Assembly: GCF_000987835.1 (NCBI RefSeq)
Contig: NZ_CP011308.1
Span: 620,001-684,000 of the forward strand
DNA length: 64,000 nt
Reading direction: 5' to 3'
Source of the DNA: Sulfurovum lithotrophicum
GTDB taxonomy: Bacteria; Campylobacterota; Campylobacteria; Campylobacterales; Sulfurovaceae
Under the pieces are notes generated by a model. It searched no databases and was not told the origin of the DNA. It saw nothing but the letters and a program-made list of their open reading frames with translations. Shown here piece after piece: positions 1 through 64,000 of the stretch. Numbering within the stretch: the stretch's first letter is position 1; every line of letters begins with the position of its first letter. The translations under genes and the position numbers were made by a program.

Positions 1-187
1 GCATGTTGATATCGGCAATAATAATATCGGGATGGTGTTTTAAGTAGCTTTGGTACGCTTCCTGACCATCTTTCGCCCTGTACACCTTTTCAAAAAAGAG
101 TTCAAGGTACTCCGTCATGGAATCCAGAAGTGCCTCTTCATCTTCGGCGATCAGAATGGAGACATCAGTGATCTGGCTGTGTGGCAT
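1..187 (-). CDS. Response regulator receiver domain, partial (runs off left edge)
   Basis: Translating the reverse strand from the ATG at 187 gives an open frame to the window edge (62 codons). It reads as the first half of a CheY-like receiver: the acidic pair follows beta-1 (ILIAEDEEALL) and the phospho-acceptor Asp is in DIIIADINM, the last visible residues. The start lies inside the 3' end of the upstream histidine kinase gene (23-nt overlap), so the two are probably translated together and form a cognate pair. The output domain, if any, lies outside the window. Confidence 0.85.
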   Translation of the reverse strand, partial: MPHSQITDVSILIAEDEEALLDSMTEYLELFFEKVYRAKDGQEAYQSYLKHHPDIIIADINM

Positions 188-1715
188 CTGTTTTTCCTGT
201 TTTAGATTGGCGGGGAAGAGTGATCCTGAACAGTGCACCATCCTGGGTATTGGAGATAGAGAGTGTTCCATCCATGTTCTTCTCTATGATCATTTTTGAA
301 ATGTAAAGTCCCAGTCCCGTACCGAGTGATTTGTGTTTGGTTGTGAAGTAGGGGTCGAAGATACGGTGTATATTCTCCTGCTGCACGCCTCCCGCATTGT
401 CGCCGATATCGAGGACCACATCCTTACCGTTTTCGTAAAGTCTAAGCGATATATCGGGATCTTTTGTCTTTCTATGAAGAAGGGTGTCTTTTGCGTTGTG
501 CAGAATGGAGATGACTACCTGCATGTATTCGTTCATGTATCCTTCGACAGCCTCTTCGGAACTGATTTCGAATGTGAGGGAGACCCCCGCTTTTTTCAGC
601 ATAGGATCTGTGATCTCAAGCGTATGTCTGACCACTTCGGAAATGAGAAAAAGATTTTTCTCCTTTTTTGGATGAAAGAAATGCATGAAGTCATCTATGG
701 TCTTTGACATATACTGGATATTGTTCTCCATTTCCTGAAGCTTTTCGGCCAGTTCAGTGCTTCGCAGGGCCTCCTGCTGATTCTTCTCTTTAAGAATGGA
801 GATCAGTGTATTGTTCAATGCCAGAGGCTGACGCCACTGATGTGCGATATTGGCTATCATCTCCCCCATATCTGCCATTTTGGCCTTCTGAAACAGCAGT
901 TCCTCTTTCTCTTTGATCTCCTGCATGGAGGCACGCAGGGCAAGGTCTTTCTCCTTGAGTTCTTCAATGGTATGAATGAGCCGGTCTTTGTACTCCTTTT
1001 CAATATACAGGCCGCACTCAAGCGCTTTCATTTTTTCGATCAGCCCTGCGATCTTCTCTTTTTGTATGATCGACCCATGCTGCGGTGCTATCATTTCCAG
1101 CTCAAGCTTCTCGATCTTGGTGAGAGCATAGTTAAAGATGTCCCTGCTGGGCATATATTCGGCATGAAAGGGCTTTGCTTTCTCGAAGTAGTCCTTACCT
1201 GCAAAAAATTCCCATGATTCTTCGATACCTCCGAAGATATCACCTGAAAAAAGTGTTTTGGTGAAAGGCTCATAGGTAACAAAGGCTCCGGGAGAGTGGC
1301 AGTAAGGTGTGGTGACGAACTGTAGGTGCAGATCACCGCTTACAAGCTGATGGCCGTGTTTGTCTATCTCGTAGTAATCTGACCTGATAAGGTAGTGTTT
1401 GACCAGCGGGACCATCCTACTGTGTGTAATGACAAGAAGATCGGAGCGGTCTATCAGTTTTTCCATTTCCGGGACGGCTGCGGCAAGATCGGGATCCTGG
1501 TGGTGCAAAATGATATATTTGATGTTTTTCATCGAGGAGATCGTGTTGACCTTCCTGACAACTGCTTCAAATTCAAGCATGGAACCGGGGTCTATCAATA
1601 TTGATTCATCACCATTCTCTATGAAGTAGGGGTGACACTGGAAAGGATCATTCTCCAGATACATTCCTATCCAGTAAATATGTTTCGCTATCTCTACGGC
1701 TTGTGTAAAATCCAT
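165..1715 (-). CDS. Sensor histidine kinase with N-terminal metallo-beta-lactamase/ODP-like (diiron) domain
   Basis: 516 residues. Residues about 1-215 form a metallo-beta-lactamase fold of the flavodiiron/ODP type: candidate metal ligands are His72, Asp74 and Asp76 (HQDPD), His140, Asp159 (SGDIFGG) and His213 (PQHG). A coiled coil (about 220-285) joins it to a kinase core with phospho-acceptor His292 (IAHQWRQPL), N box (ILHNAKD, about 405), G1 (DIGDNAGG) and G2 (GTGLGLYISK). ODP domains in other bacteria bind iron and oxygen, so an oxygen or redox sensor is the likeliest role (inference). No membrane segment is seen, so it should be cytoplasmic. A reverse-strand -10-like TATACT lies five bases upstream of the ATG and no Shine-Dalgarno is visible, so the mRNA may be nearly leaderless. 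Confidence 0.88.
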   Translation of the reverse strand: MDFTQAVEIAKHIYWIGMYLENDPFQCHPYFIENGDESILIDPGSMLEFEAVVRKVNTISSMKNIKYIILHHQDPDLAAAVPEMEKLIDRSDLLVITHSRMVPLVKHYLIRSDYYEIDKHGHQLVSGDLHLQFVTTPYCHSPGAFVTYEPFTKTLFSGDIFGGIEESWEFFAGKDYFEKAKPFHAEYMPSRDIFNYALTKIEKLELEMIAPQHGSIIQKEKIAGLIEKMKALECGLYIEKEYKDRLIHTIEELKEKDLALRASMQEIKEKEELLFQKAKMADMGEMIANIAHQWRQPLALNNTLISILKEKNQQEALRSTELAEKLQEMENNIQYMSKTIDDFMHFFHPKKEKNLFLISEVVRHTLEITDPMLKKAGVSLTFEISSEEAVEGYMNEYMQVVISILHNAKDTLLHRKTKDPDISLRLYENGKDVVLDIGDNAGGVQQENIHRIFDPYFTTKHKSLGTGLGLYISKMIIEKNMDGTLSISNTQDGALFRITLPRQSKTGKTDATQPDH

Positions 1716-1821
1716 AGAAGAGTATAATGAAATCAGCTGAGTATTTTGATGATTCTAATCAATAAAAAAGGACTATTTTTATCTGATTTTATACGAATTT
1801 GTATCCACTCTAATATTATTT

Positions 1822-1830
1822 TGCTATAAT
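1822..1830 (+). promoter_or_regulatory. Extended -10 promoter of ilvB-ilvH
   Basis: TGCTATAAT, a TGn-extended -10 box, ends 27 bases before the ilvB ATG. A GGAGTG ribosome-binding site follows at 1846-1851. No convincing -35 is visible, as is usual for this phylum. Confidence 0.7.
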
Positions 1831-1857
1831 CAGTAAAAAATTAATGGAGTGTAGACC

Positions 1858-3567
1858 ATGCAGATGAGTGGTGCACAAATGGTGTGTGAGGCGATCATCG
1901 CCGAGGGTGTGAAGACCGTATTTGGTTACCCCGGCGGTGCGATCATGCACGTTTACGATGAAATTTACAAGCAGAACGGTTTTGAACATATTCTCAATCG
2001 TCATGAGCAGGCAGCGGTACATGCAGCGGACGGATATGCAAGAGCGACAGGCAAGGTCGGAGTTGCCATGGTGACATCGGGACCGGGCTTTACCAATGCA
2101 GTCACCGGACTGGCGACAGCCTATATGGATTCCATCCCTATGGTCGTGATCTCCGGGCAGGTACCTTTGTCACTTATTGGTACGGACGGTTTTCAGGAGA
2201 TCGATGCCGTAGGTATTTCCAGACCCTGTACGAAGCATAATTTTCTGGTACGTTCACTTGAAGAGCTCCCTCGTATACTCAAAGAAGCTTTCTACATTGC
2301 AAGAAGCGGAAGACCGGGGCCTGTACTGGTGGATGTTCCCAAAGATATCACAGTAGAGATCGGTGAATTCAGTTATCCGGATTCTGTGAATATCCCAAGT
2401 TACAAACCGACCTACAAAGGGAATAAAAGACAGATAGAAAAAGCGGTCGAAGCGATCAAAAAAGCGAAGAAGCCACTGTTGTATATTGGTGGCGGTGTCG
2501 TGCTTTCCAACGCCTATAAACTGGTACGCCAATTGGCTGAAACAACACAGATACCTGCAGTGGAAACACTGATGGCAAGAGGCGTCATGGGTGCGAAGAA
2601 TCCACTTTTGCTCGGAATGCTCGGGATGCACGGAAACTATGCTTCCAATATGGCAATGTCCGAGACGGATCTTGTCATCTCTCTGGGTGCAAGATTCGAT
2701 GACAGGGTAACGGGAAAACTTTCCGAATTCGCCAAATATGCAGATATCATCCATGTGGATATCGATCCCGCAAATATTGCAAAACTGGTCGATGTGGACT
2801 ACCCGATCGTTGGTGATATCACACAGGTACTTGAGCAGATGCTTCCATTGCTTGACGATGTGAATACCGAGCGGTATCATGCCTGGAGGGAGATCCTCAA
2901 GCGTTACGATGAACTGCATCCACAATCCTATGTCGATTCGGATGAGGTCATCAAGCCGCAGTGGGCTATTGAACGTATCGGAGAACTTATCGGTGAAGAT
3001 GCCATCATCACTTCTGATGTCGGCCAGCATCAGATGTGGGCGGCACAGCACTATCCGTTTGACAGGCCGCGCCAGTGGATCAACTCAGGTGGTCTGGGAA
3101 CGATGGGCTTCGGTTTTCCCGCAGCTATTGGTGCCAAAAGGGCTTTTCCTGAGAAGACGGTCATCAATGTGACCGGTGACGGATCGATCCTGATGAATAT
3201 GCAGGAACTTGTGACGGCTGCCGAGTATAAAACACCGGTGATCAATATGATCCTCAACAACCATTTCCTCGGAATGGTAAGACAGTGGCAGACCTTCTTT
3301 TATGAAAAACGCTACTCCGAGACAGACTTGAGTTTTCAACCAAACTGGAAAGCACTTGCTGAAGCCTGCGGTGGTATAGGGTACGATGTCACAACAAAAG
3401 AGGAATTCGATGCGGCGATCAAAGATGCAATTGAACAGGACAAGGTCTGTTTCATGAACGTTGCGGTCAACCGCTTTGAAAATGTACTGCCTATGGTGCC
3501 TGCAGGCGGGGCACTTTTCAACATGATGCTGCCTCAGAAAACCGAAACACATGGGGAGGAGAAGTAA
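1858..3567 (+). CDS. ilvB: Acetolactate synthase large subunit
   Basis: 569 residues, the normal family length. It condenses two pyruvates, or pyruvate with 2-ketobutyrate, in valine/leucine/isoleucine synthesis, using ThDP, Mg and FAD. The catalytic Glu50 lies in RHEQAAVHAADGYAR, and the ThDP/Mg motif (GDGSILMNMQEL ... NMILNN) is near residues 440-468. Start ATG 1858 has a GGAGTG site seven bases upstream. The stop codon overlaps the ATG of ilvH by one base, so the two subunits are translationally coupled. The symbol ilvI is equally possible. Confidence 0.97.
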   Translation: MQMSGAQMVCEAIIAEGVKTVFGYPGGAIMHVYDEIYKQNGFEHILNRHEQAAVHAADGYARATGKVGVAMVTSGPGFTNAVTGLATAYMDSIPMVVISGQVPLSLIGTDGFQEIDAVGISRPCTKHNFLVRSLEELPRILKEAFYIARSGRPGPVLVDVPKDITVEIGEFSYPDSVNIPSYKPTYKGNKRQIEKAVEAIKKAKKPLLYIGGGVVLSNAYKLVRQLAETTQIPAVETLMARGVMGAKNPLLLGMLGMHGNYASNMAMSETDLVISLGARFDDRVTGKLSEFAKYADIIHVDIDPANIAKLVDVDYPIVGDITQVLEQMLPLLDDVNTERYHAWREILKRYDELHPQSYVDSDEVIKPQWAIERIGELIGEDAIITSDVGQHQMWAAQHYPFDRPRQWINSGGLGTMGFGFPAAIGAKRAFPEKTVINVTGDGSILMNMQELVTAAEYKTPVINMILNNHFLGMVRQWQTFFYEKRYSETDLSFQPNWKALAEACGGIGYDVTTKEEFDAAIKDAIEQDKVCFMNVAVNRFENVLPMVPAGGALFNMMLPQKTETHGEEK

Positions 3568-4046
3568 TGAGTGGAAATATCAATGAAAGACGCGTTATCT
3601 CTGTCGTTGTCATGAATGAAAGTTCGGTACTTGCAAGGGTAACGGCACTCTTTGCCGGACGGGGGTACAACATCGAGTCTCTGACCGTTGCGCCCATCCC
3701 CGAGAGTGACATGTCGCATATCACCATTGCGACCAAAGGGAATGCAAAGGTGATGGAGCAGATCACCAAGCAGCTGCATAAACTCATTCCGGTCTACAAG
3801 GTCATCGAGCATGAGGAGATGGTGGAAAAAGAGATGGTTCTTATCAAATTCCCTATTGCCGAGAACCTCAGTGACATTCAGGCTCTTTGTAAAGCGTATA
3901 ACGGCGGTATCGTCAATGTGGGTAAAGAGATGGTCATCGCACAGGTAGCGGATGAACCCAAACGTATCAAACATTTCATCGAAGCGGCACATCGTTACAA
4001 CCCTTGCGAAATCGTACGAGGCGGTGTGGTTGCCATAGAACGGTAA
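3567..4046 (+). CDS. ilvH: Acetolactate synthase small (regulatory) subunit
   Basis: 159 residues with an N-terminal ACT domain (about 9-80: ISVVVMNESSVLARV then YNIESLTVAPIPES) and a C-terminal regulatory domain (about 85-159). In the family this subunit confers valine feedback inhibition and stimulates the large subunit. GGAGGAG lies five bases before the ATG, inside the end of ilvB. Confidence 0.96.
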   Translation: MSGNINERRVISVVVMNESSVLARVTALFAGRGYNIESLTVAPIPESDMSHITIATKGNAKVMEQITKQLHKLIPVYKVIEHEEMVEKEMVLIKFPIAENLSDIQALCKAYNGGIVNVGKEMVIAQVADEPKRIKHFIEAAHRYNPCEIVRGGVVAIER

Positions 4047-4052
4047 TTTCCC

Positions 4053-4114
4053 GTAGGGTGTGCATTTCACACCAAAAATATGATGAATATATGGTGTGAA
4101 ATTGCACACCCTAC
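4053..4114. repeat. Paired inverted REP-like elements (GTAG + GGTGTGCA hairpin)
   Basis: Two near-identical 22-23-base units face each other: GTAGGGTGTGCA... on the plus strand and its counterpart on the minus strand ending at 4114. Each begins with GTAG followed by a small palindrome (GGTGTG...CACACC); the pair is separated by an AT-rich 17-base spacer. It lies between ilvH and lpxD and could fold into one long stem. It is the best pair of a family seen throughout the window. Confidence 0.85.
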
Positions 4115-4126
4115 AGAAGGATCGAT

Positions 4127-5086
4127 ATGACTTACAAACTTTCCCAAATTGCAGAAACGATCGGACTGGATTATCAGGGCAGAGATATCGATATCGATGG
4201 TATCCATACGCTCAGTGAAGCCTCTCCTTCCCAACTCAGTTTTTTTAACGATGCAAAGTATGCCTCCCAACTCTCTAAGACCAAAGCAGGTGCTGTATTG
4301 ATCGATGCCAAGCATGCCAAACTGCTGCCTGAAACGAGTATTGCGTTGATCACGGATGAACCTTACCTGAAACTCGCACTGGCATCCAGGCTCTTCACGC
4401 AGAAGATCACGACAAAGGGAGATGTCCCCAAGAGAGGTAAAAATTGCGATATTGATGTACAGGTGCGTTTCGGTAAAAATGTGACCCTGGGTGACAATGT
4501 GACCATTCTGGCTGGCTGTTACCTGGGTGACAATGTGACTGTAGGCTCAAACACGCTCCTGCATCCCAATGTAACACTCTACCACGGTACGCAGATTGGG
4601 GAGCGGTGCATCATTCACAGCGGTACGGTCATCGGCTCTGACGGATACGGTTTTGCCCATACAAGAACAGGAGAACATGTCAAGATCTATCAGAACGGCA
4701 ATGCGGTCATCGAAGATGATGTCGAGATCGGTGCGAACTGTACGATCGACAGAGCGGTATTTGGTACGACCTATGTACGAAAAGGCACCAAGATAGACAA
4801 CCTCATACAGATCGCACACAACTGTGATGTAGGGGAACACTGTCTGTTCGCTTCTCAGGTGGGGCTTTCCGGTTCCTCAACACTGGGCAGGAATGTGGTC
4901 ATGGGAGGACAGAGTGCCACCACCGGGCATTTGAGTATCGGTGATTTCTCGACACTGGTGGGACGTTGTGTGGCGACGAAGTCACTTGAAGGCGGTAAGA
5001 CCTATGGCGGTTTCCCGGCGATCGAACATAGAATGTGGCTTCGTCTGCAGGCTAAAATATCCGGATTGATCAAAAAGAAAAAATAG
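4127..5086 (+). CDS. lpxD: UDP-3-O-acylglucosamine N-acyltransferase
   Basis: 319 residues. It adds the N-linked hydroxyacyl chain from acyl-ACP in lipid A synthesis. There is an N-terminal uridine-binding domain (about 1-95), then a left-handed parallel beta-helix of hexapeptide repeats (about 100-290; e.g. LGDNVT, IGANCT, LGRNVV). His231 (IAHNC) matches the catalytic base. The C-terminus is a lysine-rich helix. Being downstream of ilvB-ilvH matches Campylobacter gene order (recalled). ATG 4127 lies 12 bases after the REP pair. Confidence 0.96.
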
Positions 5087-5098
5087 TTAGAGTATTTG

Positions 5099-5107
5099 TG
5101 CTATAAT
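5099..5107 (+). promoter_or_regulatory. Extended -10 promoter upstream of small unknown gene
   Basis: TGCTATAAT, identical to the ilvB -10 box, lies 32 bases before the ATG at 5140, with an AGGAG ribosome-binding site between. The small gene is therefore probably transcribed on its own. Confidence 0.68.
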
Positions 5108-5139
5108 CGTTTCTATAAAATTATTTTTTAGGAGTTTTT

Positions 5140-5370
5140 ATGAGCGGAACAATAACTAAAATAGACGAATTGGTATTGAGCGGCACAAAGGACGGAAAGA
5201 TCACGATAACAACGATCAGTGAGCCTTACGGTGCAGGAAGTGAAAGTGTGGCAAGCATAGGGATCTCTCTTCAGGCAGGTACCGAAGAACCGGACTGGAA
5301 AGTACATATTCCAAAAGAGAATATCGATGCGGTTATCGCCGCACTTCAGGAAGCTAAAAAAACGTTATAA
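5140..5370 (+). CDS. Conserved-looking small protein of unknown function
   Basis: 76 residues, acidic, with no signal peptide, Cys or membrane segment. The sequence alternates short beta-like stretches (KITITTISEP, SIGISLQAG, WKVHIPKE) and ends in an amphipathic helix (ENIDAVIAALQEAKK), suggesting a small alpha/beta fold. A promoter and AGGAG site support expression. I do not recognise the family; convergence with the PAS gene leaves only 27 bases between stops. Confidence 0.75.
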   Translation: MSGTITKIDELVLSGTKDGKITITTISEPYGAGSESVASIGISLQAGTEEPDWKVHIPKENIDAVIAALQEAKKTL

Positions 5371-5397
5371 AAATACAGTATTGAAAGTCCGCAATTT

Positions 5398-5847
5398 TTA
5401 TTCAGCGGCTTTCATCTCTTTGTACTGGGCAAGTGCTTTGTTCATAGAATCCCGGTCGGGAATCTTACGTCCCGCAATATAACCTACAATATTCCCTTCT
5501 TCATCGAATTTCGGTTTGATCCAGACCACGACAAGGTAGTATTTGCCTTCACTTGTCATGTTTTTGACATAGCCTTCCCAGTAGTTTCCTCCTTTGATCG
5601 TCTCCCATAAACCTTTGAACGCAGCTTTTGGCATGTCCGGATGTCGATTGATGCTGTGCGGTGAACCGATCAGTTCTTCCTTTGTATATCCTGTCAGCTC
5701 TCTGAATTTACGATTGGCATAGGTAATGATACCGGCTGTATCCGTTTCCGTGATCATGACACCGCCGTCGAAAGGAACTTCTTCATCGACGGGATCAGGC
5801 TTGACGATCTCTTTATCTGTAATAATGTTTTTGATTGTTCTTCCCAT
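5398..5847 (-). CDS. Single-domain PAS protein (Aer-type sensor domain)
   Basis: 149 residues, essentially one PAS domain (about 25-135). The motifs TYANRKFRELTGYTKEELIG, SINRHPDMPK and WEGYVKN match the PAS of Aer-type redox receptors, which bind FAD or haem. No output domain (kinase, GGDEF or MCP) is attached, so it should act through a partner protein. The start ATG 5847 has AAGGA upstream. It lies directly downstream of a GEMM-like leader and promoter on the same strand, which suggests control by a second messenger or related ligand. Confidence 0.88.
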   Translation of the reverse strand: MGRTIKNIITDKEIVKPDPVDEEVPFDGGVMITETDTAGIITYANRKFRELTGYTKEELIGSPHSINRHPDMPKAAFKGLWETIKGGNYWEGYVKNMTSEGKYYLVVVWIKPKFDEEGNIVGYIAGRKIPDRDSMNKALAQYKEMKAAE

Positions 5848-5904
5848 TTTTTTCCTTGTATGACTTTAGAAAAAATAAAACCGGTTTGAAAGGCGTATCA
5901 GGGA

Positions 5905-5973
5905 GGCATGATAACCTGGCAAACTTCATGAGTCCCATGGCTTTCCGTCCCTGTTTTGCAACAGGTTTGGCTT
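5905..5973 (-). promoter_or_regulatory. GEMM-like (cyclic dinucleotide class I) riboswitch, variant binding site
   Basis: On the reverse strand the order is GCCAAACC, a six-pair stem closed by a GCAA tetraloop (5965-5950), then GGACGGAAAGCC, then a second arm (GGGACU...AGU...GCCAGGUUAUC). This matches the class I layout: tetraloop stem, GACGCAAAGCC-type joiner and GGGxCU/GCCxGGUU receptor arm. By eye against the Vibrio Vc2 RNA (numbering recalled), position 20 is C (5970) rather than G, position 45 is G (5945) rather than C, A47 is kept, and position 92 is U (5911) rather than C. A promoter lies just upstream and the PAS gene 58 bases downstream. The expression platform is unclear; a U-rich run follows at about 5880-5871. 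Confidence 0.65.
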
Positions 5974-5992
5974 TTTCAATTTATTTTAGATG

Positions 5993-6001
5993 ATTATATC
6001 A
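5993..6001 (-). promoter_or_regulatory. Extended -10 promoter of the riboswitch-PAS transcript
   Basis: Reverse-strand TGATATAAT (TGn-extended) places a start site near 5985, about 12 bases before the aptamer core. The leader before the PAS ATG would be about 140 bases. Confidence 0.68.
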
Positions 6002-6063
6002 CTGATTTACTTTAATATATTAACAAAGTATTAAAAATGACTTCAATGACTTTAACGATACTT

Positions 6064-6072
6064 TGCTACAAT
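6064..6072 (+). promoter_or_regulatory. Extended -10 promoter of metH
   Basis: TGCTACAAT lies about 45 bases before the GTG start of metH. A near-palindrome (GCGTATTATACGC, about 6089-6101) follows in the leader and could be an operator. No cobalamin or SAM riboswitch fits in so short a leader. Confidence 0.55.
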
Positions 6073-6116
6073 TGCACTTAAAGATTATGCGTATTATACG
6101 CGATAAAAGGAAGCGT

Positions 6117-9100
6117 GTGTCTGTTACCGAAACAATTAACTCACTATTGGAAAAGCGTATTTTGGTCATAGACGGTGCTATGGGTACGCAGATACAGGAT
6201 CTTGACGTACCAAAAGAAGCGTGGATCGATCACAGTGGCAAAGAGCAGGAAGGCTGCAACGAACTGCTCAACGATACTGCAGCCGACCTGATCAAACGTA
6301 TCCATAAACGCTACGCGATGGCGGGTGCTGACCTGATAAAAACCAATACTTTTGGTACCATGCCCTGGGTACTCGATGAATACCAGATGGGTGAGCGTGC
6401 CTATGAGCTCTCTAAAAAAGGGGCGGAACTGGTCAAAGAGATCTGTGTGGAGTATGGGACAGAGGTTTCACCGAAATTCGTACTCGGCTCCATCGGCCCG
6501 GGAACCAAACTGCCTTCCCTTGGACATATTCATTATGACGAGATGTATGAGGGCTACAAAAAAGTGGCTTTGGGGCTGATCGACGGTGGATGCGACGTAT
6601 TTTTACTTGAAACATGTCAGGACCCTCTTCAGATCAAAGCAGCACTGCATGCCTGTCAGGATGCCGGTAAAGATCGTGGTGCTGAACTGCCGGTTATGGT
6701 TTCTGTGACCATTGAACTGAGCGGCTCCATGCTCATCGGTACGGATGCAGCCACCATTGTGACGATCATGGAGCCGTTTGACATTCTCTCTCTTGGCTTC
6801 AACTGTGGAACCGGTCCCGATCAGGTGAAGAAACATCTCAAAACGCTGAGTGAACTGTGCAATATTCCTATCTCCGTACATGCCAATGCAGGCTTGCCGC
6901 AAAACCGCGGGGGGTATACCTATTATCCGATGGGACCGGACGAATTCACGCAAAAACAGCTGGAATTTACGGAGTTTGACGGTGTAAGTTTTCTTGGCGG
7001 CTGCTGTGGTACGACGCCGCAGCATATACAGGCACTCAAGAAAGCCGTAGAGACCATAATACCAAAGAAATCCACAGGAACCATCGAGCCTTCCATCGCA
7101 TCGCTTTTCAATACGACAGAACTTTTCCAGAAACCTGCACCTTTGCTCATTGGGGAGCGAAGTAACGCGACGGGATCCAAAGCATTCAGGGAGCTCATTA
7201 TTGCGAGTGACTATGAAGGTACACTGACCGTGGGCCAGGCACAGGTACGTGACGGGGCACACTGTCTCGATGTGAACGTGGAGTTTGCAGGACGTGATGG
7301 TGCGGCGGATATGAAAGAGGTGATGGAGCTCTATAACCAGAAGATACCGCTGCCCCTGATGCCGGATGCTACCCGTGTGAACACAATGGAAGCTGCGCTC
7401 AAATGCATTGGCGGAAAACCCATCATCAACTCGGTCAATCTGGAAGATGGAGAAGAGAAGCTCGATGACATCTGTCGTCTTGCTAAAAAGTTCGGTGCCG
7501 CACTTGTTTGTCTGACCATCGACGAGAAAGGAATGGCAAAGACCACAGAGGAAAAATTACGTATCGCCGAACGTATTTATGACCTTTGTGTCAACCGTCA
7601 TGGGATCGATCCGAGAAACCTTATTTTTGACATGCTGACTTTTACGGTCGGTTCGGGTGACCTTGAGTACCGTGATGCGGCCATCCAGACACTTGAAGCG
7701 ATCAGACAACTGCATAAAAGGCATCCTGAAGTAGGTTCAACGCTGGGGCTCTCGAATATTTCGTTTGGACTCGACAAGAATGCAAGAGTCTATCTTAACT
7801 CGGTTTTTTTGCATCACTGTATACAGGCGGGTATGACCTCGGTGATCATCAACGTCAAACATATTATACCCCTGGCGAAGATGAGCCGTGAAGATATCGA
7901 TATCTGTGAAGAATTGCTTTTCAATCCTGATGACAATTCGCTTTTCAAGTTCATAGAACACTTCTCTGATAAAACGGTAGATGATTCCGGGACTGATGAA
8001 GAGTATGAGGCGATGAACAGCGAGGAGAAGATCGCCAAACTGCTGCTGGACGGGGACAAAGAGCGTATGATTCCTCTAGTCGAAGAAGCAAGAAAAGAGA
8101 TCGATCCGGACAGGATCGTCAACGAAATCCTCATTGATGCGATGAAAGTAGTCGGTGAACTCTTTGGTTCAGGTCAGATGCAGCTTCCTTTTGTTCTGCA
8201 GTCGGCAGAAACAATGAAAGCGACAGTCGATTACCTGAATCCCTACCTGACAAAGCAGGAGAAGGAAACCGATACGACACTGGTGATCGGAACGGTCAAA
8301 GGTGATGTACACGATGTAGGTAAGAATCTGGTCGATATTATCCTCTCCAATAACGGGTTCAAAGTCATCAATGTCGGTATCAAAACTGAACTTGATACTT
8401 ATCTTGAAGCCCATAAAGAACACAAGGTGCAGGCGATCGGCATGAGCGGACTGCTGGTGAAATCCACAGCGGTGATGAAAGACAACCTGGAAACCATGGC
8501 AGAAATGGGTATGACCATACCTATCCTTCTGGGTGGTGCGGCACTGACACGCTCATTTGTCGATGACTTCTGCCGACCTATCTACAAAGGGCCCATCTTC
8601 TACTGCCGTGATGCTTTTGACGGGGTGATCGCAATGAGTCGTATCGAAAAATACAATGAAGATCCTTCTGTTGGTCTTGATACCCGTCTGCCTGCTGATA
8701 TGGTAAAAAGAGAAAAGAAGAAAGAAAAGAAAGAGGTGGTTATTCCGCCTTTTGAAGAGATACAGATGCCTGAACCGGTTGATATCCCCACGCCGCCGTT
8801 CTGGGGTAGACGGGTACTTCAAAAAAAGGATCTTGATCTGAGCATGGTCTTTGACTGGGTGAACAAAAAGTCGGTCATCAAGATGCACTGGGGTTACAAG
8901 AGCAAAGGGATGACCAAGGAGGCATATCAGAAACTGCTGGATGAAACAGTTTATCCTGCCTATGAACGTCTTAAGCATGAGTTCATTGATAAAGATCTCT
9001 TCGACCCGACGATCATTTACGGCTATTATCCCGTACGAAGTAACGACCGTGAATTGCTGGTTTTTTCCGAGAACGAGGGATGGAATGTCGATGAAAATGC

Positions 9101-9626
9101 CGACAGGGAACCTTTCAAAGAAGTAGTAGGCCGGGCGGAGTATGTCTTTTCATTCCCGAGACAGAGAAGAAAACCCTACAGGGCGTTGAGTGACTTTTTC
9201 AGGCATGAGCGGCATGATGTGCTGGGTATCACCTGTGTAAGTGCCGGTTCCAAATTTTCAGCCTACGAGAAAGAACTTTACGATGCGGGTAAATACCTTG
9301 AGTACAACATGGTACACGGTTTCTCGGTAGAGCTTGCCGAAGCCCTTGCCGAAGTAGCACATAAACAGATACGTATGGATCTCGGTATTCTCAAAGAAGA
9401 TGAGGGTGCTACGCTCAGGGATGTCCGAATGAACCGCTATCGGGGTGCAAGATATTCATTTGGCTATGCGGCCTGCCCGGACCTTGAGCAGAGCCGTATC
9501 ATTTTTGATCTGCTAAAGCCTGAAGAGTTTGGTATTGAGCTGAGTGAAACCTTCCAGATACATCCGGAACAAAGTACGACGGCTTTGGTGGTGCACCACC
9601 CCAAAGCGAGCTACTACGCCGTATAA
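6117..9626 (+). CDS. metH: Cobalamin-dependent methionine synthase
   Basis: 1,169 residues from GTG 6117, chosen because AAAAGGAAG lies just upstream and the longer frame would begin on the promoter. It moves the methyl group of 5-methyltetrahydrofolate to homocysteine. Modules in order: homocysteine/Zn domain with Cys230, Cys296 and Cys297 (NCGTG; GGCCGTTP); pterin-binding domain (LLIGERSNATGS onward); cobalamin-binding domain with the lower-ligand His732 in GDVHDVGKN; C-terminal SAM-binding reactivation domain (RYRGARYSFGYAACP). All four modules are present, so it should be self-reactivating with a flavodoxin or ferredoxin partner. Confidence 0.97.
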   Translation: MSVTETINSLLEKRILVIDGAMGTQIQDLDVPKEAWIDHSGKEQEGCNELLNDTAADLIKRIHKRYAMAGADLIKTNTFGTMPWVLDEYQMGERAYELSKKGAELVKEICVEYGTEVSPKFVLGSIGPGTKLPSLGHIHYDEMYEGYKKVALGLIDGGCDVFLLETCQDPLQIKAALHACQDAGKDRGAELPVMVSVTIELSGSMLIGTDAATIVTIMEPFDILSLGFNCGTGPDQVKKHLKTLSELCNIPISVHANAGLPQNRGGYTYYPMGPDEFTQKQLEFTEFDGVSFLGGCCGTTPQHIQALKKAVETIIPKKSTGTIEPSIASLFNTTELFQKPAPLLIGERSNATGSKAFRELIIASDYEGTLTVGQAQVRDGAHCLDVNVEFAGRDGAADMKEVMELYNQKIPLPLMPDATRVNTMEAALKCIGGKPIINSVNLEDGEEKLDDICRLAKKFGAALVCLTIDEKGMAKTTEEKLRIAERIYDLCVNRHGIDPRNLIFDMLTFTVGSGDLEYRDAAIQTLEAIRQLHKRHPEVGSTLGLSNISFGLDKNARVYLNSVFLHHCIQAGMTSVIINVKHIIPLAKMSREDIDICEELLFNPDDNSLFKFIEHFSDKTVDDSGTDEEYEAMNSEEKIAKLLLDGDKERMIPLVEEARKEIDPDRIVNEILIDAMKVVGELFGSGQMQLPFVLQSAETMKATVDYLNPYLTKQEKETDTTLVIGTVKGDVHDVGKNLVDIILSNNGFKVINVGIKTELDTYLEAHKEHKVQAIGMSGLLVKSTAVMKDNLETMAEMGMTIPILLGGAALTRSFVDDFCRPIYKGPIFYCRDAFDGVIAMSRIEKYNEDPSVGLDTRLPADMVKREKKKEKKEVVIPPFEEIQMPEPVDIPTPPFWGRRVLQKKDLDLSMVFDWVNKKSVIKMHWGYKSKGMTKEAYQKLLDETVYPAYERLKHEFIDKDLFDPTIIYGYYPVRSNDRELLVFSENEGWNVDENADREPFKEVVGRAEYVFSFPRQRRKPYRALSDFFRHERHDVLGITCVSAGSKFSAYEKELYDAGKYLEYNMVHGFSVELAEALAEVAHKQIRMDLGILKEDEGATLRDVRMNRYRGARYSFGYAACPDLEQSRIIFDLLKPEEFGIELSETFQIHPEQSTTALVVHHPKASYYAV

Positions 9627-9657
9627 AAATATACACATTTGGCTACCTCCTGCGCGT

Positions 9658-9681
9658 GTAGGGTGGGAATTGCCCCACTAC
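9658..9681 (+). repeat. REP-like element
   Basis: GTAG followed by GGTGGGAATTGCCCCACTAC: a short hairpin of the same GTAG-led family as at 4053, in the metH-zinc ribbon gap. The stem bases differ from other copies (GGTGGG/CCCCAC) but remain paired. Confidence 0.7.
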
Positions 9682-9730
9682 AAAGGGAAATAGTCATAAA
9701 AACAATGATTATGGCGAAAGCCCAATAAAA

Positions 9731-9946
9731 TTGAATATCAAAGAGAAGAAATTGGAAAAAAAAGATACAAATAAAAAAGTTCCCTGCCGATACTGTAAGC
9801 AGGAAGTAGAAGATGGTGTGAAACGATGTCCGCACTGCGGAACACACAATCCGAGTATCGGCGTTAAGCGAGCACTTATCTGGACATTAAGTGTCATTGC
9901 TGTCTTGTATCTGTTGAATTTTATTTTGCAGGTGATACAAAATTAA
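9731..9946 (+). CDS. Small zinc-ribbon membrane protein
   Basis: About 71 residues. A Lys-rich N-terminus is followed by a zinc ribbon (CRYCKQEV ... CPHCGTHN) and one C-terminal membrane helix (about 49-67, LIWTLSVIAVLYLLNFIL). The ribbon should face the cytoplasm. The start is uncertain: the frame has no ATG, TTG 9731 is the only common start codon upstream of the ribbon, and no clear Shine-Dalgarno precedes it. The CxxC...CxxC pattern and coding character support a real gene; the function is unknown. Confidence 0.65.
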   Translation: MNIKEKKLEKKDTNKKVPCRYCKQEVEDGVKRCPHCGTHNPSIGVKRALIWTLSVIAVLYLLNFILQVIQN

Positions 9947-9967
9947 TATTCTTTAACTACTTTTTTG

Positions 9968-10015
9968 TTGGCATATAAGTGTATGTATATCAATATACAC
10001 AGTAATTTATGCCAA
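9968..10015. terminator. Long hairpin between convergent genes
   Basis: TTGGCATA (9968-9975) pairs with TATGCCAA (10008-10015), and inner GTGTAT (9979-9984) pairs with ATACAC (9995-10000). It separates the zinc-ribbon gene from the convergent ABC-F gene and includes the ABC-F stop codon. There is no good U-tract downstream on either strand, so terminator function is an inference. Confidence 0.45.
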
Positions 10016-11842
10016 CTCAGCCAACTTTATCTCATATTTCCCATTGATCTCTTCGAGTGCTTCGGTAGCCACTTCCAGCCTTTCAAAGAGCGCTTCTATC
10101 TCTGTTTGTGTCTCAGCAACAGCTTTGGAATGTTCTATCATTGCGGAATTGTTTCCGGAATTTGAAGCAGTCTCAAGGGCTGTATTTTGCTCCTCTTCGA
10201 GGATTTCAAGCTCTTCGAGCCTCTTTTCGCAGAATTTGATCTCTTCTCTGACAGATTTGGCCTCTTTGGCTTTTTCTTCTATGATGGCACTCCGTCTCTT
10301 TTTACGCTCTTTTTTGTCAAGCTTTGGTTTGCTCTTTTTAGGCTTGACTGTACCTTCTTCCTCTTCCCAGCCAATCTTTTCGAGAAAGTCATCGTAGCTG
10401 CCGTCAAAATATTCCGCACCGCCTTTATGAAAAATAATGAGTGCGTCAGCCAGCCGCCTAAGCAGCATTTCGGAGTGAGTGACCATGATGGTCGAGCCCT
10501 GAAAAGAGGCTATGGCATCACAGAGCGAATCGATGGACTGCATGTCGAGGTGGTTGGTCGGTTCATCGAGCAGGAGAAGGTTTGCAGGTGTTGCTATGAT
10601 CTTACCCAGCATGACACGGCTTCGTTCACCCCCTGAAAGCACTTCTATCTTTTTGTCCGCCAGTTCGCCGGAGAACATCATCGTTCCGCAGATGGCACGC
10701 ACTTCGGCCATGCCGATTTTCTTATCGACAGAGGTGATCTCATCTATGATGGTATGTTGGGTGTTGAGTCGTTCGATGTTCGTCTGTCCGAAGTGTGCCA
10801 TGGTGGTGGAGGGGTGAAAAGAAAGGGTACCCTGCTGCCGGGGCAGTTCCCCTGCGATATAGTTGAGCAGGGTAGATTTACCTTTGCCGTTCTTCCCTAT
10901 GATAGCGAGTGTCTTTCCGTTCTCCATCGCAAAAGTGAGATGTTCAAAAAGCGGTTGATCTTCCTTGTATCCAAAACCGAGGTCCTCTGCCCTGAAAAGT
11001 ATCTTGGCAGGTGTCTCTTTGTAGTTGAAGTGAAAAGAGAGGGAGTTTTCGCTCTCCAACTCATCCATCTCTTCCATTTTTTCGAGTATTTTCACCTTGG
11101 ACTGTGCCAGGGCAGCAGTGGATGCTCTGGCTTTGTTGCGTGCAATGAAATCTTCAAGCTCTTTTCGTTTCTTTTCCTGATTGAGTCTGGTCTTTTCATA
11201 GGTCTCATCCTGCAGTGCAAGTGTTTCATAGTACTTGTGTGTATCTCCCTGGACCATAAAAAGACCTTTACGCTGTATGCCCATCGTATGTGTGGTCACG
11301 GCATCCATGAATTCCCGGTCGTGTGTGATGAGAACGACCTCTCCGTCAAATTCGCGTATGAACTGTTTGAGCCAGCGCAGTGAGAGAAGGTCGAGGTAGT
11401 TGGTCGGTTCATCCAGCAGCAGCATATTGGGCTCGGTCGCCAGGAGTTTTGCAAGGTTGATACGTATCTGGTACCCACCCGAAAAACTCAAAGGGTCTTT
11501 TTGAAGGTCCTCTGCAGTAAAGCCCAGACCAAAAAGGATCTTTTCGATCTTGTAGAAGTTGTACTGTTCATCTTCGGGGAGTATCTGTGCGCACTCCTCT
11601 TCAACAGTATGCTTGGTAAATTCGAGGTGCTGCCGCAGGGTACCGATACGGTAATTTTTCGGGATGCTGATCTCCCCTTCGTCATAACTTTCTTCTCCGA
11701 GTATCAGTTTGAAAAGGGTTGATTTACCTGTACCGTTACGTCCTATAAGGCCGATCTTCTGATGGGCCGTGACTTTAAGGTTGAGATTTTTGAAAAGTGT
11801 CTGACCACCGAAGCTTTTGGAAAGGTTTGTGAGCTGTATCAT
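10007..11842 (-). CDS. ABC-F family ATPase (ribosome-associated)
   Basis: 611 residues with two ATP-binding cassettes and no membrane segments. First cassette: Walker A GRNGTGKST, signature LSFSGGYQ, Walker B LLLDEPTNYLD. Second cassette: GKNGKGKST, LSGGERSR, LLLDEPTNHLD. A charged linker joins them and a long charged coiled coil lies at the C-terminus (about 525-611), the Uup/YheS arrangement. ABC-F proteins act on the ribosome E site; the exact subclass is not clear. An 8-bp inverted repeat lies just before the start. Confidence 0.9.
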   Translation of the reverse strand: MIQLTNLSKSFGGQTLFKNLNLKVTAHQKIGLIGRNGTGKSTLFKLILGEESYDEGEISIPKNYRIGTLRQHLEFTKHTVEEECAQILPEDEQYNFYKIEKILFGLGFTAEDLQKDPLSFSGGYQIRINLAKLLATEPNMLLLDEPTNYLDLLSLRWLKQFIREFDGEVVLITHDREFMDAVTTHTMGIQRKGLFMVQGDTHKYYETLALQDETYEKTRLNQEKKRKELEDFIARNKARASTAALAQSKVKILEKMEEMDELESENSLSFHFNYKETPAKILFRAEDLGFGYKEDQPLFEHLTFAMENGKTLAIIGKNGKGKSTLLNYIAGELPRQQGTLSFHPSTTMAHFGQTNIERLNTQHTIIDEITSVDKKIGMAEVRAICGTMMFSGELADKKIEVLSGGERSRVMLGKIIATPANLLLLDEPTNHLDMQSIDSLCDAIASFQGSTIMVTHSEMLLRRLADALIIFHKGGAEYFDGSYDDFLEKIGWEEEEGTVKPKKSKPKLDKKERKKRRSAIIEEKAKEAKSVREEIKFCEKRLEELEILEEEQNTALETASNSGNNSAMIEHSKAVAETQTEIEALFERLEVATEALEEINGKYEIKLAELA

Positions 11843-11846
11843 CTAT

Positions 11847-11870
11847 CGTCCAATTGTGAAATATTGGACG
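11847..11870. promoter_or_regulatory. Perfect inverted repeat in the ABC-F leader
   Basis: CGTCCAAT, an eight-base loop, then ATTGGACG. On the reverse strand it lies between a -10-like TATACT (11877-11872) and the ABC-F ATG at 11842, four bases away. It would occupy nearly all of the short leader and either bind a repressor or fold to limit ribosome access; no other Shine-Dalgarno is visible. Confidence 0.5.
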
Positions 11871-11939
11871 AAGTATAGCGAAAATGCCATAGAGGTTCCC
11901 TATGCTTTTTTAGATAGGATAGCGCATAGGCATCTTTGA

Positions 11940-13163
11940 TCAATCTTGAGGGATGCCGTAGTCTTTTCCGTAATTCTCCACAACAAAATCGATATCTTTG
12001 TCGCCGCGTCCGGAAAGATTGACAAGTATCGTTCCGACATCAGGCTCCTGTGCGAGCTTGAGCGCATAGGCGACCGCGTGTGCCGATTCGATGGCAGGAA
12101 TGATCCCTTCTTCTCTTGAAAGTTCGAAGAATGCATCAATCGCCTCTTTGTCATTGATGGAACCGTAGTTGACACGGCCGAGATCTTTGAGGTAGGCATG
12201 CTGCGGTCCTACGGAAGGGTAGTCCAGTCCGCTGGCAACCGAATAGACTTCCTGAGGTTCACCGTTTTCATCCTGAAGCATATAGGATTTGAAGCCATGC
12301 ATGACACCCGGTTTTCCCAAAGTGATTGTTGCGGCATTCTCTCCAGGGATATCGAGGCTTCTACCGGCAGGTTCTACGCCATGCATGGCAACGGATTCGT
12401 CATCGATGAAAGCGGTAAACAGCCCCATGGCATTTGAACCGCCGCCTACACATGCGACAAGATTGTCAGGGAGTTTTCCTGTCATTAGCTGGAACTGTTC
12501 TCTGGCTTCCACCCCTACGATGGACTGAAAATCTCTTACCATCCGCGGGAAAGGGTGGGGCCCTACCACCGAACCGATGGCGTAAAGTTGTGTCACCGGA
12601 TCTTTAAGGTAATTCTCGAATGCCGTATCGACGGCCTCTTTCAGGGTACGTCTGCCATGTGTAGCAGGAATGACGTTTGCACCTAGAATGTGCATTCTGA
12701 CCACATTGGGGTGTTCTTTTGCCATATCGACCTCACCCATATAAATATCACATTCAAGTCCGACAAGAGCGGCTGCAGTGGCAAGCGCTACTCCATGCTG
12801 TCCGGCACCGGTCTCTGCGATGATCTTCTTTTTCCCCATTTTCTTGGCAAGCAGTGCTTCTCCCAGGCAGTGGTTGATCTTGTGTGCACCGGTGTGGTTG
12901 AGGTCTTCCCTTTTTAGGTAGATATCGGCACCATATTTTTCGGAAAGGTGTTTCGCATGGAAGATCGGGCTTGGACGGCCAACGTAATGCTGGTAAAGGT
13001 CTGCAAGCTCTTCAAGGAATTCCGGATCCTGTCTTATCTCTTCGTAGGATGCGGTGATTTCATCCATGATCGTCTGTAGTTCAGGAGGAATGAATGCACC
13101 GCCGTATTCCCCAAAATATCCTTTTTCATCCGGTAGCGGACAGTTGAAAATGTTTGTTGCCAT
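11940..13163 (-). CDS. trpB: Tryptophan synthase beta chain
   Basis: 407 residues. It joins indole and serine to make tryptophan with PLP. The PLP lysine is in [11 protein letters not shown] (near residue 90), the ammonia/phosphate loop is [10 protein letters not shown], and [11 protein letters not shown] is the substrate loop. The N-terminus has the TrpB1-type segment [14 protein letters not shown]. No trpA is adjacent, so the alpha subunit must be encoded elsewhere. AAAGGA precedes the ATG. Confidence 0.97.
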
Positions 13164-13268
13164 AAAATATCCTTTGAAATAGTTGATTAAAATATTGTAC
13201 TTAAAAAGGGTTTTTGAGTGACTGAATTCAGGATACCTTTAAAGAGCTCTGTAAAAGTATGATTTGGT

Positions 13269-13274
13269 TATAAT
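13269..13274 (+). promoter_or_regulatory. -10 promoter of the arginine kinase gene
   Basis: TATAAT at 13269-13274 predicts a start site near 13281. That excludes the longer in-frame start at 13264 and supports translation from GTG 13318 behind GGGGGAGG (13304-13311). Confidence 0.6.
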
Positions 13275-13317
13275 AATCAAAAGTAAAAATTATATATTGG
13301 AATGGGGGAGGCTAAGA

Positions 13318-14349
13318 GTGAACTATCCGAATTTTCCAGAAAACTGCAAATCATTGCTTTGCAAGTACCTGACGCCAGAAGTGTTTGATCTGCTAAAAGA
13401 CAGGAAAACATCCAATGGTTTTACCCTGGAACAGGCGATCAATTCCGGGGTAAAGAACCCGGACAGCAATATCGGTGTCTATGCAGGGGACAAAGAATCG
13501 TACAGAGTCTTTGCACCCCTGTTCGATCCGATCATAGAAGAGTACCATGGATTTACCAGAGATGATTCCCACCACAGTTGTATGGAACCTGATCTGCTGA
13601 AAGCTCCCAATCCGGACCCGGAAGGAAAATTCATTCTCTCAACAAGGATCAGGGTAGGACGCAATGTCGATAATATGCCCCTGGGTCCGGCTATCTCAAG
13701 AGAACAGCGAAACAAGGTAGAGGCCGATGTGATCCAGGCTCTCTCCCGGCTTGAAGGAGAACTAGCCGGAAAGTACTATCCGATCCTTGGGATGAGCAAA
13801 GAGGTACAGGATGCATTGATCAAAGATCACTTTTTATTCAAAGAGGGTGACCGTTTCCTTAATGCTGCCGGGCTGAACCGGGACTGGCCTGAAGGCAGGG
13901 GGATATACCATAACAACGACAAGACTTTTCTGGTATGGGTCAATGAGGAAGATCAGCTGCGCATCATCTCCATGCAGAAGGGGGGAGACATCAAAGAAGT
14001 CTTTACCCGCCTGGTCAATGCGGTCAAAAGCATCGAAACAAAAATTCCTTTCTCCTACAGCTATCATCTGGGGTTCATCACTTCCTGTCCTACCAATCTC
14101 GGTACTGCCATGCGGGCAAGTGTCCATATAGCTCTGCCGAAACTCTCGCAGAATATGGAGGCTTTCAAAGCCATTACAGACAAGTATCATTTGCAGATAC
14201 GAGGCATTCACGGAGAACACAGTGAAAGTGAAGGCGGTATCTATGACATCAGTAACCGCCGCCGTTTAGGTATTACCGAAGTACGGGCGGTACAGGATAT
14301 GTACAACGGTGTCGTTGCGCTGATCGATGCAGAAAAGGCCTTGGGATAA
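13318..14349 (+). CDS. Full-length ATP:guanido phosphotransferase (arginine kinase-like)
   Basis: 343 residues from GTG 13318. Both phosphagen kinase domains are present: the small helical N-terminal domain (about 1-90, with the family segment SNIGVYAGDKESY) and the catalytic domain. The catalytic domain has STRIRVGRNVD, NEED (209-212) and the signature CPTNLGTAMR with reactive Cys257. McsB, the usual bacterial homologue, lacks the N-terminal domain, so this is a true phosphagen-type enzyme. Arginine is the likely substrate, but guanidino specificity cannot be read with certainty. It would buffer ATP as phosphoarginine. It stands alone between trpB and small convergent genes. Confidence 0.9.
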   Translation: MNYPNFPENCKSLLCKYLTPEVFDLLKDRKTSNGFTLEQAINSGVKNPDSNIGVYAGDKESYRVFAPLFDPIIEEYHGFTRDDSHHSCMEPDLLKAPNPDPEGKFILSTRIRVGRNVDNMPLGPAISREQRNKVEADVIQALSRLEGELAGKYYPILGMSKEVQDALIKDHFLFKEGDRFLNAAGLNRDWPEGRGIYHNNDKTFLVWVNEEDQLRIISMQKGGDIKEVFTRLVNAVKSIETKIPFSYSYHLGFITSCPTNLGTAMRASVHIALPKLSQNMEAFKAITDKYHLQIRGIHGEHSESEGGIYDISNRRRLGITEVRAVQDMYNGVVALIDAEKALG

Positions 14350-14389
14350 GTTACTCTTTTGTGATACACTCTTTCGAGTTTCTTTATGC

Positions 14390-14412
14390 GTAGGGTGTGC
14401 AATAGCACACCA
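14390..14412 (+). repeat. REP-like element, with degenerate copy downstream
   Basis: GTAG then GGTGTGCAATAGCACACC, a tidy six-pair hairpin of the dispersed family, between convergent genes. A more decayed segment follows at about 14478-14513, with GGTGCATGCACC and, on the other strand, AGGTGCGTAATG, probably the remains of further copies. Confidence 0.75.
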
Positions 14413-14545
14413 TTTGATAGAATTGGTATACAATCTAGTTTTTGTCAAAAGGCCTTATGAAAGGTGCATGCACCCCAAGGGCATTTCCTTCGGGCATTAC
14501 GCACCTATGGATATCTTTGATCCTAAAAAAATAGATAGTATTTTT

Positions 14546-14728
14546 TTATATCCCCTCCATCCTTCGTGCTTCAAAATAGACAAGCCTGTCACCTGAGAAC
14601 TTGAAGAAGAGTTCGATGGGCCGGCAGCAGACCTCACAGTCTTCGATGTATTCACTCTCCTCTTCGGAGGAGTCAAGTACCATGGATATCTGTTCCCAGC
14701 AGTAGGGACAGGTAAAAAAATGTTCCAT
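14546..14728 (-). CDS. CPXCG-type cysteine-rich protein
   Basis: 60 residues from ATG 14728. It has two Cys pairs, FTCPYCWEQ and EDCEVCCRPIE, spaced like a zinc-binding CPXCG protein, with a glutamate-rich stretch between (SSEEESEYIED). The start overlaps the stop of the upstream membrane-protein gene by one base (TGATG), so it depends on coupled translation. Function unknown; probably a small cytoplasmic metal-binding protein. Confidence 0.8.
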   Translation of the reverse strand: MEHFFTCPYCWEQISMVLDSSEEESEYIEDCEVCCRPIELFFKFSGDRLVYFEARRMEGI

Positions 14729-14946
14729 CACTTTTCCTCTTTTTTGAACCATTTTGTCAGCCACTCCGGCAGTGTACACCCACTGCAGTTTCCCGATCTC
14801 TCACAACGTGTGATTTGAATATTCCTCCAAAGCATGAAAGCAAAACCGAGGGCGATCACAAGTTGCAGGATGCCGATGTTGTAGTAACCTTCCATGAGGT
14901 TCTGGATGCTGAGGACGAGCATGATGAGGGTAATGATGAGGCACAT
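14728..14946 (-). CDS. Small membrane protein with Cys-rich tail
   Basis: 72 residues from ATG 14946. A reverse-strand TATAAT at 14980-14975 lies inside the longer frame, and AGGA lies at the right distance before 14946, so the shorter start is preferred. Two hydrophobic helices (about 2-17 and 23-39) are followed by CERSGNCSGC and a basic end. The motif could bind metal or form disulfides. It is coupled to the CPXCG gene; no family is recognised. Confidence 0.7.
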   Translation of the reverse strand: MCLIITLIMLVLSIQNLMEGYYNIGILQLVIALGFAFMLWRNIQITRCERSGNCSGCTLPEWLTKWFKKEEK

Positions 14947-15025
14947 AATGATATCCTGATTTTTATATGATTGTATTATACTTCTTTTTGTTGTATCCAA
15001 CTTTTATGTTATTTTGGGTTTCTTT

Positions 15026-15049
15026 GATACTTTTTTTAAAAAAAGTATC
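15026..15049. repeat. 24-bp perfect palindrome
   Basis: GATACTTTTTTT followed by its exact complement AAAAAAAGTATC. With seven T and seven A it can act as an intrinsic terminator in either direction, but only the divergent small-gene promoter and the pepD leader flank it. An operator is also possible. Confidence 0.6.
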
Positions 15050-15162
15050 GCAAAAAATCGTCACTTCACAAGCATGTGGACGGTGACTTCGGCATCTTGC
15101 TCCGCAAATGTGGATGCCTTCGTAACCTGCATGCCCATGTTCAGTGACAAATAAAATATATT

Positions 15163-15188
15163 GTAGGATGCTGTGTCCTCACAGCACT
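15163..15188 (+). repeat. REP-like element (GCTGTG variant)
   Basis: GTAG, GATGCTGTG, TCCT, CACAGCAC. The stem GTGCTGTG/CACAGCAC type is shared with the pair at 21413-21483, making a subfamily. It lies in the leader of pepD, 25 bases before the start. Confidence 0.6.
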
Positions 15189-15212
15189 GTTAAAACGAAA
15201 GGTTATTTAAAC

Positions 15213-16484
15213 ATGTCAAATATTATAGAACATTTCAAAACGTTAACGCAGATACCGCACTGTTCAAAGGATGCAGACAAACTGTGTGATTTTCTGGTGG
15301 ATTTTGCCAAGGAGAGGGGATATGAGGTTGAAGTGGATAGCACAAAGAATATTTACATTCACAAGGGAACTCCTTCACTCTGTCTTCAGGCGCATTACGA
15401 CATGGTCTGTATGGGGAAGGCACCGCAGATAGAGACGTATGAAGAAGAGGGCTGGATGAAGGCGAAGGACTCCTCTCTGGGTGCGGACAACGGTATGGCG
15501 ATCGCGATGATGATGCAGTTGATGGATGAGGGAAGGGTTTTGGAATTTCTGTTGACCTCTGATGAGGAGATAGGGTTGATCGGTGCGAATGAAGTGGCCT
15601 TTGATTTCAAGGCAGCCTATATGCTCAACCTGGACAGCGAAGATGAGGCAGAAGTCTATATAGGATGTGCCGGTGGGGCGGATATCACGGCCTTCAAGCA
15701 GGACAGTTATGCCGAAGGGAAAGGAGACTGTTACGAAGTGGCGGTCAAAGGGCTTGCTGGTGGACACTCCGGTGTGGATATCAACAAGGGGATCCCCTCT
15801 GCCATCAAAGTGTTGGGGCGCTACCTGGCGCAAAAAGATGTCACACAGCTCGCGAGTATTTATGCCGGGGAGCGTCGAAATTCCATTCCTGCCAATGCCG
15901 TGGCGATCGTCCGATGTGAAAAGCTGTTGGAGAATGAGGGAGGGGTGCAGGTTCGCAAGCTCAGAGAATCTCCAATGATTCTGAGTGAGGGCGATAAGCT
16001 CATTGCACTTATAAATGCCTTTAAACATGGGGTACGAAAAGAGAACAGAGAATTAGGTATTCCCGATGTCAGTATCAACCTGGCCATTATCAATGCCGAT
16101 GAACGGGGCGGGGTCACTATTGAAACCAGTGCAAGAGCGATGGATGCAGATTCTCTAGATGCATTGACCTATGAGACAGTTTCATTCTTTGAAATGTACG
16201 GCTTCGAGAGCAAAGTGGAAGATAAATACCCTGCGTGGAAACCTGATATAACCGACTTTACCAAACTGGTGGACGAAAAGATGAAAGAGGTCTTTGGAAA
16301 AAGTAAACTTATGGCGATCCATGCCGGGCTGGAATGCGGTGTGATCGCCGAGAAATATCCGAAGATGAAGTTCGCTTCCATCGGTCCGACCATACGCTAT
16401 CCGCATTCGACCAGAGAGAGAGTAAAACTTGATTCTGTGGAAAAGACCTTTACTGTTTTGGATAAAATTATTCAATCAGTCTAA
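15213..16484 (+). CDS. pepD: Aminoacyl-histidine dipeptidase (PepD-type metallopeptidase)
   Basis: 423 residues from ATG 15213, which has AAAGG upstream; the frame also reads open to 15144 but without a start signal. M20-type zinc peptidase: His61 (LQAHYDMV), Asp92 (LGADNG), Glu118-Glu119 (TSDEEIG), Asp141 (LNLDSED) and C-terminal His in RYPHSTRE. The lid/dimer domain is about 190-365 (GLAGGHSGVDI). It cleaves dipeptides, classically beta-alanyl- or aminoacyl-histidine, in the cytoplasm. Confidence 0.93.
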   Translation: MSNIIEHFKTLTQIPHCSKDADKLCDFLVDFAKERGYEVEVDSTKNIYIHKGTPSLCLQAHYDMVCMGKAPQIETYEEEGWMKAKDSSLGADNGMAIAMMMQLMDEGRVLEFLLTSDEEIGLIGANEVAFDFKAAYMLNLDSEDEAEVYIGCAGGADITAFKQDSYAEGKGDCYEVAVKGLAGGHSGVDINKGIPSAIKVLGRYLAQKDVTQLASIYAGERRNSIPANAVAIVRCEKLLENEGGVQVRKLRESPMILSEGDKLIALINAFKHGVRKENRELGIPDVSINLAIINADERGGVTIETSARAMDADSLDALTYETVSFFEMYGFESKVEDKYPAWKPDITDFTKLVDEKMKEVFGKSKLMAIHAGLECGVIAEKYPKMKFASIGPTIRYPHSTRERVKLDSVEKTFTVLDKIIQSV

Positions 16485-16557
16485 ATGATGATGAAAATTA
16501 ATCGAGCTTAAGAGAATAAGGAGTAAAATTTAAAGATACACATATTAAAGGAAAGCT

Positions 16558-17466
16558 ATGAAAACGATCTTTCAGGATTTGGAATACTTAAAAAAGAATG
16601 TCGAAGACAAAAAAGCACAAAATATACTTAAAGAGCTTGAGGGGAACATCCATCTTCTCAAAACCAAAAGCGGGCTTACCCAGCTGATGAACAAGAAAAA
16701 ACTGGCAAAGATCACCCGCAATGTCGAGTATGAAAATGAACTTAAAGAACTTCAGGTAGAGCTTATCAAGCTGCAAAACTGGGTCTATGAGAACAAGAAA
16801 CGCGTGATGATCATCTTTGAAGGGCGTGATGCTGCAGGGAAAGGTGGTTCCATCAAACGTTTTACCCAGTATCTTAACCCCAGAAAATTCAGAGTGGTCG
16901 CTTTGCAGAAACCTACCGAGGTAGAAACGGGTCAGTTCTACTTTCAGCGTTACTTCCAACATCTTCCCAATCCTGGAGAGATCACCTTTTTTGACAGAAG
17001 CTGGTACAACCGTGCCATTGTAGAACCCGTCTTTGATTTCTGTACGCCTGAACAGTATGAAAAGTTTATGAAGGAAGTGCCGGAGATAGAGCATGCCCTC
17101 ATAGATGACGGGATCATTCTGATCAAATTCTGGTTCTCCATCACCAAAGAGAATCAGCAGAAACGATTCAAGGAACGTATGACAAATCCTTTGAAGCACT
17201 GGAAACTGAGCCCGGTCGATCAGAAAGCCCAGGAGATGTGGGACAAGGTGACCTACTACAAGGAGGAGATGTTCTCCCGTTCACATACAGGCTATGCCCC
17301 ATGGATCATCGTGGACAGTAACGACAAGAAAAAAGCCAGACTGGAGTCAATACGTTATGTACTCTCACAGATCCCATATGAAGGGAAAGAAGATGCAAAG
17401 ATCAACCTGCATCATGATCCGGAGGTCGTTGAGCGTTACCACAGAAGAACACATAGCGAGAATTAG
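16558..17466 (+). CDS. ppk2: Polyphosphate kinase 2
   Basis: 302 residues, one PPK2 domain. Walker A is EGRDAAGKGG (88-97), Walker B FFDRSWYNRA (near 145) and the lid module is RFKERMTNPLKHWKLS. PPK2 moves phosphate between polyphosphate and nucleoside di- or monophosphates; single-domain length fits the class I (NDP-phosphorylating) group, but the class was not tested. The N-terminal 80 residues are a charged helical extension. AAAGGAAAG precedes the ATG. Its nearness to arginine kinase puts two phosphate-energy reserves within 3 kb. Confidence 0.93.
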   Translation: MKTIFQDLEYLKKNVEDKKAQNILKELEGNIHLLKTKSGLTQLMNKKKLAKITRNVEYENELKELQVELIKLQNWVYENKKRVMIIFEGRDAAGKGGSIKRFTQYLNPRKFRVVALQKPTEVETGQFYFQRYFQHLPNPGEITFFDRSWYNRAIVEPVFDFCTPEQYEKFMKEVPEIEHALIDDGIILIKFWFSITKENQQKRFKERMTNPLKHWKLSPVDQKAQEMWDKVTYYKEEMFSRSHTGYAPWIIVDSNDKKKARLESIRYVLSQIPYEGKEDAKINLHHDPEVVERYHRRTHSEN

Positions 17467-17472
17467 AGCTTT

Positions 17473-18123
17473 TTAAACTTTGAAACTCTCTTTTGTTCTG
17501 CAATGTGCTGCCATGAAGCAGTCGTCGCACTCCGGTTTGATTGCTTTGCATCTGTAACGTCCAAAAAGTACCATCGCCTGGTGGAGCCGATGCAGGTCGG
17601 TCTTGAATTTTTTGCTTAACTCCTCTTCGCATTTTACTGCGGTTTTGGCATCGCAGAGTCCCAGGCGGTGTGCCACTCTGAAAACATGGGTATCGACTGC
17701 CATCAGGTTGGCTCCGGTATACTCAATCATCACGACATTTGCGGTTTTCTGTCCTACACCGGCAAGTTTGACAAGTTCATCTCTCTCAAGTGGTATTTCA
17801 TTGCCGTAATTCTCCACCACGGACTGTGCCATCTTGATGAGATTTTTCGCCTTGTTGTTGAAAAAGGAGCAGGTGTTGATGTAGGATTTGACTTCATCCA
17901 GGTCAGCATTGGCAAGCGAGACCGGATCCGGGTATCTTTCAAAGAGGGCAGGGGTGATGATGTTGACCCTCTTGTCGGTACATTGTGCAGAGAGCATCAC
18001 TGAGATAAGAAGTTCATAGAGATTCCTGTACTCCAGTTCAGTGACCGAATCGGGATAGTGTTCCAAAAAGAGTGCTTTGATCTCTTCGATCTCTTTTTTT
18101 GTCGCTTTTTTCACTTTGACCAT
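17473..18123 (-). CDS. nth: Endonuclease III
   Basis: 216 residues from ATG 18123, preferred because AAAGGTGA precedes it; a longer in-frame ATG at 18144 has no such signal. DNA glycosylase/AP lyase for oxidised pyrimidines. The helix-hairpin-helix is LAGVGQKTANVV with the catalytic Lys, the catalytic Asp is in AVDTHVFRV, and the iron-sulfur loop Cys-x6-Cys-x2-Cys-x5-Cys is intact (CKAIKPECDDCFMAAHC). It converges on ppk2 with a six-base gap. Confidence 0.96.
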   Translation of the reverse strand: MVKVKKATKKEIEEIKALFLEHYPDSVTELEYRNLYELLISVMLSAQCTDKRVNIITPALFERYPDPVSLANADLDEVKSYINTCSFFNNKAKNLIKMAQSVVENYGNEIPLERDELVKLAGVGQKTANVVMIEYTGANLMAVDTHVFRVAHRLGLCDAKTAVKCEEELSKKFKTDLHRLHQAMVLFGRYRCKAIKPECDDCFMAAHCRTKESFKV

Positions 18124-18239
18124 AATAAAGTTCACCTTTAGCATGAATTATGCTGCAATATTATCACATTAATGAATGATTTACCTAAGAGAGATATAAT
18201 CTTAATAAATTTTCAATACATACAAGGATACATACATAA

Positions 18240-19088
18240 ATGGTAAAAATCATTAAAACATCACTCGTAGCAGCAGCTTTCATGACATCATCACTCATAG
18301 CATCGGACATTCTTGCAACAGTCAACGGTAAGAATATCACAAAGCAGGATGCAGAGGCATTTGTAAGTGCAACTGCACAGAATGCACACTTTTCACAGCT
18401 TACGCCAGCACAGAAGAAGATGATTACAGAGAGACTGATTGAAAAAGAGCTTTTTAAGGAATTGGCCCAAAAAGAGGGGATTGAAAATGATCCCGAGTTT
18501 AAAGTGGCACTTGAGAAGATCAAAGATGAGCTCGCTGTCAACCTCTGGATGAAAAAACAGCTTGACAGTATTGTCGTTTCTGACAGTGAAGCCAAAGAGT
18601 TCTATGAAAAGAACAAAGACAAGTTCATTCAAAAAGAGATGGTACAGGCAAGACACATCCTGGTCAAAGATGAAAAAACGGCCAAAGAGATCATCAAAGA
18701 GTTGAAACCATTAAAAGGTGAGGCGCTTCAAGCAAAATTCATTGAGTTGGCAAAAGAAAAATCGACAGGTCCTTCAGCACCAAAGGGTGGAGAACTTGGA
18801 AAATTCAGCAAAGGTCAGATGGTACCTGAATTCTCCAAAGCAGTGTGGTCACTGAAAAAAGACGAGATCACACTGGAGCCGGTAAAAACACAGTTTGGTT
18901 ATCATATTATCCTACTTGAAGACAAAATAGAAGCACAGACAGTCCCTTACGAAAAGGTCAAAGACAAAATCATCGCTTCTCTGAAACAGCAGCAGTTTTC
19001 CCAAAAAGTGGCATCGATCGCAAAAGAGCTCAAGAGCAAAGCGAAGATCGTAAAAAATATGGCAAAGGCAGATGCTGCAAAGAAATAG
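18240..19088 (+). CDS. Periplasmic peptidyl-prolyl isomerase/chaperone (PEB4/SurA-like)
   Basis: 282 residues. Signal peptide about 1-21 (VAAAFMTSSLIAS). A SurA-type helical chaperone part (about 22-125, starting ILATVNGKNITK) is followed by one parvulin domain (about 133-230: QARHILVKDE, GGELGKFSKGQMVPEF, TQFGYHIILLED) and a C-terminal helix. It should assist outer-membrane protein folding. It is the first of three related genes before fba, matching Campylobacter peb4-fba order (recalled). Confidence 0.93.
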   Translation: MVKIIKTSLVAAAFMTSSLIASDILATVNGKNITKQDAEAFVSATAQNAHFSQLTPAQKKMITERLIEKELFKELAQKEGIENDPEFKVALEKIKDELAVNLWMKKQLDSIVVSDSEAKEFYEKNKDKFIQKEMVQARHILVKDEKTAKEIIKELKPLKGEALQAKFIELAKEKSTGPSAPKGGELGKFSKGQMVPEFSKAVWSLKKDEITLEPVKTQFGYHIILLEDKIEAQTVPYEKVKDKIIASLKQQQFSQKVASIAKELKSKAKIVKNMAKADAAKK

Positions 19089-19122
19089 TGTAACGTCAAT
19101 CATATAAAAGGGGAGGAAAAAT

Positions 19123-19770
19123 ATGAGAAAAATTGCTGTAGCTGCAGGTATGTCGTTTGGGATACTTGTAAGTTCACTGTCTGCCGACATACTGAAGACT
19201 CATCTGTCACACATGGTACATGAAAAAGATGCAACACCGGGTATGGTGGATCTCAGCAGACTTGACATGCCAATAGGTGGACCGGTCAAATCAAGATCTT
19301 CCCATGCCGTTATTGCTACTGTTGACGGTTACAAGATCCGTAAAAAAGAGGCGGATGCCTACATTAAATCGAGAACCAAAGGTAAAATTACGGATTTCGA
19401 TGCTCTCCCTAAAGATCAGCAGTTAAGATTGGTCAGGGAACTCAGTTTGCCTCTATTGATGGCAAGTCAGGCTAAAAAAGAACTCTCCGAGCAGGAAAAG
19501 GAAGGGGCTTATGTCAGTGCCTGGATACGCAAACAGGCTGCAAAAGTCACTGTAACAGATGCAGAAGTTCAAATGCTGTATAATCAATTGAAACAAAAGG
19601 CAATGGAACGTAATGCTACCAACACTATCCTTCCTCCGTTCGAGAGTGTCAAGAACAAGATGAAAAGTCAGATACTTGAGAAGAAGATCATGGACGGTCT
19701 GATGAAAGATGTCAAAATCGAAGTGGCTGCACCTACAGCACTGCCGCCTATGATGATACGAAAGCCTTAA
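19123..19770 (+). CDS. Exported SurA_N-like protein without isomerase domain (paralogue 2)
   Basis: 215 residues with a signal peptide (MRKIAVAAGMSFGILVSSLSA). After a 40-residue linker it repeats the chaperone pattern of the upstream gene (VIATVDGYKIRKKEADAY ... YVSAWIRKQAAKVTVTDAEV ... FESVKNKMKSQILEKK) but has no parvulin domain. GGGGAGG precedes the ATG. Likely a periplasmic chaperone-like protein, possibly binding or regulating the full-length paralogue (inference). Confidence 0.85.
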   Translation: MRKIAVAAGMSFGILVSSLSADILKTHLSHMVHEKDATPGMVDLSRLDMPIGGPVKSRSSHAVIATVDGYKIRKKEADAYIKSRTKGKITDFDALPKDQQLRLVRELSLPLLMASQAKKELSEQEKEGAYVSAWIRKQAAKVTVTDAEVQMLYNQLKQKAMERNATNTILPPFESVKNKMKSQILEKKIMDGLMKDVKIEVAAPTALPPMMIRKP

Positions 19771-19827
19771 AACCCCGGTTTAGATAAAAAACGGTAGAAT
19801 ATATACAAAAAATCACGAAGGTATAAA

Positions 19828-20310
19828 ATGAAAAAAACACTAAAAACGGTGGGGCTTGCTTTGGTATTGACTACTTTGACACTGTCTGCCGAAACAGCAG
19901 GAACAGTAAACGGCATGGAAATCTCAGTAGCAGAAGCAAATAAAGCACTCAACGTGATCAGCAGAGGTCAGGCAAGCTGGGATAAAATTAACAAAGAGCA
20001 GAAAGAACAGGTACTCAAAATGATTGCACCGAGCAAGCTTGCAGCGGTCAAAGCAAAAAAAGAGTTGACACAGAAAGAAAAAGATGTAGCGCTCAGTAAC
20101 CTCTGGATACAAAAAAAGATGTCTGAGGTCAAGCTTTCAGACAAAGAGGTGAAAGACGCGTATGAAAAACTGAAAGCAGCAGCGGAAAAAGCGAATCCAA
20201 AAAAAGCATTCCCTCCATTTGATGCCGTAGAGAAAAATATCAAGATGAAAGTGGCTCAGGAAAAGGTTGTTGCCGACTTGATGAAAAATGCAAAAATCAA
20301 ACTAAAGTAA
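19828..20310 (+). CDS. Exported SurA_N-like protein without isomerase domain (paralogue 3)
   Basis: 160 residues with a signal peptide (about 1-21, ALVLTTLTLSAE). It starts TAGTVNGMEISVAEA and ends with LWIQKKMSEVKLSDKEV and FDAVEKNIKMKVAQEK, aligning with the two upstream genes and again lacking the parvulin domain. It is very rich in Lys and Ala. A possible -10 (TAGAAT, near 19795) suggests some separate transcription before fba. Confidence 0.85.
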   Translation: MKKTLKTVGLALVLTTLTLSAETAGTVNGMEISVAEANKALNVISRGQASWDKINKEQKEQVLKMIAPSKLAAVKAKKELTQKEKDVALSNLWIQKKMSEVKLSDKEVKDAYEKLKAAAEKANPKKAFPPFDAVEKNIKMKVAQEKVVADLMKNAKIKLK

Positions 20311-20331
20311 TCTTATTGGAGAAAATGTAAT

Positions 20332-21405
20332 ATGCCTACAAAAGTATTGGATATTCTAGAGACGGGTGTCGTTACGGGTGATGACCTTCAAATACTCTTC
20401 AGGATCGCAAAAAAAGAAGAATATGCTATTCCGGCAGTAAATGTGGTCAGCACCTCTTCGATCAACGCGGTATTGGAATCTGCCAAAAACGTCAATTCTC
20501 CTGTCATTGTACAGTTCTCGAACGGTGGCGGTGCCTACTATGCAGGGAAAGGACTTTCTTCTGATAAAGCTGCGATCCTGGGTACGATCTCCGGTGCACA
20601 GCATGTGCATACAGTAGCGAAGGCCTATGGCGTACCGGTAGTCCTGCATACGGACCATGCATCGAGAAAACTGCTTCCCTGGATCGATGCACTTCTTGAT
20701 GCCAGTGAAGCACATTTCAAAGCACACGGTACACCGCTTTTCTCTTCACACATGATTGATCTTTCCGAAGAGCCCATCGAAGAGAATATCGCTACATGTA
20801 AAGCCTATCTTGAGCGAATGAGCAAGATCGGTATGACGCTTGAGATAGAACTGGGTGTGACCGGTGGAGAAGAAGACGGTGTAGACAATACGGACATCGA
20901 CAACTCTTTGCTTTATACGCAGCCTGAAGAAGTGGCCTATGCCTATGAAGAGCTTATGAAAGTTTCAGACATGTTCACGATCGCCGCATCGTTCGGTAAC
21001 GTACATGGTGTCTACAAACCGGGCAATGTCCAACTGACACCAAAGATTCTTGATAACTCCCAGGCATATATCGAAGAGAAGTACGGTACTTCCAAAAAAC
21101 CTGTCAATTTCGTCTTCCACGGTGGTTCGGGTTCTGAACTTTCCGACATACGTGAAGCCATCGGCTACGGTGTGATCAAAATGAATATTGATACGGATAC
21201 CCAATGGGCTTTCTGGGATGGTGTGCGTAAGTATGAAGCGAAATACCATGACTATCTTCAGGGACAGATCGGGAATCCAGAGGGAGAAGACAAACCGAAC
21301 AAGAGCTATTATGACCCGAGAAAATGGCTGAGGGAAGGTGAGCTTTCTATGGTGAAGCGTCTTGAACAGGCCTTTGAAGATCTCAATTGCGTGGGACGCA
21401 ATTGA
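20332..21405 (+). CDS. fba: Class II fructose-bisphosphate aldolase
   Basis: 357 residues, the long class IIA form. It splits or makes fructose 1,6-bisphosphate with Zn. Visible motifs: zinc/catalytic segment LHTDHASRKLLP, the loop ELGVTGGEEDGVDN, zinc His in NVHGVYKPGNVQL and phosphate-binding FHGGSGS, then NIDTDTQWA. The last codons form a hairpin (21381-21407) with the stop codon in its 3' arm. Confidence 0.97.
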   Translation: MPTKVLDILETGVVTGDDLQILFRIAKKEEYAIPAVNVVSTSSINAVLESAKNVNSPVIVQFSNGGGAYYAGKGLSSDKAAILGTISGAQHVHTVAKAYGVPVVLHTDHASRKLLPWIDALLDASEAHFKAHGTPLFSSHMIDLSEEPIEENIATCKAYLERMSKIGMTLEIELGVTGGEEDGVDNTDIDNSLLYTQPEEVAYAYEELMKVSDMFTIAASFGNVHGVYKPGNVQLTPKILDNSQAYIEEKYGTSKKPVNFVFHGGSGSELSDIREAIGYGVIKMNIDTDTQWAFWDGVRKYEAKYHDYLQGQIGNPEGEDKPNKSYYDPRKWLREGELSMVKRLEQAFEDLNCVGRN

Positions 21406-21407
21406 GA
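21381..21407 (+). terminator. Hairpin across the fba stop codon
   Basis: TCTCAATTGCGT and ACGCAATTGAGA are nearly exact complements around GGG, giving a 12-pair stem. It is followed by CATGTAGGG rather than a T-run, so it may protect the mRNA end rather than terminate. Confidence 0.4.
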
Positions 21408-21412
21408 GACAT

Positions 21413-21483
21413 GTAGGGTGCTGTGCACTCATGGCACCAAAATCGATAATTTTTCATGGTGCTGTCTGGAGACAGCACCTTAC
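21413..21483. repeat. Paired inverted REP-like elements (GCTGT variant)
   Basis: Plus-strand unit 21413-21438 starts GTAGGGTGCTGTG and ends GGCACC. The minus-strand unit 21483-21458 starts GTAAGGTGCTGTC and ends GACAGCACC. The spacer is AT-rich. The arrangement matches the pair at 4053-4114 and resembles a two-REP mosaic element. Confidence 0.75.
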
Positions 21484-21497
21484 AAGCATTATAAATC

Positions 21498-22415
21498 ATG
21501 AATCACTTCTTTTTACCTTCCCCAATCCAATCCATTACTGTTGAAAACAAACATTTCTACCTCAAAAGAGATGATCTCATCCATCCGGATTTTTCCGGTA
21601 ACAAAGCCCGTAAATTCCACTATTTTCTCCAAAATAATCTTCCCCATGTCCAAAAAGCAGTCTCCTACGGTTCATCCCAGTCCAATGCGATGTATTCACT
21701 CTCCGTTCTTGCAAAGATGAAAGGATGGGAGTTTGAGTATTTTGTGGATCATATTGCAGATTATTTGAAAGAGAATCCTCACGGTAACTACAAAGCCGCA
21801 CTGAATAACGGTATGCAATGCCGTTTGATGGAAGATGGAGGATGGAAGATGGAGGATGAAGAAAATACGCTTTTCATTGCAGAGGGTGGCAGACAGAAAG
21901 AAGCAGCATTTGGCATCAGACTTTTGGCTGAAGAGATCATTGAATGGCAAAAAGAACAGCATATTGATGAACTCAATGTTTTTTTACCGTCTGGCACAGG
22001 TACGACAGCATTGTATCTTCAAAAATCATTATCAATCATCAATCATCATGAAGTCTCGCAGGAACGAGGACAATCATTAATCCAGGTATTTACCTGTCCC
22101 TGTGTTGGTGACAGTACCTATCTGAAAAAACAGTTTTCTATGCTTGAAGAGGATGAAAAATACCATCCTCGAATTCTTACACTGGATAAAAAACACCATT
22201 TTGGAAAACTCTATAGAGAAAATTACGAAATTTGGCTAAAATTACAACAACAAACGGGAGTGGAGTTCGATCTCCTTTACGATCCTTTGGGATGGCGGAC
22301 GTTACTTGCGCATTCTGAAGTATATACTACAAAGCCGACTTTGTATATTCATCAGGGCGGTTTGTTGGGTAATGAAAGCATGCTCCCGAGGTATGAACGG
22401 AAATACCGGAAATAA
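21498..22415 (+). CDS. PLP-dependent ACC deaminase/D-cysteine desulfhydrase family protein
   Basis: 305 residues, fold type II PLP enzyme. The PLP lysine is in DFSGNKARKF (near 35), followed by SYGSSQSNAM, and the phosphate loop is LPSGTGTTALYL. The closest known types are 1-aminocyclopropane-1-carboxylate deaminase and D-cysteine desulfhydrase; the substrate cannot be assigned. It is odd that codons near 110-121 consist of a seven-base tandem repeat (21827-21854), giving LMEDGGWKMEDEE, which looks inserted. Confidence 0.82.
   Translation: MNHFFLPSPIQSITVENKHFYLKRDDLIHPDFSGNKARKFHYFLQNNLPHVQKAVSYGSSQSNAMYSLSVLAKMKGWEFEYFVDHIADYLKENPHGNYKAALNNGMQCRLMEDGGWKMEDEENTLFIAEGGRQKEAAFGIRLLAEEIIEWQKEQHIDELNVFLPSGTGTTALYLQKSLSIINHHEVSQERGQSLIQVFTCPCVGDSTYLKKQFSMLEEDEKYHPRILTLDKKHHFGKLYRENYEIWLKLQQQTGVEFDLLYDPLGWRTLLAHSEVYTTKPTLYIHQGGLLGNESMLPRYERKYRK
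21827..21854 (+). repeat. Heptanucleotide tandem repeat inside a coding region
   Basis: Four exact-phase units GATGGAA, GATGGAG, GATGGAA, GATGGAG, followed by a decayed fifth (GATGAAG, 21855-21861). Seven is not a multiple of three, so gain or loss of one unit would shift the reading frame of the PLP enzyme. Confidence 0.9.
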
Positions 22416-22419
22416 AACT

Positions 22420-22441
22420 GTAGGGTGCGTAATTACGTACT
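22420..22441 (+). repeat. REP-like element
   Basis: GTAG then GGTGCGTAATTACGTACT, a hairpin centred on AATT, 13 bases before the hisD ATG. It is nearly identical to the copy at 34480. Confidence 0.75.
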
Positions 22442-22454
22442 AAAAAGGTAGATA

Positions 22455-23747
22455 ATGAAAATATTTTACAGCAACGACGACACGTTTGAAGGAAACTTCA
22501 ATGAACTTCTCGAACGCGGGAAAATGGATATAGAGGGTGTAACTGGTATCGTTTCCGGCCTTCTAAAGGAGATACAGACAGATGGGAACAAAGCATTAAA
22601 GTCCCAGATCGCGAGATTTGATAGATGGGAGCCGCAAAGTGATGATGAGCTTCTGGTCTCGACAAATGATATGGCAAAAGCCTATGAAAATATCGATCCG
22701 AAGCTGAGAGGTGCATTGCACCTGGCGTATGACCGTATCGAGGCCTATCACCAGAAATTGATGCCGAAGACTTGGATGGATGAAGAGGAAAACGGTACGA
22801 TACTGGGTCAAAAGGTGACAGCTGTGGACAAGGCAGGACTTTACATCCCAGGTGGAAAAGCGGCATACCCTTCTTCCCTGCTGATGAATGTCATTCCTGC
22901 CCAGGTTGCCGGGGTAGAGGAGATCATAGTCTGTACACCGGCTCCGGACAATGAGCTGAATGAACTGCTGCTTGCCGCCTGCCACCTCTGTAAAGTCACC
23001 AAAGTATTTAGAGTAGGCGGTGCCTCTGCGATCGGTGCGATGGCATACGGAACAGAGACCATACCAAAAGTGGATGTCATCACGGGTCCTGGTAACATCT
23101 TTGTAGCGACGGCCAAAAAGCTTGTGTACGGTGAAGTGAATATCGACATGATAGCGGGACCGAGTGAGATCGGCATCTTGGCGGATGAAAGCGCAAGAGA
23201 GGATTATCTTGCGATCGATCTGCTTTCGCAGGCGGAACATGATGAGATGGCAAGCTCCATACTCATCACTACAGACAGTGAACTGGCGAACAGGGTCTCT
23301 GACAAGGTGGAGGAGTTCCTCGGGACACTTTCTCGTGAAGAGATTGCCAGAAAGTCCATCGAAGAGCGTGGAGCGATCATTGTCACAAAAGATATGGACG
23401 AAGCGATCGACCTGATGAACGAGATCGCGCCAGAGCACTTGGAAGTGGTGACGAAAGATCCAATGTCTCTGCTGGACAGCATCAAACATGCAGGGGCCAT
23501 CTTCCTTGGCGAAAATACACCGGAGCCTATCGGTGACTATGTTGCAGGCCCAAACCATACACTGCCTACGGGAGGAACAGCAAAGTTCTATTCGCCGTTG
23601 AGTGTGGAAAATTTCCTGAAAAAGTCCTCGATCATCATGATGAGCAAAAAGGGAATGGACGACATAGGTGGACAATGTGCTATGATAGCCAATACGGAAG
23701 GTTTGACTGCGCATGAAGAGTCAGTACGTATCCGTTTAAGAAACTAA
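22455..23747 (+). CDS. hisD: Histidinol dehydrogenase
   Basis: 430 residues. It catalyses the last two oxidations of histidine synthesis (histidinol to histidine, two NAD). Diagnostic segments: [54 protein letters not shown] with the Zn ligands, EIAPEHLEV, and [12 protein letters not shown] with the second Zn site. No other his gene is adjacent. The ribosome site (AAAAAGGTAG) directly follows a REP-like element. Confidence 0.97.
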
Positions 23748-23762
23748 ATAAAAGGGCGTATT

Positions 23763-24281
23763 ATGTTAAAAGTTTATTTTGGAGAGTGGGCTGACGGAAG
23801 ACTGAAAAGGCTGGCGTATCTCGGGTATTATTTTTTGCTGATAGTACTCTCTGTTGCCGTTATTCTTGGTGCTATAATCGCCGTGGGAGCTACAGAGAAG
23901 ATCATGGGAGGAGATGTCCTTGCAATTCAGGCAATGCTGATGGATCACTTTGGCTTTGCCGTCATGGCAGGGTTTATGGTCTTTTTCATAGCCATGATAG
24001 TCGCGCAGGTCAATATACTGGCAAAGCGCATACGTGATATGGGCCTGCCTGCAGTATGGACGATCCTTGGGCTCATTGCCATCTCGATCACACTCAACAT
24101 ACTCTTCCCCGTACAGTCTATGGAAGTGAACACAGCCATTGTCAAAACGGCAGAGAGCACAGTGATCAGCACCGCGGGTACACATGCCAATACCGGCAGC
24201 ATGGTCGTTCAACTGTTCGATATGGTCGTGTTCCTCTGTCTGGTTTTTATCCCGAGTGATGCTTTCAGAAAGAACAGATAG
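23763..24281 (+). CDS. DUF805 family membrane protein
   Basis: 172 residues with hydrophobic helices near 18-42, 64-86, 96-114 and 147-164. The short cytoplasmic motif LAKRIRDMGLPAVW between helices is the DUF805 hallmark, and the N-terminal FGEWADGRLKRLAYLGYYF fits the family. The role is unknown. It begins 15 bases after hisD and may be co-transcribed with it. Confidence 0.85.
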   Translation: MLKVYFGEWADGRLKRLAYLGYYFLLIVLSVAVILGAIIAVGATEKIMGGDVLAIQAMLMDHFGFAVMAGFMVFFIAMIVAQVNILAKRIRDMGLPAVWTILGLIAISITLNILFPVQSMEVNTAIVKTAESTVISTAGTHANTGSMVVQLFDMVVFLCLVFIPSDAFRKNR

Positions 24282-24298
24282 CGTTTTCCCTTCTCTTT

Positions 24299-24320
24299 GT
24301 AGGGTGTGTAATCACGCACC
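24299..24320 (+). repeat. REP-like element
   Basis: GTAG then GGTGTGTAATCACGCACC, a hairpin with G-T wobbles, 17 bases after the DUF805 stop and before the convergent tRNA array. The rest of the 24321-24401 gap shows nothing further. Confidence 0.7.
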
Positions 24321-24401
24321 TGAGATACCTGATTTTTTAACGTACATATGTATTGTAAAGTATAAATGCTTTAGTGATGGGAATTGCTAATTGAACAAGT
24401 G

Positions 24402-24488
24402 TGGTGCGGACAAGAGGACTCGAACCTCCACGGGATTGCTCCCACTAGAACCTGAATCTAGCGCGTCTACCAATTCCGCCATGTCCGC
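24402..24488 (-). tRNA. tRNA-Leu (anticodon CAG)
   Basis: 87 bases, with CCA encoded. The reverse strand starts GCGGACATGGCGGAATTGG, the anticodon stem CTAGA/TCTAG closes loop TTCAGGT, a long variable arm follows, and the T arm is GGTTCGAGTCC. It is the last gene of the array in transcription order. Confidence 0.97.
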
Positions 24489-24528
24489 GTGTTTATCATT
24501 GGATTTTTATGATTATAATGTAAAGAAG

Positions 24529-24605
24529 TGGCGCGGCGGACGAGACTCGAACTCGCGACCCCCTGCGTGACAGGCAGGTATTCTAACCAACTGAACTACC
24601 GCCGC
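24529..24605 (-). tRNA. tRNA-Asp (anticodon GTC), copy 2
   Basis: 77 bases with CCA encoded. Acceptor stem GCGGCGG/CCGCCGC; anticodon stem CCTGC/GCAGG around loop CTGTCAC. The gene appears identical to the copy at 25155-25231. Confidence 0.97.
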
Positions 24606-24756
24606 ACCTGAACCTTAAAAGGTTGAAAAATATTGTATCTTTTTTTCTTTAAAAAAAGACTTTCAGAACAAAACTAGTTTTGTAAGCTTTCTGCTGAAGA
24701 AAACCCAGTGTTAACGTAGCTGAAGATGAGCTTTGCTCATTTCGCGTTCTTTCAAA
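24606..24756. other. tRNA spacer with several small palindromes
   Basis: This 151-base gap, the widest in the array, holds a perfect 16-bp palindrome ACAAAACTAGTTTTGT (24668-24683) and a hairpin ATGAGC-TTT-GCTCAT (24726-24740). There is also an A/T-rich inverted segment near 24640-24660. No tRNA or ORF was found in it. The palindromes may be processing or pausing sites. Confidence 0.5.
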
Positions 24757-24832
24757 TGGTGGTCGCTACAAGACTCGAACTTGTGACATCTACCTTGTAA
24801 GGGTAGCGCTCTACCAACTGAGCTAAGCGACC
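24757..24832 (-). tRNA. tRNA-Val (anticodon TAC), copy 2
   Basis: 76 bases with CCA encoded. Acceptor GGTCGCT/AGCGACC; anticodon stem CTACC/GGTAG around loop CTTACAA; T arm AGTTCGAGTCTTG. Appears identical to the copy at 24959-25034. Confidence 0.97.
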
Positions 24833-24855
24833 TTCTATCGAGCCATACGATAGGT

Positions 24856-24931
24856 TGGCGACCCCTAGAGGATTTGAACCTCTGTGACTACGATGAAAAC
24901 GTAGCATCCTTGGCCACTAGATGAAAGGGTC
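24856..24931 (-). tRNA. tRNA-Glu (anticodon TTC)
   Basis: 76 bases with CCA encoded. Acceptor GACCCTT pairs with AGGGGTC through one G-T wobble; anticodon stem CTACG/CGTAG around loop TTTTCAT; T arm AGGTTCAAATCCT. It sits between the two tRNA-Val copies. Confidence 0.96.
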
Positions 24932-24958
24932 ATCTAGATCCAAACAGTCATATTTGAA

Positions 24959-25034
24959 TGGTGGTCGCTACAAGACTCGAACTTGTGACATCTACCTTGT
25001 AAGGGTAGCGCTCTACCAACTGAGCTAAGCGACC
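24959..25034 (-). tRNA. tRNA-Val (anticodon TAC), copy 1
   Basis: 76 bases with CCA encoded, same stems and loop as the copy at 24757 (anticodon loop CTTACAA). Confidence 0.97.
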
Positions 25035-25054
25035 AAATTATGAAACTGTTGTGG

Positions 25055-25130
25055 TGGTGACCCGTCTAGGATTCGAACCTAGGGCCCACTCCTTAAAAGG
25101 GAGTTGCTCTACCAACTGAGCTAACGGGTC
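25055..25130 (-). tRNA. tRNA-Lys (anticodon TTT), copy 2
   Basis: 76 bases with CCA encoded. Acceptor GACCCGT/ACGGGTC; anticodon stem ACTCC/GGAGT around loop CTTTTAA. Appears identical to the copy at 25249-25324. Confidence 0.97.
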
Positions 25131-25154
25131 AACGATGATAAAATTGTAAATAAA

Positions 25155-25231
25155 TGGCGCGGCGGACGAGACTCGAACTCGCGACCCCCTGCGTGACAGG
25201 CAGGTATTCTAACCAACTGAACTACCGCCGC
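25155..25231 (-). tRNA. tRNA-Asp (anticodon GTC), copy 1
   Basis: 77 bases with CCA encoded; same sequence as the copy at 24529 (anticodon loop CTGTCAC). It lies between the two tRNA-Lys genes. Confidence 0.97.
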
Positions 25232-25248
25232 ACATTTATATATACTAG

Positions 25249-25324
25249 TGGTGACCCGTCTAGGATTCGAACCTAGGGCCCACTCCTTAAAAGGGAGTTG
25301 CTCTACCAACTGAGCTAACGGGTC
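25249..25324 (-). tRNA. tRNA-Lys (anticodon TTT), copy 1
   Basis: 76 bases with CCA encoded, first gene of the array in transcription order, about 30 bases downstream of the predicted start site. Confidence 0.97.
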
Positions 25325-25360
25325 ACATTTTGCAGGTTTAACTTGCAATAAGTGGACGGA

Positions 25361-25366
25361 ATTATA
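25361..25366 (-). promoter_or_regulatory. -10 promoter of the tRNA array
   Basis: Reverse-strand TATAAT preceded by GAGC, placing a start site near 25354. It is the only clear promoter for the eight-gene array. Confidence 0.6.
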
Positions 25367-25406
25367 GCTCAGAAACCTTTGATTGTCAAGAGATTTCTGA
25401 AATTAT

Positions 25407-25889
25407 TTAAAAATTTATAGCCTGACTTAGTTTCTCAATAGCAAAGATGACAGATTGCTTCTGCACTTCTTCTCTGTTCCCATGGAAAAGGCAGTGATAT
25501 ATTTCTGTACCAGAAGGTGTTTTAATGCCTATGTATACAGTGCCGACCGGCTTGAGTTCTGTACCGCCGGTAGGACCTGCTATGCCGGATACGGCAATGG
25601 CATAGTCCGCCTTTGCCATTTTAGCAATGCCGTCAAGCATCTGTGATACACATTCCCTGCTTACTGCACCAAATTTTTCCAGTATATCGTTATCTACGCC
25701 AAGCCACCGGTGTTTGATCTTGTTGGAATAGGTCACGGCCGAGCCGTGCAGTACGTTGGAAGCGCCGGAGACAGCGGTAAATTCGGCTGCGATACGACCC
25801 CCTGTACAGCTTTCTGCAAAAGTGATGGTCTGTTTCTTTTCGGTGAGTATATGTATGATCTGCTCAGTCTTTTTTCTAATCTCTTTCAT
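25407..25889 (-). CDS. pncC: Nicotinamide-nucleotide amidase (CinA C-terminal domain type)
   Basis: 160 residues, the stand-alone CinA C-terminal domain. It deamidates NMN to nicotinate mononucleotide in pyridine-nucleotide salvage. Key segments: FAESCTGGRIAAEFTAVSGAS with the catalytic Ser, GSAVTYSNKIKHRWLGV, FGAVSRECVSQML, and AVSGIAGPTGGTELKPVGTV. The promoter's -10 lies only six bases before the ATG and there is no Shine-Dalgarno, so a leaderless mRNA is likely. Confidence 0.93.
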   Translation of the reverse strand: MKEIRKKTEQIIHILTEKKQTITFAESCTGGRIAAEFTAVSGASNVLHGSAVTYSNKIKHRWLGVDNDILEKFGAVSRECVSQMLDGIAKMAKADYAIAVSGIAGPTGGTELKPVGTVYIGIKTPSGTEIYHCLFHGNREEVQKQSVIFAIEKLSQAINF

Positions 25890-25895
25890 AAGAAA

Positions 25896-25936
25896 ATTGT
25901 ATCGAAAGTACCTTTTAAACGGGATTTCGATACAAT
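25896..25936. promoter_or_regulatory. Divergent promoter pair, pncC (-) and ileS (+)
   Basis: The same 12-mer TTTCGATACAAT occurs once on each strand: -10 TACAAT at 25901-25896 (reverse, pncC) and 25931-25936 (forward, ileS). The reverse start site would fall on the pncC ATG; the forward one gives ileS a 40-base leader. No T-box is present upstream of ileS. Confidence 0.6.
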
Positions 25937-25982
25937 CACGGGATAATATATCAGGGGCAACCCTAAGAAGGTGTTATCGACA

Positions 25983-28739
25983 ATGGATTTCAAAGAAACC
26001 CTCCTCCTCCCAAAAACAGACTTTCCGATGCGTGGAAATCTTCCGGCGAATGAGCCTAAACAATACAAAACATGGTTTGATACCAATATTTATGAGCAGA
26101 TGAAAGCCAAACGTGAAGGGGCAGAACTCTTTACGCTGCATGACGGACCTCCGTATGCCAACGGCGACATCCATATTGGACATGCACTCAACAAGATCCT
26201 TAAAGATATCATTCTGAAGTACAACTATTTTCAGGGTAAAGCGGTCCGTATGACGCCGGGCTGGGACTGCCACGGTCTTCCTATCGAGCAGAAGGTCGAG
26301 GAGAAACTCGGTAAAAGCAAGAAAGAGGCGATGCCGACAGAAAAGTTCAGAGAACTTTGCCGAGCACATGCTGCCAAGTTCGTCGATATCCAGAGAGACG
26401 AATTCAAATCTCTGGGTGTGGTTGCCGACTGGGAGAACCCGTATGTGACTATGGATTTCAAATTCGAAGCAAATATTTACCGCACACTTTGTGAAGTGGC
26501 AAAAAGGGGACTGTTGGTCGAGAGACACAAGCCGATCTTCTGGTCATGGGCGGCGAGAACGGCTTTGGCCGATGCAGAAGTAGAGTATGAAGATAAAGAA
26601 GATTACTCCATCTATGTACACTTCGAACTCTCGGATGCAGCCAAAGAGAAGCTGGGACTGGAGGGGAAAGCGGGACTGGTCATTTGGACCACGACACCCT
26701 GGACACTGCCTGCCAATACCGGTATTTCCATCAATCCTGATGAAATGTATGTGCTTACCGATGACGGACACATCGTTGCAGATGCGCGTTACGATGCAAT
26801 GATAGAAGAGGGAGTGGTCTCAGGACATGCTTCACGCAAAATCGCTGCAACGGAACTTGACGGACTGCTGGCGATCAATCCGTTGAATGGACGCCCTTCC
26901 AAAGTAGTACTGGGAGAGCATGTCCTGATGGATGGTGGTACAGGGTGTGTACATACCGCTCCTGGACACGGTGAAGATGACTATAAGGTAGGATTAAAGA
27001 ACGGCCTTGAAGTAGTGATGCCTGTGGATGAGCGCGGATGTTATGACGAGTCTGTAGTTGGTCTTGATCTGCTTCCGGATGCAGAAAAGTTCGTAGGTAT
27101 GCACATTTTCAAAGCCAATGAGCCGATCCTGGAGCTCCTGGGGGATAACCTTTTGAAGGTCAGCAAGTTCACTCACTCCTACCCGCACTGCTGGAGAACA
27201 AAGAAACCACTGATCTACAGAGCGACGAATCAATGGTTCATCTCCATCGACGATGCTGCCAAAGGTGCCGACAAGACTTTGAGAGAGGCAGCGGTAGATG
27301 CCATAGACAGTGTTGATTTCTATCCGGCTTCTTCAAAGAACAGACTGAAGCCGATGGTTGAGGGCAGACCGGACTGGTGTATCTCGCGTCAGAGAAGCTG
27401 GGGCGTGCCGATAGCCTTTTTCAGGGTAAAAAGCACCAAAGCGGTCATCTTCGACGAAGATGTACTTGAACATGTGGCATCCCTCTTCGACGAACACGGT
27501 GCGGATGCATGGTATTCGATGAGCATTGCCGAACTTCTTCCGTCAGGAAGCAAATACGATCCTGATGACCTTGAGAAGATCGAAGATATCCTCGATGTCT
27601 GGTTCGACAGTGGTTCCACATGGAATTCGGTTTTGAGTTCAGGCAACTATGATGCGGGGAATTACCCGGCATCACTTTACCTTGAAGGATCAGACCAGCA
27701 CCGAGGCTGGTTCCAGTCCTCCCTGCTGCTCTCCTCCGCGATCAACGGTATTGCGCCATACGAGACCATCATCACCCACGGTTTCACCATGGATGCCAAG
27801 GGTGAGAAGATGTCCAAGTCCAAAGGAAATGTGGTTGCGCCTGAAAAAGTGGTCAAACAGTTCGGTTCTGAAATATTGAGACTCTGGGTCGCACTTTCGG
27901 ACTATCAGAATGACCAGAAGATCTCCGATGATATTTTGAAACAGACTGCGGAGCAGTACAGAAAGATCAGAAATACATTCAGATTTTTGCTGGCAAATGT
28001 CAATGACCTGGATGCTTTGGTCTCTGCAGATGCCTATGGCGAACTCGACAGATGGATACTCAACAAAGCAGGTGATGTCTTCGCTTCCGTCAAAGAATCT
28101 TTTGAAACCTATGACTTCCTGAAAGGCTTTGCGACACTGAATCATTTCATTACCAACGAGCTCAGCGGTATCTATATGGACGTTACCAAAGACAGGCTTT
28201 ACTGTGAAGCGAAAGATTCGGATGTCAGACGTGCGACACAGTCGGCCATGGCATTGATTTCCAAAGCGATGCTGGGACTGATTGCACCGGTACTGACCTA
28301 TACTGCAGACGAGATCCTGGCATATGCGCCGGCCATTTTCAAAGGCGATATGGAAAATGTCTTTGACCTTGTCTATGAAGCGGTACCTGAAACAGCGGCA
28401 AGTTTCGATGATGCGATCCTTTTGGAAGCGCGTGAGAAATTTTCAGAAGAGATTGATTCTCTGAAAAAAGAGAAGGTCATCAAGGCGACACTGGAGCTTG
28501 AGATTGCAGGAGATAGAGACCTTCTCTCTATCAGCGACGATAAAGACCTTGAAGATTGGTTCGTAGTTTCTGCCGTGAAAGAGAGCAGTGACGGTGAACA
28601 GCTTGCTTCTTTTGAAGTGGAAGGAAAGACCTTTACCGTACACAGAGCGACTATGGAAAAATGTCCGAGATGCTGGCGATTTACCAGCACATTGGAAGAT
28701 TGTCTTTGTGAACGCTGTGCCAAAGTGGTAGGTGCCTGA
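25983..28739 (+). CDS. ileS: Isoleucyl-tRNA synthetase
   Basis: 918 residues from ATG 25983, with AAGAAGG at a normal distance; GTG 25971 is an alternative. Class I enzyme: HIGH motif in [16 protein letters not shown], editing domain with [13 protein letters not shown] and the [15 protein letters not shown] segment, KMSKS loop in [12 protein letters not shown], and a C-terminal zinc ribbon (CPRCWRF ... CLCERCAKV), as in the bacterial zinc-bearing type. It overlaps the next small ORF by one base. Confidence 0.97.
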
Positions 28740-28870
28740 TGTTCGATCTCTCCCAGCCTGTACCGATGGAAGTGATCGTCGGATCGATCATTTTTATTTT
28801 TGGTCTGGTGGGAATCGGTCTGGCCGTAGTGGCCTATTATAAGAAAAAAGAAAAGAGCAAGGAAGAGTAG
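28739..28870 (+). CDS. 43-residue single-pass membrane protein between ileS and gatA
   Basis: Too short for most gene callers. ATG 28739 overlaps the ileS TGA by one base, and its TAG shares its last base with the GTG start of gatA, so three genes are tightly coupled. The protein has a short N-terminus ([11 protein letters not shown]), one membrane helix (about 11-34, [20 protein letters not shown]) and a highly charged tail ([11 protein letters not shown]). Campylobacter jejuni has a small gene at the same place (recalled), which argues for conservation. Function unknown. Confidence 0.82.
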
Positions 28871-30213
28871 TGATCACACTAAAAGAAGCATTGACGAAAT
28901 CCAGTGAAGAATTGGCTGCACTCAGGGCTGAACTTGAAGAGAAGGCAAAGGTGTCGGACCTGAATGCCTATGTCGGTTATGAGAGTTCGGGAGAAGGCGT
29001 TCCCATTCTCATTAAAGATAACATACAGGTCAAAGGATGGCCTGTCACTTCTGGTTCAAAGATCCTTCAGGGCTATGTTGCCCCATATGAAGCGACAGCC
29101 ATCAAGAATCTCAAAGCCAAGGGGATGATGGCATTCGGACGTGCCAATATGGATGAATTTGCCATGGGGTCGACCACGGAAAGCTCTTTCTATGGTCCTA
29201 CGAAAAACCCCCACGGAACTGACAGAGTCCCCGGTGGTTCTTCAGGAGGGTCTGCGGCAGCGGTTGCCGGAGGTATCGCTATTGCTGCACTGGGCTCCGA
29301 TACGGGCGGTTCCATCCGCCAGCCGGCGGCTTACTGCGGTGTTGTGGGGATGAAACCGACTTATGGAAGGGTCAGCCGTTTTGGACTTTCCGCCTATGCT
29401 TCAAGTCTTGATCAGATAGGGCCTATTGCCCAGAACGTAGAAGATGCGGCTATTTTGTATGATGCGATCAAGGGACACGATGAGAAAGACTCCACCTCTG
29501 CAGATTTCGAGATAGAAGATATTGCCAACAATCTCAACCCCGATGTGAAACTGACCATTGCTGTCATAGATTCACATGTCGAGGCTGCGGATGCAAATAT
29601 ACAAAGTGCTTTTAACGCAACCGTAGAAAAACTTGCAGCAGCAGGACATACTATTGTACACAAAGAGATGTCAAAGACCAAGTATGACATTGCCACATAT
29701 TATGTACTTGCCACAGCGGAAGCCGCTACGAACCTTGCTCGCTATGACGGAGTACGCTACGGACGAAGAGCGGAAGCGAAGAACACCGAAGAACTCTTCT
29801 TTAACACAAGAAGCGAAGGTTTTGGTGAAGAGGTCAAAAGACGTATCATGCTTGGTAACTTCGTGCTCTCTTCTGGATATTACGATGCCTACTATGTCAA
29901 AGCACAGAAGGTAAGACACTTGATCCGCGACGGGTACAACAGTATTTTTGAGGAAGCAGACCTCATTCTCTCTCCGGTCGCTCCGTCCGTGGCTCCAAAG
30001 ATCGGCTCGATCCATGATCCTCTCGAAATGTACAAGAGCGATATGTATACGCTGGGCGTGAACCTTGCAGGGCTTCCCGGTATCTCGCTCCCTGTGGAAA
30101 AAAATGACGAAGGTATGCCAATCGGCCTACAGCTGATCGCAAAAGCTTTTGATGAAAAAACTCTCTTTAACGGTGCTGCCAGTATGGAAAAAGCAGTTAA
30201 CTATACAAAATAA
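28870..30213 (+). CDS. gatA: Asp-tRNA(Asn)/Glu-tRNA(Gln) amidotransferase subunit A
   Basis: 447 residues from GTG 28870, with AAGGAAG upstream. Amidase-signature enzyme that frees ammonia from glutamine for GatB. The Ser-cisSer-Lys triad is visible: Lys in [12 protein letters not shown], the cis-Ser in [11 protein letters not shown] and the nucleophile within [14 protein letters not shown]. gatB and gatC are elsewhere. Its presence implies indirect Gln-tRNA (and possibly Asn-tRNA) formation, as in Campylobacterota. Confidence 0.97.
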
Positions 30214-31677
<1,464 letters not shown>

Positions 31678-31695
31678 TATCCTTATTTCATTATT

Positions 31696-31713
31696 CCACC
31701 TTTTTTAAGGTGG
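31696..31713 (+). terminator. Weak hairpin after guaB
   Basis: CCACCTT-TTTT-AAGGTGG, a seven-pair hairpin 19 bases after the guaB stop. The following bases (ATCTTCCATTTC) are only partly T-rich, so it is a weak terminator at best. Confidence 0.45.
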
Positions 31714-31750
31714 ATCTTCCATTTCACTCAAACTTCAAGCAAGCACAAGC

Positions 31751-31756
31751 TATAAT
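31751..31756 (+). promoter_or_regulatory. -10 promoter of metY
   Basis: TATAAT preceded by AAGC, 29 bases before the metY ATG; AAGGAA ribosome site between. Confidence 0.65.
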
Positions 31757-31785
31757 TTATCAATAAAAGTTAATAAGGAACAGTA

Positions 31786-33048
31786 ATGCACGAACAGACA
31801 CTTGCGATCCATGCAGGATACGACAAAGATGCCATGGGGACCATGGCTGTACCAATCTACCAGACAACAGCCTATGAGTTCAGAGACACGGAACATGCGG
31901 CAAACCTTTTTGCCCTCAAGGAGCTTGGCAATATCTATACACGTTTAATGAACCCAACGACCGACGTGTTCGAGAAGCGTTTTGCCGCACTGGAAGGCGG
32001 TGCAGCGGCCATAGGAACGGCATCAGGTATGGCAGCGATCTTCTATGCGATCGCCAATGTGGCGGAAGCGGGCGACAACATCATTGTGGCAAAACAGGTC
32101 TATGGCGGAACGACGACACTGACAGGACATACCATCAAGCGATTTGGTATCGAGACACGTTATTTTGATGTGACTGACCCTTCCCAGATTGAAGGGCTGG
32201 TCGATGAGAAGACAAAACTGATCATTTTTGAGAGTATCACCAACCCAAGCATCGATGTGGCCGATATCGATGCGATCGTGGCTATTGCTGATAAACACAG
32301 TATTTTGACCTGTGTGGACAATACCGTAGCAACACCGATCATCTGCAAGCCGCTTGCGCATGGCGTTGACCTCTCGGTACACAGTACAAGCAAATATACG
32401 ACGGGGCAGGGGCTTGCTCTGGGCGGTATCATTGTCGAGAGGGAAAATCTGGTAGAGAAGATTAAGGGAAATGACCGCTATTATCATTTCAATGAACCGG
32501 ATGCCAGTTATCATGGACTTGTTTACAGTGATCTTCACCTTCCATTATTTACGTTGAGGGTTAGACTGGCATTGCTTCGTGACCTTGGCGGTGCACCCAG
32601 CCCTTTCAACTCCTGGCTGCATATTCAGGGACTGGAGCATCTGCCGCTTCGTATGAAACAGCATTCGGCTTCGGCACTGGCGATCGCGGAATTCCTCGAA
32701 GCGCATCCCAAAGTCAAAAAAGTGAACTATCCGGGACTGAAAAGTTCACCGCAGCATTACCTGATAGAAAAATACTTTAAGGACGGTATGGCAAGTGGTC
32801 TGCTCTCTTTTGAAGTGGAAAGCAGGGAGATGGCGCAGAAGATCGCTGATAGTACAGAGATCTTTGCTGTGGTGGTGAACATCGGTGACAGTAAGTCCAT
32901 CATCACTCACCCTGCAAGTACGACGCACCAGCAACTTTCGGCACAGGAGCTTATATCTGCAGGTGTGCCGGGCGGGCTCATTAGGCTCAGTGTCGGTCTG
33001 GAAGATACGCAGGATCTTATTGACGATCTTGAGAATGCTTTGGCTTAG
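31786..33048 (+). CDS. metY: O-acetylhomoserine sulfhydrylase
   Basis: 420 residues, Cys/Met-metabolism PLP family. It converts O-acetylhomoserine and sulfide to homocysteine. Visible motifs: N-terminal TLAIHAGYDKD and MAVPIYQTTAYEF typical of MetY, ALEGGAAAIGTASGMAA, the PLP Asp in CVDNTVATP, the PLP Lys in HSTSKYTTGQG, and GDSKSIITHPASTTH. The 420-residue length and long insert near 230-250 fit MetY rather than MetB. With metX next door it forms a direct-sulfhydrylation methionine route. Confidence 0.95.
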   Translation: MHEQTLAIHAGYDKDAMGTMAVPIYQTTAYEFRDTEHAANLFALKELGNIYTRLMNPTTDVFEKRFAALEGGAAAIGTASGMAAIFYAIANVAEAGDNIIVAKQVYGGTTTLTGHTIKRFGIETRYFDVTDPSQIEGLVDEKTKLIIFESITNPSIDVADIDAIVAIADKHSILTCVDNTVATPIICKPLAHGVDLSVHSTSKYTTGQGLALGGIIVERENLVEKIKGNDRYYHFNEPDASYHGLVYSDLHLPLFTLRVRLALLRDLGGAPSPFNSWLHIQGLEHLPLRMKQHSASALAIAEFLEAHPKVKKVNYPGLKSSPQHYLIEKYFKDGMASGLLSFEVESREMAQKIADSTEIFAVVVNIGDSKSIITHPASTTHQQLSAQELISAGVPGGLIRLSVGLEDTQDLIDDLENALA

Positions 33049-33208
33049 GGTATATTCCTTTGCCAAAATATCCTCTTGTTTTAAATCGAGGCGGTGCTGC
33101 CCTCTTCATTTTTTTTAGATGAGAAACGTAAAGTAAATGACAACTGCTTGTCGTTTATAGTTTCGGAACCGTAATGGTCGAAGTATAACGTAGCCATGTA
33201 GGCAGAAG

Positions 33209-33264
33209 CAAAAAAATCGTCTCTGCTCTCGAATCGCTACGCTTTCAAGGTCGTTCGCAGAGAC
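33209..33264 (-). terminator. Minus-strand intrinsic terminator-like hairpin
   Basis: On the reverse strand GTCTCTGC (33264-33257) pairs with GCAGAGAC (33226-33219) and is followed at once by GATTTTTTTGC. This is a good stem plus U-tract, but there is no annotated minus-strand gene upstream, so it may end an unlisted small RNA. Confidence 0.5.
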
Positions 33265-33294
33265 AGAGCACACTTTGTGTGATTTTAAGGTAAA

Positions 33295-33315
33295 GTGCGT
33301 GTTTACGCACCCTAC
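33295..33315 (-). repeat. REP-like element
   Basis: On the reverse strand GTAG then GGTGCGTAAACACGCACT, a seven-pair hairpin of the dispersed family. Confidence 0.75.
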
Positions 33316-33375
33316 GAAACAAAAGCGCAAATTGGATAAAATACTACCATTCAAATCCAACCGTAAAAGCCGTCT

Positions 33376-34476
33376 ATGAAAATCGAAACGAAAACAGCAC
33401 ATTTCTCTTCACCCCTGTACCTTGAAAGCGGGCGTATATTGGAACCGTACGAAGTAGCGTATGAGACCTACGGTGAACTGAATGAAGACAAGTCCAATGT
33501 TGTACTTGTCTGCCATGCGTTGAGTGGTTCACATCATGCTGCCGGAACGTACGAGGGTGACAGGAAACCGGGCTGGTGGGACGGTCTTATAGGTGATGGA
33601 AAAGCAATTGATACGACAGAACATTTTGTCATCTGTACCAATGTGGTGGGTTCGTGTTTTGGCAGTACGGGGCCGATGAGTGAAAGTTACCCTTTACTGG
33701 AACCCTATCGGCTGAAATTCCCCGTAGTGACCATCAAAGATATGATCAGAGCACAGATGCAGTTGCTCTCCTCCCTTGGTATCTATCATCTCAAAGCGAT
33801 CGTAGGTGGTTCAATGGGCGGTATGCAGGCACTTCAGTTTGCAGTGGATTATCCCAATCTTGCAGACCATGTCATTTCACTGGCAGCTACCTATGCAACA
33901 CGTCCCTGGACTATTGCATTCAACAAGGTAGCGGTTGAGGCGATCCGGAGAGATCCCCGTTTTGAACATGGAAACTATGATAAGGATGCCTTTAAAGAGG
34001 AGGGGATGGATGGATTGGCGATCGGGCGTATTGCCGGGCATATCTCCTATCTCTCTCCGATATCTATGGATGAAAAATTTGGAAGGAATTATGTCAGCAA
34101 TGACGGCCTTTTCGAACTTTTTGGACGCTATGAAGTGGAACGCTATATGGAATACAATACCAACAATTTTTCGCGTATCTTTGACCCTCTTTCCTACCTT
34201 TATATCGTCAAGGCAATTAATACTTTCAATCTGAGCAGAGGGTATGATTCGCTGCATGAGGCTATCATGAGGATCAAGTCGAACGTGCATCTGATCTCCT
34301 TCTCTTCGGACTATCTCTTCTTCCCATCGGAGATGGCACATATCGCCAGAATGATGGAGCGAAACGGACAGAAACATACCTATCTGGAAGTAAAAAGTGA
34401 CTATGGGCATGATGCTTTCCTGGTTGAGTTGGATAAATTTGAACAACATATAGCTGAAGTGCTGAATCGGTGTTAA
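33376..34476 (+). CDS. metX: Homoserine O-acetyltransferase
   Basis: 366 residues, alpha/beta hydrolase of the MetX type. The nucleophile Ser146 is in VGGSMGGMQAL, the Asp is in SSDYLFFP and the His in YGHDAFLVE; CHALSGSHHAAG and the long GWWDGLIG loop are family marks. It makes the acyl-homoserine used by MetY. Acetyl versus succinyl specificity cannot be read with certainty, but pairing with MetY favours acetyl. Confidence 0.95.
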   Translation: MKIETKTAHFSSPLYLESGRILEPYEVAYETYGELNEDKSNVVLVCHALSGSHHAAGTYEGDRKPGWWDGLIGDGKAIDTTEHFVICTNVVGSCFGSTGPMSESYPLLEPYRLKFPVVTIKDMIRAQMQLLSSLGIYHLKAIVGGSMGGMQALQFAVDYPNLADHVISLAATYATRPWTIAFNKVAVEAIRRDPRFEHGNYDKDAFKEEGMDGLAIGRIAGHISYLSPISMDEKFGRNYVSNDGLFELFGRYEVERYMEYNTNNFSRIFDPLSYLYIVKAINTFNLSRGYDSLHEAIMRIKSNVHLISFSSDYLFFPSEMAHIARMMERNGQKHTYLEVKSDYGHDAFLVELDKFEQHIAEVLNRC

Positions 34477-34479
34477 ACT

Positions 34480-34503
34480 GTAGGGTGCGTAACTACGCAC
34501 TAC
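34480..34503 (+). repeat. REP-like element
   Basis: GTAG, GGTGCGTAACTACGCAC, TAC: starts four bases after the metX stop and 14 before the xseB ATG. Near-identical to the copy at 22420. Confidence 0.75.
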
Positions 34504-34516
34504 AAAGGATATATGA

Positions 34517-34729
34517 ATGAAAAACAAAACATTTGAAGAGAAACTGGCATATTCCAAAGAGCTGCTTGAAAAGCTGATGGACCCTGAGATCACATTGGAA
34601 GAGTCCGTTAAACTGTATGAAGAAGGCCTGAAGAACATCAAAGAAGCTCAAAAACTCATTGAAGAGGCAAAAACAAAGATCACTGTGATCGATCAGAAAA
34701 ACCAGCATCTTTCCGAGGATGACTTCTAA
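34517..34729 (+). CDS. xseB: Exodeoxyribonuclease VII small subunit
   Basis: 70 residues, normal length. The conserved XseB segments are TFEEKLAYSKELLEKLMDPE, TLEESVKLYEEGLKNI and AQKLIEEAKTKI. It partners XseA (not in the window) in single-strand DNA degradation. Its stop codon overlaps the ATG of the next gene by one base. Confidence 0.93.
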   Translation: MKNKTFEEKLAYSKELLEKLMDPEITLEESVKLYEEGLKNIKEAQKLIEEAKTKITVIDQKNQHLSEDDF

Positions 34730-35550
34730 TGGCTTCTTCCAGACAGCTTGTCATTGCCGCACTGCAGCTGCCGACGCTGGGCATGAACGCGACACGCCTT
34801 GAGTTCTATCTCAAACAGGCCCACAGCAGGGGTGCCGATCTGATGCTGCTTGGTGAGTATGTACTAAACCATTTCTTTAAAGAGTTCACGACGATGGCAC
34901 CCAATATGGTCAAAGAGCAAAGCCGAAAACATATGGAACTCTTGAAAAGCCTTGCCGTGAAGTATGACATCATCTTCATTGCACCCATCATTGTTACCAA
35001 GAAAGATGGTTACCACAAAACCATCGTAAAGGTGACACCAAAATATACCAAATATTATGAACAGCAGATCCTGCTTCCCTATGCGCACTGGAATGAAAAG
35101 AAGTTCTTTACAAACAAAGTCGCTCCACTCAAAGCACCGATGACATTTATGATTAAAGGTTTCAGGGTCATGGTCATGGCCGGGTTTGAACTGCACTTTG
35201 ATCCTTTCTGGCAGGCTGTGACGCAGAAAAAGATTGACCTCGTACTGCTTCCTACCGCTTCCACATTCGGTTCGCATAACCGCTGGAGAGAGATCATCAA
35301 GACCAAAGCCTTTCTGCACGGCTGTTTTATTCTTCGGGCCAACCGTCTTGGAGAATACAGCGATAATGAGGTGAAATGGAAGTTCTATGGTGACACGATG
35401 CTGGTCTCTCCCGAAGGTGAAGTGGAGATGATGCTTGAGGACAAGGAGTCCATGCTCATTGAGGTCATAGACAAAGCCCAGGTCACAGAACACCGAAAGA
35501 GCTGGGGATTTGAAAGAGAACTGAAACAGCGTGAAGATCTAAGTAAATAG
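34729..35550 (+). CDS. Nitrilase-superfamily protein lacking the catalytic Cys
   Basis: 273 residues with the carbon-nitrogen hydrolase fold. The Glu of the triad is present (Glu43, LGEYVLNHFF). Where active members read (I/V)CYD-RFPE this one reads MAGFELHFD, so Gly152 replaces Cys; the Lys position (KYYEQQILLP) also lacks a clear Lys. The DNA is unambiguous (ATGGCCGGGTTTGAA). It is full length, well placed and coupled to xseB, so it is likely a functional non-enzyme or altered enzyme rather than a decayed gene. Confidence 0.82.
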   Translation: MASSRQLVIAALQLPTLGMNATRLEFYLKQAHSRGADLMLLGEYVLNHFFKEFTTMAPNMVKEQSRKHMELLKSLAVKYDIIFIAPIIVTKKDGYHKTIVKVTPKYTKYYEQQILLPYAHWNEKKFFTNKVAPLKAPMTFMIKGFRVMVMAGFELHFDPFWQAVTQKKIDLVLLPTASTFGSHNRWREIIKTKAFLHGCFILRANRLGEYSDNEVKWKFYGDTMLVSPEGEVEMMLEDKESMLIEVIDKAQVTEHRKSWGFERELKQREDLSK

Positions 35551-35556
35551 GAAAAG

Positions 35557-36252
35557 ATGCAGATGACAGACAATATACTTACACCCGAAGAGTATTTCAA
35601 CAGACAGATACAGCTTTGGGGAGAACAGACACAAAAGTCCCTGCAAGCCAAAAAGATTGCCATTATCGGTTCGGGCGGGTTGGGATCGACATTGGCCATG
35701 GCTCTGGGTACTTCAGGTATCGGTGAGATACATATGGTCGATTTTGATACTGTCTCAATACACAATATCCACCGGCAGATCGCTTTTACGCTTGAGGATG
35801 AAGGAAAGAACAAAGCCAAGGCGGTTGTCAAACTCATCGAAGTGAAAAATCCTTTTGTGAAAGCCGTGGCTTTCGATATGCCCTTCGATGATTTCAAAGA
35901 GATGGGGAACCGTTATGACCTCATCCTCGATGCCACGGACAATCTTCCTGTCAGAGGAGAGATAGACAAGTATGCTAAAACAAGCAAGACTCCCTGGATC
36001 TATGCTTCTGTTGAAGAGTTCAACGGACAGGTCTGTTTCTTTGATGTGGCTGATTTTCAGGTCTTCAATATCTCCGACCATAAACCGGGAGGTATCGCTG
36101 CACCGATCGTGATGCATATCGGTTCGCTCCAGGCCAATTTGGCACTGCGTTACCTTGCCGGTCTGCCTGTTGTGAAAGACAAGCTCTATTATCTCTATTT
36201 CAATGAAGAGGGTGAATTGATCACTCAGAAATTTGGCATGCCAAAAGTATAG
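35557..36252 (+). CDS. ThiF/MoeB-like E1-type adenylyltransferase
   Basis: 231 residues, Rossmann fold of the E1-like family. ATP-binding GSGGLGSTLA (about 28-37), VDFDTVSIHNIHRQ with the adenylation Arg, and DATDNLPVR. It would activate the C-terminal Gly-Gly of a ThiS- or MoaD-like carrier. The two CxxC zinc pairs of MoeB are absent; their place reads SDHKPGGIAAPIV. Whether the partner serves thiamine, molybdopterin or another pathway is unclear. ATG 35557 or 35563 are both possible. Confidence 0.88.
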   Translation: MQMTDNILTPEEYFNRQIQLWGEQTQKSLQAKKIAIIGSGGLGSTLAMALGTSGIGEIHMVDFDTVSIHNIHRQIAFTLEDEGKNKAKAVVKLIEVKNPFVKAVAFDMPFDDFKEMGNRYDLILDATDNLPVRGEIDKYAKTSKTPWIYASVEEFNGQVCFFDVADFQVFNISDHKPGGIAAPIVMHIGSLQANLALRYLAGLPVVKDKLYYLYFNEEGELITQKFGMPKV

Positions 36253-36255
36253 TAG

Positions 36256-36264
36256 TGATACAAT
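36256..36264 (+). promoter_or_regulatory. Extended -10 promoter of the lipoprotein-ridA genes
   Basis: TGATACAAT, partly overlapping the end of the E1-like gene, lies 25 bases before the lipoprotein ATG, with AAAAGGA between. Confidence 0.6.
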
Positions 36265-36289
36265 TATACAAAAAGAAAAGGACAGCATC

Positions 36290-36631
36290 ATGAGATACAA
36301 AATAGCATTGTCTATTCTGGGTATGTTATTCATTGCCGGGTGTACGCAGGAGACGCAGAACTCACTCAGCCGCTCACTGCAGAACTGGACAGGGACCAAT
36401 GGAGTGCTTGACATTTATGCCGGGGACAAACTGGTACATAAATTCGTCAAGATCGACAAAGTTTCCACGGCATATGGAACCAATGACGGCAAAATGAGAC
36501 CTTACCGCTACGGTTACGGTATAGATGACGTTAATTTAAACGGGAAAGTGGATCCCGGTGAAAAGAAAGTCTATTTTGAATTTTCAGACTATTCGACTTC
36601 TTATATTTTTTATGAGAGAAATACAAAATAA
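36290..36631 (+). CDS. Small lipoprotein of unknown function
   Basis: 113 residues from ATG 36290 (AAAAGGA upstream; the frame reads open further 5' into the previous gene). A type II signal peptide ends in LFIAGC with lipidated Cys18. The mature part is beta-rich (LDIYAGDKLVHKFVKI) and contains the calcium-loop-like stretch DDVNLNGKVDPGEKK, similar to an EF-hand/dockerin loop. Envelope location is clear; function is unknown. Confidence 0.82.
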   Translation: MRYKIALSILGMLFIAGCTQETQNSLSRSLQNWTGTNGVLDIYAGDKLVHKFVKIDKVSTAYGTNDGKMRPYRYGYGIDDVNLNGKVDPGEKKVYFEFSDYSTSYIFYERNTK

Positions 36632-36641
36632 AGGATAATAC

Positions 36642-37037
36642 ATGGCAAGAATTGTAGCAACAGATGAAGCACCAAAAGCAATAGGGCCCTATTCACAGGC
36701 TATCGTCGCAAACGGACTGGTCTATACTTCAGGACAGATCGCACTGATGCCTGACGGTAATATGGAAACACGCGGAGTAGAGCAGCAGACACATCAGGTC
36801 ATTAAAAATCTTTTTTATGTCCTCGCCGCGGCAGGTGCCGAGTTCTCCGATGTGATCAAGACAACGATCTATCTGGCAGACATGAATGATTTTGAAACAG
36901 TGAACAAGGTCTATGCCCACTATTTCGGCACACATAAGCCTGCACGAAGTACGGTGGCTGTCAGATCACTGCCTATGAATGCTCTGGTCGAGATAGAATG
37001 TATTGCGTTCGCAGACCGTCATGTCGATTTCGGATAA
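36642..37037 (+). CDS. ridA: RidA family enamine/imine deaminase
   Basis: 131 residues. It hydrolyses reactive 2-aminoacrylate-type enamines formed by PLP enzymes such as threonine dehydratase. The key Arg is in HKPARSTVAV, with IGPYSQAIVANGLVYTSGQI and NALVEIECIAF. Forms trimers in the family. AAAGGA before the ATG; ten bases after the lipoprotein gene. Confidence 0.95.
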   Translation: MARIVATDEAPKAIGPYSQAIVANGLVYTSGQIALMPDGNMETRGVEQQTHQVIKNLFYVLAAAGAEFSDVIKTTIYLADMNDFETVNKVYAHYFGTHKPARSTVAVRSLPMNALVEIECIAFADRHVDFG

Positions 37038-37075
37038 TATATAATACTTTAAAAAAATATTAAACATTGTTTGGG

Positions 37076-37081
37076 TATAAT
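37076..37081 (+). promoter_or_regulatory. -10 promoter of rplU-rpmA
   Basis: TATAAT in TTTGGGTATAAT, the same 12-mer as upstream of obg. The predicted leader is about 34 bases. Confidence 0.65.
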
Positions 37082-37121
37082 CTCAAACTTTTTAAAATAC
37101 ACAGATAGTAAAGGGTTTGCA

Positions 37122-37427
37122 ATGTACGCAATCATTAAAGCAAGTGGCCAACAATTCAAAGTTCAAGAGGGTGATATCATCTGTTTTGACAATATGGGTC
37201 TTGAGCCAAAATCAGCAGTAGAATTCAAAGAAGTTCTTGCAGTAGACAACGGTGAATTAACAGTCGGTACTCCTTTTGTAGAGGGTGCGGTTGTTAAAGG
37301 TGAGGTGATCAACGAAGGTAGAGACAAGAAAGTGATCATCTATAAGAAAAGAAGAAGAAAAGATTCAAAACTCAAAAGAGGTTTCAGAAGAGACTTTACA
37401 AGAGTAAGAATTACTAAAATCGCATAA
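37122..37427 (+). CDS. rplU: 50S ribosomal protein L21
   Basis: 101 residues from ATG 37122, behind AAAGGG; the frame is open further upstream but that lies over the promoter. L21 marks: [18 protein letters not shown], basic [13 protein letters not shown] and the C-terminal FTRVRITKI. First of the rplU-rpmA pair that normally precedes obg. Confidence 0.97.
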
Positions 37428-37446
37428 GTAACAGAAGGAGCAAGAT

Positions 37447-37701
37447 ATGGCACACAAGAAAGGTCAAGGATCCACTCAAAATAACCGTGATTCAGCTGGA
37501 CGTCGCCTAGGCGTTAAAAAGTTCGGTGGTGAAAAAGTTATCCCCGGTAACATCATCATCAGACAAAGAGGAACAAAAGTGCACCCAGGTAACGGCGTAG
37601 GTATGGGTAAAGACCATACGATCTTCGCAATGGTTGAAGGTGTAGTAAAATTCGAGAACAGATCAAGAAGCCAAAAAAGAGTTTCTGTAGTTCCTGCGTA
37701 A
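37447..37701 (+). CDS. rpmA: 50S ribosomal protein L27
   Basis: 84 residues. [28 protein letters not shown] and [22 protein letters not shown] are diagnostic. The N-terminus starts directly with MAHKKG, so there is no cleavable Firmicutes-type extension. AGAAGGAG precedes the ATG. Confidence 0.97.
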
Positions 37702-37712
37702 TTCCCCACCAA

Positions 37713-37742
37713 CTCTTCTCCTCTGGCGAGAAGGGTTTTTTT
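37713..37742 (+). terminator. Intrinsic terminator of rplU-rpmA
   Basis: CTCTTCTC pairs with GAGAAGGG around a CTCTGGC loop, followed by seven T. It separates rpmA from obg, whose gene has its own promoter. Confidence 0.85.
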
Positions 37743-37804
37743 CTAAATTTATCAAAATTCATTGATATTGTTCGAAGTAAAATAATTAAGCTGGATAGCT
37801 TTGA

Positions 37805-38122
37805 CTATACATCAGGTGTATTGACGGGTTTTTCATCCTCTTCGACTTTGAATAGCGGTATACATCTGCTGCGTCCGAGGAACCATCCGGTATTGTAATC
37901 TCTGTCGTTGTTGAAGAGTGTATGATTCTTTGTATAGTGTCCTTTGGATGTATCACAACCGTCTTCTACACCTTCTTTCAGTGTTTGCGAGAAGTTTTTG
38001 CCAAAATAGATACCGCTGTAGTAGAAACCGCCTTTACTTTCCGGTACATGACGTACGCTTCCGCAGGCAGTAAGCAGTAGCAGTGCCGTTGTACTCAGTG
38101 TCATGGACTTAAGATATTTCAT
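37805..38122 (-). CDS. Small lipoprotein of unknown function
   Basis: 105 residues. Type II signal peptide with lipobox LLTAC, Cys20. The mature part contains FYYSGIYFGKNF, DGCDTSKGHYTKNH and DYNTGWFLGRSRC, with two further Cys that could pair. A reverse-strand promoter (TATAAT, 38159-38154) lies about 32 bases upstream. No family is recognised. Confidence 0.8.
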   Translation of the reverse strand: MKYLKSMTLSTTALLLLTACGSVRHVPESKGGFYYSGIYFGKNFSQTLKEGVEDGCDTSKGHYTKNHTLFNNDRDYNTGWFLGRSRCIPLFKVEEDEKPVNTPDV

Positions 38123-38153
38123 TGTATATACCCCATAAAGAATTGATAGGAAA

Positions 38154-38159
38154 ATTATA
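38154..38159 (-). promoter_or_regulatory. -10 promoter of the reverse-strand lipoprotein
   Basis: Reverse-strand TATAAT preceded by CGC. The leader would be about 25 bases. Confidence 0.55.
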
Positions 38160-38172
38160 GCGAGTATTTTCC

Positions 38173-38195
38173 GGATTTGGGTTATACCCAGATCC
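38173..38195. repeat. Interrupted inverted repeat in the lipoprotein-obg gap
   Basis: GGAT-TT-GGG-TTATA-CCC-AG-ATCC. Its left half (GGATTTGGGTTATA) resembles GGATTTGGGTATAA at 38337-38350, which carries the obg -10 box, so one may be a partial copy of the other. The rest of 38196-38330 shows no gene. Confidence 0.5.
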
Positions 38196-38345
38196 AGAAA
38201 TAAAATTTAACACTCTTCACAATCATTATATTCAAGGTCTTCATGTAAAATCATCACCGAACCTATGGGTTCGACTCAAATTTGATATAAAAACCTTAAA
38301 CACAAGCATTGTAAAGATTGAAAGAATTCTACTTCAGGATTTGGG

Positions 38346-38351
38346 TATAAT
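38346..38351 (+). promoter_or_regulatory. -10 promoter of obg
   Basis: TATAAT in TTTGGGTATAAT, identical over 12 bases to the rplU promoter. The start site would be near 38358, 60 bases before the ATG. Confidence 0.6.
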
Positions 38352-38365
38352 TCCATAATTTATTT

Positions 38366-38398
38366 ACCATCACTGTATGCAGTTGGATGGTTTTTTTT
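38366..38398 (+). terminator. Attenuator-like hairpin in the obg leader
   Basis: ACCATC pairs with GATGGT, with an inner CTG/CAG, followed by eight T. It lies between the predicted obg start site and the obg ATG, so read-through would be needed for expression from that promoter. If the promoter call is wrong it could instead terminate read-through from upstream. Confidence 0.7.
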
Positions 38399-38417
38399 AA
38401 TAACAAAGGTTTAATAT

Positions 38418-39539
38418 ATGTTCGTAGATAGTGTAGAGCTGTTGATCAGCTCAGGTAAAGGTGGTGCAGGTGCCATCTCATTCTGGACGGAGAAATTCGT
38501 CATCAAAGGTGGCCCAGACGGCGGTGACGGTGGCCGTGGTGGTTCGGTATTTTTCAAGGTAGACAACAATACCGACACGCTCTCAGGTCTCAGAGGCCGT
38601 AACCATATTAAAGCGGAGAATGGCCGTCCTGGAGAAGGGCGTAAGAAATATGGAAGAAAAGGCCAGGATACTACGATCATCGTACCTCCGGGGACAACAG
38701 TTGTAGACATGGAGACAGGAGAAGAGCTGCTGGACCTTACAGAAGAAGGACAAGTCGTCAAATTCCTTGAAGGCGGGAAGGGCGGTCTGGGTAATATGCA
38801 CTTCAAGAGTTCGACGAACCAGAGACCGACCTATGCACAGCCCGGACTCCCTGGTATCACTAAACAGGTCAGACTTGAGATGAAGCTTATTGCAGATGTG
38901 GGACTGGTTGGGTATCCGAATGTGGGTAAATCAACACTCATTGCAACACTTTCCAATGCAAGGCCACAGGTAGCTAACTATGAATTCACTACATTGACAC
39001 CAAAACTCGGAGTCGTACATATCAGTGACTATGACTCCTTTATGATGGCGGATATTCCGGGTATCATCGAAGGCGCCAGTGACGGGCGTGGTCTGGGACT
39101 GGAATTCCTCAAGCACATCGAAAGGACGAAAACACTGCTTTTGATGATCGATGCGGCCAATTACCGTGAGATGAAGTACCAGTACGAAACACTGCTGGTA
39201 GAGTTGGACAGATATTCCGAAACACTCGCCGGAAGGAAACATGCTATTGCCATCACCAAGATAGATTCGTTGAGCCAGGATGAAGTTAATACTCTGACAG
39301 AGACGTTTCTGGATGACATAGGTTTGAAAGCCAATGATACATTGAAGAAGTATAAAGCGGATATGAACTATCTCTCTTATGGCTTCAAAACGGACTTTGG
39401 TGTACTATTGCCTAAAAAAGAACCATTGTTCGTTCTGCCTATCTCGTCAGTAGCGCACCTCAATACAGAAGCACTGCGTTATGCACTGGGTGATTTTGTC
39501 AAAAATGTCAAAGAAGAAACAGAAGCTGAAGAGAAGTAG
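38418..39539 (+). CDS. obg: Obg/CgtA GTPase
   Basis: 373 residues. The glycine-rich Obg fold (about 1-157: [25 protein letters not shown]) precedes a G domain with G1 GYPNVGKST, switch [10 protein letters not shown]3 [17 protein letters not shown] and G4 ITKID. A short acidic tail replaces the C-terminal domain of some Obg proteins. It is needed for 50S assembly and stress control, which fits rplU-rpmA just upstream. Confidence 0.97.
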
Positions 39540-39544
39540 GTAAG

Positions 39545-40318
39545 ATGAAGCGGATCGTGATTAAGGTAGGTTCCCATATCCTGACGGAAGACGGGAGTAT
39601 TGCCAGAGAGAGAATGATGGCACTGGTCGGACTTATCGCCGACTTGAAGAAACACAGTTATGAAGTGGCTCTGGTAAGTTCGGGTGCGGTTGCTGCAGGT
39701 TATACACAACTCCCACTTGACAGAAAAAAGATCGCCAACAGGCAGGCCCTGGCTGCCATCGGCCAACCGTTACTTCTCAAGATGTATCAGGAGAAATTTG
39801 CAAAATTCGGCCTGCTTTGTTCACAGGTTCTTTTTAGTGCGGATGTATTTGAATCTGATAAACATGTTTCCCATGCTAAAGTGGCTATTGATACACTGCT
39901 TGCCAACAATGTCGTGCCGATCATCAATGAAAATGACACAGTGAGTATCGAGGAACTTGTCTTTGGAGACAACGACAGGCTCTCTGCGCACGTCGCACAC
40001 TATTTCGATGCAGATATTCTGGTAATACTCTCCGATATCGATGCACTCTATGACAAAGATCCCAACTGCCATAAAGATGCCAAACGCAGGGCCGTGGTCA
40101 ACGAGATAGAGGAAGAAGAACTCGCTGCTGAGCATACTCCGAATAATGAATTCGCTACGGGAGGGATCGTCACAAAACTTCAGGCGGCCGATTTTCTGAT
40201 GAATCATGACCGGGAGATGTTCCTTGCGAGTGGATTTGATCTCACTGATGTACGAGCATTTCTTATTGAAGGTGTACATAAAGGCGGGACATTGTTCACA
40301 CCCACAACGAGGTCATAA
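39545..40318 (+). CDS. proB: Glutamate 5-kinase (short form)
   Basis: 257 residues, amino acid kinase fold: [43 protein letters not shown]. It phosphorylates glutamate in the first step of proline synthesis. The C-terminal PUA domain of the E. coli enzyme (about 100 residues) is absent. proA and proC lie about 16 kb downstream. The stop is directly followed by the ATG of fmt. Confidence 0.96.
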
Positions 40319-41233
40319 ATGAAATACAAAATAGTCTATATGGGGACACCCCACTATGCCAGAGAGATACTCAAGACACTTATAGATGCGGAAGATATGG
40401 ATGTTGTTTTGGTTCTGACACAGCCTGACAGGCCCGTAGGGCGAAAAAAGGTGATGACACCTCCTCCTGTCAAGGTGTTGGCACAGGAACATGGTATTGA
40501 CGTGCTCCAACCCAGCCGTTTGAGTGAAGAGGGGATTGAAGAAGCGATCAAAAGCCAGAATCCTGATTTCATTATCGTAGCGGCATTCGGGCAGATACTG
40601 CCGCAATCTATTCTCGATATCGCTCCCTGTATCAATCTGCATGCCTCGCTGCTGCCGCAGTATCGCGGTGCTTCTCCTGTGCAGCAGTCTTTGCTGAACG
40701 GTGATGAGAAGACAGGTGTGACATCAATGCTGATGGAAGCCGGGCTTGACACGGGACCGATGCTCGAAAAGATCGAATTCGTCATCCCAAAAGAGATGCG
40801 CCTGTTCGCCCTGATGGAACAGCTGACCAGAGATGCCTGTATGCTGACTCTGAGTACGGTACGCAATTTTGAAACGATCACGCCGGAAGTGCAGGACGAG
40901 AGTCAGGCGAGTCTTTGTAAAAAGATCAAGAAGAGTGACGGCCAGATCGATTTTGAGGATGCAGAGATCATTTACAACAAATACCGTGCATTTGAGGGGT
41001 GGCCAGGTATTTTTGCCGCCAACGGAACGAAATTTGATGAAGTGGCACTGCTTGAAAACGATAAAACACATACGGCTGGGGAGATACTCTCTTTTGAAGA
41101 AGAGAGTGTTGTTGTGGGATGCAGTAAAGGTGCTTTGAAAATAGGTATTTTGCAGCCGGCATCCAAAAAAGCGATGACTGCCAAGGCCTACTGTGTAGGA
41201 AGGGGGAAGAAAATTGGAGATAATATCCTTTAA
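40319..41233 (+). CDS. fmt: Methionyl-tRNA formyltransferase
   Basis: 304 residues. It formylates initiator Met-tRNA using 10-formyltetrahydrofolate. The catalytic Asn-His-Asp set is visible in INLHASLLPQYRGASPVQ and EAGLDTGPML, with YMGTPHYAREIL at the N-terminus. The C-terminal barrel is about 205-304. Its 3' end overlaps the predicted birA start by 20 bases. Confidence 0.97.
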   Translation: MKYKIVYMGTPHYAREILKTLIDAEDMDVVLVLTQPDRPVGRKKVMTPPPVKVLAQEHGIDVLQPSRLSEEGIEEAIKSQNPDFIIVAAFGQILPQSILDIAPCINLHASLLPQYRGASPVQQSLLNGDEKTGVTSMLMEAGLDTGPMLEKIEFVIPKEMRLFALMEQLTRDACMLTLSTVRNFETITPEVQDESQASLCKKIKKSDGQIDFEDAEIIYNKYRAFEGWPGIFAANGTKFDEVALLENDKTHTAGEILSFEEESVVVGCSKGALKIGILQPASKKAMTAKAYCVGRGKKIGDNIL

Positions 41234-41849
41234 AAGCCTGCCTTCAACACAGAAATATCTTGTAGAACAGATTGAAAAAGGAGAGCTTCATGTACCTGTG
41301 GCAGTGATTGCCATGGAGCAGAGTTCAGGTATAGGAAGCCGTGACAATGAGTGGAGTGGGGGCGAAGGGAATTTTTTCGCTTCTGTTGCCGTTTCGTTAA
41401 GTGATCTTCCCTCTGACCTCCCTCTCTCTTCGGCTTCCATCTACTTCTCTTTCATTATGAAAAAGACCCTGGAAGCACTGGGTGAAAACGTCTGGTTGAA
41501 GTGGCCAAATGATTTTTATCTGGATGAAGCAAAAGTAGGGGGGACGATCACCAGAAAACTGAAAAATATACTGGTCTGCGGTATCGGGATCAATCTGAAA
41601 AAATCCCAAAACGGCTACAGCTCCCTGCCGTCCGATATAAGCCCTGAAAATCTTCTTCATAAGTACCTCGAAAGCCTCCTGAAATTTCCAAAATGGAAGC
41701 AGGTTTTTAGTGAATATCAGATAGAATTTGAATTAAGCAGACGTTTTTCAGTCCATATTGAAAACGAGAGAAAGAGCCTTGCAGACGCCGCTTTGTGCGA
41801 GGATGGCTCTTTGATAATAGGGGGAAAAAAGGTGTACAGTTCAAGATGA
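41214..41849 (+). CDS. birA: Biotin-[acetyl-CoA-carboxylase] ligase
   Basis: 211 residues from TTG 41214, preceded by AGGGGGAAG; no ATG alternative fits the N-terminus. Biotin ligase motifs: SLPSTQKYL, SRDNEWSGGEGNFFASVAVS, WLKWPNDFYLDEAKVGGT and CGIGINL. There is no N-terminal DNA-binding domain, so it cannot repress a bio operon as in E. coli. Its stop overlaps the parA start (ATGA). Confidence 0.93.
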   Translation: MEIISFKSLPSTQKYLVEQIEKGELHVPVAVIAMEQSSGIGSRDNEWSGGEGNFFASVAVSLSDLPSDLPLSSASIYFSFIMKKTLEALGENVWLKWPNDFYLDEAKVGGTITRKLKNILVCGIGINLKKSQNGYSSLPSDISPENLLHKYLESLLKFPKWKQVFSEYQIEFELSRRFSVHIENERKSLADAALCEDGSLIIGGKKVYSSR

Positions 41850-42631
41850 GTGAGGTGATAAGCATAGCCAACCAGAAGGGTGGCGTAGGCAAAACGACGA
41901 CAGCAGTGAATCTGGCAGCCTCTTTGGCTGAAAGGGGCAAGAAAGTGTTGCTTCTGGACATCGACCCCCAGTCCAATGCAACGACCAGTCTCGGTTTCAA
42001 CAGAAACGATTATGAATACAATATCTATCATGTGCTGATCGGCAGTAAAAAACTCTCCGAAGTCATTCTCAAATCACAGATCAAAAAGCTTGACCTTGTT
42101 CCCTCCAACATCGGTCTAGTAGGTATAGAAAAAGAGTTCTACAACAGCAGAAAGAAGAATAGGGAACTGATCCTCAAAGAGAAGATCAAAGAAATCAAGA
42201 AAGTGTATGATTACATTATCATCGATTCGCCTCCGGCGCTGGGACCTATTACCATCAATGCGCTGAGTGCCTCGGATTCCGTCATCATTCCCATCCAGTG
42301 CGAATTCTTTGCGCTTGAAGGTTTGGCACAGCTTTTGAATACGGTCAGTCTATTAAAAAAGACCATCAATCCGAAACTGAAGATCAAAGGCTTCCTGCCT
42401 ACGATGTACTCCAAGCAGAACAATCTCTCTAAGCAGGTACTGGCGGATCTGAGCTACCATTTCAAAGACAAGCTTTTCCACATCAGAAAAGGTAAAGAGT
42501 GTATTGTGGTACCCCGTAATGTCAAGATAGCCGAGTCTCCGAGCTTTGGCAAGCCGGTAACGCAGTATGCAGCCAGTTCAAAAGGTTCTCTGGCCTACAG
42601 AGATCTTGCAACAGTGATCGTAAGAGGTTAA
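41846..42631 (+). CDS. parA: Chromosome partitioning ATPase ParA
   Basis: 261 residues from ATG 41846. Deviant Walker A KGGVGKTTTAVN, Walker A' LDIDPQSNAT and Walker B YIIIDSPPALG; the C-terminal part carries the basic DNA-binding surface typical of Soj-type ParA. It begins four bases inside birA and is followed at once by parB. No parS-like TGTTTCACGTGAAACA was seen in the window. Confidence 0.96.
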   Translation: MSEVISIANQKGGVGKTTTAVNLAASLAERGKKVLLLDIDPQSNATTSLGFNRNDYEYNIYHVLIGSKKLSEVILKSQIKKLDLVPSNIGLVGIEKEFYNSRKKNRELILKEKIKEIKKVYDYIIIDSPPALGPITINALSASDSVIIPIQCEFFALEGLAQLLNTVSLLKKTINPKLKIKGFLPTMYSKQNNLSKQVLADLSYHFKDKLFHIRKGKECIVVPRNVKIAESPSFGKPVTQYAASSKGSLAYRDLATVIVRG

Positions 42632-42632
42632 C

Positions 42633-43505
42633 ATGGCACTGGGAAGAGGACTGGGAGAGATACTCTCCGAAGTGGAAGAAGCCTATGAAAAAGAAGATCT
42701 CAGCAGTATAGACAGTTCCGAACTTGAAGCGCAGGGTGCGCGTGTGGAAGAACTGCCTGTCAAAAGTATTTCGGCAAACCCCTTTCAGCCGCGAAAGCAT
42801 TTTGACGAATCGGCACTCAAAGAACTGAGCCAGTCGATCAAAGAGCATGGACTGCTGCAGCCGATCGTTGTCATTGAAAAAGAAAACGGGTTCCTGTTGA
42901 TTGCGGGAGAACGTCGTCTCCGTGCACATAAACTGGCAAAGATCACCACCATCAAAGCGATCATTGCCAATGTGGAGATCGACGAGGCAAGACTGCGGGA
43001 ACTGGCACTCATTGAGAACATCCAGAGAGAGAATCTCAATGCCATCGAATTGGCAAATTCCTATGCCGAACTCATAGAAGTGCATAAGATCACTCATGAT
43101 GAACTCTCAGCTATCGTGCATAAAAGCCGTTCGCAGATCACCAATACGATGCGTCTGCTTTCCCTCTCTTCCTATGCACAGAAAAAAGTGGCATCGGGAA
43201 AGATCTCGCAGGGGCATGCCAAAGTACTTGTAGGGCTTGACGAGAAGAAGCAGAAGATCATCATTGACAGTATCATCGGACAGAAACTTTCTGTCCGTGA
43301 TGCCGAGCAGATGGTCAAGAGCTATAAAAAAGGCAAATCATCCCCGGCTGACAAGCCCTCCACATCCAAATTGCTTGAAAAACATAAAAAGACCCTCAAA
43401 AAGCTTCTTCCATTTGAACACAAGATCAAAGCCAGGAGTATTGAGATAAGCTTTTCTAATGAGAAAGATATCGAAAACTTTTTAACATTCCTCAAAAAAG
43501 ACTGA
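42633..43505 (+). CDS. parB: Chromosome partitioning protein ParB
   Basis: 290 residues. N-terminal ParA-contact segment MALGRGLGEIL, CTP-binding/ParB domain (about 45-130) with NPFQPRKHFDESALKELSQSI and the GERRLRAHKLA box, then helix-turn-helix (DELSAIVHKSRSQITNTMRLL) and a Lys-rich linker to the C-terminal dimer domain. It loads on parS and spreads as a CTP-dependent clamp in the family. Confidence 0.96.
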   Translation: MALGRGLGEILSEVEEAYEKEDLSSIDSSELEAQGARVEELPVKSISANPFQPRKHFDESALKELSQSIKEHGLLQPIVVIEKENGFLLIAGERRLRAHKLAKITTIKAIIANVEIDEARLRELALIENIQRENLNAIELANSYAELIEVHKITHDELSAIVHKSRSQITNTMRLLSLSSYAQKKVASGKISQGHAKVLVGLDEKKQKIIIDSIIGQKLSVRDAEQMVKSYKKGKSSPADKPSTSKLLEKHKKTLKKLLPFEHKIKARSIEISFSNEKDIENFLTFLKKD

Positions 43506-43567
43506 ATTTTAACCAACATCTCATTTCCATAATGGTAAAATATTGCGAAATTACATGAGGAGTTTTA

Positions 43568-43990
43568 ATGCTTGACATACATTTACCATTGATGTTGTTC
43601 GTCTTAGTGTTATTTCTGATCCTTCTTGTTCTTTTAAATAATATGCTATTCAAGCCTCTTTTGAAGTTTATGGATGACAGAGACAGCTCGATAGCAAAAG
43701 ATTTGGAAGCGGCAAAAGGACTCAGTGGTAACAGTGGCGAACTCAATGCCAAGGCAGCTGAAAACATTGACAATGCCAAAGCTGAAGCTGCAGCGATAAG
43801 ACAGAAAGCGATCGATGAAGAGAAATCATTGGCTGTGAGTAAAGTTGAAGCGAAGCAGGAAGAGTTGAACAAAAAATACGAAAGCTTTGCCCAGAAGCTG
43901 GCTTCCGACAAAGAAGAGCTTAAAAACTCACTGCTTTCACAAATGCCTCTGTTCAAAGAGAGCCTCAAAGCTAAGTTTAGCAAACTATAG
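43568..43990 (+). CDS. atpF': ATP synthase F0 subunit b'
   Basis: 140 residues. One N-terminal membrane helix (about 8-26, MLFVLVLFLILLVLL) and a long charged coiled coil. It is the shorter of two b-type stator subunits, typical of phyla with b/b' heterodimers. AGGAG lies before ATG 43568. It heads the operon b'-b-delta-alpha-gamma-beta-epsilon. Confidence 0.93.
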   Translation: MLDIHLPLMLFVLVLFLILLVLLNNMLFKPLLKFMDDRDSSIAKDLEAAKGLSGNSGELNAKAAENIDNAKAEAAAIRQKAIDEEKSLAVSKVEAKQEELNKKYESFAQKLASDKEELKNSLLSQMPLFKESLKAKFSKL

Positions 43991-44003
43991 GGAAAGGATG
44001 AAT

Positions 44004-44549
44004 ATGAAAAAATTAGCACTATTCGCTTTGCTCATGGTTCCTGCTATTCTTCTGGCAAGTGGCGGACATGGAGAAGAGTCTCGTTACCTGGCGCAGACAG
44101 GAAGAGAGAGTGACTTTTGGCCCAGGGTGATCAACTTCACTATCTTTGCGGTGATCCTCTATTATCTACTGGCAAACCCCATCAAGAACTTTTTTAAAGA
44201 GAGAAGAGAAGGGATTGCAGGACAGCTTAAAGAGATCGAAAGAAAGCTTCAGGCTGCAAAAGATGAAAAGAAAGAAGCGCAGGCTCGTTTGGATGAAAGT
44301 ATGAAAAAAGCTTCCGAAATCATCGATGATGCAAAAAAAGAGGCTGAGATCCTTGCGGCGAAGATCACTGAAGCATCAGAGAACGAGTTGGCTGTTCTTG
44401 AAAAGCAGTTCGAAGAGAAGATTATGCTTGAAGAGAGAAAAGCGGCAAGAGATGTGATCGACGAAGTTCTTTCTGAAAATATCACAGTGGATGATATTAC
44501 GCTCGATGAAACCAAAGTAGTCGATATCATATCAAAGAAGGTGGCATAA
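44004..44549 (+). CDS. atpF: ATP synthase F0 subunit b
   Basis: 181 residues from ATG 44004 (GGAAAGG at a good distance; ATG 43998 is too close). There are two hydrophobic stretches: a signal-like one (about 1-19, KKLALFALLMVPAILLAS) and the stator helix (about 43-62, VINFTIFAVILYYLLANPI), with GGHGEESRYLAQTG between. The remainder is a charged coiled coil. The N-terminal stretch suggests a cleaved signal peptide. Confidence 0.93.
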   Translation: MKKLALFALLMVPAILLASGGHGEESRYLAQTGRESDFWPRVINFTIFAVILYYLLANPIKNFFKERREGIAGQLKEIERKLQAAKDEKKEAQARLDESMKKASEIIDDAKKEAEILAAKITEASENELAVLEKQFEEKIMLEERKAARDVIDEVLSENITVDDITLDETKVVDIISKKVA

Positions 44550-44550
44550 T

Positions 44551-45078
44551 ATGGAAGAGTTAATAGCAAAACGTTATGCGACAGCGCTCTCCTCAGTGAG
44601 TCAAGATGTGCAGAGTATCGTTTCTATTCTGAATGTTCTGACCGAAGCTATTTCGGTACCTGAAGTACATGAAGCACTGACCTCTCCCATCGTAACCGCG
44701 GAGAAAAAGACGGATATGATCCTTTCGGCTATAGGAAAAGAGGCAGACAGTACACTGGTGAATTTTATCAAGATCCTTGGCGAGAACAAAAGACTCGATC
44801 TGATCCCGGCAATTGCAAAGGTGCTCAATGCAGACCTTCAAAAAGAGTCGAATCAGTATGAAGGTGTATTAAAGAGTAGCAACAAACTTGGAAAAGAAGA
44901 GTTGGCAAAGCTTGAAAAGACACTGGAAAAATATACAGGATCGAAGATAAAGCTAAAGCAGGAAAAAACGGATCTGGAAGGATTGCGTGTTTCAGTTGAT
45001 GATTTGGGTATTGAGGTTAACTTCTCCAAGCAGAGAGTTAAAGAACAGCTAATTGATTTCATTAAGAAATCTCTATAG
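44551..45078 (+). CDS. atpH: ATP synthase F1 subunit delta
   Basis: 175 residues. IAKRYATALSSV, LTSPIVTAEKKTDMI and NFIKILGENKRLDLIPAI form the N-terminal helical domain that caps F1; the C-terminal GSKIKLKQEKTDLEGLRVSVDDLGIEVNFS binds the b/b' stalk. One base separates it from atpF. Confidence 0.95.
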   Translation: MEELIAKRYATALSSVSQDVQSIVSILNVLTEAISVPEVHEALTSPIVTAEKKTDMILSAIGKEADSTLVNFIKILGENKRLDLIPAIAKVLNADLQKESNQYEGVLKSSNKLGKEELAKLEKTLEKYTGSKIKLKQEKTDLEGLRVSVDDLGIEVNFSKQRVKEQLIDFIKKSL

Positions 45079-45102
45079 TTATCTAACAGTAAAGGAGTAT
45101 CA

Positions 45103-46617
45103 GTGGCAGTTAAATTGCAAGCAGATGAGATTAGTTCGATCATCAAAGAGAGAATCGAGAACTTTGAGATTGATGTCGACATCAATGAAGTAGGAAAAGT
45201 AGTAGGTATTGCGGATGGTATTACAACCGTGTATGGTCTTAACAACGTTATGGCCGGAGAAGTTGTAGAGTTCGACAATGGTGCAAAAGGATTGGTCCTC
45301 AACCTTGAAGAAGCAAACGTCGGTGTTGTTGTACTTGGTTCAAGTGCGGGAATCATTGAAGGCATGAGTGTCAAAAGAGCCGGTGAACTTCTTAAAACAC
45401 CTGTAGGTGACAATCTGATGGGTAGGGTTGTGAACCCACTGGGTGAGCCGATTGACGGAAAAGGTGTAATTGAAGCAGCAGAACACAGATTTGTTGAGGA
45501 AAAAGCTCCAGGGATCATGGCGAGAAAATCAGTGCATGAGCCGCTTCAGACAGGTATCAAAGCGATCGATGCCCTTGTACCGGTTGGTAGAGGTCAAAGA
45601 GAACTTATCATTGGTGACAGACAAACGGGTAAAACGACTTTGGCGATCGATACGATCATCAACCAGAAAGGTCAGGATGTCGTATGTATCTATGTTGCTA
45701 TCGGCCAGAAGCAGTCAACAGTTGCAGCAACAGTGAAGAAGCTCGAAGAGCACGGAGCATTGGATTACACGATCATAGTGAATGCCGGTGCATCCGACTC
45801 TGCCGCACTTCAGTTCCTTGCGCCATATGCAGGTGTAACAATGGCTGAGTACTTCAGAGATAACGGTAGACATGCGGTTATCTTCTATGATGACCTTTCC
45901 AAGCATGCGGTTGCATACAGAGAGATGTCACTTATTCTTAGAAGACCTCCGGGCCGTGAAGCGTATCCCGGCGATGTTTTCTATCTACACTCAAGACTGC
46001 TTGAAAGAGCGGCAAAGCTTTCAGATGAGTTGGGTGCGGGTTCTATTACTGCATTCCCTATCATTGAAACACAGGCGGGTGACGTTGCGGCATATATTCC
46101 AACAAACGTTATTTCTATTACTGACGGTCAGATATTCCTTGAGACGGACCTCTTCAACTCTGGTATCAGGCCTGCGATCAACGTTGGTCTTTCTGTATCG
46201 AGAGTCGGTGGTGCTGCACAGATCAAAGCGATCAAGCAGGTTTCCGGTACATTGAGACTTGACCTTGCTTCATTTAGAGAACTTCAGGCATTTGCACAGT
46301 TTGCATCTGATCTTGATGACTATACAAGAAGCCAGCTCGAGCGTGGACAGAGAATGGTAGAAGTCTTGAAGCAGGGGCCTTATGTTCCGGTTCCGGTTGA
46401 AAAGCAGGTTGTGATTATTTTTGCCGGTGCCAACGGCTACCTTGATGATATTGCAGCAAGTTCTGTTACCAAGTTCGAAGCAGAGCTTATGCCATTCATG
46501 GAAGCAAAATATGCATCTGTACTTGATGCTATCAGAAATGAGAAAAAGATCTCTGATGATACAGATGCTCAACTAAGAAAAGCTATAGAAGATTTTAAAA
46601 CTTCATTCGCTGGCTAA
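45103..46617 (+). CDS. atpA: ATP synthase F1 subunit alpha
   Basis: 504 residues from GTG 45103 with AAAGGAG upstream. P-loop GDRQTGKTT, arginine-finger region [10 protein letters not shown] and the alpha signature [14 protein letters not shown]. It is the non-catalytic nucleotide-binding subunit of the hexamer. Confidence 0.98.
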
Positions 46618-46629
46618 GAAAGGCTAAAT

Positions 46630-48932
<2,303 letters not shown>

Positions 48933-48961
48933 GCTTAGTTCTTGTCTGACAAAGGATATAT

Positions 48962-49348
48962 ATGGAACTAATGAAGCTTGAAATCGTCACACCCAACGGT
49001 GTGATCTTTGATGACGAAGTCAAACAGGTAACGCTTCCAGGCAGCGAAGGTGAATTCGGGGTACTCCCAAGACATGCTGCTTTGGTCTCATTGCTCGATA
49101 CGGGTGTGATTGTGATCGAAAAAGCGGACGGAAGTGAAGTGGCTGTTGCCATCAACTCCGGTTATGTAAAAGTCGATGAAGAGAAGACAACCTGTATCGT
49201 AGATGGAGCTGTGGCTCTTTCCGGCGAGGACAGTGACCTTGCCAAAGCACTTGAAGAGGCGAAAGAACTTATCAGAAAAGCGGAGTCCTCAAGTGTCGCT
49301 ATCGCATCAGCGGTCAGCAAAGTTGAACAGATCGGAAAGTCTTTTTAA
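48962..49348 (+). CDS. atpC: ATP synthase F1 subunit epsilon
   Basis: 128 residues. Beta-barrel part: LEIVTPNGVIFDDEVKQVTLPGSEGEFGVLPRHA; the C-terminal helical hairpin (about 95-128) can inhibit ATP hydrolysis in the family. The AAAGG site favours ATG 48962. Last F1 gene; the a and c subunit genes are not in the window. Confidence 0.96.
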   Translation: MELMKLEIVTPNGVIFDDEVKQVTLPGSEGEFGVLPRHAALVSLLDTGVIVIEKADGSEVAVAINSGYVKVDEEKTTCIVDGAVALSGEDSDLAKALEEAKELIRKAESSSVAIASAVSKVEQIGKSF

Positions 49349-49349
49349 A

Positions 49350-49922
49350 TTGGGATCTCTCCTTGATTATTTTATTGGCAGCAGTGCGATCACTATTTTC
49401 GTACTGCTGTTGCTTTCCGGATACTTCATTATAACCTTCTGGATCTTTCTGGACAGGTACTACATTTTAAATTCACGTATCAAATCAGAATCAAGATCAC
49501 TTAAAGCACTCTATTCAGGTCAGTCAAAATCAGTGGCGAGCAATTCACTTATTTTTACTTATTTGAGCCGTGTGAACACACCTAACAAAGCGATACTTGA
49601 AGCGGCATCCTCAGATGCCATACGTGTCTCCACCAAAGGGCTTACCTGGCTCTCCATCATTGCATCGACTGCGCCTTTCATAGGACTGTTCGGTACGGTC
49701 ATCGGTATACTTGAAACATTTTCTAAGTTGGGAGATCAGTCCAGCGCATCGCTTTCAGTCGTTGCTCCTGCCATCGCTGAGGCACTCATTGCTACGGCGG
49801 CTGGTATCGCTGTTGCGATCTTCGCTTATACCTTTCATCTCATGCTGAAACGCAAGGCTTATGAACTTTCCTCACTGCTTGCCTCACAATCCGAGGTGAT
49901 CCTTTCCCAGGTAGAGGAGTGA
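49350..49922 (+). CDS. tolQ: TolQ/ExbB-family proton channel protein
   Basis: 190 residues from TTG 49350, just after the atpC stop; the frame is open further upstream inside atpC but homology starts here. Three membrane helices: about 10-32, 105-127 (APFIGLFGTVIGILETF) and 140-165 (APAIAEALIATAAGIAVAIFAY). With the next two genes it forms a proton-driven inner-membrane motor. TolQ is favoured over ExbB because tolB, pal and cpoB follow; the family alone cannot decide. Confidence 0.88.
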   Translation: MGSLLDYFIGSSAITIFVLLLLSGYFIITFWIFLDRYYILNSRIKSESRSLKALYSGQSKSVASNSLIFTYLSRVNTPNKAILEAASSDAIRVSTKGLTWLSIIASTAPFIGLFGTVIGILETFSKLGDQSSASLSVVAPAIAEALIATAAGIAVAIFAYTFHLMLKRKAYELSSLLASQSEVILSQVEE

Positions 49923-49929
49923 GAGCCGT

Positions 49930-50316
49930 ATGTTTTCTTGGGATGACAACCCGGACCTGAATATCACGCCACTGGTGGATGTGATGCTGGTACTAATGGC
50001 TATTTTGATGATCACGGCTCCTACTATCAATTTTCAGGAACAGATCGATCTTCCCCAGGGTTCCAAGACAGTCAAGGTGAACAAGCCCAGAACTTTGACG
50101 ATCAGAATGGACAAGAAACAGAAGATCTATCTGAACAATGATACCTATGCCCTGGATACTTTTGCTGATGACTTTGTCAACAAATCGGCTAAAATGGATA
50201 AAAACTCCGAAGTCTACATCCGGGCGGACGAGCAGCTTAAGTACAAAGATGTGATGTACCTTCTCAAAAGTGTCAAGGCTGCAGGCTTCGAGAAGGTCTC
50301 CCTGATCACGTTATGA
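49930..50316 (+). CDS. tolR: TolR/ExbD-family protein
   Basis: 128 residues. N-terminal cytoplasmic NPDLNITPLVDVMLVLMAILMITAP carries the proton-path Asp at the start of the single membrane helix, followed by a periplasmic domain ending in MYLLKSVKAAGFEKVSLIT. GAGGAG lies before the ATG. Its stop overlaps the next start by four bases (ATGA). Confidence 0.92.
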   Translation: MFSWDDNPDLNITPLVDVMLVLMAILMITAPTINFQEQIDLPQGSKTVKVNKPRTLTIRMDKKQKIYLNNDTYALDTFADDFVNKSAKMDKNSEVYIRADEQLKYKDVMYLLKSVKAAGFEKVSLITL

Positions 50317-51089
50317 CAAAGTACTCTTTCACCGTTATCTCCGGAGTACTGGCTTTTCTTGCCTATTTCACTGTTATCGCCCTGTTGATCTTCTATTTCA
50401 ATACACGTGATGAGACCAAAAAAGAGCATTTCGTCAAAAAAAATGAAAACCGCATACAGGTGGCACTTGCTTCGCCCAAAAAAGTGACTGTGCCAAAAAA
50501 GAAAGCAAAACCAAAGCTGAAGCCAAAACATAAACCCAAAACAAAACCTAAAAAGAAGAAGACAACCCATAAAAAAGTGATCAAGGAAAAAGTGGTCAAA
50601 AAAAAGATCGTCAGAAAAAAAGATATCAATGCTACCAAGCCTAAAAAGAAGGCAAGAGATCTTTTCAAGAATGTAAAGACGAGCAAAAAGAAAAAACTGA
50701 ACATACGGGTTTCGGACAAACCGATTAAAACAAAATCCAAGAACGATCTTATCAAGGTCAGCAGTATGAGTGCAAGTGAACGTATCAATGCCTCACTGCA
50801 GTCAAAGCAAAAGAGTGACAGAGGGGTTGAGAATGCCTATTTTGCCCATGTACAGAGAATGCTTGAAGAATGGCCGGCACAGAGTAACTATGCCGGTGAG
50901 AAAGCCACCGTCATTCTTACGATACAGCCAAGCGGGTATTTCGAGTTTCGTATTGTTTCCCAGTCTAACATTCCCGCTTTCAACCATGGCTTGAGGGAAT
51001 TCCTCGAACAGTTACAGGAAATTGGTTTCGGCCCGCACCATGCAGGACGGCCTTACAGATTCGAGGCGGAATTCATCGCTAAGGATTGA
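50313..51089 (+). CDS. tolA: TolA/TonB-like energy transducer
   Basis: 258 residues. One N-terminal membrane helix (about 9-30), then an extremely Lys-rich periplasmic linker (about 40-140, PKKKAKPKLKPKHKPK type) and a C-terminal TonB/TolA domain (about 165-258: YFAHVQRMLEEWPAQ, ATVILTIQPSGYFEFRIVSQS). It should bridge the TolQR motor to TolB/Pal. Poly-Lys runs rest on A-rich DNA, a possible slippage zone. Confidence 0.85.
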   Translation: MTKYSFTVISGVLAFLAYFTVIALLIFYFNTRDETKKEHFVKKNENRIQVALASPKKVTVPKKKAKPKLKPKHKPKTKPKKKKTTHKKVIKEKVVKKKIVRKKDINATKPKKKARDLFKNVKTSKKKKLNIRVSDKPIKTKSKNDLIKVSSMSASERINASLQSKQKSDRGVENAYFAHVQRMLEEWPAQSNYAGEKATVILTIQPSGYFEFRIVSQSNIPAFNHGLREFLEQLQEIGFGPHHAGRPYRFEAEFIAKD

Positions 51090-51897
51090 TCGGTTTGTAA
51101 AACATCGCCGACATATACCCCACAACCGAACTTTCATCATGCGTTGTATTGGCAGAAGTACTGTAATCCAGAAGCTTTGAAGAAAGACCAAGTTTTTTAG
51201 CCGCAAGTATCATTGCTGTAATGCCCGTGATCCCGCAGGCTTCACACTGCTTCAGCTCATTTGGATCAAGCTTGGCTACGGCTCTCAGGCAATGTCTGTC
51301 CAGCATTTTTGCTTTTTTCAACGGATAAAAATGGCTCAGGTCCGAGCTGATGACAACGGCATTGTCTGGATTGTTCAACAGTGCTGTGATGATCATTGTG
51401 AGTTCTTTTGGAGAGACATCACCATAGATAAGTTCAATGACCTTTATTTGGTGGAAGTAGTGTTTGATAAAAGGCATCTGTACTTCAGTGGAGTGCTCTT
51501 TTTCATGTGCTCTAGGGTCGAAACCTATGTTGAATTTTTTAGCCAGTGCAAAAAGATATGGGGTATCGATCTTGATATCACCGCAGGGGGTTTCATAATT
51601 TTCAAAATAACTTGCAGAGACACCTTTGAAGTAGTAGTGATGGCTCGGGCCGATGACAATGATGCGTTTGGGTTTAGTGTGCTTCAGGAACCGGTAGGCA
51701 AAGTTGGCGGTAAAACCGCTGTAAATGTAGCCGGCATGGGGAACAATGACGGTTCTAGGTCTGATATCAAGTATCTCTTTTTTGATGGAGAGCCTGTCAA
51801 AAGCTGCATTGAATCCCCGTATGTAACGCTTGACCTCTCTGCATCTTTCAGGATAGAAAGAGCCGGCAACGGCAGCTTTGCGTATGCCCTGAGGCAT
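51079..51897 (-). CDS. MEMO family protein (AmmeMemoRadiSam system protein B)
   Basis: 272 residues from ATG 51897, overlapping the AMMECR1 stop by one base. MEMO proteins resemble extradiol dioxygenases: metal-site residues include His in VPHAGYIYSG, IGPSHHYYFKG, HEKEHSTEVQMPF and SSDLSHFY, and Cys in CEACGITG. The biochemical role is unknown; in prokaryotes it pairs with AMMECR1 and usually a radical SAM protein. It is inserted against the direction of the tol genes and converges on tolA with an 11-base overlap. Confidence 0.92.
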   Translation of the reverse strand: MPQGIRKAAVAGSFYPERCREVKRYIRGFNAAFDRLSIKKEILDIRPRTVIVPHAGYIYSGFTANFAYRFLKHTKPKRIIVIGPSHHYYFKGVSASYFENYETPCGDIKIDTPYLFALAKKFNIGFDPRAHEKEHSTEVQMPFIKHYFHQIKVIELIYGDVSPKELTMIITALLNNPDNAVVISSDLSHFYPLKKAKMLDRHCLRAVAKLDPNELKQCEACGITGITAMILAAKKLGLSSKLLDYSTSANTTHDESSVVGYMSAMFYKPINP

Positions 51898-52451
51898 CAC
51901 TCCTCCTCATACTTGGTGACGTGATAGACTTCGATATCGGGATGGTGTTTGAGGCAGTCACCCGGCAGTCCGGCTTTCATGCACAGAGAAGAGAAGAAAG
52001 CATCGAAATTAGGCAGCTGCTCCCATACCTGCGGCAGGTAGGTGGCCTGGTATCCGTCGTAACGGAGAACAACACCGTCCTTCATGGGAACGATCTTGCT
52101 TCTGAGGTCTTCGACATCCCTGTACTGCAGCGGCTTGGGCTCGGAGAGTATGGAAACCTCTATTTTGATATCTTTCAGCTCTTCGGGGGTCAACGGTGGA
52201 AAACGCGGGTCGTGCAGGGCTGCCGCCTGCGCATTGGAGATAATATCCTTGTAGAGCGGACGGTATGCCTGCAGTGAACCGATGCATCCTCTCAGCTGAT
52301 CGTTGGGTCGTTTGTTGATGGTCACAAAGGCCGCCCCGTTCTCTAAGAGTTCCGGGTATTTTTTTAATACACCTTCAAGATCAAAATTCTCAGGTTGGTT
52401 AAGTGCAACGAGTATAGCAGCTTTTGCCAGCCCTATTAGTACTTCTTGCAT
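51897..52451 (-). CDS. AMMECR1 domain protein (AmmeMemoRadiSam system protein A)
   Basis: 184 residues. AMMECR1 marks: GAAFVTINKRPNDQLRGCIGSLQAYRPLYKDI with the family motif LRGCIG, AALHDPRFPPLTPEEL, IEVSILSEPKPL and YQATYLPQVWEQLP. GGAGGCG precedes the ATG. It is translated with MEMO. The function is unknown; no radical SAM partner lies in the window. Confidence 0.93.
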   Translation of the reverse strand: MQEVLIGLAKAAILVALNQPENFDLEGVLKKYPELLENGAAFVTINKRPNDQLRGCIGSLQAYRPLYKDIISNAQAAALHDPRFPPLTPEELKDIKIEVSILSEPKPLQYRDVEDLRSKIVPMKDGVVLRYDGYQATYLPQVWEQLPNFDAFFSSLCMKAGLPGDCLKHHPDIEVYHVTKYEEE

Positions 52452-52565
52452 GATTCGCCTCCATTTATTTTATCTTTTACATTTTATTTTAACATAAAAA
52501 GAATAACCGGAAACCTGGTTAAAGTTTTTCTTTAATATTAATTAATGAAGATTTTAAGTCTGCCT

Positions 52566-52574
52566 TGATACAAT
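52566..52574 (+). promoter_or_regulatory. Extended -10 promoter of tolB
   Basis: TGATACAAT, 40 bases before the tolB TTG. It gives tolB-pal-cpoB their own transcription downstream of the inverted MEMO/AMMECR1 pair. Confidence 0.62.
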
Positions 52575-52614
52575 GCACTTTTAAATACTTTAACATTATA
52601 TAAAAGGAACAATT

Positions 52615-53853
52615 TTGAGATATCTTTTGATCCTGTTGTTTTCCCTGCATCTTTTTGCGGTCGATGCTTCCATGAAAATAGAGAAGGATGTGGAGCACCG
52701 TTCGCGTATCGCTCTGGTGGACGGCTCGTCGGTTTCGAACGGGAAACTTTTCAAAATACTGCTTTCGGACTTCAAGATCTCCGGCCATTTCCTGGCTGAC
52801 AGCAGACCGCGCAAAGGTGATTTTGCTTCAGGCTTCATTTCTCCTGAACTTAAAAGTAAAGAGTATATCGTCAAGTACCGTTTTACACAGCCTGCTGGAG
52901 TGAAACTCGAAGTACGCCTGTTGAAGGCTTCAGATGGTTCACAGCTATTCGAGAAGAGTTATGCTATCCACAATAGCAGGAAAATGCCCTTTTTGGTACA
53001 CAAAGCCGTCTATGATATCAACAGGGTGCTGAAGTACCCGGATATCGGTTGGATCAACCGATATGTGGTCTTTGCAAGATATACGGCACCTAAACGCAGT
53101 GAGATACTTCTGGCGGACTATACCTTTACCTATCAGAAAGTGATCATAAGAGGAGGGTTGAACCTTTTCCCAAAATGGGCAGACAGTACACAGAAGAGTT
53201 TCTACTACACTTCCTATGCCGGATTGGTCCCGATACTGAACAAGATCAATATCTATAACGGATCCAAAAGCAAGATCGCTTCCTCGGAGGGGATGATTGT
53301 CTGTTCGGATGTCAGTCCCGATGGAGGGAAAGTACTCCTGACCATGTCTCCGGAAGGACAGCCTGATATTTACGAGATGAGTCTCTTTACGGGTTTCAAG
53401 ACTAAGGTGACGAAATTCAACGGTATTGATGTCAGCGGAAAGTATCTAGGCAACGGCAGTCAGATCGTCTTTGTGTCCAACCGGCTCGGGTATGCGAATA
53501 TCTTCAAGAAATCCATCAGCTCAGCCGCAGTACAGCAGGTTGTCTTTCACGGACGTAACAACAATGCGGTTGATGCGCATGGTTCGAAAATAGTCTATTC
53601 GAGCAGAGAGAGCAGCAATGCTTTTGGAGGGAACAGATTCAACCTTTATCTGACTTCCGCCAATGGAGGCAGTTCACGGCCGCTGACGACCACAGGCAGC
53701 AACCAGTTTCCCCGTTTTTCGACAGACGGCTCGGTAGTACTCTATATTAAACAACAGGGAAGCAGTTCATCGATTGGTTACATCAATTTGGAGAGTGCAC
53801 AGAGTCTGCTTTTCCCTCTGGGCGGCAGAAAGATACAATCGATTGATTGGTAG
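52615..53853 (+). CDS. tolB: TolB periplasmic beta-propeller protein
   Basis: 412 residues from TTG 52615, behind AAAAGGA; no ATG lies near. Signal peptide about 1-18 (LLILLFSLHLFAVDA). An N-terminal alpha/beta domain (about 20-150) precedes a propeller with TolB/WD40-like repeats: SDVSPDGGKVLLTMSPEGQPDIYEM, GSQIVFVSNRLGYANIF, NAVDAHGSKIVYSSRES and FSTDGSVVLYI. It contacts Pal and TolA in the periplasm. Confidence 0.94.
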   Translation: MRYLLILLFSLHLFAVDASMKIEKDVEHRSRIALVDGSSVSNGKLFKILLSDFKISGHFLADSRPRKGDFASGFISPELKSKEYIVKYRFTQPAGVKLEVRLLKASDGSQLFEKSYAIHNSRKMPFLVHKAVYDINRVLKYPDIGWINRYVVFARYTAPKRSEILLADYTFTYQKVIIRGGLNLFPKWADSTQKSFYYTSYAGLVPILNKINIYNGSKSKIASSEGMIVCSDVSPDGGKVLLTMSPEGQPDIYEMSLFTGFKTKVTKFNGIDVSGKYLGNGSQIVFVSNRLGYANIFKKSISSAAVQQVVFHGRNNNAVDAHGSKIVYSSRESSNAFGGNRFNLYLTSANGGSSRPLTTTGSNQFPRFSTDGSVVLYIKQQGSSSSIGYINLESAQSLLFPLGGRKIQSIDW

Positions 53854-53875
53854 AGAGAATAAAGGATAATATGTA

Positions 53876-54394
53876 ATGAAACAGACACTATGGATAACAA
53901 GTGTATTTGCGGCACTGCTTTTGAGCGGGTGCGGACAGACGGCACCGACACTGAATAGCACTTCAGGCGGCAAGAATAACTTTACGGACGCTACGGAAAT
54001 TACGGGAGATACGGTGACAGTCAATGAGAGCGGAGCTGAAGGCAGTTTGGGCAACAGTAGTGCCGATGGCTTTCGTTCTGTCTATTTTGCTTTTGACGAC
54101 TACAGTATATCGGGAGCAATGCAGAGCAAGATCTCGGCGGATGCCTCCAGAGCGGCCCAAACATCAGGGAAGATAAAGATAGAGGGGAACTGTGACGAGT
54201 TCGGTACCGATGAGTACAACTATGCACTGGGCCTCAAGCGTGCCAAAGCGGTCAAAGATGCTTTGCGTGCCGAAGGGGTTGATACGGCAAGAATGGTCAT
54301 GGTGAGCTACGGTGAAAGCAACCCGGTATGTTCTTCTCCGACGGACAGCTGTTATGCAAGGAACAGAAGAGTTGACCTCAGGCTGGCAAGGTAA
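53876..54394 (+). CDS. pal: Peptidoglycan-associated lipoprotein Pal
   Basis: 172 residues. Lipobox LLLSGC with lipidated Cys19, a Ser/Thr/Gly-rich tether (about 20-65), then an OmpA-like peptidoglycan-binding domain (about 65-172: VYFAFDDYSISGAM, IEGNCDEFGTDEYNYALGLKRA, RNRRVDLRL). Anchors the outer membrane to the wall and to TolB. Confidence 0.96.
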   Translation: MKQTLWITSVFAALLLSGCGQTAPTLNSTSGGKNNFTDATEITGDTVTVNESGAEGSLGNSSADGFRSVYFAFDDYSISGAMQSKISADASRAAQTSGKIKIEGNCDEFGTDEYNYALGLKRAKAVKDALRAEGVDTARMVMVSYGESNPVCSSPTDSCYARNRRVDLRLAR

Positions 54395-54400
54395 TCAGGG

Positions 54401-55249
54401 ATGAGACACAATACGCTTTTTTACCGTTCTCTTCTGCTTTTGCTTGCAGGGACAGGTATGCTCCTGGCAGAGCCGTCAGTCTATGGTAACCGTGACAATG
54501 CACCAAACTATGATGACAGTTACAGTAACCGTGGTAAAAAACCGGCTAAAGTGGTGATCACCGAAAACCGGGACAGTATTGTCCGTCTCAAACATCGGAT
54601 AGCAGAGCTTGAAGAGCGTATGGACGGCCTCTCTTCTCTGGTGGAAGGGCTGAGTATCACCATTAATGAACTTCAGGCTCCGGGAAGACTGCAGCAGTCA
54701 CAAACTAATACTCCCAATACAGATAACACGGCACTCCTCAAAGAACTTGGAGCGATGATTGATCGGATCAATGAAAATTATGTGAGTAAAGAAGAATTAC
54801 AGCGGATCCTCAAGTCAAAAGGGAGTTATGTTGCCCCTAAAAAAGAGAAAAGTACCGTGTCAACAGAAAGTGATTCTCTTGGGAAAAGTTCCAATGCCAA
54901 ACTTTACAGTGAAGGAGTAAGGCTTTTCAATAAAAAACGTTATAACGAAGCCAAAAAACGTTTCACGATTACCGATACAAAAGGGTACAAGCCTGCCGCA
55001 TCGAACTACTACCTCGGAGAGATCGCCTACTATACGAAAAAGTATGATGATGCGATCTTCTATTTTAAAAAGAGTGCCGGTCTGTACGACCAGGCGAGCT
55101 ACATTGATACACTCCTGCTGCATACCGGTGTCTCCCTTGAAAAAACAGGAGATAAAGCACAGGCAAAAGCTTTTTATGAGAATATCATAGAAAATTACAG
55201 CGGAAAGAAAAGTGCGAAGATCGCTAAAAAGAGGCTCGAGAAGTTATAA
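54401..55249 (+). CDS. cpoB: CpoB/YbgF-like Tol-associated TPR protein
   Basis: 282 residues with a signal peptide (about 1-24). An N-terminal coiled coil (about 50-90, VRLKHRIAELEERMDGLSSLV) should trimerise; a polar linker with Asn/Thr follows, then TPR-type helices (about 165-282: YSEGVRLFNKKRYNEAKKRF, YYLGEIAYYTKKYDDAIFYF, GVSLEKTGDKAQAKAFYEN). It links Tol-Pal with wall synthesis in the family. Confidence 0.9.
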   Translation: MRHNTLFYRSLLLLLAGTGMLLAEPSVYGNRDNAPNYDDSYSNRGKKPAKVVITENRDSIVRLKHRIAELEERMDGLSSLVEGLSITINELQAPGRLQQSQTNTPNTDNTALLKELGAMIDRINENYVSKEELQRILKSKGSYVAPKKEKSTVSTESDSLGKSSNAKLYSEGVRLFNKKRYNEAKKRFTITDTKGYKPAASNYYLGEIAYYTKKYDDAIFYFKKSAGLYDQASYIDTLLLHTGVSLEKTGDKAQAKAFYENIIENYSGKKSAKIAKKRLEKL

Positions 55250-55251
55250 AC

Positions 55252-56013
55252 CTATAACTCCTTTGTGCGTTTGTATGCCTCTTCAATGGCATCCATACAG
55301 GCAGAGCGTACATTTCCCTTTTCCAGTGCCCCGTAGCCTGCAGCAGTGGTACCTCCCGGGCTCATCACGCCATCCTTCAGCAAAGCAGGGTGTACTTCCT
55401 GGATCAGTTTTCCAAATCCGTTGAAGAGTCCACGCATGGCAGCCATAGCATCTTCTCTTTTAAGCCCCTGCTTGACTGCACCGTCGGCCAGTGCTTCTGC
55501 AACGAGCGCGAGATAGGCAGGTCCGGAACCGGCCAGTGCCGTGGCAATATCTATCTCTTTTTCAGAATTGAGCCAGAGAGTATCACCTACGGCGCCAAGG
55601 AGGGATTCCGCCTCTCTTTGGAAGCGGTGGTCTCCTGTCAGTGTGGTCATAGAGGCACCGACACTGGCGGCGAGGTTCGGCATAGCCCTGACGACCGCTT
55701 TGCTTTTAATATGTTTTTTCAGTTTCTCCAACGAAGTTCCTGCAAGAACAGAGAAGAGTACTCTGGCCTTTCCTTTAAGTTGTTTCCCAACCTCTTCGAC
55801 ATTGGCAGGTTTGACACAGAGCAGAATGGTTCTATCCGTTATATCGAAACCATCGAGAAGATATTTGTCGATCCGGCTCTCAAGACCGGATTCGAAACGG
55901 TCGAGCTTCTCCATCTCTCTGCCTACTACTTCGATATTGTATTTTCCTTTGAGGCCTTTGGCGATACTCAGCGCCATATTGCCGTTACCAATGAATGTGA
56001 TTGTTTGCATCAT
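55252..56013 (-). CDS. proC: Pyrroline-5-carboxylate reductase
   Basis: 253 residues. NAD(P)-binding ITFIGNGNMALSIAKGL at the N-terminus, VRAMPNLAASVGASMTTL, and the C-terminal GSGPAYLALVAEALADGAVKQGL and MSPGGTTAAGYGALE of the dimer domain. Last step of proline synthesis. Its stop lies two bases from the convergent cpoB stop. Confidence 0.96.
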   Translation of the reverse strand: MMQTITFIGNGNMALSIAKGLKGKYNIEVVGREMEKLDRFESGLESRIDKYLLDGFDITDRTILLCVKPANVEEVGKQLKGKARVLFSVLAGTSLEKLKKHIKSKAVVRAMPNLAASVGASMTTLTGDHRFQREAESLLGAVGDTLWLNSEKEIDIATALAGSGPAYLALVAEALADGAVKQGLKREDAMAAMRGLFNGFGKLIQEVHPALLKDGVMSPGGTTAAGYGALEKGNVRSACMDAIEEAYKRTKEL

Positions 56014-56056
56014 AACTCACTTAGATTAAATTGGATCAATTATAACACATAAAATT

Positions 56057-56080
56057 GTAGGGTGCGTTTGCCAACACATC
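56057..56080 (+). repeat. Degenerate REP-like element
   Basis: GTAG then GGTGCGTTTGCCAACACATC. The GTAG head and GGTGCGT are kept but the 3' arm is poorly paired. It lies between divergent proC and proA, just before the proA promoter. Confidence 0.5.
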
Positions 56081-56086
56081 TTTATT

Positions 56087-56095
56087 TGGTATAAT
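56087..56095 (+). promoter_or_regulatory. Extended -10 promoter of proA
   Basis: TGGTATAAT, 31 bases before the proA ATG, with TAAGGA between. Confidence 0.65.
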
Positions 56096-56126
56096 AACCG
56101 CAATTATTTTATAAGGAATCAAAAAA

Positions 56127-57359
56127 ATGGAAGCATTTTTAGAAGAAGCCAAAGCGTCAAGCCGTGTGCTTGCCGGCATCAGTGGAGCGGACAAGAACAG
56201 GATACTCAAAGAGATGGCGCAGGCACTCAGAGCCAGTACGGCAGAGATACTCAAAGCCAATGCACTGGATATGGAAGATGCGGACAGAAACGATCTCACT
56301 CCGGCACTGAAAGACAGACTGCTGCTCGACGAGAGCAGGGTCGAAGGGATGGCGGTTGCCGTTGAGGAGATAGCTGCACTCAAAGAGCCTGTAGGCCGTG
56401 TACTTGACGGCTGGGTAACAGAGGATGGTTTAAAGATCGAGAAGGTCTCCGTGCCTATCGGTGTGATCGGCATCATTTATGAATCACGCCCGAATGTCAC
56501 ATCCGATACGGCAGCTTTGAGTTTCAAGAGTTCCAATGTATGTGTGCTCAAAGGTGGGAAGGAAGCGCAACATTCCAATGAAGCCATTGCAAAGGTCCTA
56601 AGAGCAGTACTCAAGCAAAACGGTTTGCCTGAAGCACTCATTTCCCTGATCCCCGATGCCTCGCGTGAAGGGGTGGCAAAACTGATCAAGATGGACAAGT
56701 ATGTCGATCTTATCGTCCCGCGTGGGGGAGAAGGGCTCATCCGTTATGTCTCGGAGAATGCTTCCGTGCCCGTTGTCAAGCATGACAAAGGACAGTGCCA
56801 TACCTATATCGATGAAGATGCCAATGTGGAGAATGCCATCAGGATCGCCATCAATGCCAAAGTACAGAGACCGGGAGTCTGCAACGCGATGGAAACACTG
56901 CTGGTCGATGCTGCCATTGCCAAAGAGGTACTGCCTCTGCTGAAAGAAGCTTTCGATGAAGCACATACCGAACTTAAAGGGTGCAGTGAAACACAGGAGA
57001 TAATAGAAGTAGCACCGGCTACGGAAGTGGATTTCGATACCGAATACCTGGCAAACATACTCAATATCAGGGTGGTAGACAGTGTCGAGGGTGCCATAGA
57101 CCATATTGTCCGCTATGGTTCGGGACACTCCGAAGCAATCATCACGGAGAATATCACTACGGCAGAAGCCTTTTTGAACGGTATCGATGCGGCAGTGGTC
57201 TATGTGAATGCTTCCACGCGATTCACGGATGGCGGTGCTTTCGGTTTCGGTGCGGAGGTTGGTATCAGTACCAATAAGCTCCATGCACGGGGACCGATGG
57301 GCATAGAAGGATTGACAACTTACAAATTCAAAATTTACGGTTCGGGACAAATTCGTTAA
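56127..57359 (+). CDS. proA: Glutamate-5-semialdehyde dehydrogenase
   Basis: 410 residues, aldehyde dehydrogenase fold. It reduces glutamyl phosphate made by ProB. Catalytic Cys in KVQRPGVCNAMETLLV, NADPH loop VIGIIYESRPNVTSD, and the C-terminal STRFTDGGAFGFGAEVGISTNKLHARGPMG. With proB and proC all proline-pathway enzymes are in the window, though not as one operon. Confidence 0.97.
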   Translation: MEAFLEEAKASSRVLAGISGADKNRILKEMAQALRASTAEILKANALDMEDADRNDLTPALKDRLLLDESRVEGMAVAVEEIAALKEPVGRVLDGWVTEDGLKIEKVSVPIGVIGIIYESRPNVTSDTAALSFKSSNVCVLKGGKEAQHSNEAIAKVLRAVLKQNGLPEALISLIPDASREGVAKLIKMDKYVDLIVPRGGEGLIRYVSENASVPVVKHDKGQCHTYIDEDANVENAIRIAINAKVQRPGVCNAMETLLVDAAIAKEVLPLLKEAFDEAHTELKGCSETQEIIEVAPATEVDFDTEYLANILNIRVVDSVEGAIDHIVRYGSGHSEAIITENITTAEAFLNGIDAAVVYVNASTRFTDGGAFGFGAEVGISTNKLHARGPMGIEGLTTYKFKIYGSGQIR

Positions 57360-57431
57360 AAATACCAAAAAGCTAAGCACCTCTAAAGTTTGCTTGGTTA
57401 CAATACCACAAATTCAATATTAGGAAAATAA

Positions 57432-57938
57432 ATGGCAATTGCAAATGAAAACAGTGTCGTAGGCATTGAATACGAAGTAAAAGAAGCAGGCTCATCAGAA
57501 GTCGTAGATACGAACAAAGGTGCACAGCCACTCGAGTTCATTACAGGTAAAGGGCATATCATCCCGGGTCTTGAGAATGCGCTTGTAGGTATGGAAAAAG
57601 GCGAAAGCGGAGACATCATGGTCAAAGCGGCAGACGCGTATGGTGAAGTGAACCCTGAAGCGAAACAAACTTTGCCTATCGAGCAGTTCGAGGGTGTGGA
57701 TCTTAAAGAGGGAATGACACTTTACGGACAAGGCGAAGATGGTCAGACAGTACAGGTAACCGTTACCTCATTCAACGACAAAGAAGTGCAGGTTGACTTC
57801 AACCATCCTTTGGCGGGTAAAGACCTTATGTTCTCAGTAACGGTACTTGACGTAAGAGATGCAACAGATGAAGAAGCTGCTACCGGTCAGGTTGGCGGTG
57901 AACAATGTGATGACGGCAGCTGTGGCTGCGGACACTGA
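57432..57938 (+). CDS. FKBP-type peptidyl-prolyl isomerase, SlyD-like
   Basis: 168 residues. FKBP core split by an insert-in-flap domain: GIEYEVKEAGSSEVVDTN, PLEFITGKGHIIPGLENALVGMEKGE, insert about 70-120 (AYGEVNPEAKQTLP), then VQVDFNHPLAGKDLMFSVTVLDVR. The tail GGEQCDDGSCGCGH is a short metal-binding motif like that of SlyD, which handles nickel. No signal peptide, so it is cytoplasmic. Confidence 0.93.
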   Translation: MAIANENSVVGIEYEVKEAGSSEVVDTNKGAQPLEFITGKGHIIPGLENALVGMEKGESGDIMVKAADAYGEVNPEAKQTLPIEQFEGVDLKEGMTLYGQGEDGQTVQVTVTSFNDKEVQVDFNHPLAGKDLMFSVTVLDVRDATDEEAATGQVGGEQCDDGSCGCGH

Positions 57939-57952
57939 TTTCCGTATAAAGA

Positions 57953-57982
57953 AGTCCGTCAAGCATTTCTGCCAGACGGACT
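57953..57982 (+). terminator. Hairpin after the SlyD-like gene
   Basis: AGTCCGTC and GACGGACT form a perfect eight-pair stem around a 14-base loop, 15 bases after the stop. No T-run follows directly, so it may be Rho-assisted or an mRNA-protecting hairpin. Confidence 0.5.
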
Positions 57983-58099
57983 GAACACTGCAAAACCTTC
58001 AGCTTTTTACAGGCAAAGCTTCGAAATATATTTTCAAAATGAATAAAACTCAATGATATTTACACCTATTTTTGTTATCATTAACTTTATATATGCCCT

Positions 58100-58118
58100 G
58101 CAATTTATAAAAAATTGC
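58100..58118 (+). promoter_or_regulatory. Small hairpin upstream of the pseudo-phosphorelay gene
   Basis: GCAATTT and AAATTGC pair around ATAAA, followed by GTGTGAAAAAGGA and the ATG at 58137. It lies just before the ribosome-binding site and might affect translation. Confidence 0.4.
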
Positions 58119-58136
58119 GTGTGAAAAAGGAAATAT

Positions 58137-59453
58137 ATGTCAAAAAATGATAACGTGTTTGATATCAGTATGCTGTTGATGACACTCTTTTCCTCCCTGG
58201 AAGTCATACGTAATGAAAAGAACATAGAACTTGTTTATGATGTAGACCTCACCGTTCCTAAAGAGTTAAAAGGTAACAGTGACGTTCTTCTGCATCTTTT
58301 GACACAGGTACTTACTTTTGTTTTACAGAATACTGAGAACAAAGAGGTTGTCCTTTCTATTAGTGCACCTGAAGATTTCCTCTATGAAGAGCTTGTTACT
58401 TTTGCAGTAAAGGAAAGTGGTATCAATGAGATGAAAATAGATACTTTCATCGAGAACCGCCTAACTGAAAGTCTTGAAGTACTTTCTGCAGAGATAGATA
58501 AGAACGAAACGAAAGGTGAAGATATTGTCATTAAAATGCCTCTGAAGGTAGATGATATAGGAAACCAACGCCACTACAGACTGCCGGATATCTCAATGCT
58601 TGGTAAAAAAGTATTGCTGATCTGTGCCAAAAAAAGAGTAGCGGCGAGTATCGAAAAAATGTTCAGGTATTTTCTCTATGAAGTGGATGTGGGATTGGAA
58701 GCCTATAAAAAACAGGGCAGTAACCTTTCACGCTATGATATTGTGGCTATTGAAGCCGCTTTGGCAACGGAAAAGCTTGAAGAACTTATTGAACGTGTCC
58801 AGAAAAAACACTCTTTGAAATATGTTATTATAGAGAATGCAAACTTTAATATGGCAAAAGCCAATCATCCGAAGGTTCAAACGGCTTACCTGATCAAGCC
58901 TGTGATGCAGGAGAGTATTTTTGAATTGATCATAGAACTTTTTAAGGATGATGTTCTAGATAGAACGATTCGCTCCGATTCGATTGAAACAATCATTGAT
59001 ATGAAAAAATATATCAACTATGACCGCTTGCTTGAGGCAGAGAAGTATGTGTTGCAGGCGAAAAAAGAGCATGAAAGAAAAAAAGTGACAGAGCAGGTGG
59101 CAGATACACCTTCTCTGCCTGTCCTGGATACTGAAGTTGGATTAAAGAATGCAAAAACAGTCGGGATGGATTACAAACAAAAGCTAAGAAATTTTCTTGA
59201 TGATTTCAAACGTTCCGATATCTTTTTCAGGGACAATGTCAAGGATAAATTGATCTGGAAGACCAAAGAATTCCTTATCGATGTGGAGAAAGAGGCACGA
59301 TTTATCGGTGCACTGCGTTTGACAGCCGTGATAGAACAGGCCAGTATGCTTTTTGTGTACGATAAATTGGAAGACCTGCCGCTCTATGTCAACAAGTATC
59401 ATCTTGAACTGGTGAGACTTGTTAAGGAGATAAACAAATACCTTAAAGGCTAA
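58137..59453 (+). CDS. Degenerate hybrid-kinase-like protein (pseudo-ATPase, pseudo-receiver, pseudo-HPt)
   Basis: 438 residues, soluble. Residues about 10-137 resemble a histidine-kinase ATPase domain: the N box Asn may survive (Asn65, LQNTEN), but the G1 box reads VKESGIN (Glu93 for Asp) and no Gly-rich G2 loop is seen. Residues about 153-270 resemble a receiver: acidic pair replaced by Cys-Ala (163-164), phospho-Asp replaced by Glu206 (DIVAIEAAL), Lys254 kept (YLIKPV). Residues about 345-438 resemble an HPt bundle (EKEARFIGALRL) with Ile381 at the His position. No DHp domain is seen. I infer a non-catalytic signalling scaffold. Alignments are by eye. Confidence 0.7.
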   Translation: MSKNDNVFDISMLLMTLFSSLEVIRNEKNIELVYDVDLTVPKELKGNSDVLLHLLTQVLTFVLQNTENKEVVLSISAPEDFLYEELVTFAVKESGINEMKIDTFIENRLTESLEVLSAEIDKNETKGEDIVIKMPLKVDDIGNQRHYRLPDISMLGKKVLLICAKKRVAASIEKMFRYFLYEVDVGLEAYKKQGSNLSRYDIVAIEAALATEKLEELIERVQKKHSLKYVIIENANFNMAKANHPKVQTAYLIKPVMQESIFELIIELFKDDVLDRTIRSDSIETIIDMKKYINYDRLLEAEKYVLQAKKEHERKKVTEQVADTPSLPVLDTEVGLKNAKTVGMDYKQKLRNFLDDFKRSDIFFRDNVKDKLIWKTKEFLIDVEKEARFIGALRLTAVIEQASMLFVYDKLEDLPLYVNKYHLELVRLVKEINKYLKG

Positions 59454-59456
59454 TCT

Positions 59457-59624
59457 TCACTCCTCGTATGGTTCAAAATCCTCTTTTCTGACACCACAGT
59501 CAGGACACTCCCAATCATCCTGTAACTCTTCAAAAGCAGTTCCCGGAGTAATCCCGGAGTCGGGATCTCCAAGTGCAGGATCGTAAATGTAGCCACACAC
59601 GGTACAGATGTATTTTTGATTCAT
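59457..59624 (-). CDS. rub: Rubredoxin
   Basis: 55 residues from ATG 59624 (GAAAGGA upstream). Two iron-binding loops, [10 protein letters not shown] and [11 protein letters not shown], with the [11 protein letters not shown] and WECPDCG pattern of rubredoxins. An electron carrier that could serve oxidative-stress or flavodiiron-type enzymes. It converges on the pseudo-phosphorelay gene with a three-base gap. Confidence 0.96.
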
Positions 59625-59737
59625 AATTATTCCTTTCTGCATGATTTCTCAATAAAAGATGGTAAAATACCTAAATATTTTAACGAAGTCTCTGTGGATA
59701 CAGTGTGTAGTGCAGAACTTCGATCCAAAGGATTATG

Positions 59738-60682
59738 ATGTCAGCAAAATGTGCGTTTTTATTTCCGGGACAGGGTTCCCAGGCTGTAGGTATGGGAGAA
59801 GATTTCTTTAACAATTCAGATGTAGCAAAGCAGATGGTGGCCGATGCCGGCCGCAGAACGGGTATCGATTTTGAGAGACTGCTTTTTACAGAGAATGATG
59901 ATCTTGAGAAAACAGAATTTACACAGCCTGCTATTCTGCTTGTATCTTCTATAGCCCATAAGCTGTTTGAAGATGAAATGCCTATCAGACCGGTTTATGC
60001 GCTTGGACATTCGCTTGGAGAGTTCTCTGCACTGGTATCGGTAGGTGCTTTAAATGTAACGGATGCAGTTGAACTGGTGAACCTCAGAGGTAAACTCATG
60101 GCGGAAGCCTGTGCCGGTCAGGATGTGGGTATGCTGGTCTCTTTGGGGCTTGCCGATGATGTGGTAGAGAAGATCTGTGAAGAGCAGAGGGCGGCAGGCA
60201 TGAAAGTATGGCCGGTCAATTACAATGCCGAAGGTCAGATCGTTATAGCAGGTATCAAGCCTGATCTGGAAAGACTTGAGCCGATCCTTAAAGAGGCGAA
60301 GGCAAGAAGGGCAATGCTGCTCAATATGTCCGTGGCATCACACTGTCCATTACTTGAAAGTGCGACGGCACCGTTGGCAGAAAAACTGCAGGAAGTACTC
60401 AGAGACGAGTTCACCGCACCTGTGGTCTCGAATGTCACAGCAGAGAAGTACAGCAGCAAAAAAGAGGCGTTGGAACTGCTACCCAGGCAGCTTGTCTCTC
60501 CTGTACTCTACAAACAGTCCATCTCCAAGTTTGATGATGAAGTTGATTGTTATATCGAATTCGGTCACGGCGGGGTACTTAAAGGTTTGAACAGAAAAGC
60601 GACAAAAAAACCGCATTTTGTGGTCTCTGACATGGCCTCCCTTGCAACAACGATCGATGAGATCAGAAAGCTGGGTGCATAG
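59738..60682 (+). CDS. fabD: Malonyl-CoA:ACP transacylase
   Basis: 314 residues from the second of two adjacent ATGs; 59735 is too close to AAAGGA (59727-59732). FabD marks: FLFPGQGSQAVGMG, nucleophile Ser in ALGHSLGEFSAL, Arg in NLRGKLM, and His in VASHCPLL. It loads malonate on ACP for fatty-acid elongation. Followed one base later by mtnN. Confidence 0.96.
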   Translation: MSAKCAFLFPGQGSQAVGMGEDFFNNSDVAKQMVADAGRRTGIDFERLLFTENDDLEKTEFTQPAILLVSSIAHKLFEDEMPIRPVYALGHSLGEFSALVSVGALNVTDAVELVNLRGKLMAEACAGQDVGMLVSLGLADDVVEKICEEQRAAGMKVWPVNYNAEGQIVIAGIKPDLERLEPILKEAKARRAMLLNMSVASHCPLLESATAPLAEKLQEVLRDEFTAPVVSNVTAEKYSSKKEALELLPRQLVSPVLYKQSISKFDDEVDCYIEFGHGGVLKGLNRKATKKPHFVVSDMASLATTIDEIRKLGA

Positions 60683-60683
60683 G

Positions 60684-61418
60684 ATGGCAAAAAAGATCGC
60701 AATCATGGGAGCAATGGTTGAGGAAGTCGACCCATTCTTGGGTACGAATGAACATGAACCGCTGCTGAAATACTTTAAGAAGCACAATGATGTGACATAC
60801 GGAAACAATCTCTACCATGAAGCAAAATACAAAGATCTTGATATTGTACTTGGATACTCCAAGATCGGTAAAGTGAATTCCGCATTGACCGCAGCGACGA
60901 TGATAGAACATTTCGGCTGTGATATGGTACTTTTTACCGGTGTGGCCGGAGCGATCTCACCCGATCTGAAGATCGGTGACCTGATCGTTGCGACGCAACT
61001 GTGTCAGCATGATCTGGACATTACGGCCTTTGGACATCCCCATGGGTACGTACCTGAAGGCAAGGTGTATGTTGAGCCTTCAAGAAACTTGATACGTATC
61101 GCCAAGAGCGTGGCTGATGAAAAAGGTATTGATCTGAAAAAAGGTGTGATCGCAACGGGTGACCAGTTCATTGCGGACAGCGAACGAAAAGAGTGGATAG
61201 CTAAAACCTTTGATGCTGATGCACTTGAAATGGAAGGAGCATCGGTTGCTGTAGTATGTGACGCACTCAACGTTCCCTTCTTTGTCCTTCGGGCTATCAG
61301 CGATGCAGCCGATACCGATGCAACTTTTGATTTCGATGAATTCCTCAAACATTCTTCACAGGTTAGCAGTAGTTTCATTATGGCAATGTTGGAAAAACTT
61401 GTAGCTGAACAGGCATGA
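60684..61418 (+). CDS. mtnN: MTA/SAH (and possibly aminofutalosine) nucleosidase
   Basis: 244 residues. IAIMGAMVEEVDPF, FTGVAGAISPDLKIGDLIVA, GDQFIADSERK, the Glu pair in ALEMEGASVAVVC and ISDAAD with the catalytic Asp. It cleaves methylthioadenosine and S-adenosylhomocysteine; in Campylobacterota the same enzyme acts on 6-amino-6-deoxyfutalosine for menaquinone (established for relatives). Overlaps ttcA by four bases. Confidence 0.95.
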   Translation: MAKKIAIMGAMVEEVDPFLGTNEHEPLLKYFKKHNDVTYGNNLYHEAKYKDLDIVLGYSKIGKVNSALTAATMIEHFGCDMVLFTGVAGAISPDLKIGDLIVATQLCQHDLDITAFGHPHGYVPEGKVYVEPSRNLIRIAKSVADEKGIDLKKGVIATGDQFIADSERKEWIAKTFDADALEMEGASVAVVCDALNVPFFVLRAISDAADTDATFDFDEFLKHSSQVSSSFIMAMLEKLVAEQA

Positions 61419-62230
61419 GTATGTCCCAAAGAGACAGTAGATTTACACCACAGCTCAAAATGAGCAAAAAACTCCTCAAGGTCATCGGAAAGACCAATGC
61501 AGAGTTCAGACTCATAGGTGAAGGTGACAGGGTCCTTGTAGGCCTGAGCGGAGGAAAAGATTCTCTGGCTTTGGTCCATGGGCTCAAGCATATACAGAGG
61601 CATGCACCTTTCCGTTTTGAGTTTGAAGCCTGTACCGTCAAGTACGGTATGCCAGATGAACATTACGAATTTCTCTCAAAACACTGTGAAGAGTACGGCA
61701 TTAAACATACGGTGTACGATACCAATATCTTTGAGATCTCACATGATACCATCCGTGAAAATTCCTCTTTCTGTTCCTACTTCTCCCGTATGAGAAGAGG
61801 GGCTCTGTATACCTTTGCGGAGCAGGGAGGCTTCAACAAAGTGGCACTCGGGCATCATTTTGACGATACGGTCGAGAGTTTTTTTATGAATATGTTCTAT
61901 AACGGTACCATGAGGGCCCTGGCCCCCATTTACAAGACGGGAAGAGGCTTTCATCTTATACGGCCACTCATTCAAGCCAGGGAATCACAGCTAAGAGCTT
62001 TCGCGGATGACAATAACCTTCAAGTCATAGGAGACGAAGCCTGCCCTGCCATGCTGAAAGATGTGAAAATGCCGCATGCCAGAGCTTCAACAAAAGCATG
62101 GCTGGCAGGACTTGAAGCTGAGAATAAAGACATTTTTAAAATGTTCAAAGCTTCGTTTAAACATATCCATGATGATACTTTTCTTGACCCAGAGCGTTGG
62201 GATAGGAATGATATAGATAAAGAGGACTAA
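61415..62230 (+). CDS. ttcA: TtcA-like tRNA 2-thiolation protein with one iron-sulfur Cys replaced
   Basis: 271 residues. PP-loop GLSGGKDSLALVHGL (Ser45-Ser50), GHHFDDTVESFFMNMFYNG and LIRPLIQARE match TtcA. In the family CxxC before (S/C)R(L/M)RRG binds a 4Fe-4S cluster; here it reads FCSYFSRMRRG, Cys120 with Phe123 in place of the second Cys (TTC codon). Cys210 (DEACPAML) may be the third ligand. C32 thiolation of tRNA is the expected role; cluster integrity is uncertain. Confidence 0.88.
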   Translation: MSMSQRDSRFTPQLKMSKKLLKVIGKTNAEFRLIGEGDRVLVGLSGGKDSLALVHGLKHIQRHAPFRFEFEACTVKYGMPDEHYEFLSKHCEEYGIKHTVYDTNIFEISHDTIRENSSFCSYFSRMRRGALYTFAEQGGFNKVALGHHFDDTVESFFMNMFYNGTMRALAPIYKTGRGFHLIRPLIQARESQLRAFADDNNLQVIGDEACPAMLKDVKMPHARASTKAWLAGLEAENKDIFKMFKASFKHIHDDTFLDPERWDRNDIDKED

Positions 62231-62256
62231 GCTCTTTACCTATGTTGCTCTCCGGA

Positions 62257-62278
62257 AGTGGAGACTTTCAGTCCCACT
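62257..62278 (+). terminator. Hairpin downstream of ttcA
   Basis: AGTGG-A-GACT-TTC-AGTC-CCACT with one bulged base, 26 bases after the ttcA stop. No T-run follows. It marks the left edge of an AT-rich segment. Confidence 0.4.
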
Positions 62279-62297
62279 AAAAGTCCAAATTATTATC

Positions 62298-62552
62298 TTG
62301 TTCTACACAACTTCCAAAAATGATAAAAATAAATCAGCAGCTAAAATAGTTGAGATAATTTCTAAAGATTTTGATAAAGATTTTATAAAAGATGAATTTA
62401 AGAAATTGACGAGCATAGGAAACGATTATCGTATTCGTCATCATGAACAAAACAAACTTGAATTAACTAGTAATCATACTAATTATTTCTTTTTTAGAAT
62501 GTTGACTTTGATTGATTTATGTTTGGTGTATCTAAATGAAGAAAATGAATGA
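62298..62552 (+). pseudogene. AT-rich open frame, probable gene remnant
   Basis: 84 codons if started at TTG 62298, but there is no ribosome-binding site and the frame stays open upstream to the end of ttcA with no start codon. The product (SAAKIVEIISKDFDKDFIKDEFKKL ... YFFFRMLTLIDLCLVYLNEE) resembles no family I recognise. Composition is much richer in A/T than the neighbours. It may be the 3' end of a truncated acquired gene. Confidence 0.35.
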
Positions 62553-62589
62553 AAGAAGCTATTTAAAACAATATACTTCTATAAATAAC

Positions 62590-62656
62590 TTGACAAAAGA
62601 ATATTAAAAACCTATAATATAGGTAATAAAATATAGTTAGTAGGTTATAACACCTA
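62590..62656 (+). promoter_or_regulatory. Consensus sigma-70 promoter overlapped by two inverted repeats (putative operator)
   Basis: TTGACA (62590-62595), 17-base spacer, TATAAT (62613-62618): the only consensus -35/-10 pair in the window. ACCTATA-A-TATAGGT (62610-62624) is a perfect inverted repeat over the -10. A second copy, TAGGT-six bases-ACCTA (62641-62656), follows the start site. This is the layout of an autorepressed toxin-antitoxin promoter. Confidence 0.75.
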
Positions 62657-62670
62657 TAAAGTAGGATAAA

Positions 62671-63000
62671 ATGTTAGAAGAACTTTTTGGTTCTAAGAAT
62701 CGTGAGCGTGTGTTACAATATATCTTAGCTAGAGGTGAGGGGTATGCTAAAGAGATAGCAGATTTTTATGAGAGCAGTATAGACCCAATACAAAAACAAC
62801 TTGAACGACTAGAACTGGGTGGTGTTTTGGTAAGTAAGACAGTGGGTAGAACAAGGTTGTTTATGATGAACCCACGTTATGCTTTTAAAGATGAACTCAT
62901 TTCTCTGCTTGAAAAAGCAAGAGCATACTATGAGCCGAAAGAGCAAGAGAGACTTCTTATCTCACGTAAACGACCCAGGCGTACAGGCAAGCCTTTATGA
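62671..63000 (+). CDS. Winged-helix DNA-binding protein (putative antitoxin/repressor)
   Basis: 109 residues. ArsR/MarR-like winged helix (about 5-75): RERVLQYILARGEGYAKEIAD, SIDPIQKQLERLELGGVLVSK as recognition helix and KTVGRTRLFMMNPRY as wing. A basic tail (ISRKRPRRTGKPL) follows. The stop overlaps the nucleotidyltransferase start by four bases. It is the natural candidate to bind the inverted repeats in its own promoter. Confidence 0.82.
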   Translation: MLEELFGSKNRERVLQYILARGEGYAKEIADFYESSIDPIQKQLERLELGGVLVSKTVGRTRLFMMNPRYAFKDELISLLEKARAYYEPKEQERLLISRKRPRRTGKPL

Positions 63001-63542
63001 AGTCTGTAAAAGAGATGAACATGGAAGAATTGGCAGCATATGTATGTACAGCTTTGGAAAATGAAGGGATAGATACAGTACTTTCCGGCGGTTGCTGTGT
63101 TGAACTCTATAGTCATGGACGATATACTTCTGATGATATTGATCTTATCGATAGATATAACGGGGGACATAGAAAAATAAAAGAAATTATGGAAAAATTA
63201 GGATTTAGAGAATATAGTATGAAGCGTTATTTTGTTCATGATGATACATCTTTTTTCATAGAATTCCCCAGAGGTCCTTTAGGGGTAGAGGATGCACCTG
63301 TTGAAAAGATTGCTACACGAAAAAGTGAAACGGGTATATTAAAATTATTGACACCGACTGATTGTATTAAAGATAGATTGGCAGCTTACTATCATTGGGG
63401 TGATACACAATCTTTAGAACAAGCAGTATGGGTGGCACAGGCAAATGATTTTGATATGGAGTCTATTAGAGTGTGGTCTTTGAATGAAGGTATGCATGAG
63501 AAATACACTATATTTGAAAATAATGCAAAAGAAGAAAAATGA
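62997..63542 (+). CDS. Nucleotidyltransferase-fold protein (putative toxin)
   Basis: 181 residues. Minimal nucleotidyltransferase signature: GG at 31-32 (LSGGCCVELYSHGRYTSDDIDLID) with Asp47 and Asp49 as the DxD pair, then FFIEFPRGPLGVEDAP and a helical tail with PTDCIKDRLAAYYHWGD. Such domains pair with winged-helix partners in AbiE/MNT-type modules, where they modify tRNA or protein by nucleotide transfer. Toxicity is inferred. The stop overlaps the rluD-family start (ATGA). Confidence 0.8.
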   Translation: MKSVKEMNMEELAAYVCTALENEGIDTVLSGGCCVELYSHGRYTSDDIDLIDRYNGGHRKIKEIMEKLGFREYSMKRYFVHDDTSFFIEFPRGPLGVEDAPVEKIATRKSETGILKLLTPTDCIKDRLAAYYHWGDTQSLEQAVWVAQANDFDMESIRVWSLNEGMHEKYTIFENNAKEEK

Positions 63543-64000
63543 ATTTATTTAAAATAAAAACCTCAGGTCGTATAGACAAAATACTAGCTACAGAATTAGA
63601 CGTAAGCCGCAACCAGGTTGAAAAACTTGTGAAAGATGGTTTGGTTTCAGTGAATGGAAAAGTTGTCACTAAAACCAGTTTCAAGGTTGTAGAGGGTAAT
63701 GAAATTTCATATAAATTCAAAGAGGCTGAGAAACGTGAGCCTGTTGAGATAGACTTTGACGTCGAGATACTGTATGAAGATGAGTATCTCATGGTGGTGA
63801 ACAAGCCCAGTGGACTGGTGGTGCATCCTGCTCCTTCAGTGAAAGAGCCTACACTGGTGGACTGGCTGGTGAAAAAGGGGATCTCGCTCTCTACTATTTC
63901 GGGGGAAGAGCGCCACGGTATCGTGCACCGCATTGACAAAGAGACGACGGGTGCGCTGGTGATTGCCAAGGACAATAAAGTGCACGAGATGCTCAGCGAG
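63539..64000 (+). CDS. rluD: RluD-family 23S rRNA pseudouridine synthase, partial (runs off right edge)
   Basis: 154 codons to the window edge. N-terminal S4 domain (about 9-60: GRIDKILATELDVSRNQVEKLVKDGLV) and the start of the catalytic domain with EILYEDEYLMVVNKPSGLVVHP and the catalytic Asp in HGIVHRIDKETTG. It probably modifies helix 69 of 23S rRNA; RluA/C/D subtype is inferred. Its start overlaps the nucleotidyltransferase stop, so the acquired pair now drives its translation. Confidence 0.9.
   Translation, partial: MNLFKIKTSGRIDKILATELDVSRNQVEKLVKDGLVSVNGKVVTKTSFKVVEGNEISYKFKEAEKREPVEIDFDVEILYEDEYLMVVNKPSGLVVHPAPSVKEPTLVDWLVKKGISLSTISGEERHGIVHRIDKETTGALVIAKDNKVHEMLSE

Follow-up and report, generated by a model that had tools for sequence, protein, structure and literature searches.

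A GEMM-I aptamer of the c-di-GMP-I class with a private U92 precedes an Aer/CetB-like PAS gene in Sulfurovum lithotrophicum

The minus strand of the window, that is, the whole stretch of 64,000 nucleotides of Sulfurovum lithotrophicum DNA that was analysed, carries a class I GEMM aptamer (GEMM-I) at 5981-5906. It joins the c-di-GMP-I class as a new, ordinary member, and the non-standard ligand contacts attributed to it in an earlier note reduce to one private base, U92. Most probably, the transcript of a PAS gene starts here with a class I c-di-GMP riboswitch of the ordinary kind, turned on by c-di-GMP and with an affinity that U92 probably weakens. The features of the locus are collected in Table 1.

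Table 1. Features of the aptamer, its leader and the downstream gene (positions in the window)
Feature	Position	Strand	Evidence
Class I c-di-GMP (GEMM-I) riboswitch aptamer	5906..5981	-	RF01051 63.7 bits, RF03167 61.1, own model 80.5
P2 stem with GCAA tetraloop	5950..5965	-	Covariation in 6/6 pairs
P3 arm (tetraloop receptor side)	5913..5942	-	Covariation in 6/10 pairs
G20, G-alpha contact, kept	5971	-	Rfam alignment, phylum alignment
C21, paired with G46 (5945); 'C20' of the earlier note	5970	-	Rfam alignment, covariation
G46, paired with C21; 'G45' of the earlier note	5945	-	Rfam alignment, covariation
A47, stacked between both guanines, kept	5944	-	Rfam alignment
U92 replacing C92, the pairing base of G-beta	5911	-	Rfam alignment
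Extended -10 element TGATATAAT	5993..6001	-	Exact match; no recognisable -35
Alternative terminator-like hairpin	5884..5924	-	-10.6 to -11.6 kcal/mol
U tract UUUUAUUUUUU past the hairpin, 3-base spacer	5870..5880	-	Sequence
Gene for 149-aa Aer/CetB-like PAS protein	5398..5847	-	Pfam PAS_3 E 3.5e-14; Aer PAS (8dik) E 1e-23

Aptamer architecture and covariation

The GEMM-like aptamer that the earlier note had recognised on the reverse strand was borne out by two Rfam models, both significant, as it had proposed to check. A direct search with RF01051 (c-di-GMP-I) gave 63.7 bits against a gathering cut-off of 35, and cmscan of the whole window gave 61.1 bits for RF03167 (c-di-GMP-I-GGC), with a cut-off of 59. 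The two matches overlap, RF03167 being the best by E-value and RF01051 the best by bits, and the clade's own covariance model scored the aptamer at 80.5 bits. The GNRA-capped stem, joiner and receptor arm described from the letters correspond to the GCAA-capped P2, GACGGAAAGCC and P3, while P1 is weak. The architecture, the GNRA tetraloop with its receptor and the bases G20, C44, A47 and A48 are shared with Vc2 of Vibrio cholerae, the GEMM-I prototype. A plus-strand "terminator" at 5950-5965, returned by the promoter and terminator scan, was rejected, as it is merely the P2 hairpin in reverse reading.

Covarying stems in homologous leaders were looked for, as had also been suggested, and were found. 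In a structure-fitted alignment of 102 campylobacterotal aptamers, a type of alignment that leans to its own structure, 98.4% of cells were paired and 14 of the 18 pairs had changes on both sides. Cells changed on both sides numbered 279, compared with 54 in shuffles, none of which reached as high, and sliding the pairing partners as a control lowered the pairing to 50% or less. Within this alignment, pair 21-46 was C-G in 98 aptamers and G-C in two, and pair 22-45 was C-G in 85, U-A in 14 and U-G in one.

Matches to RF01051 were found in 43 of 397 campylobacterotal genomes, and the S. lithotrophicum genome holds four further copies besides the PAS leader. These four stand before genes for a PilJ-domain protein and for secreted proteins of large size, a typical GEMM set. 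Across the phylum, the aptamers precede genes for secreted proteins, pili, taxis and secretion, as c-di-GMP control would lead one to expect, and this setting among surface, pilus and taxis genes is the one known for c-di-GMP-I. A GEMM-I subgroup with an altered P2 internal loop was also observed, with a base other than A at Vc2 position 24 and matching changes at 42/43, in 10 of 115 aptamers (loci L012, L113, L117, L123, L124 and L129). This loop occurs in all seven aptamers fronting one cluster of secreted proteins, two of which were scanned and have Laminin_G_3 or P_proprotein domains. Tandem GEMM-I aptamers, about 110-145 bases apart and in front of one gene, were observed in L012 (1501-1709; G224) and L076 (1155-1374; G396).

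Ligand-contact positions and their distribution

In Vc2, C22-G45 is a P2 pair, G14-C93 forms the top of P1, and the ligand is contacted by G20, A47, A48 and C92 (PMC3764141). Numbering of the window aptamer was anchored backwards from the invariant AAACC and forwards from GACG, which places C22 at 5969, G45 at 5946 and C93 at 5910, together with the positions given in Table 1. This is matched by the Rfam alignment, in which the window has U at model position 75, a consensus C that is unpaired past P3. Thus, two of the contact bases of the c-di-GMP-I class are present (G5971 and A5944), and the third, C92, which is usual but not universal among members, is replaced by U5911. The earlier note had read a C at position 20 and a G instead of C at position 45. 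Both assignments were off by one, as the bases are C21 and G46 and the real G20 is unchanged. Since position 21 pairs with 46 in the Rfam model structure, the two reported changes are one compensated base pair, inverted from G-C to C-G. G21 and C46 have been named among the residues adding to binding energy (PMC9049102), so the inversion lies near the ligand, yet it does not concern a specificity base as had been claimed. The same note was right about the U at position 92 and the retention of A47, and U92 is the sole genuine pocket change among the three reported oddities.

Of the 115 campylobacterotal aptamers aligned, 114 retain G20 and all retain A47; C21:G46 is found in 111 and G21:C46 in two. 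At least 115 stretches from outside the phylum also showed the C21:G46 form, a set selected for C21/G46 and therefore not usable for the frequency of that pair; all 17 loci checked were confirmed by Rfam as GEMM-I aptamers. In 87 C21:G46 aptamers of this set, A47 is universal, and 84 have C at position 92, two have U and one has A. The C-G pair, which differs from the G-C of Vc2 and is common in nature, is near-universal in the phylum and also present in several other phyla, and is thus ordinary. A lineage-specific specificity class based on C21:G46 was rejected, since genomes of Methylomicrobium, Vibrio jasicida, Desulfonema, acidobacteria and others carry it as well. The specificity changes supposed at 20 and 45 thus prove a false lead: they are one compensated pair common across bacteria.

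Position 92, by comparison with the C92 of Vc2, is the other difference. C92 is found in 112 of the 115 campylobacterotal aptamers, including the other four of this genome, and U92 in three, from three different genomes, the window's included. Given that conservation at G20 and C92 is lower than at A47 (PMC9049102) and that two other campylobacterotal members have U92, this base represents a departure within the family, not an exclusion from it. Across the loci collected, U92 is sparse, in unrelated genomes and never in a clade: it was observed in L118, before an L,D-transpeptidase-like gene, in L055, before a possible sensor gene, and in L194 and L206, from Methylomonas and another Sulfurovum.

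The PAS gene and its leader

The riboswitch precedes a lone single-domain PAS gene (5847-5398), as the earlier note had described. Its product matched only PAS families in Pfam, and the solved structures closest to it are of the PAS domain in Aer, the aerotaxis receptor of E. coli (8dik). It is a short protein with an Aer-type PAS, the domain it has in common with Aer, as its only recognised domain, and it resembles the free-standing PAS protein CetB, which forms the PAS half of CetA/CetB, an energy-taxis system in Campylobacter jejuni (PMC2628428). By analogy, the product may bind FAD and act with a CetA-like partner. The convergent 76-aa ORF at 5140-5370 had no Pfam match.

Close relatives of the PAS gene are present across the genus, and an aptamer lies upstream in 18 of the best 30, the window included; the other 12 had no upstream aptamer match, counted irrespective of contig ends. 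The collection of homologous leaders in Sulfurovum that had been proposed therefore yielded 17 other PAS leaders, all with C92. That U92 is private to the window among the 18 same-gene leaders speaks against a ligand change conserved in the genus, and this base could still alter affinity. Within the genus, the switch recurs before an Aer/CetB-like PAS gene, which would connect redox or energy sensing with c-di-GMP. Other PAS paralogues follow at least two further aptamers of the genus (L068 and L087).

The leader's own extended -10 promoter was likewise found, as a perfect TGATATAAT just upstream of the aptamer. Exact matches to this element number six in the window, against 1.75 expected, and a consensus -35/-10 scan returned no promoter for the minus-strand leader. 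Downstream, the 5' arm of the terminator-like hairpin (5924-5884) consists of the 3' strand of P3 plus U92, with U5911 pairing with A5898. The hairpin is modest, as 15 of 200 shuffles fold equally well, and a three-base spacer separates it from the U tract. When the whole leader is folded, the structure of best energy also has part of the U tract paired with the 5' part of the aptamer, which muddles the terminator reading. A scan of the 18 PAS leaders at all hairpin lengths found terminator-like hairpins of -6 kcal/mol or below in nine, most of them overlapping P3, compared with 4.2% of 360 shuffles; about half of the orthologous PAS leaders have no clear hairpin of this kind. In the 115 aptamers, scanned with strict spacing and even-length steps that do not register the window's own hairpin, 16.5% had one of -12 or below, compared with 5.2% of shuffles.

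The Geobacter cGAMP riboswitches (GEMM-Ib) resemble the window in their fold and in a terminator that sequesters position 92; in one of them, pilM, the base equivalent to C92 is captured and ligand binding is lost after the terminator forms (PMC9262584). The involvement of P3 and U92 in the hairpin, as in pilM, together with the excess of hairpins in the leaders, favours with moderate confidence a c-di-GMP ON switch acting by antitermination. Without ligand, residue 92 would be captured by the hairpin along with the 3' strand of P3, and transcription would stop. With c-di-GMP bound, the aptamer would hold P3 and the PAS gene would be made. In the proposed pocket, G20 would read G-alpha and A47 would stack between the two guanines, and G-beta opposite U92 would form a G-U type contact in place of G-C, probably with lower affinity, so that the switch is perhaps less sensitive. 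Through the Aer/CetB-like product, c-di-GMP may tune redox or energy-taxis sensing. The C92U change is a natural one and directly testable.

The ligand and alternative readings

A domain search of the genome gave 18 matches to GGDEF and none to the c-di-AMP cyclase (DAC) domain. With G20 kept and no DAC domain, c-di-AMP was rejected as the ligand. Known cGAMP riboswitches (GEMM-Ib) have A at position 20, the base on which the earlier note had built its suggestion that the leader may sense another dinucleotide. The window has G20, so the A20/cGAMP analogy does not apply; the suggestion is unsupported, the 21-46 pair being compensated and common and U92 being private to the window's leader. An altered specificity can still be framed on U92 itself, in which G20 would read a guanine and U92 an adenine, and the leader would sense cGAMP or another G/A mixed dinucleotide. 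U92 would suit adenine, and the Vc2 double mutant G20A/C92U switches to c-di-AMP (PMC9049102, PMC7288161). Such a sensor would have changed the side of the pocket opposite to that of the A20 riboswitches. However, U92 occurs in only one of the 18 same-gene leaders and is scattered elsewhere, and no Hypr cGAMP enzyme, which has Ser at the Asp of the GHxxGD motif (PMC6456294), was seen among the GGDEF matches: the full motif is readable in 11 of the 18, all of which keep Asp. We therefore consider this reading very improbable.

A less remote reading, although still an unlikely one, is that of a decaying or detuned copy, in which U92 has weakened or abolished the response to ligand and drift is under way in the leader of this species. 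The private nature of U92 would fit, as would the 12 PAS orthologues, among the closest 30, counted above as lacking an upstream aptamer match, where the switch seems to have been lost at times. However, every other feature is intact, as reflected in the score with the clade's model, and the pairing of U5911 with A5898 is kept in the alternative hairpin, so that the expression platform fits the change. True membership of c-di-GMP-I-GGC, with the possibly different ligand behaviour of that variant, is hardly credible. The overall sequence is similar and the RF03167 cut-off was passed, with the better E-value, but the consensus of that model has G47 and G21:C46, compared with A47 and C21:G46 in the window, a contradiction at position 47, and RF01051 is ahead by bits (63.7 compared with 61.1). 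Moreover, all C21:G46 aptamers examined keep A47, and many of them score above the RF03167 cut-off. The Rfam label should therefore not be taken literally for the window, which is without G47.

The name GGC presumably refers to positions 20/47/92. The c-di-GMP-I variants were reportedly described by Weinberg et al. in 2017, and no statement of a ligand was found in the literature naming c-di-GMP-I-GGC. In Rfam scans, many aptamers with A47 and C21:G46 are labelled c-di-GMP-I-GGC despite the consensus G47, and the label looks unreliable. Elsewhere in the window, the minus strand at 24405-25324 carries eight tRNA genes with identically scoring copies (24760/24962, 25058/25252 and 24532/25158), as if by block duplication.
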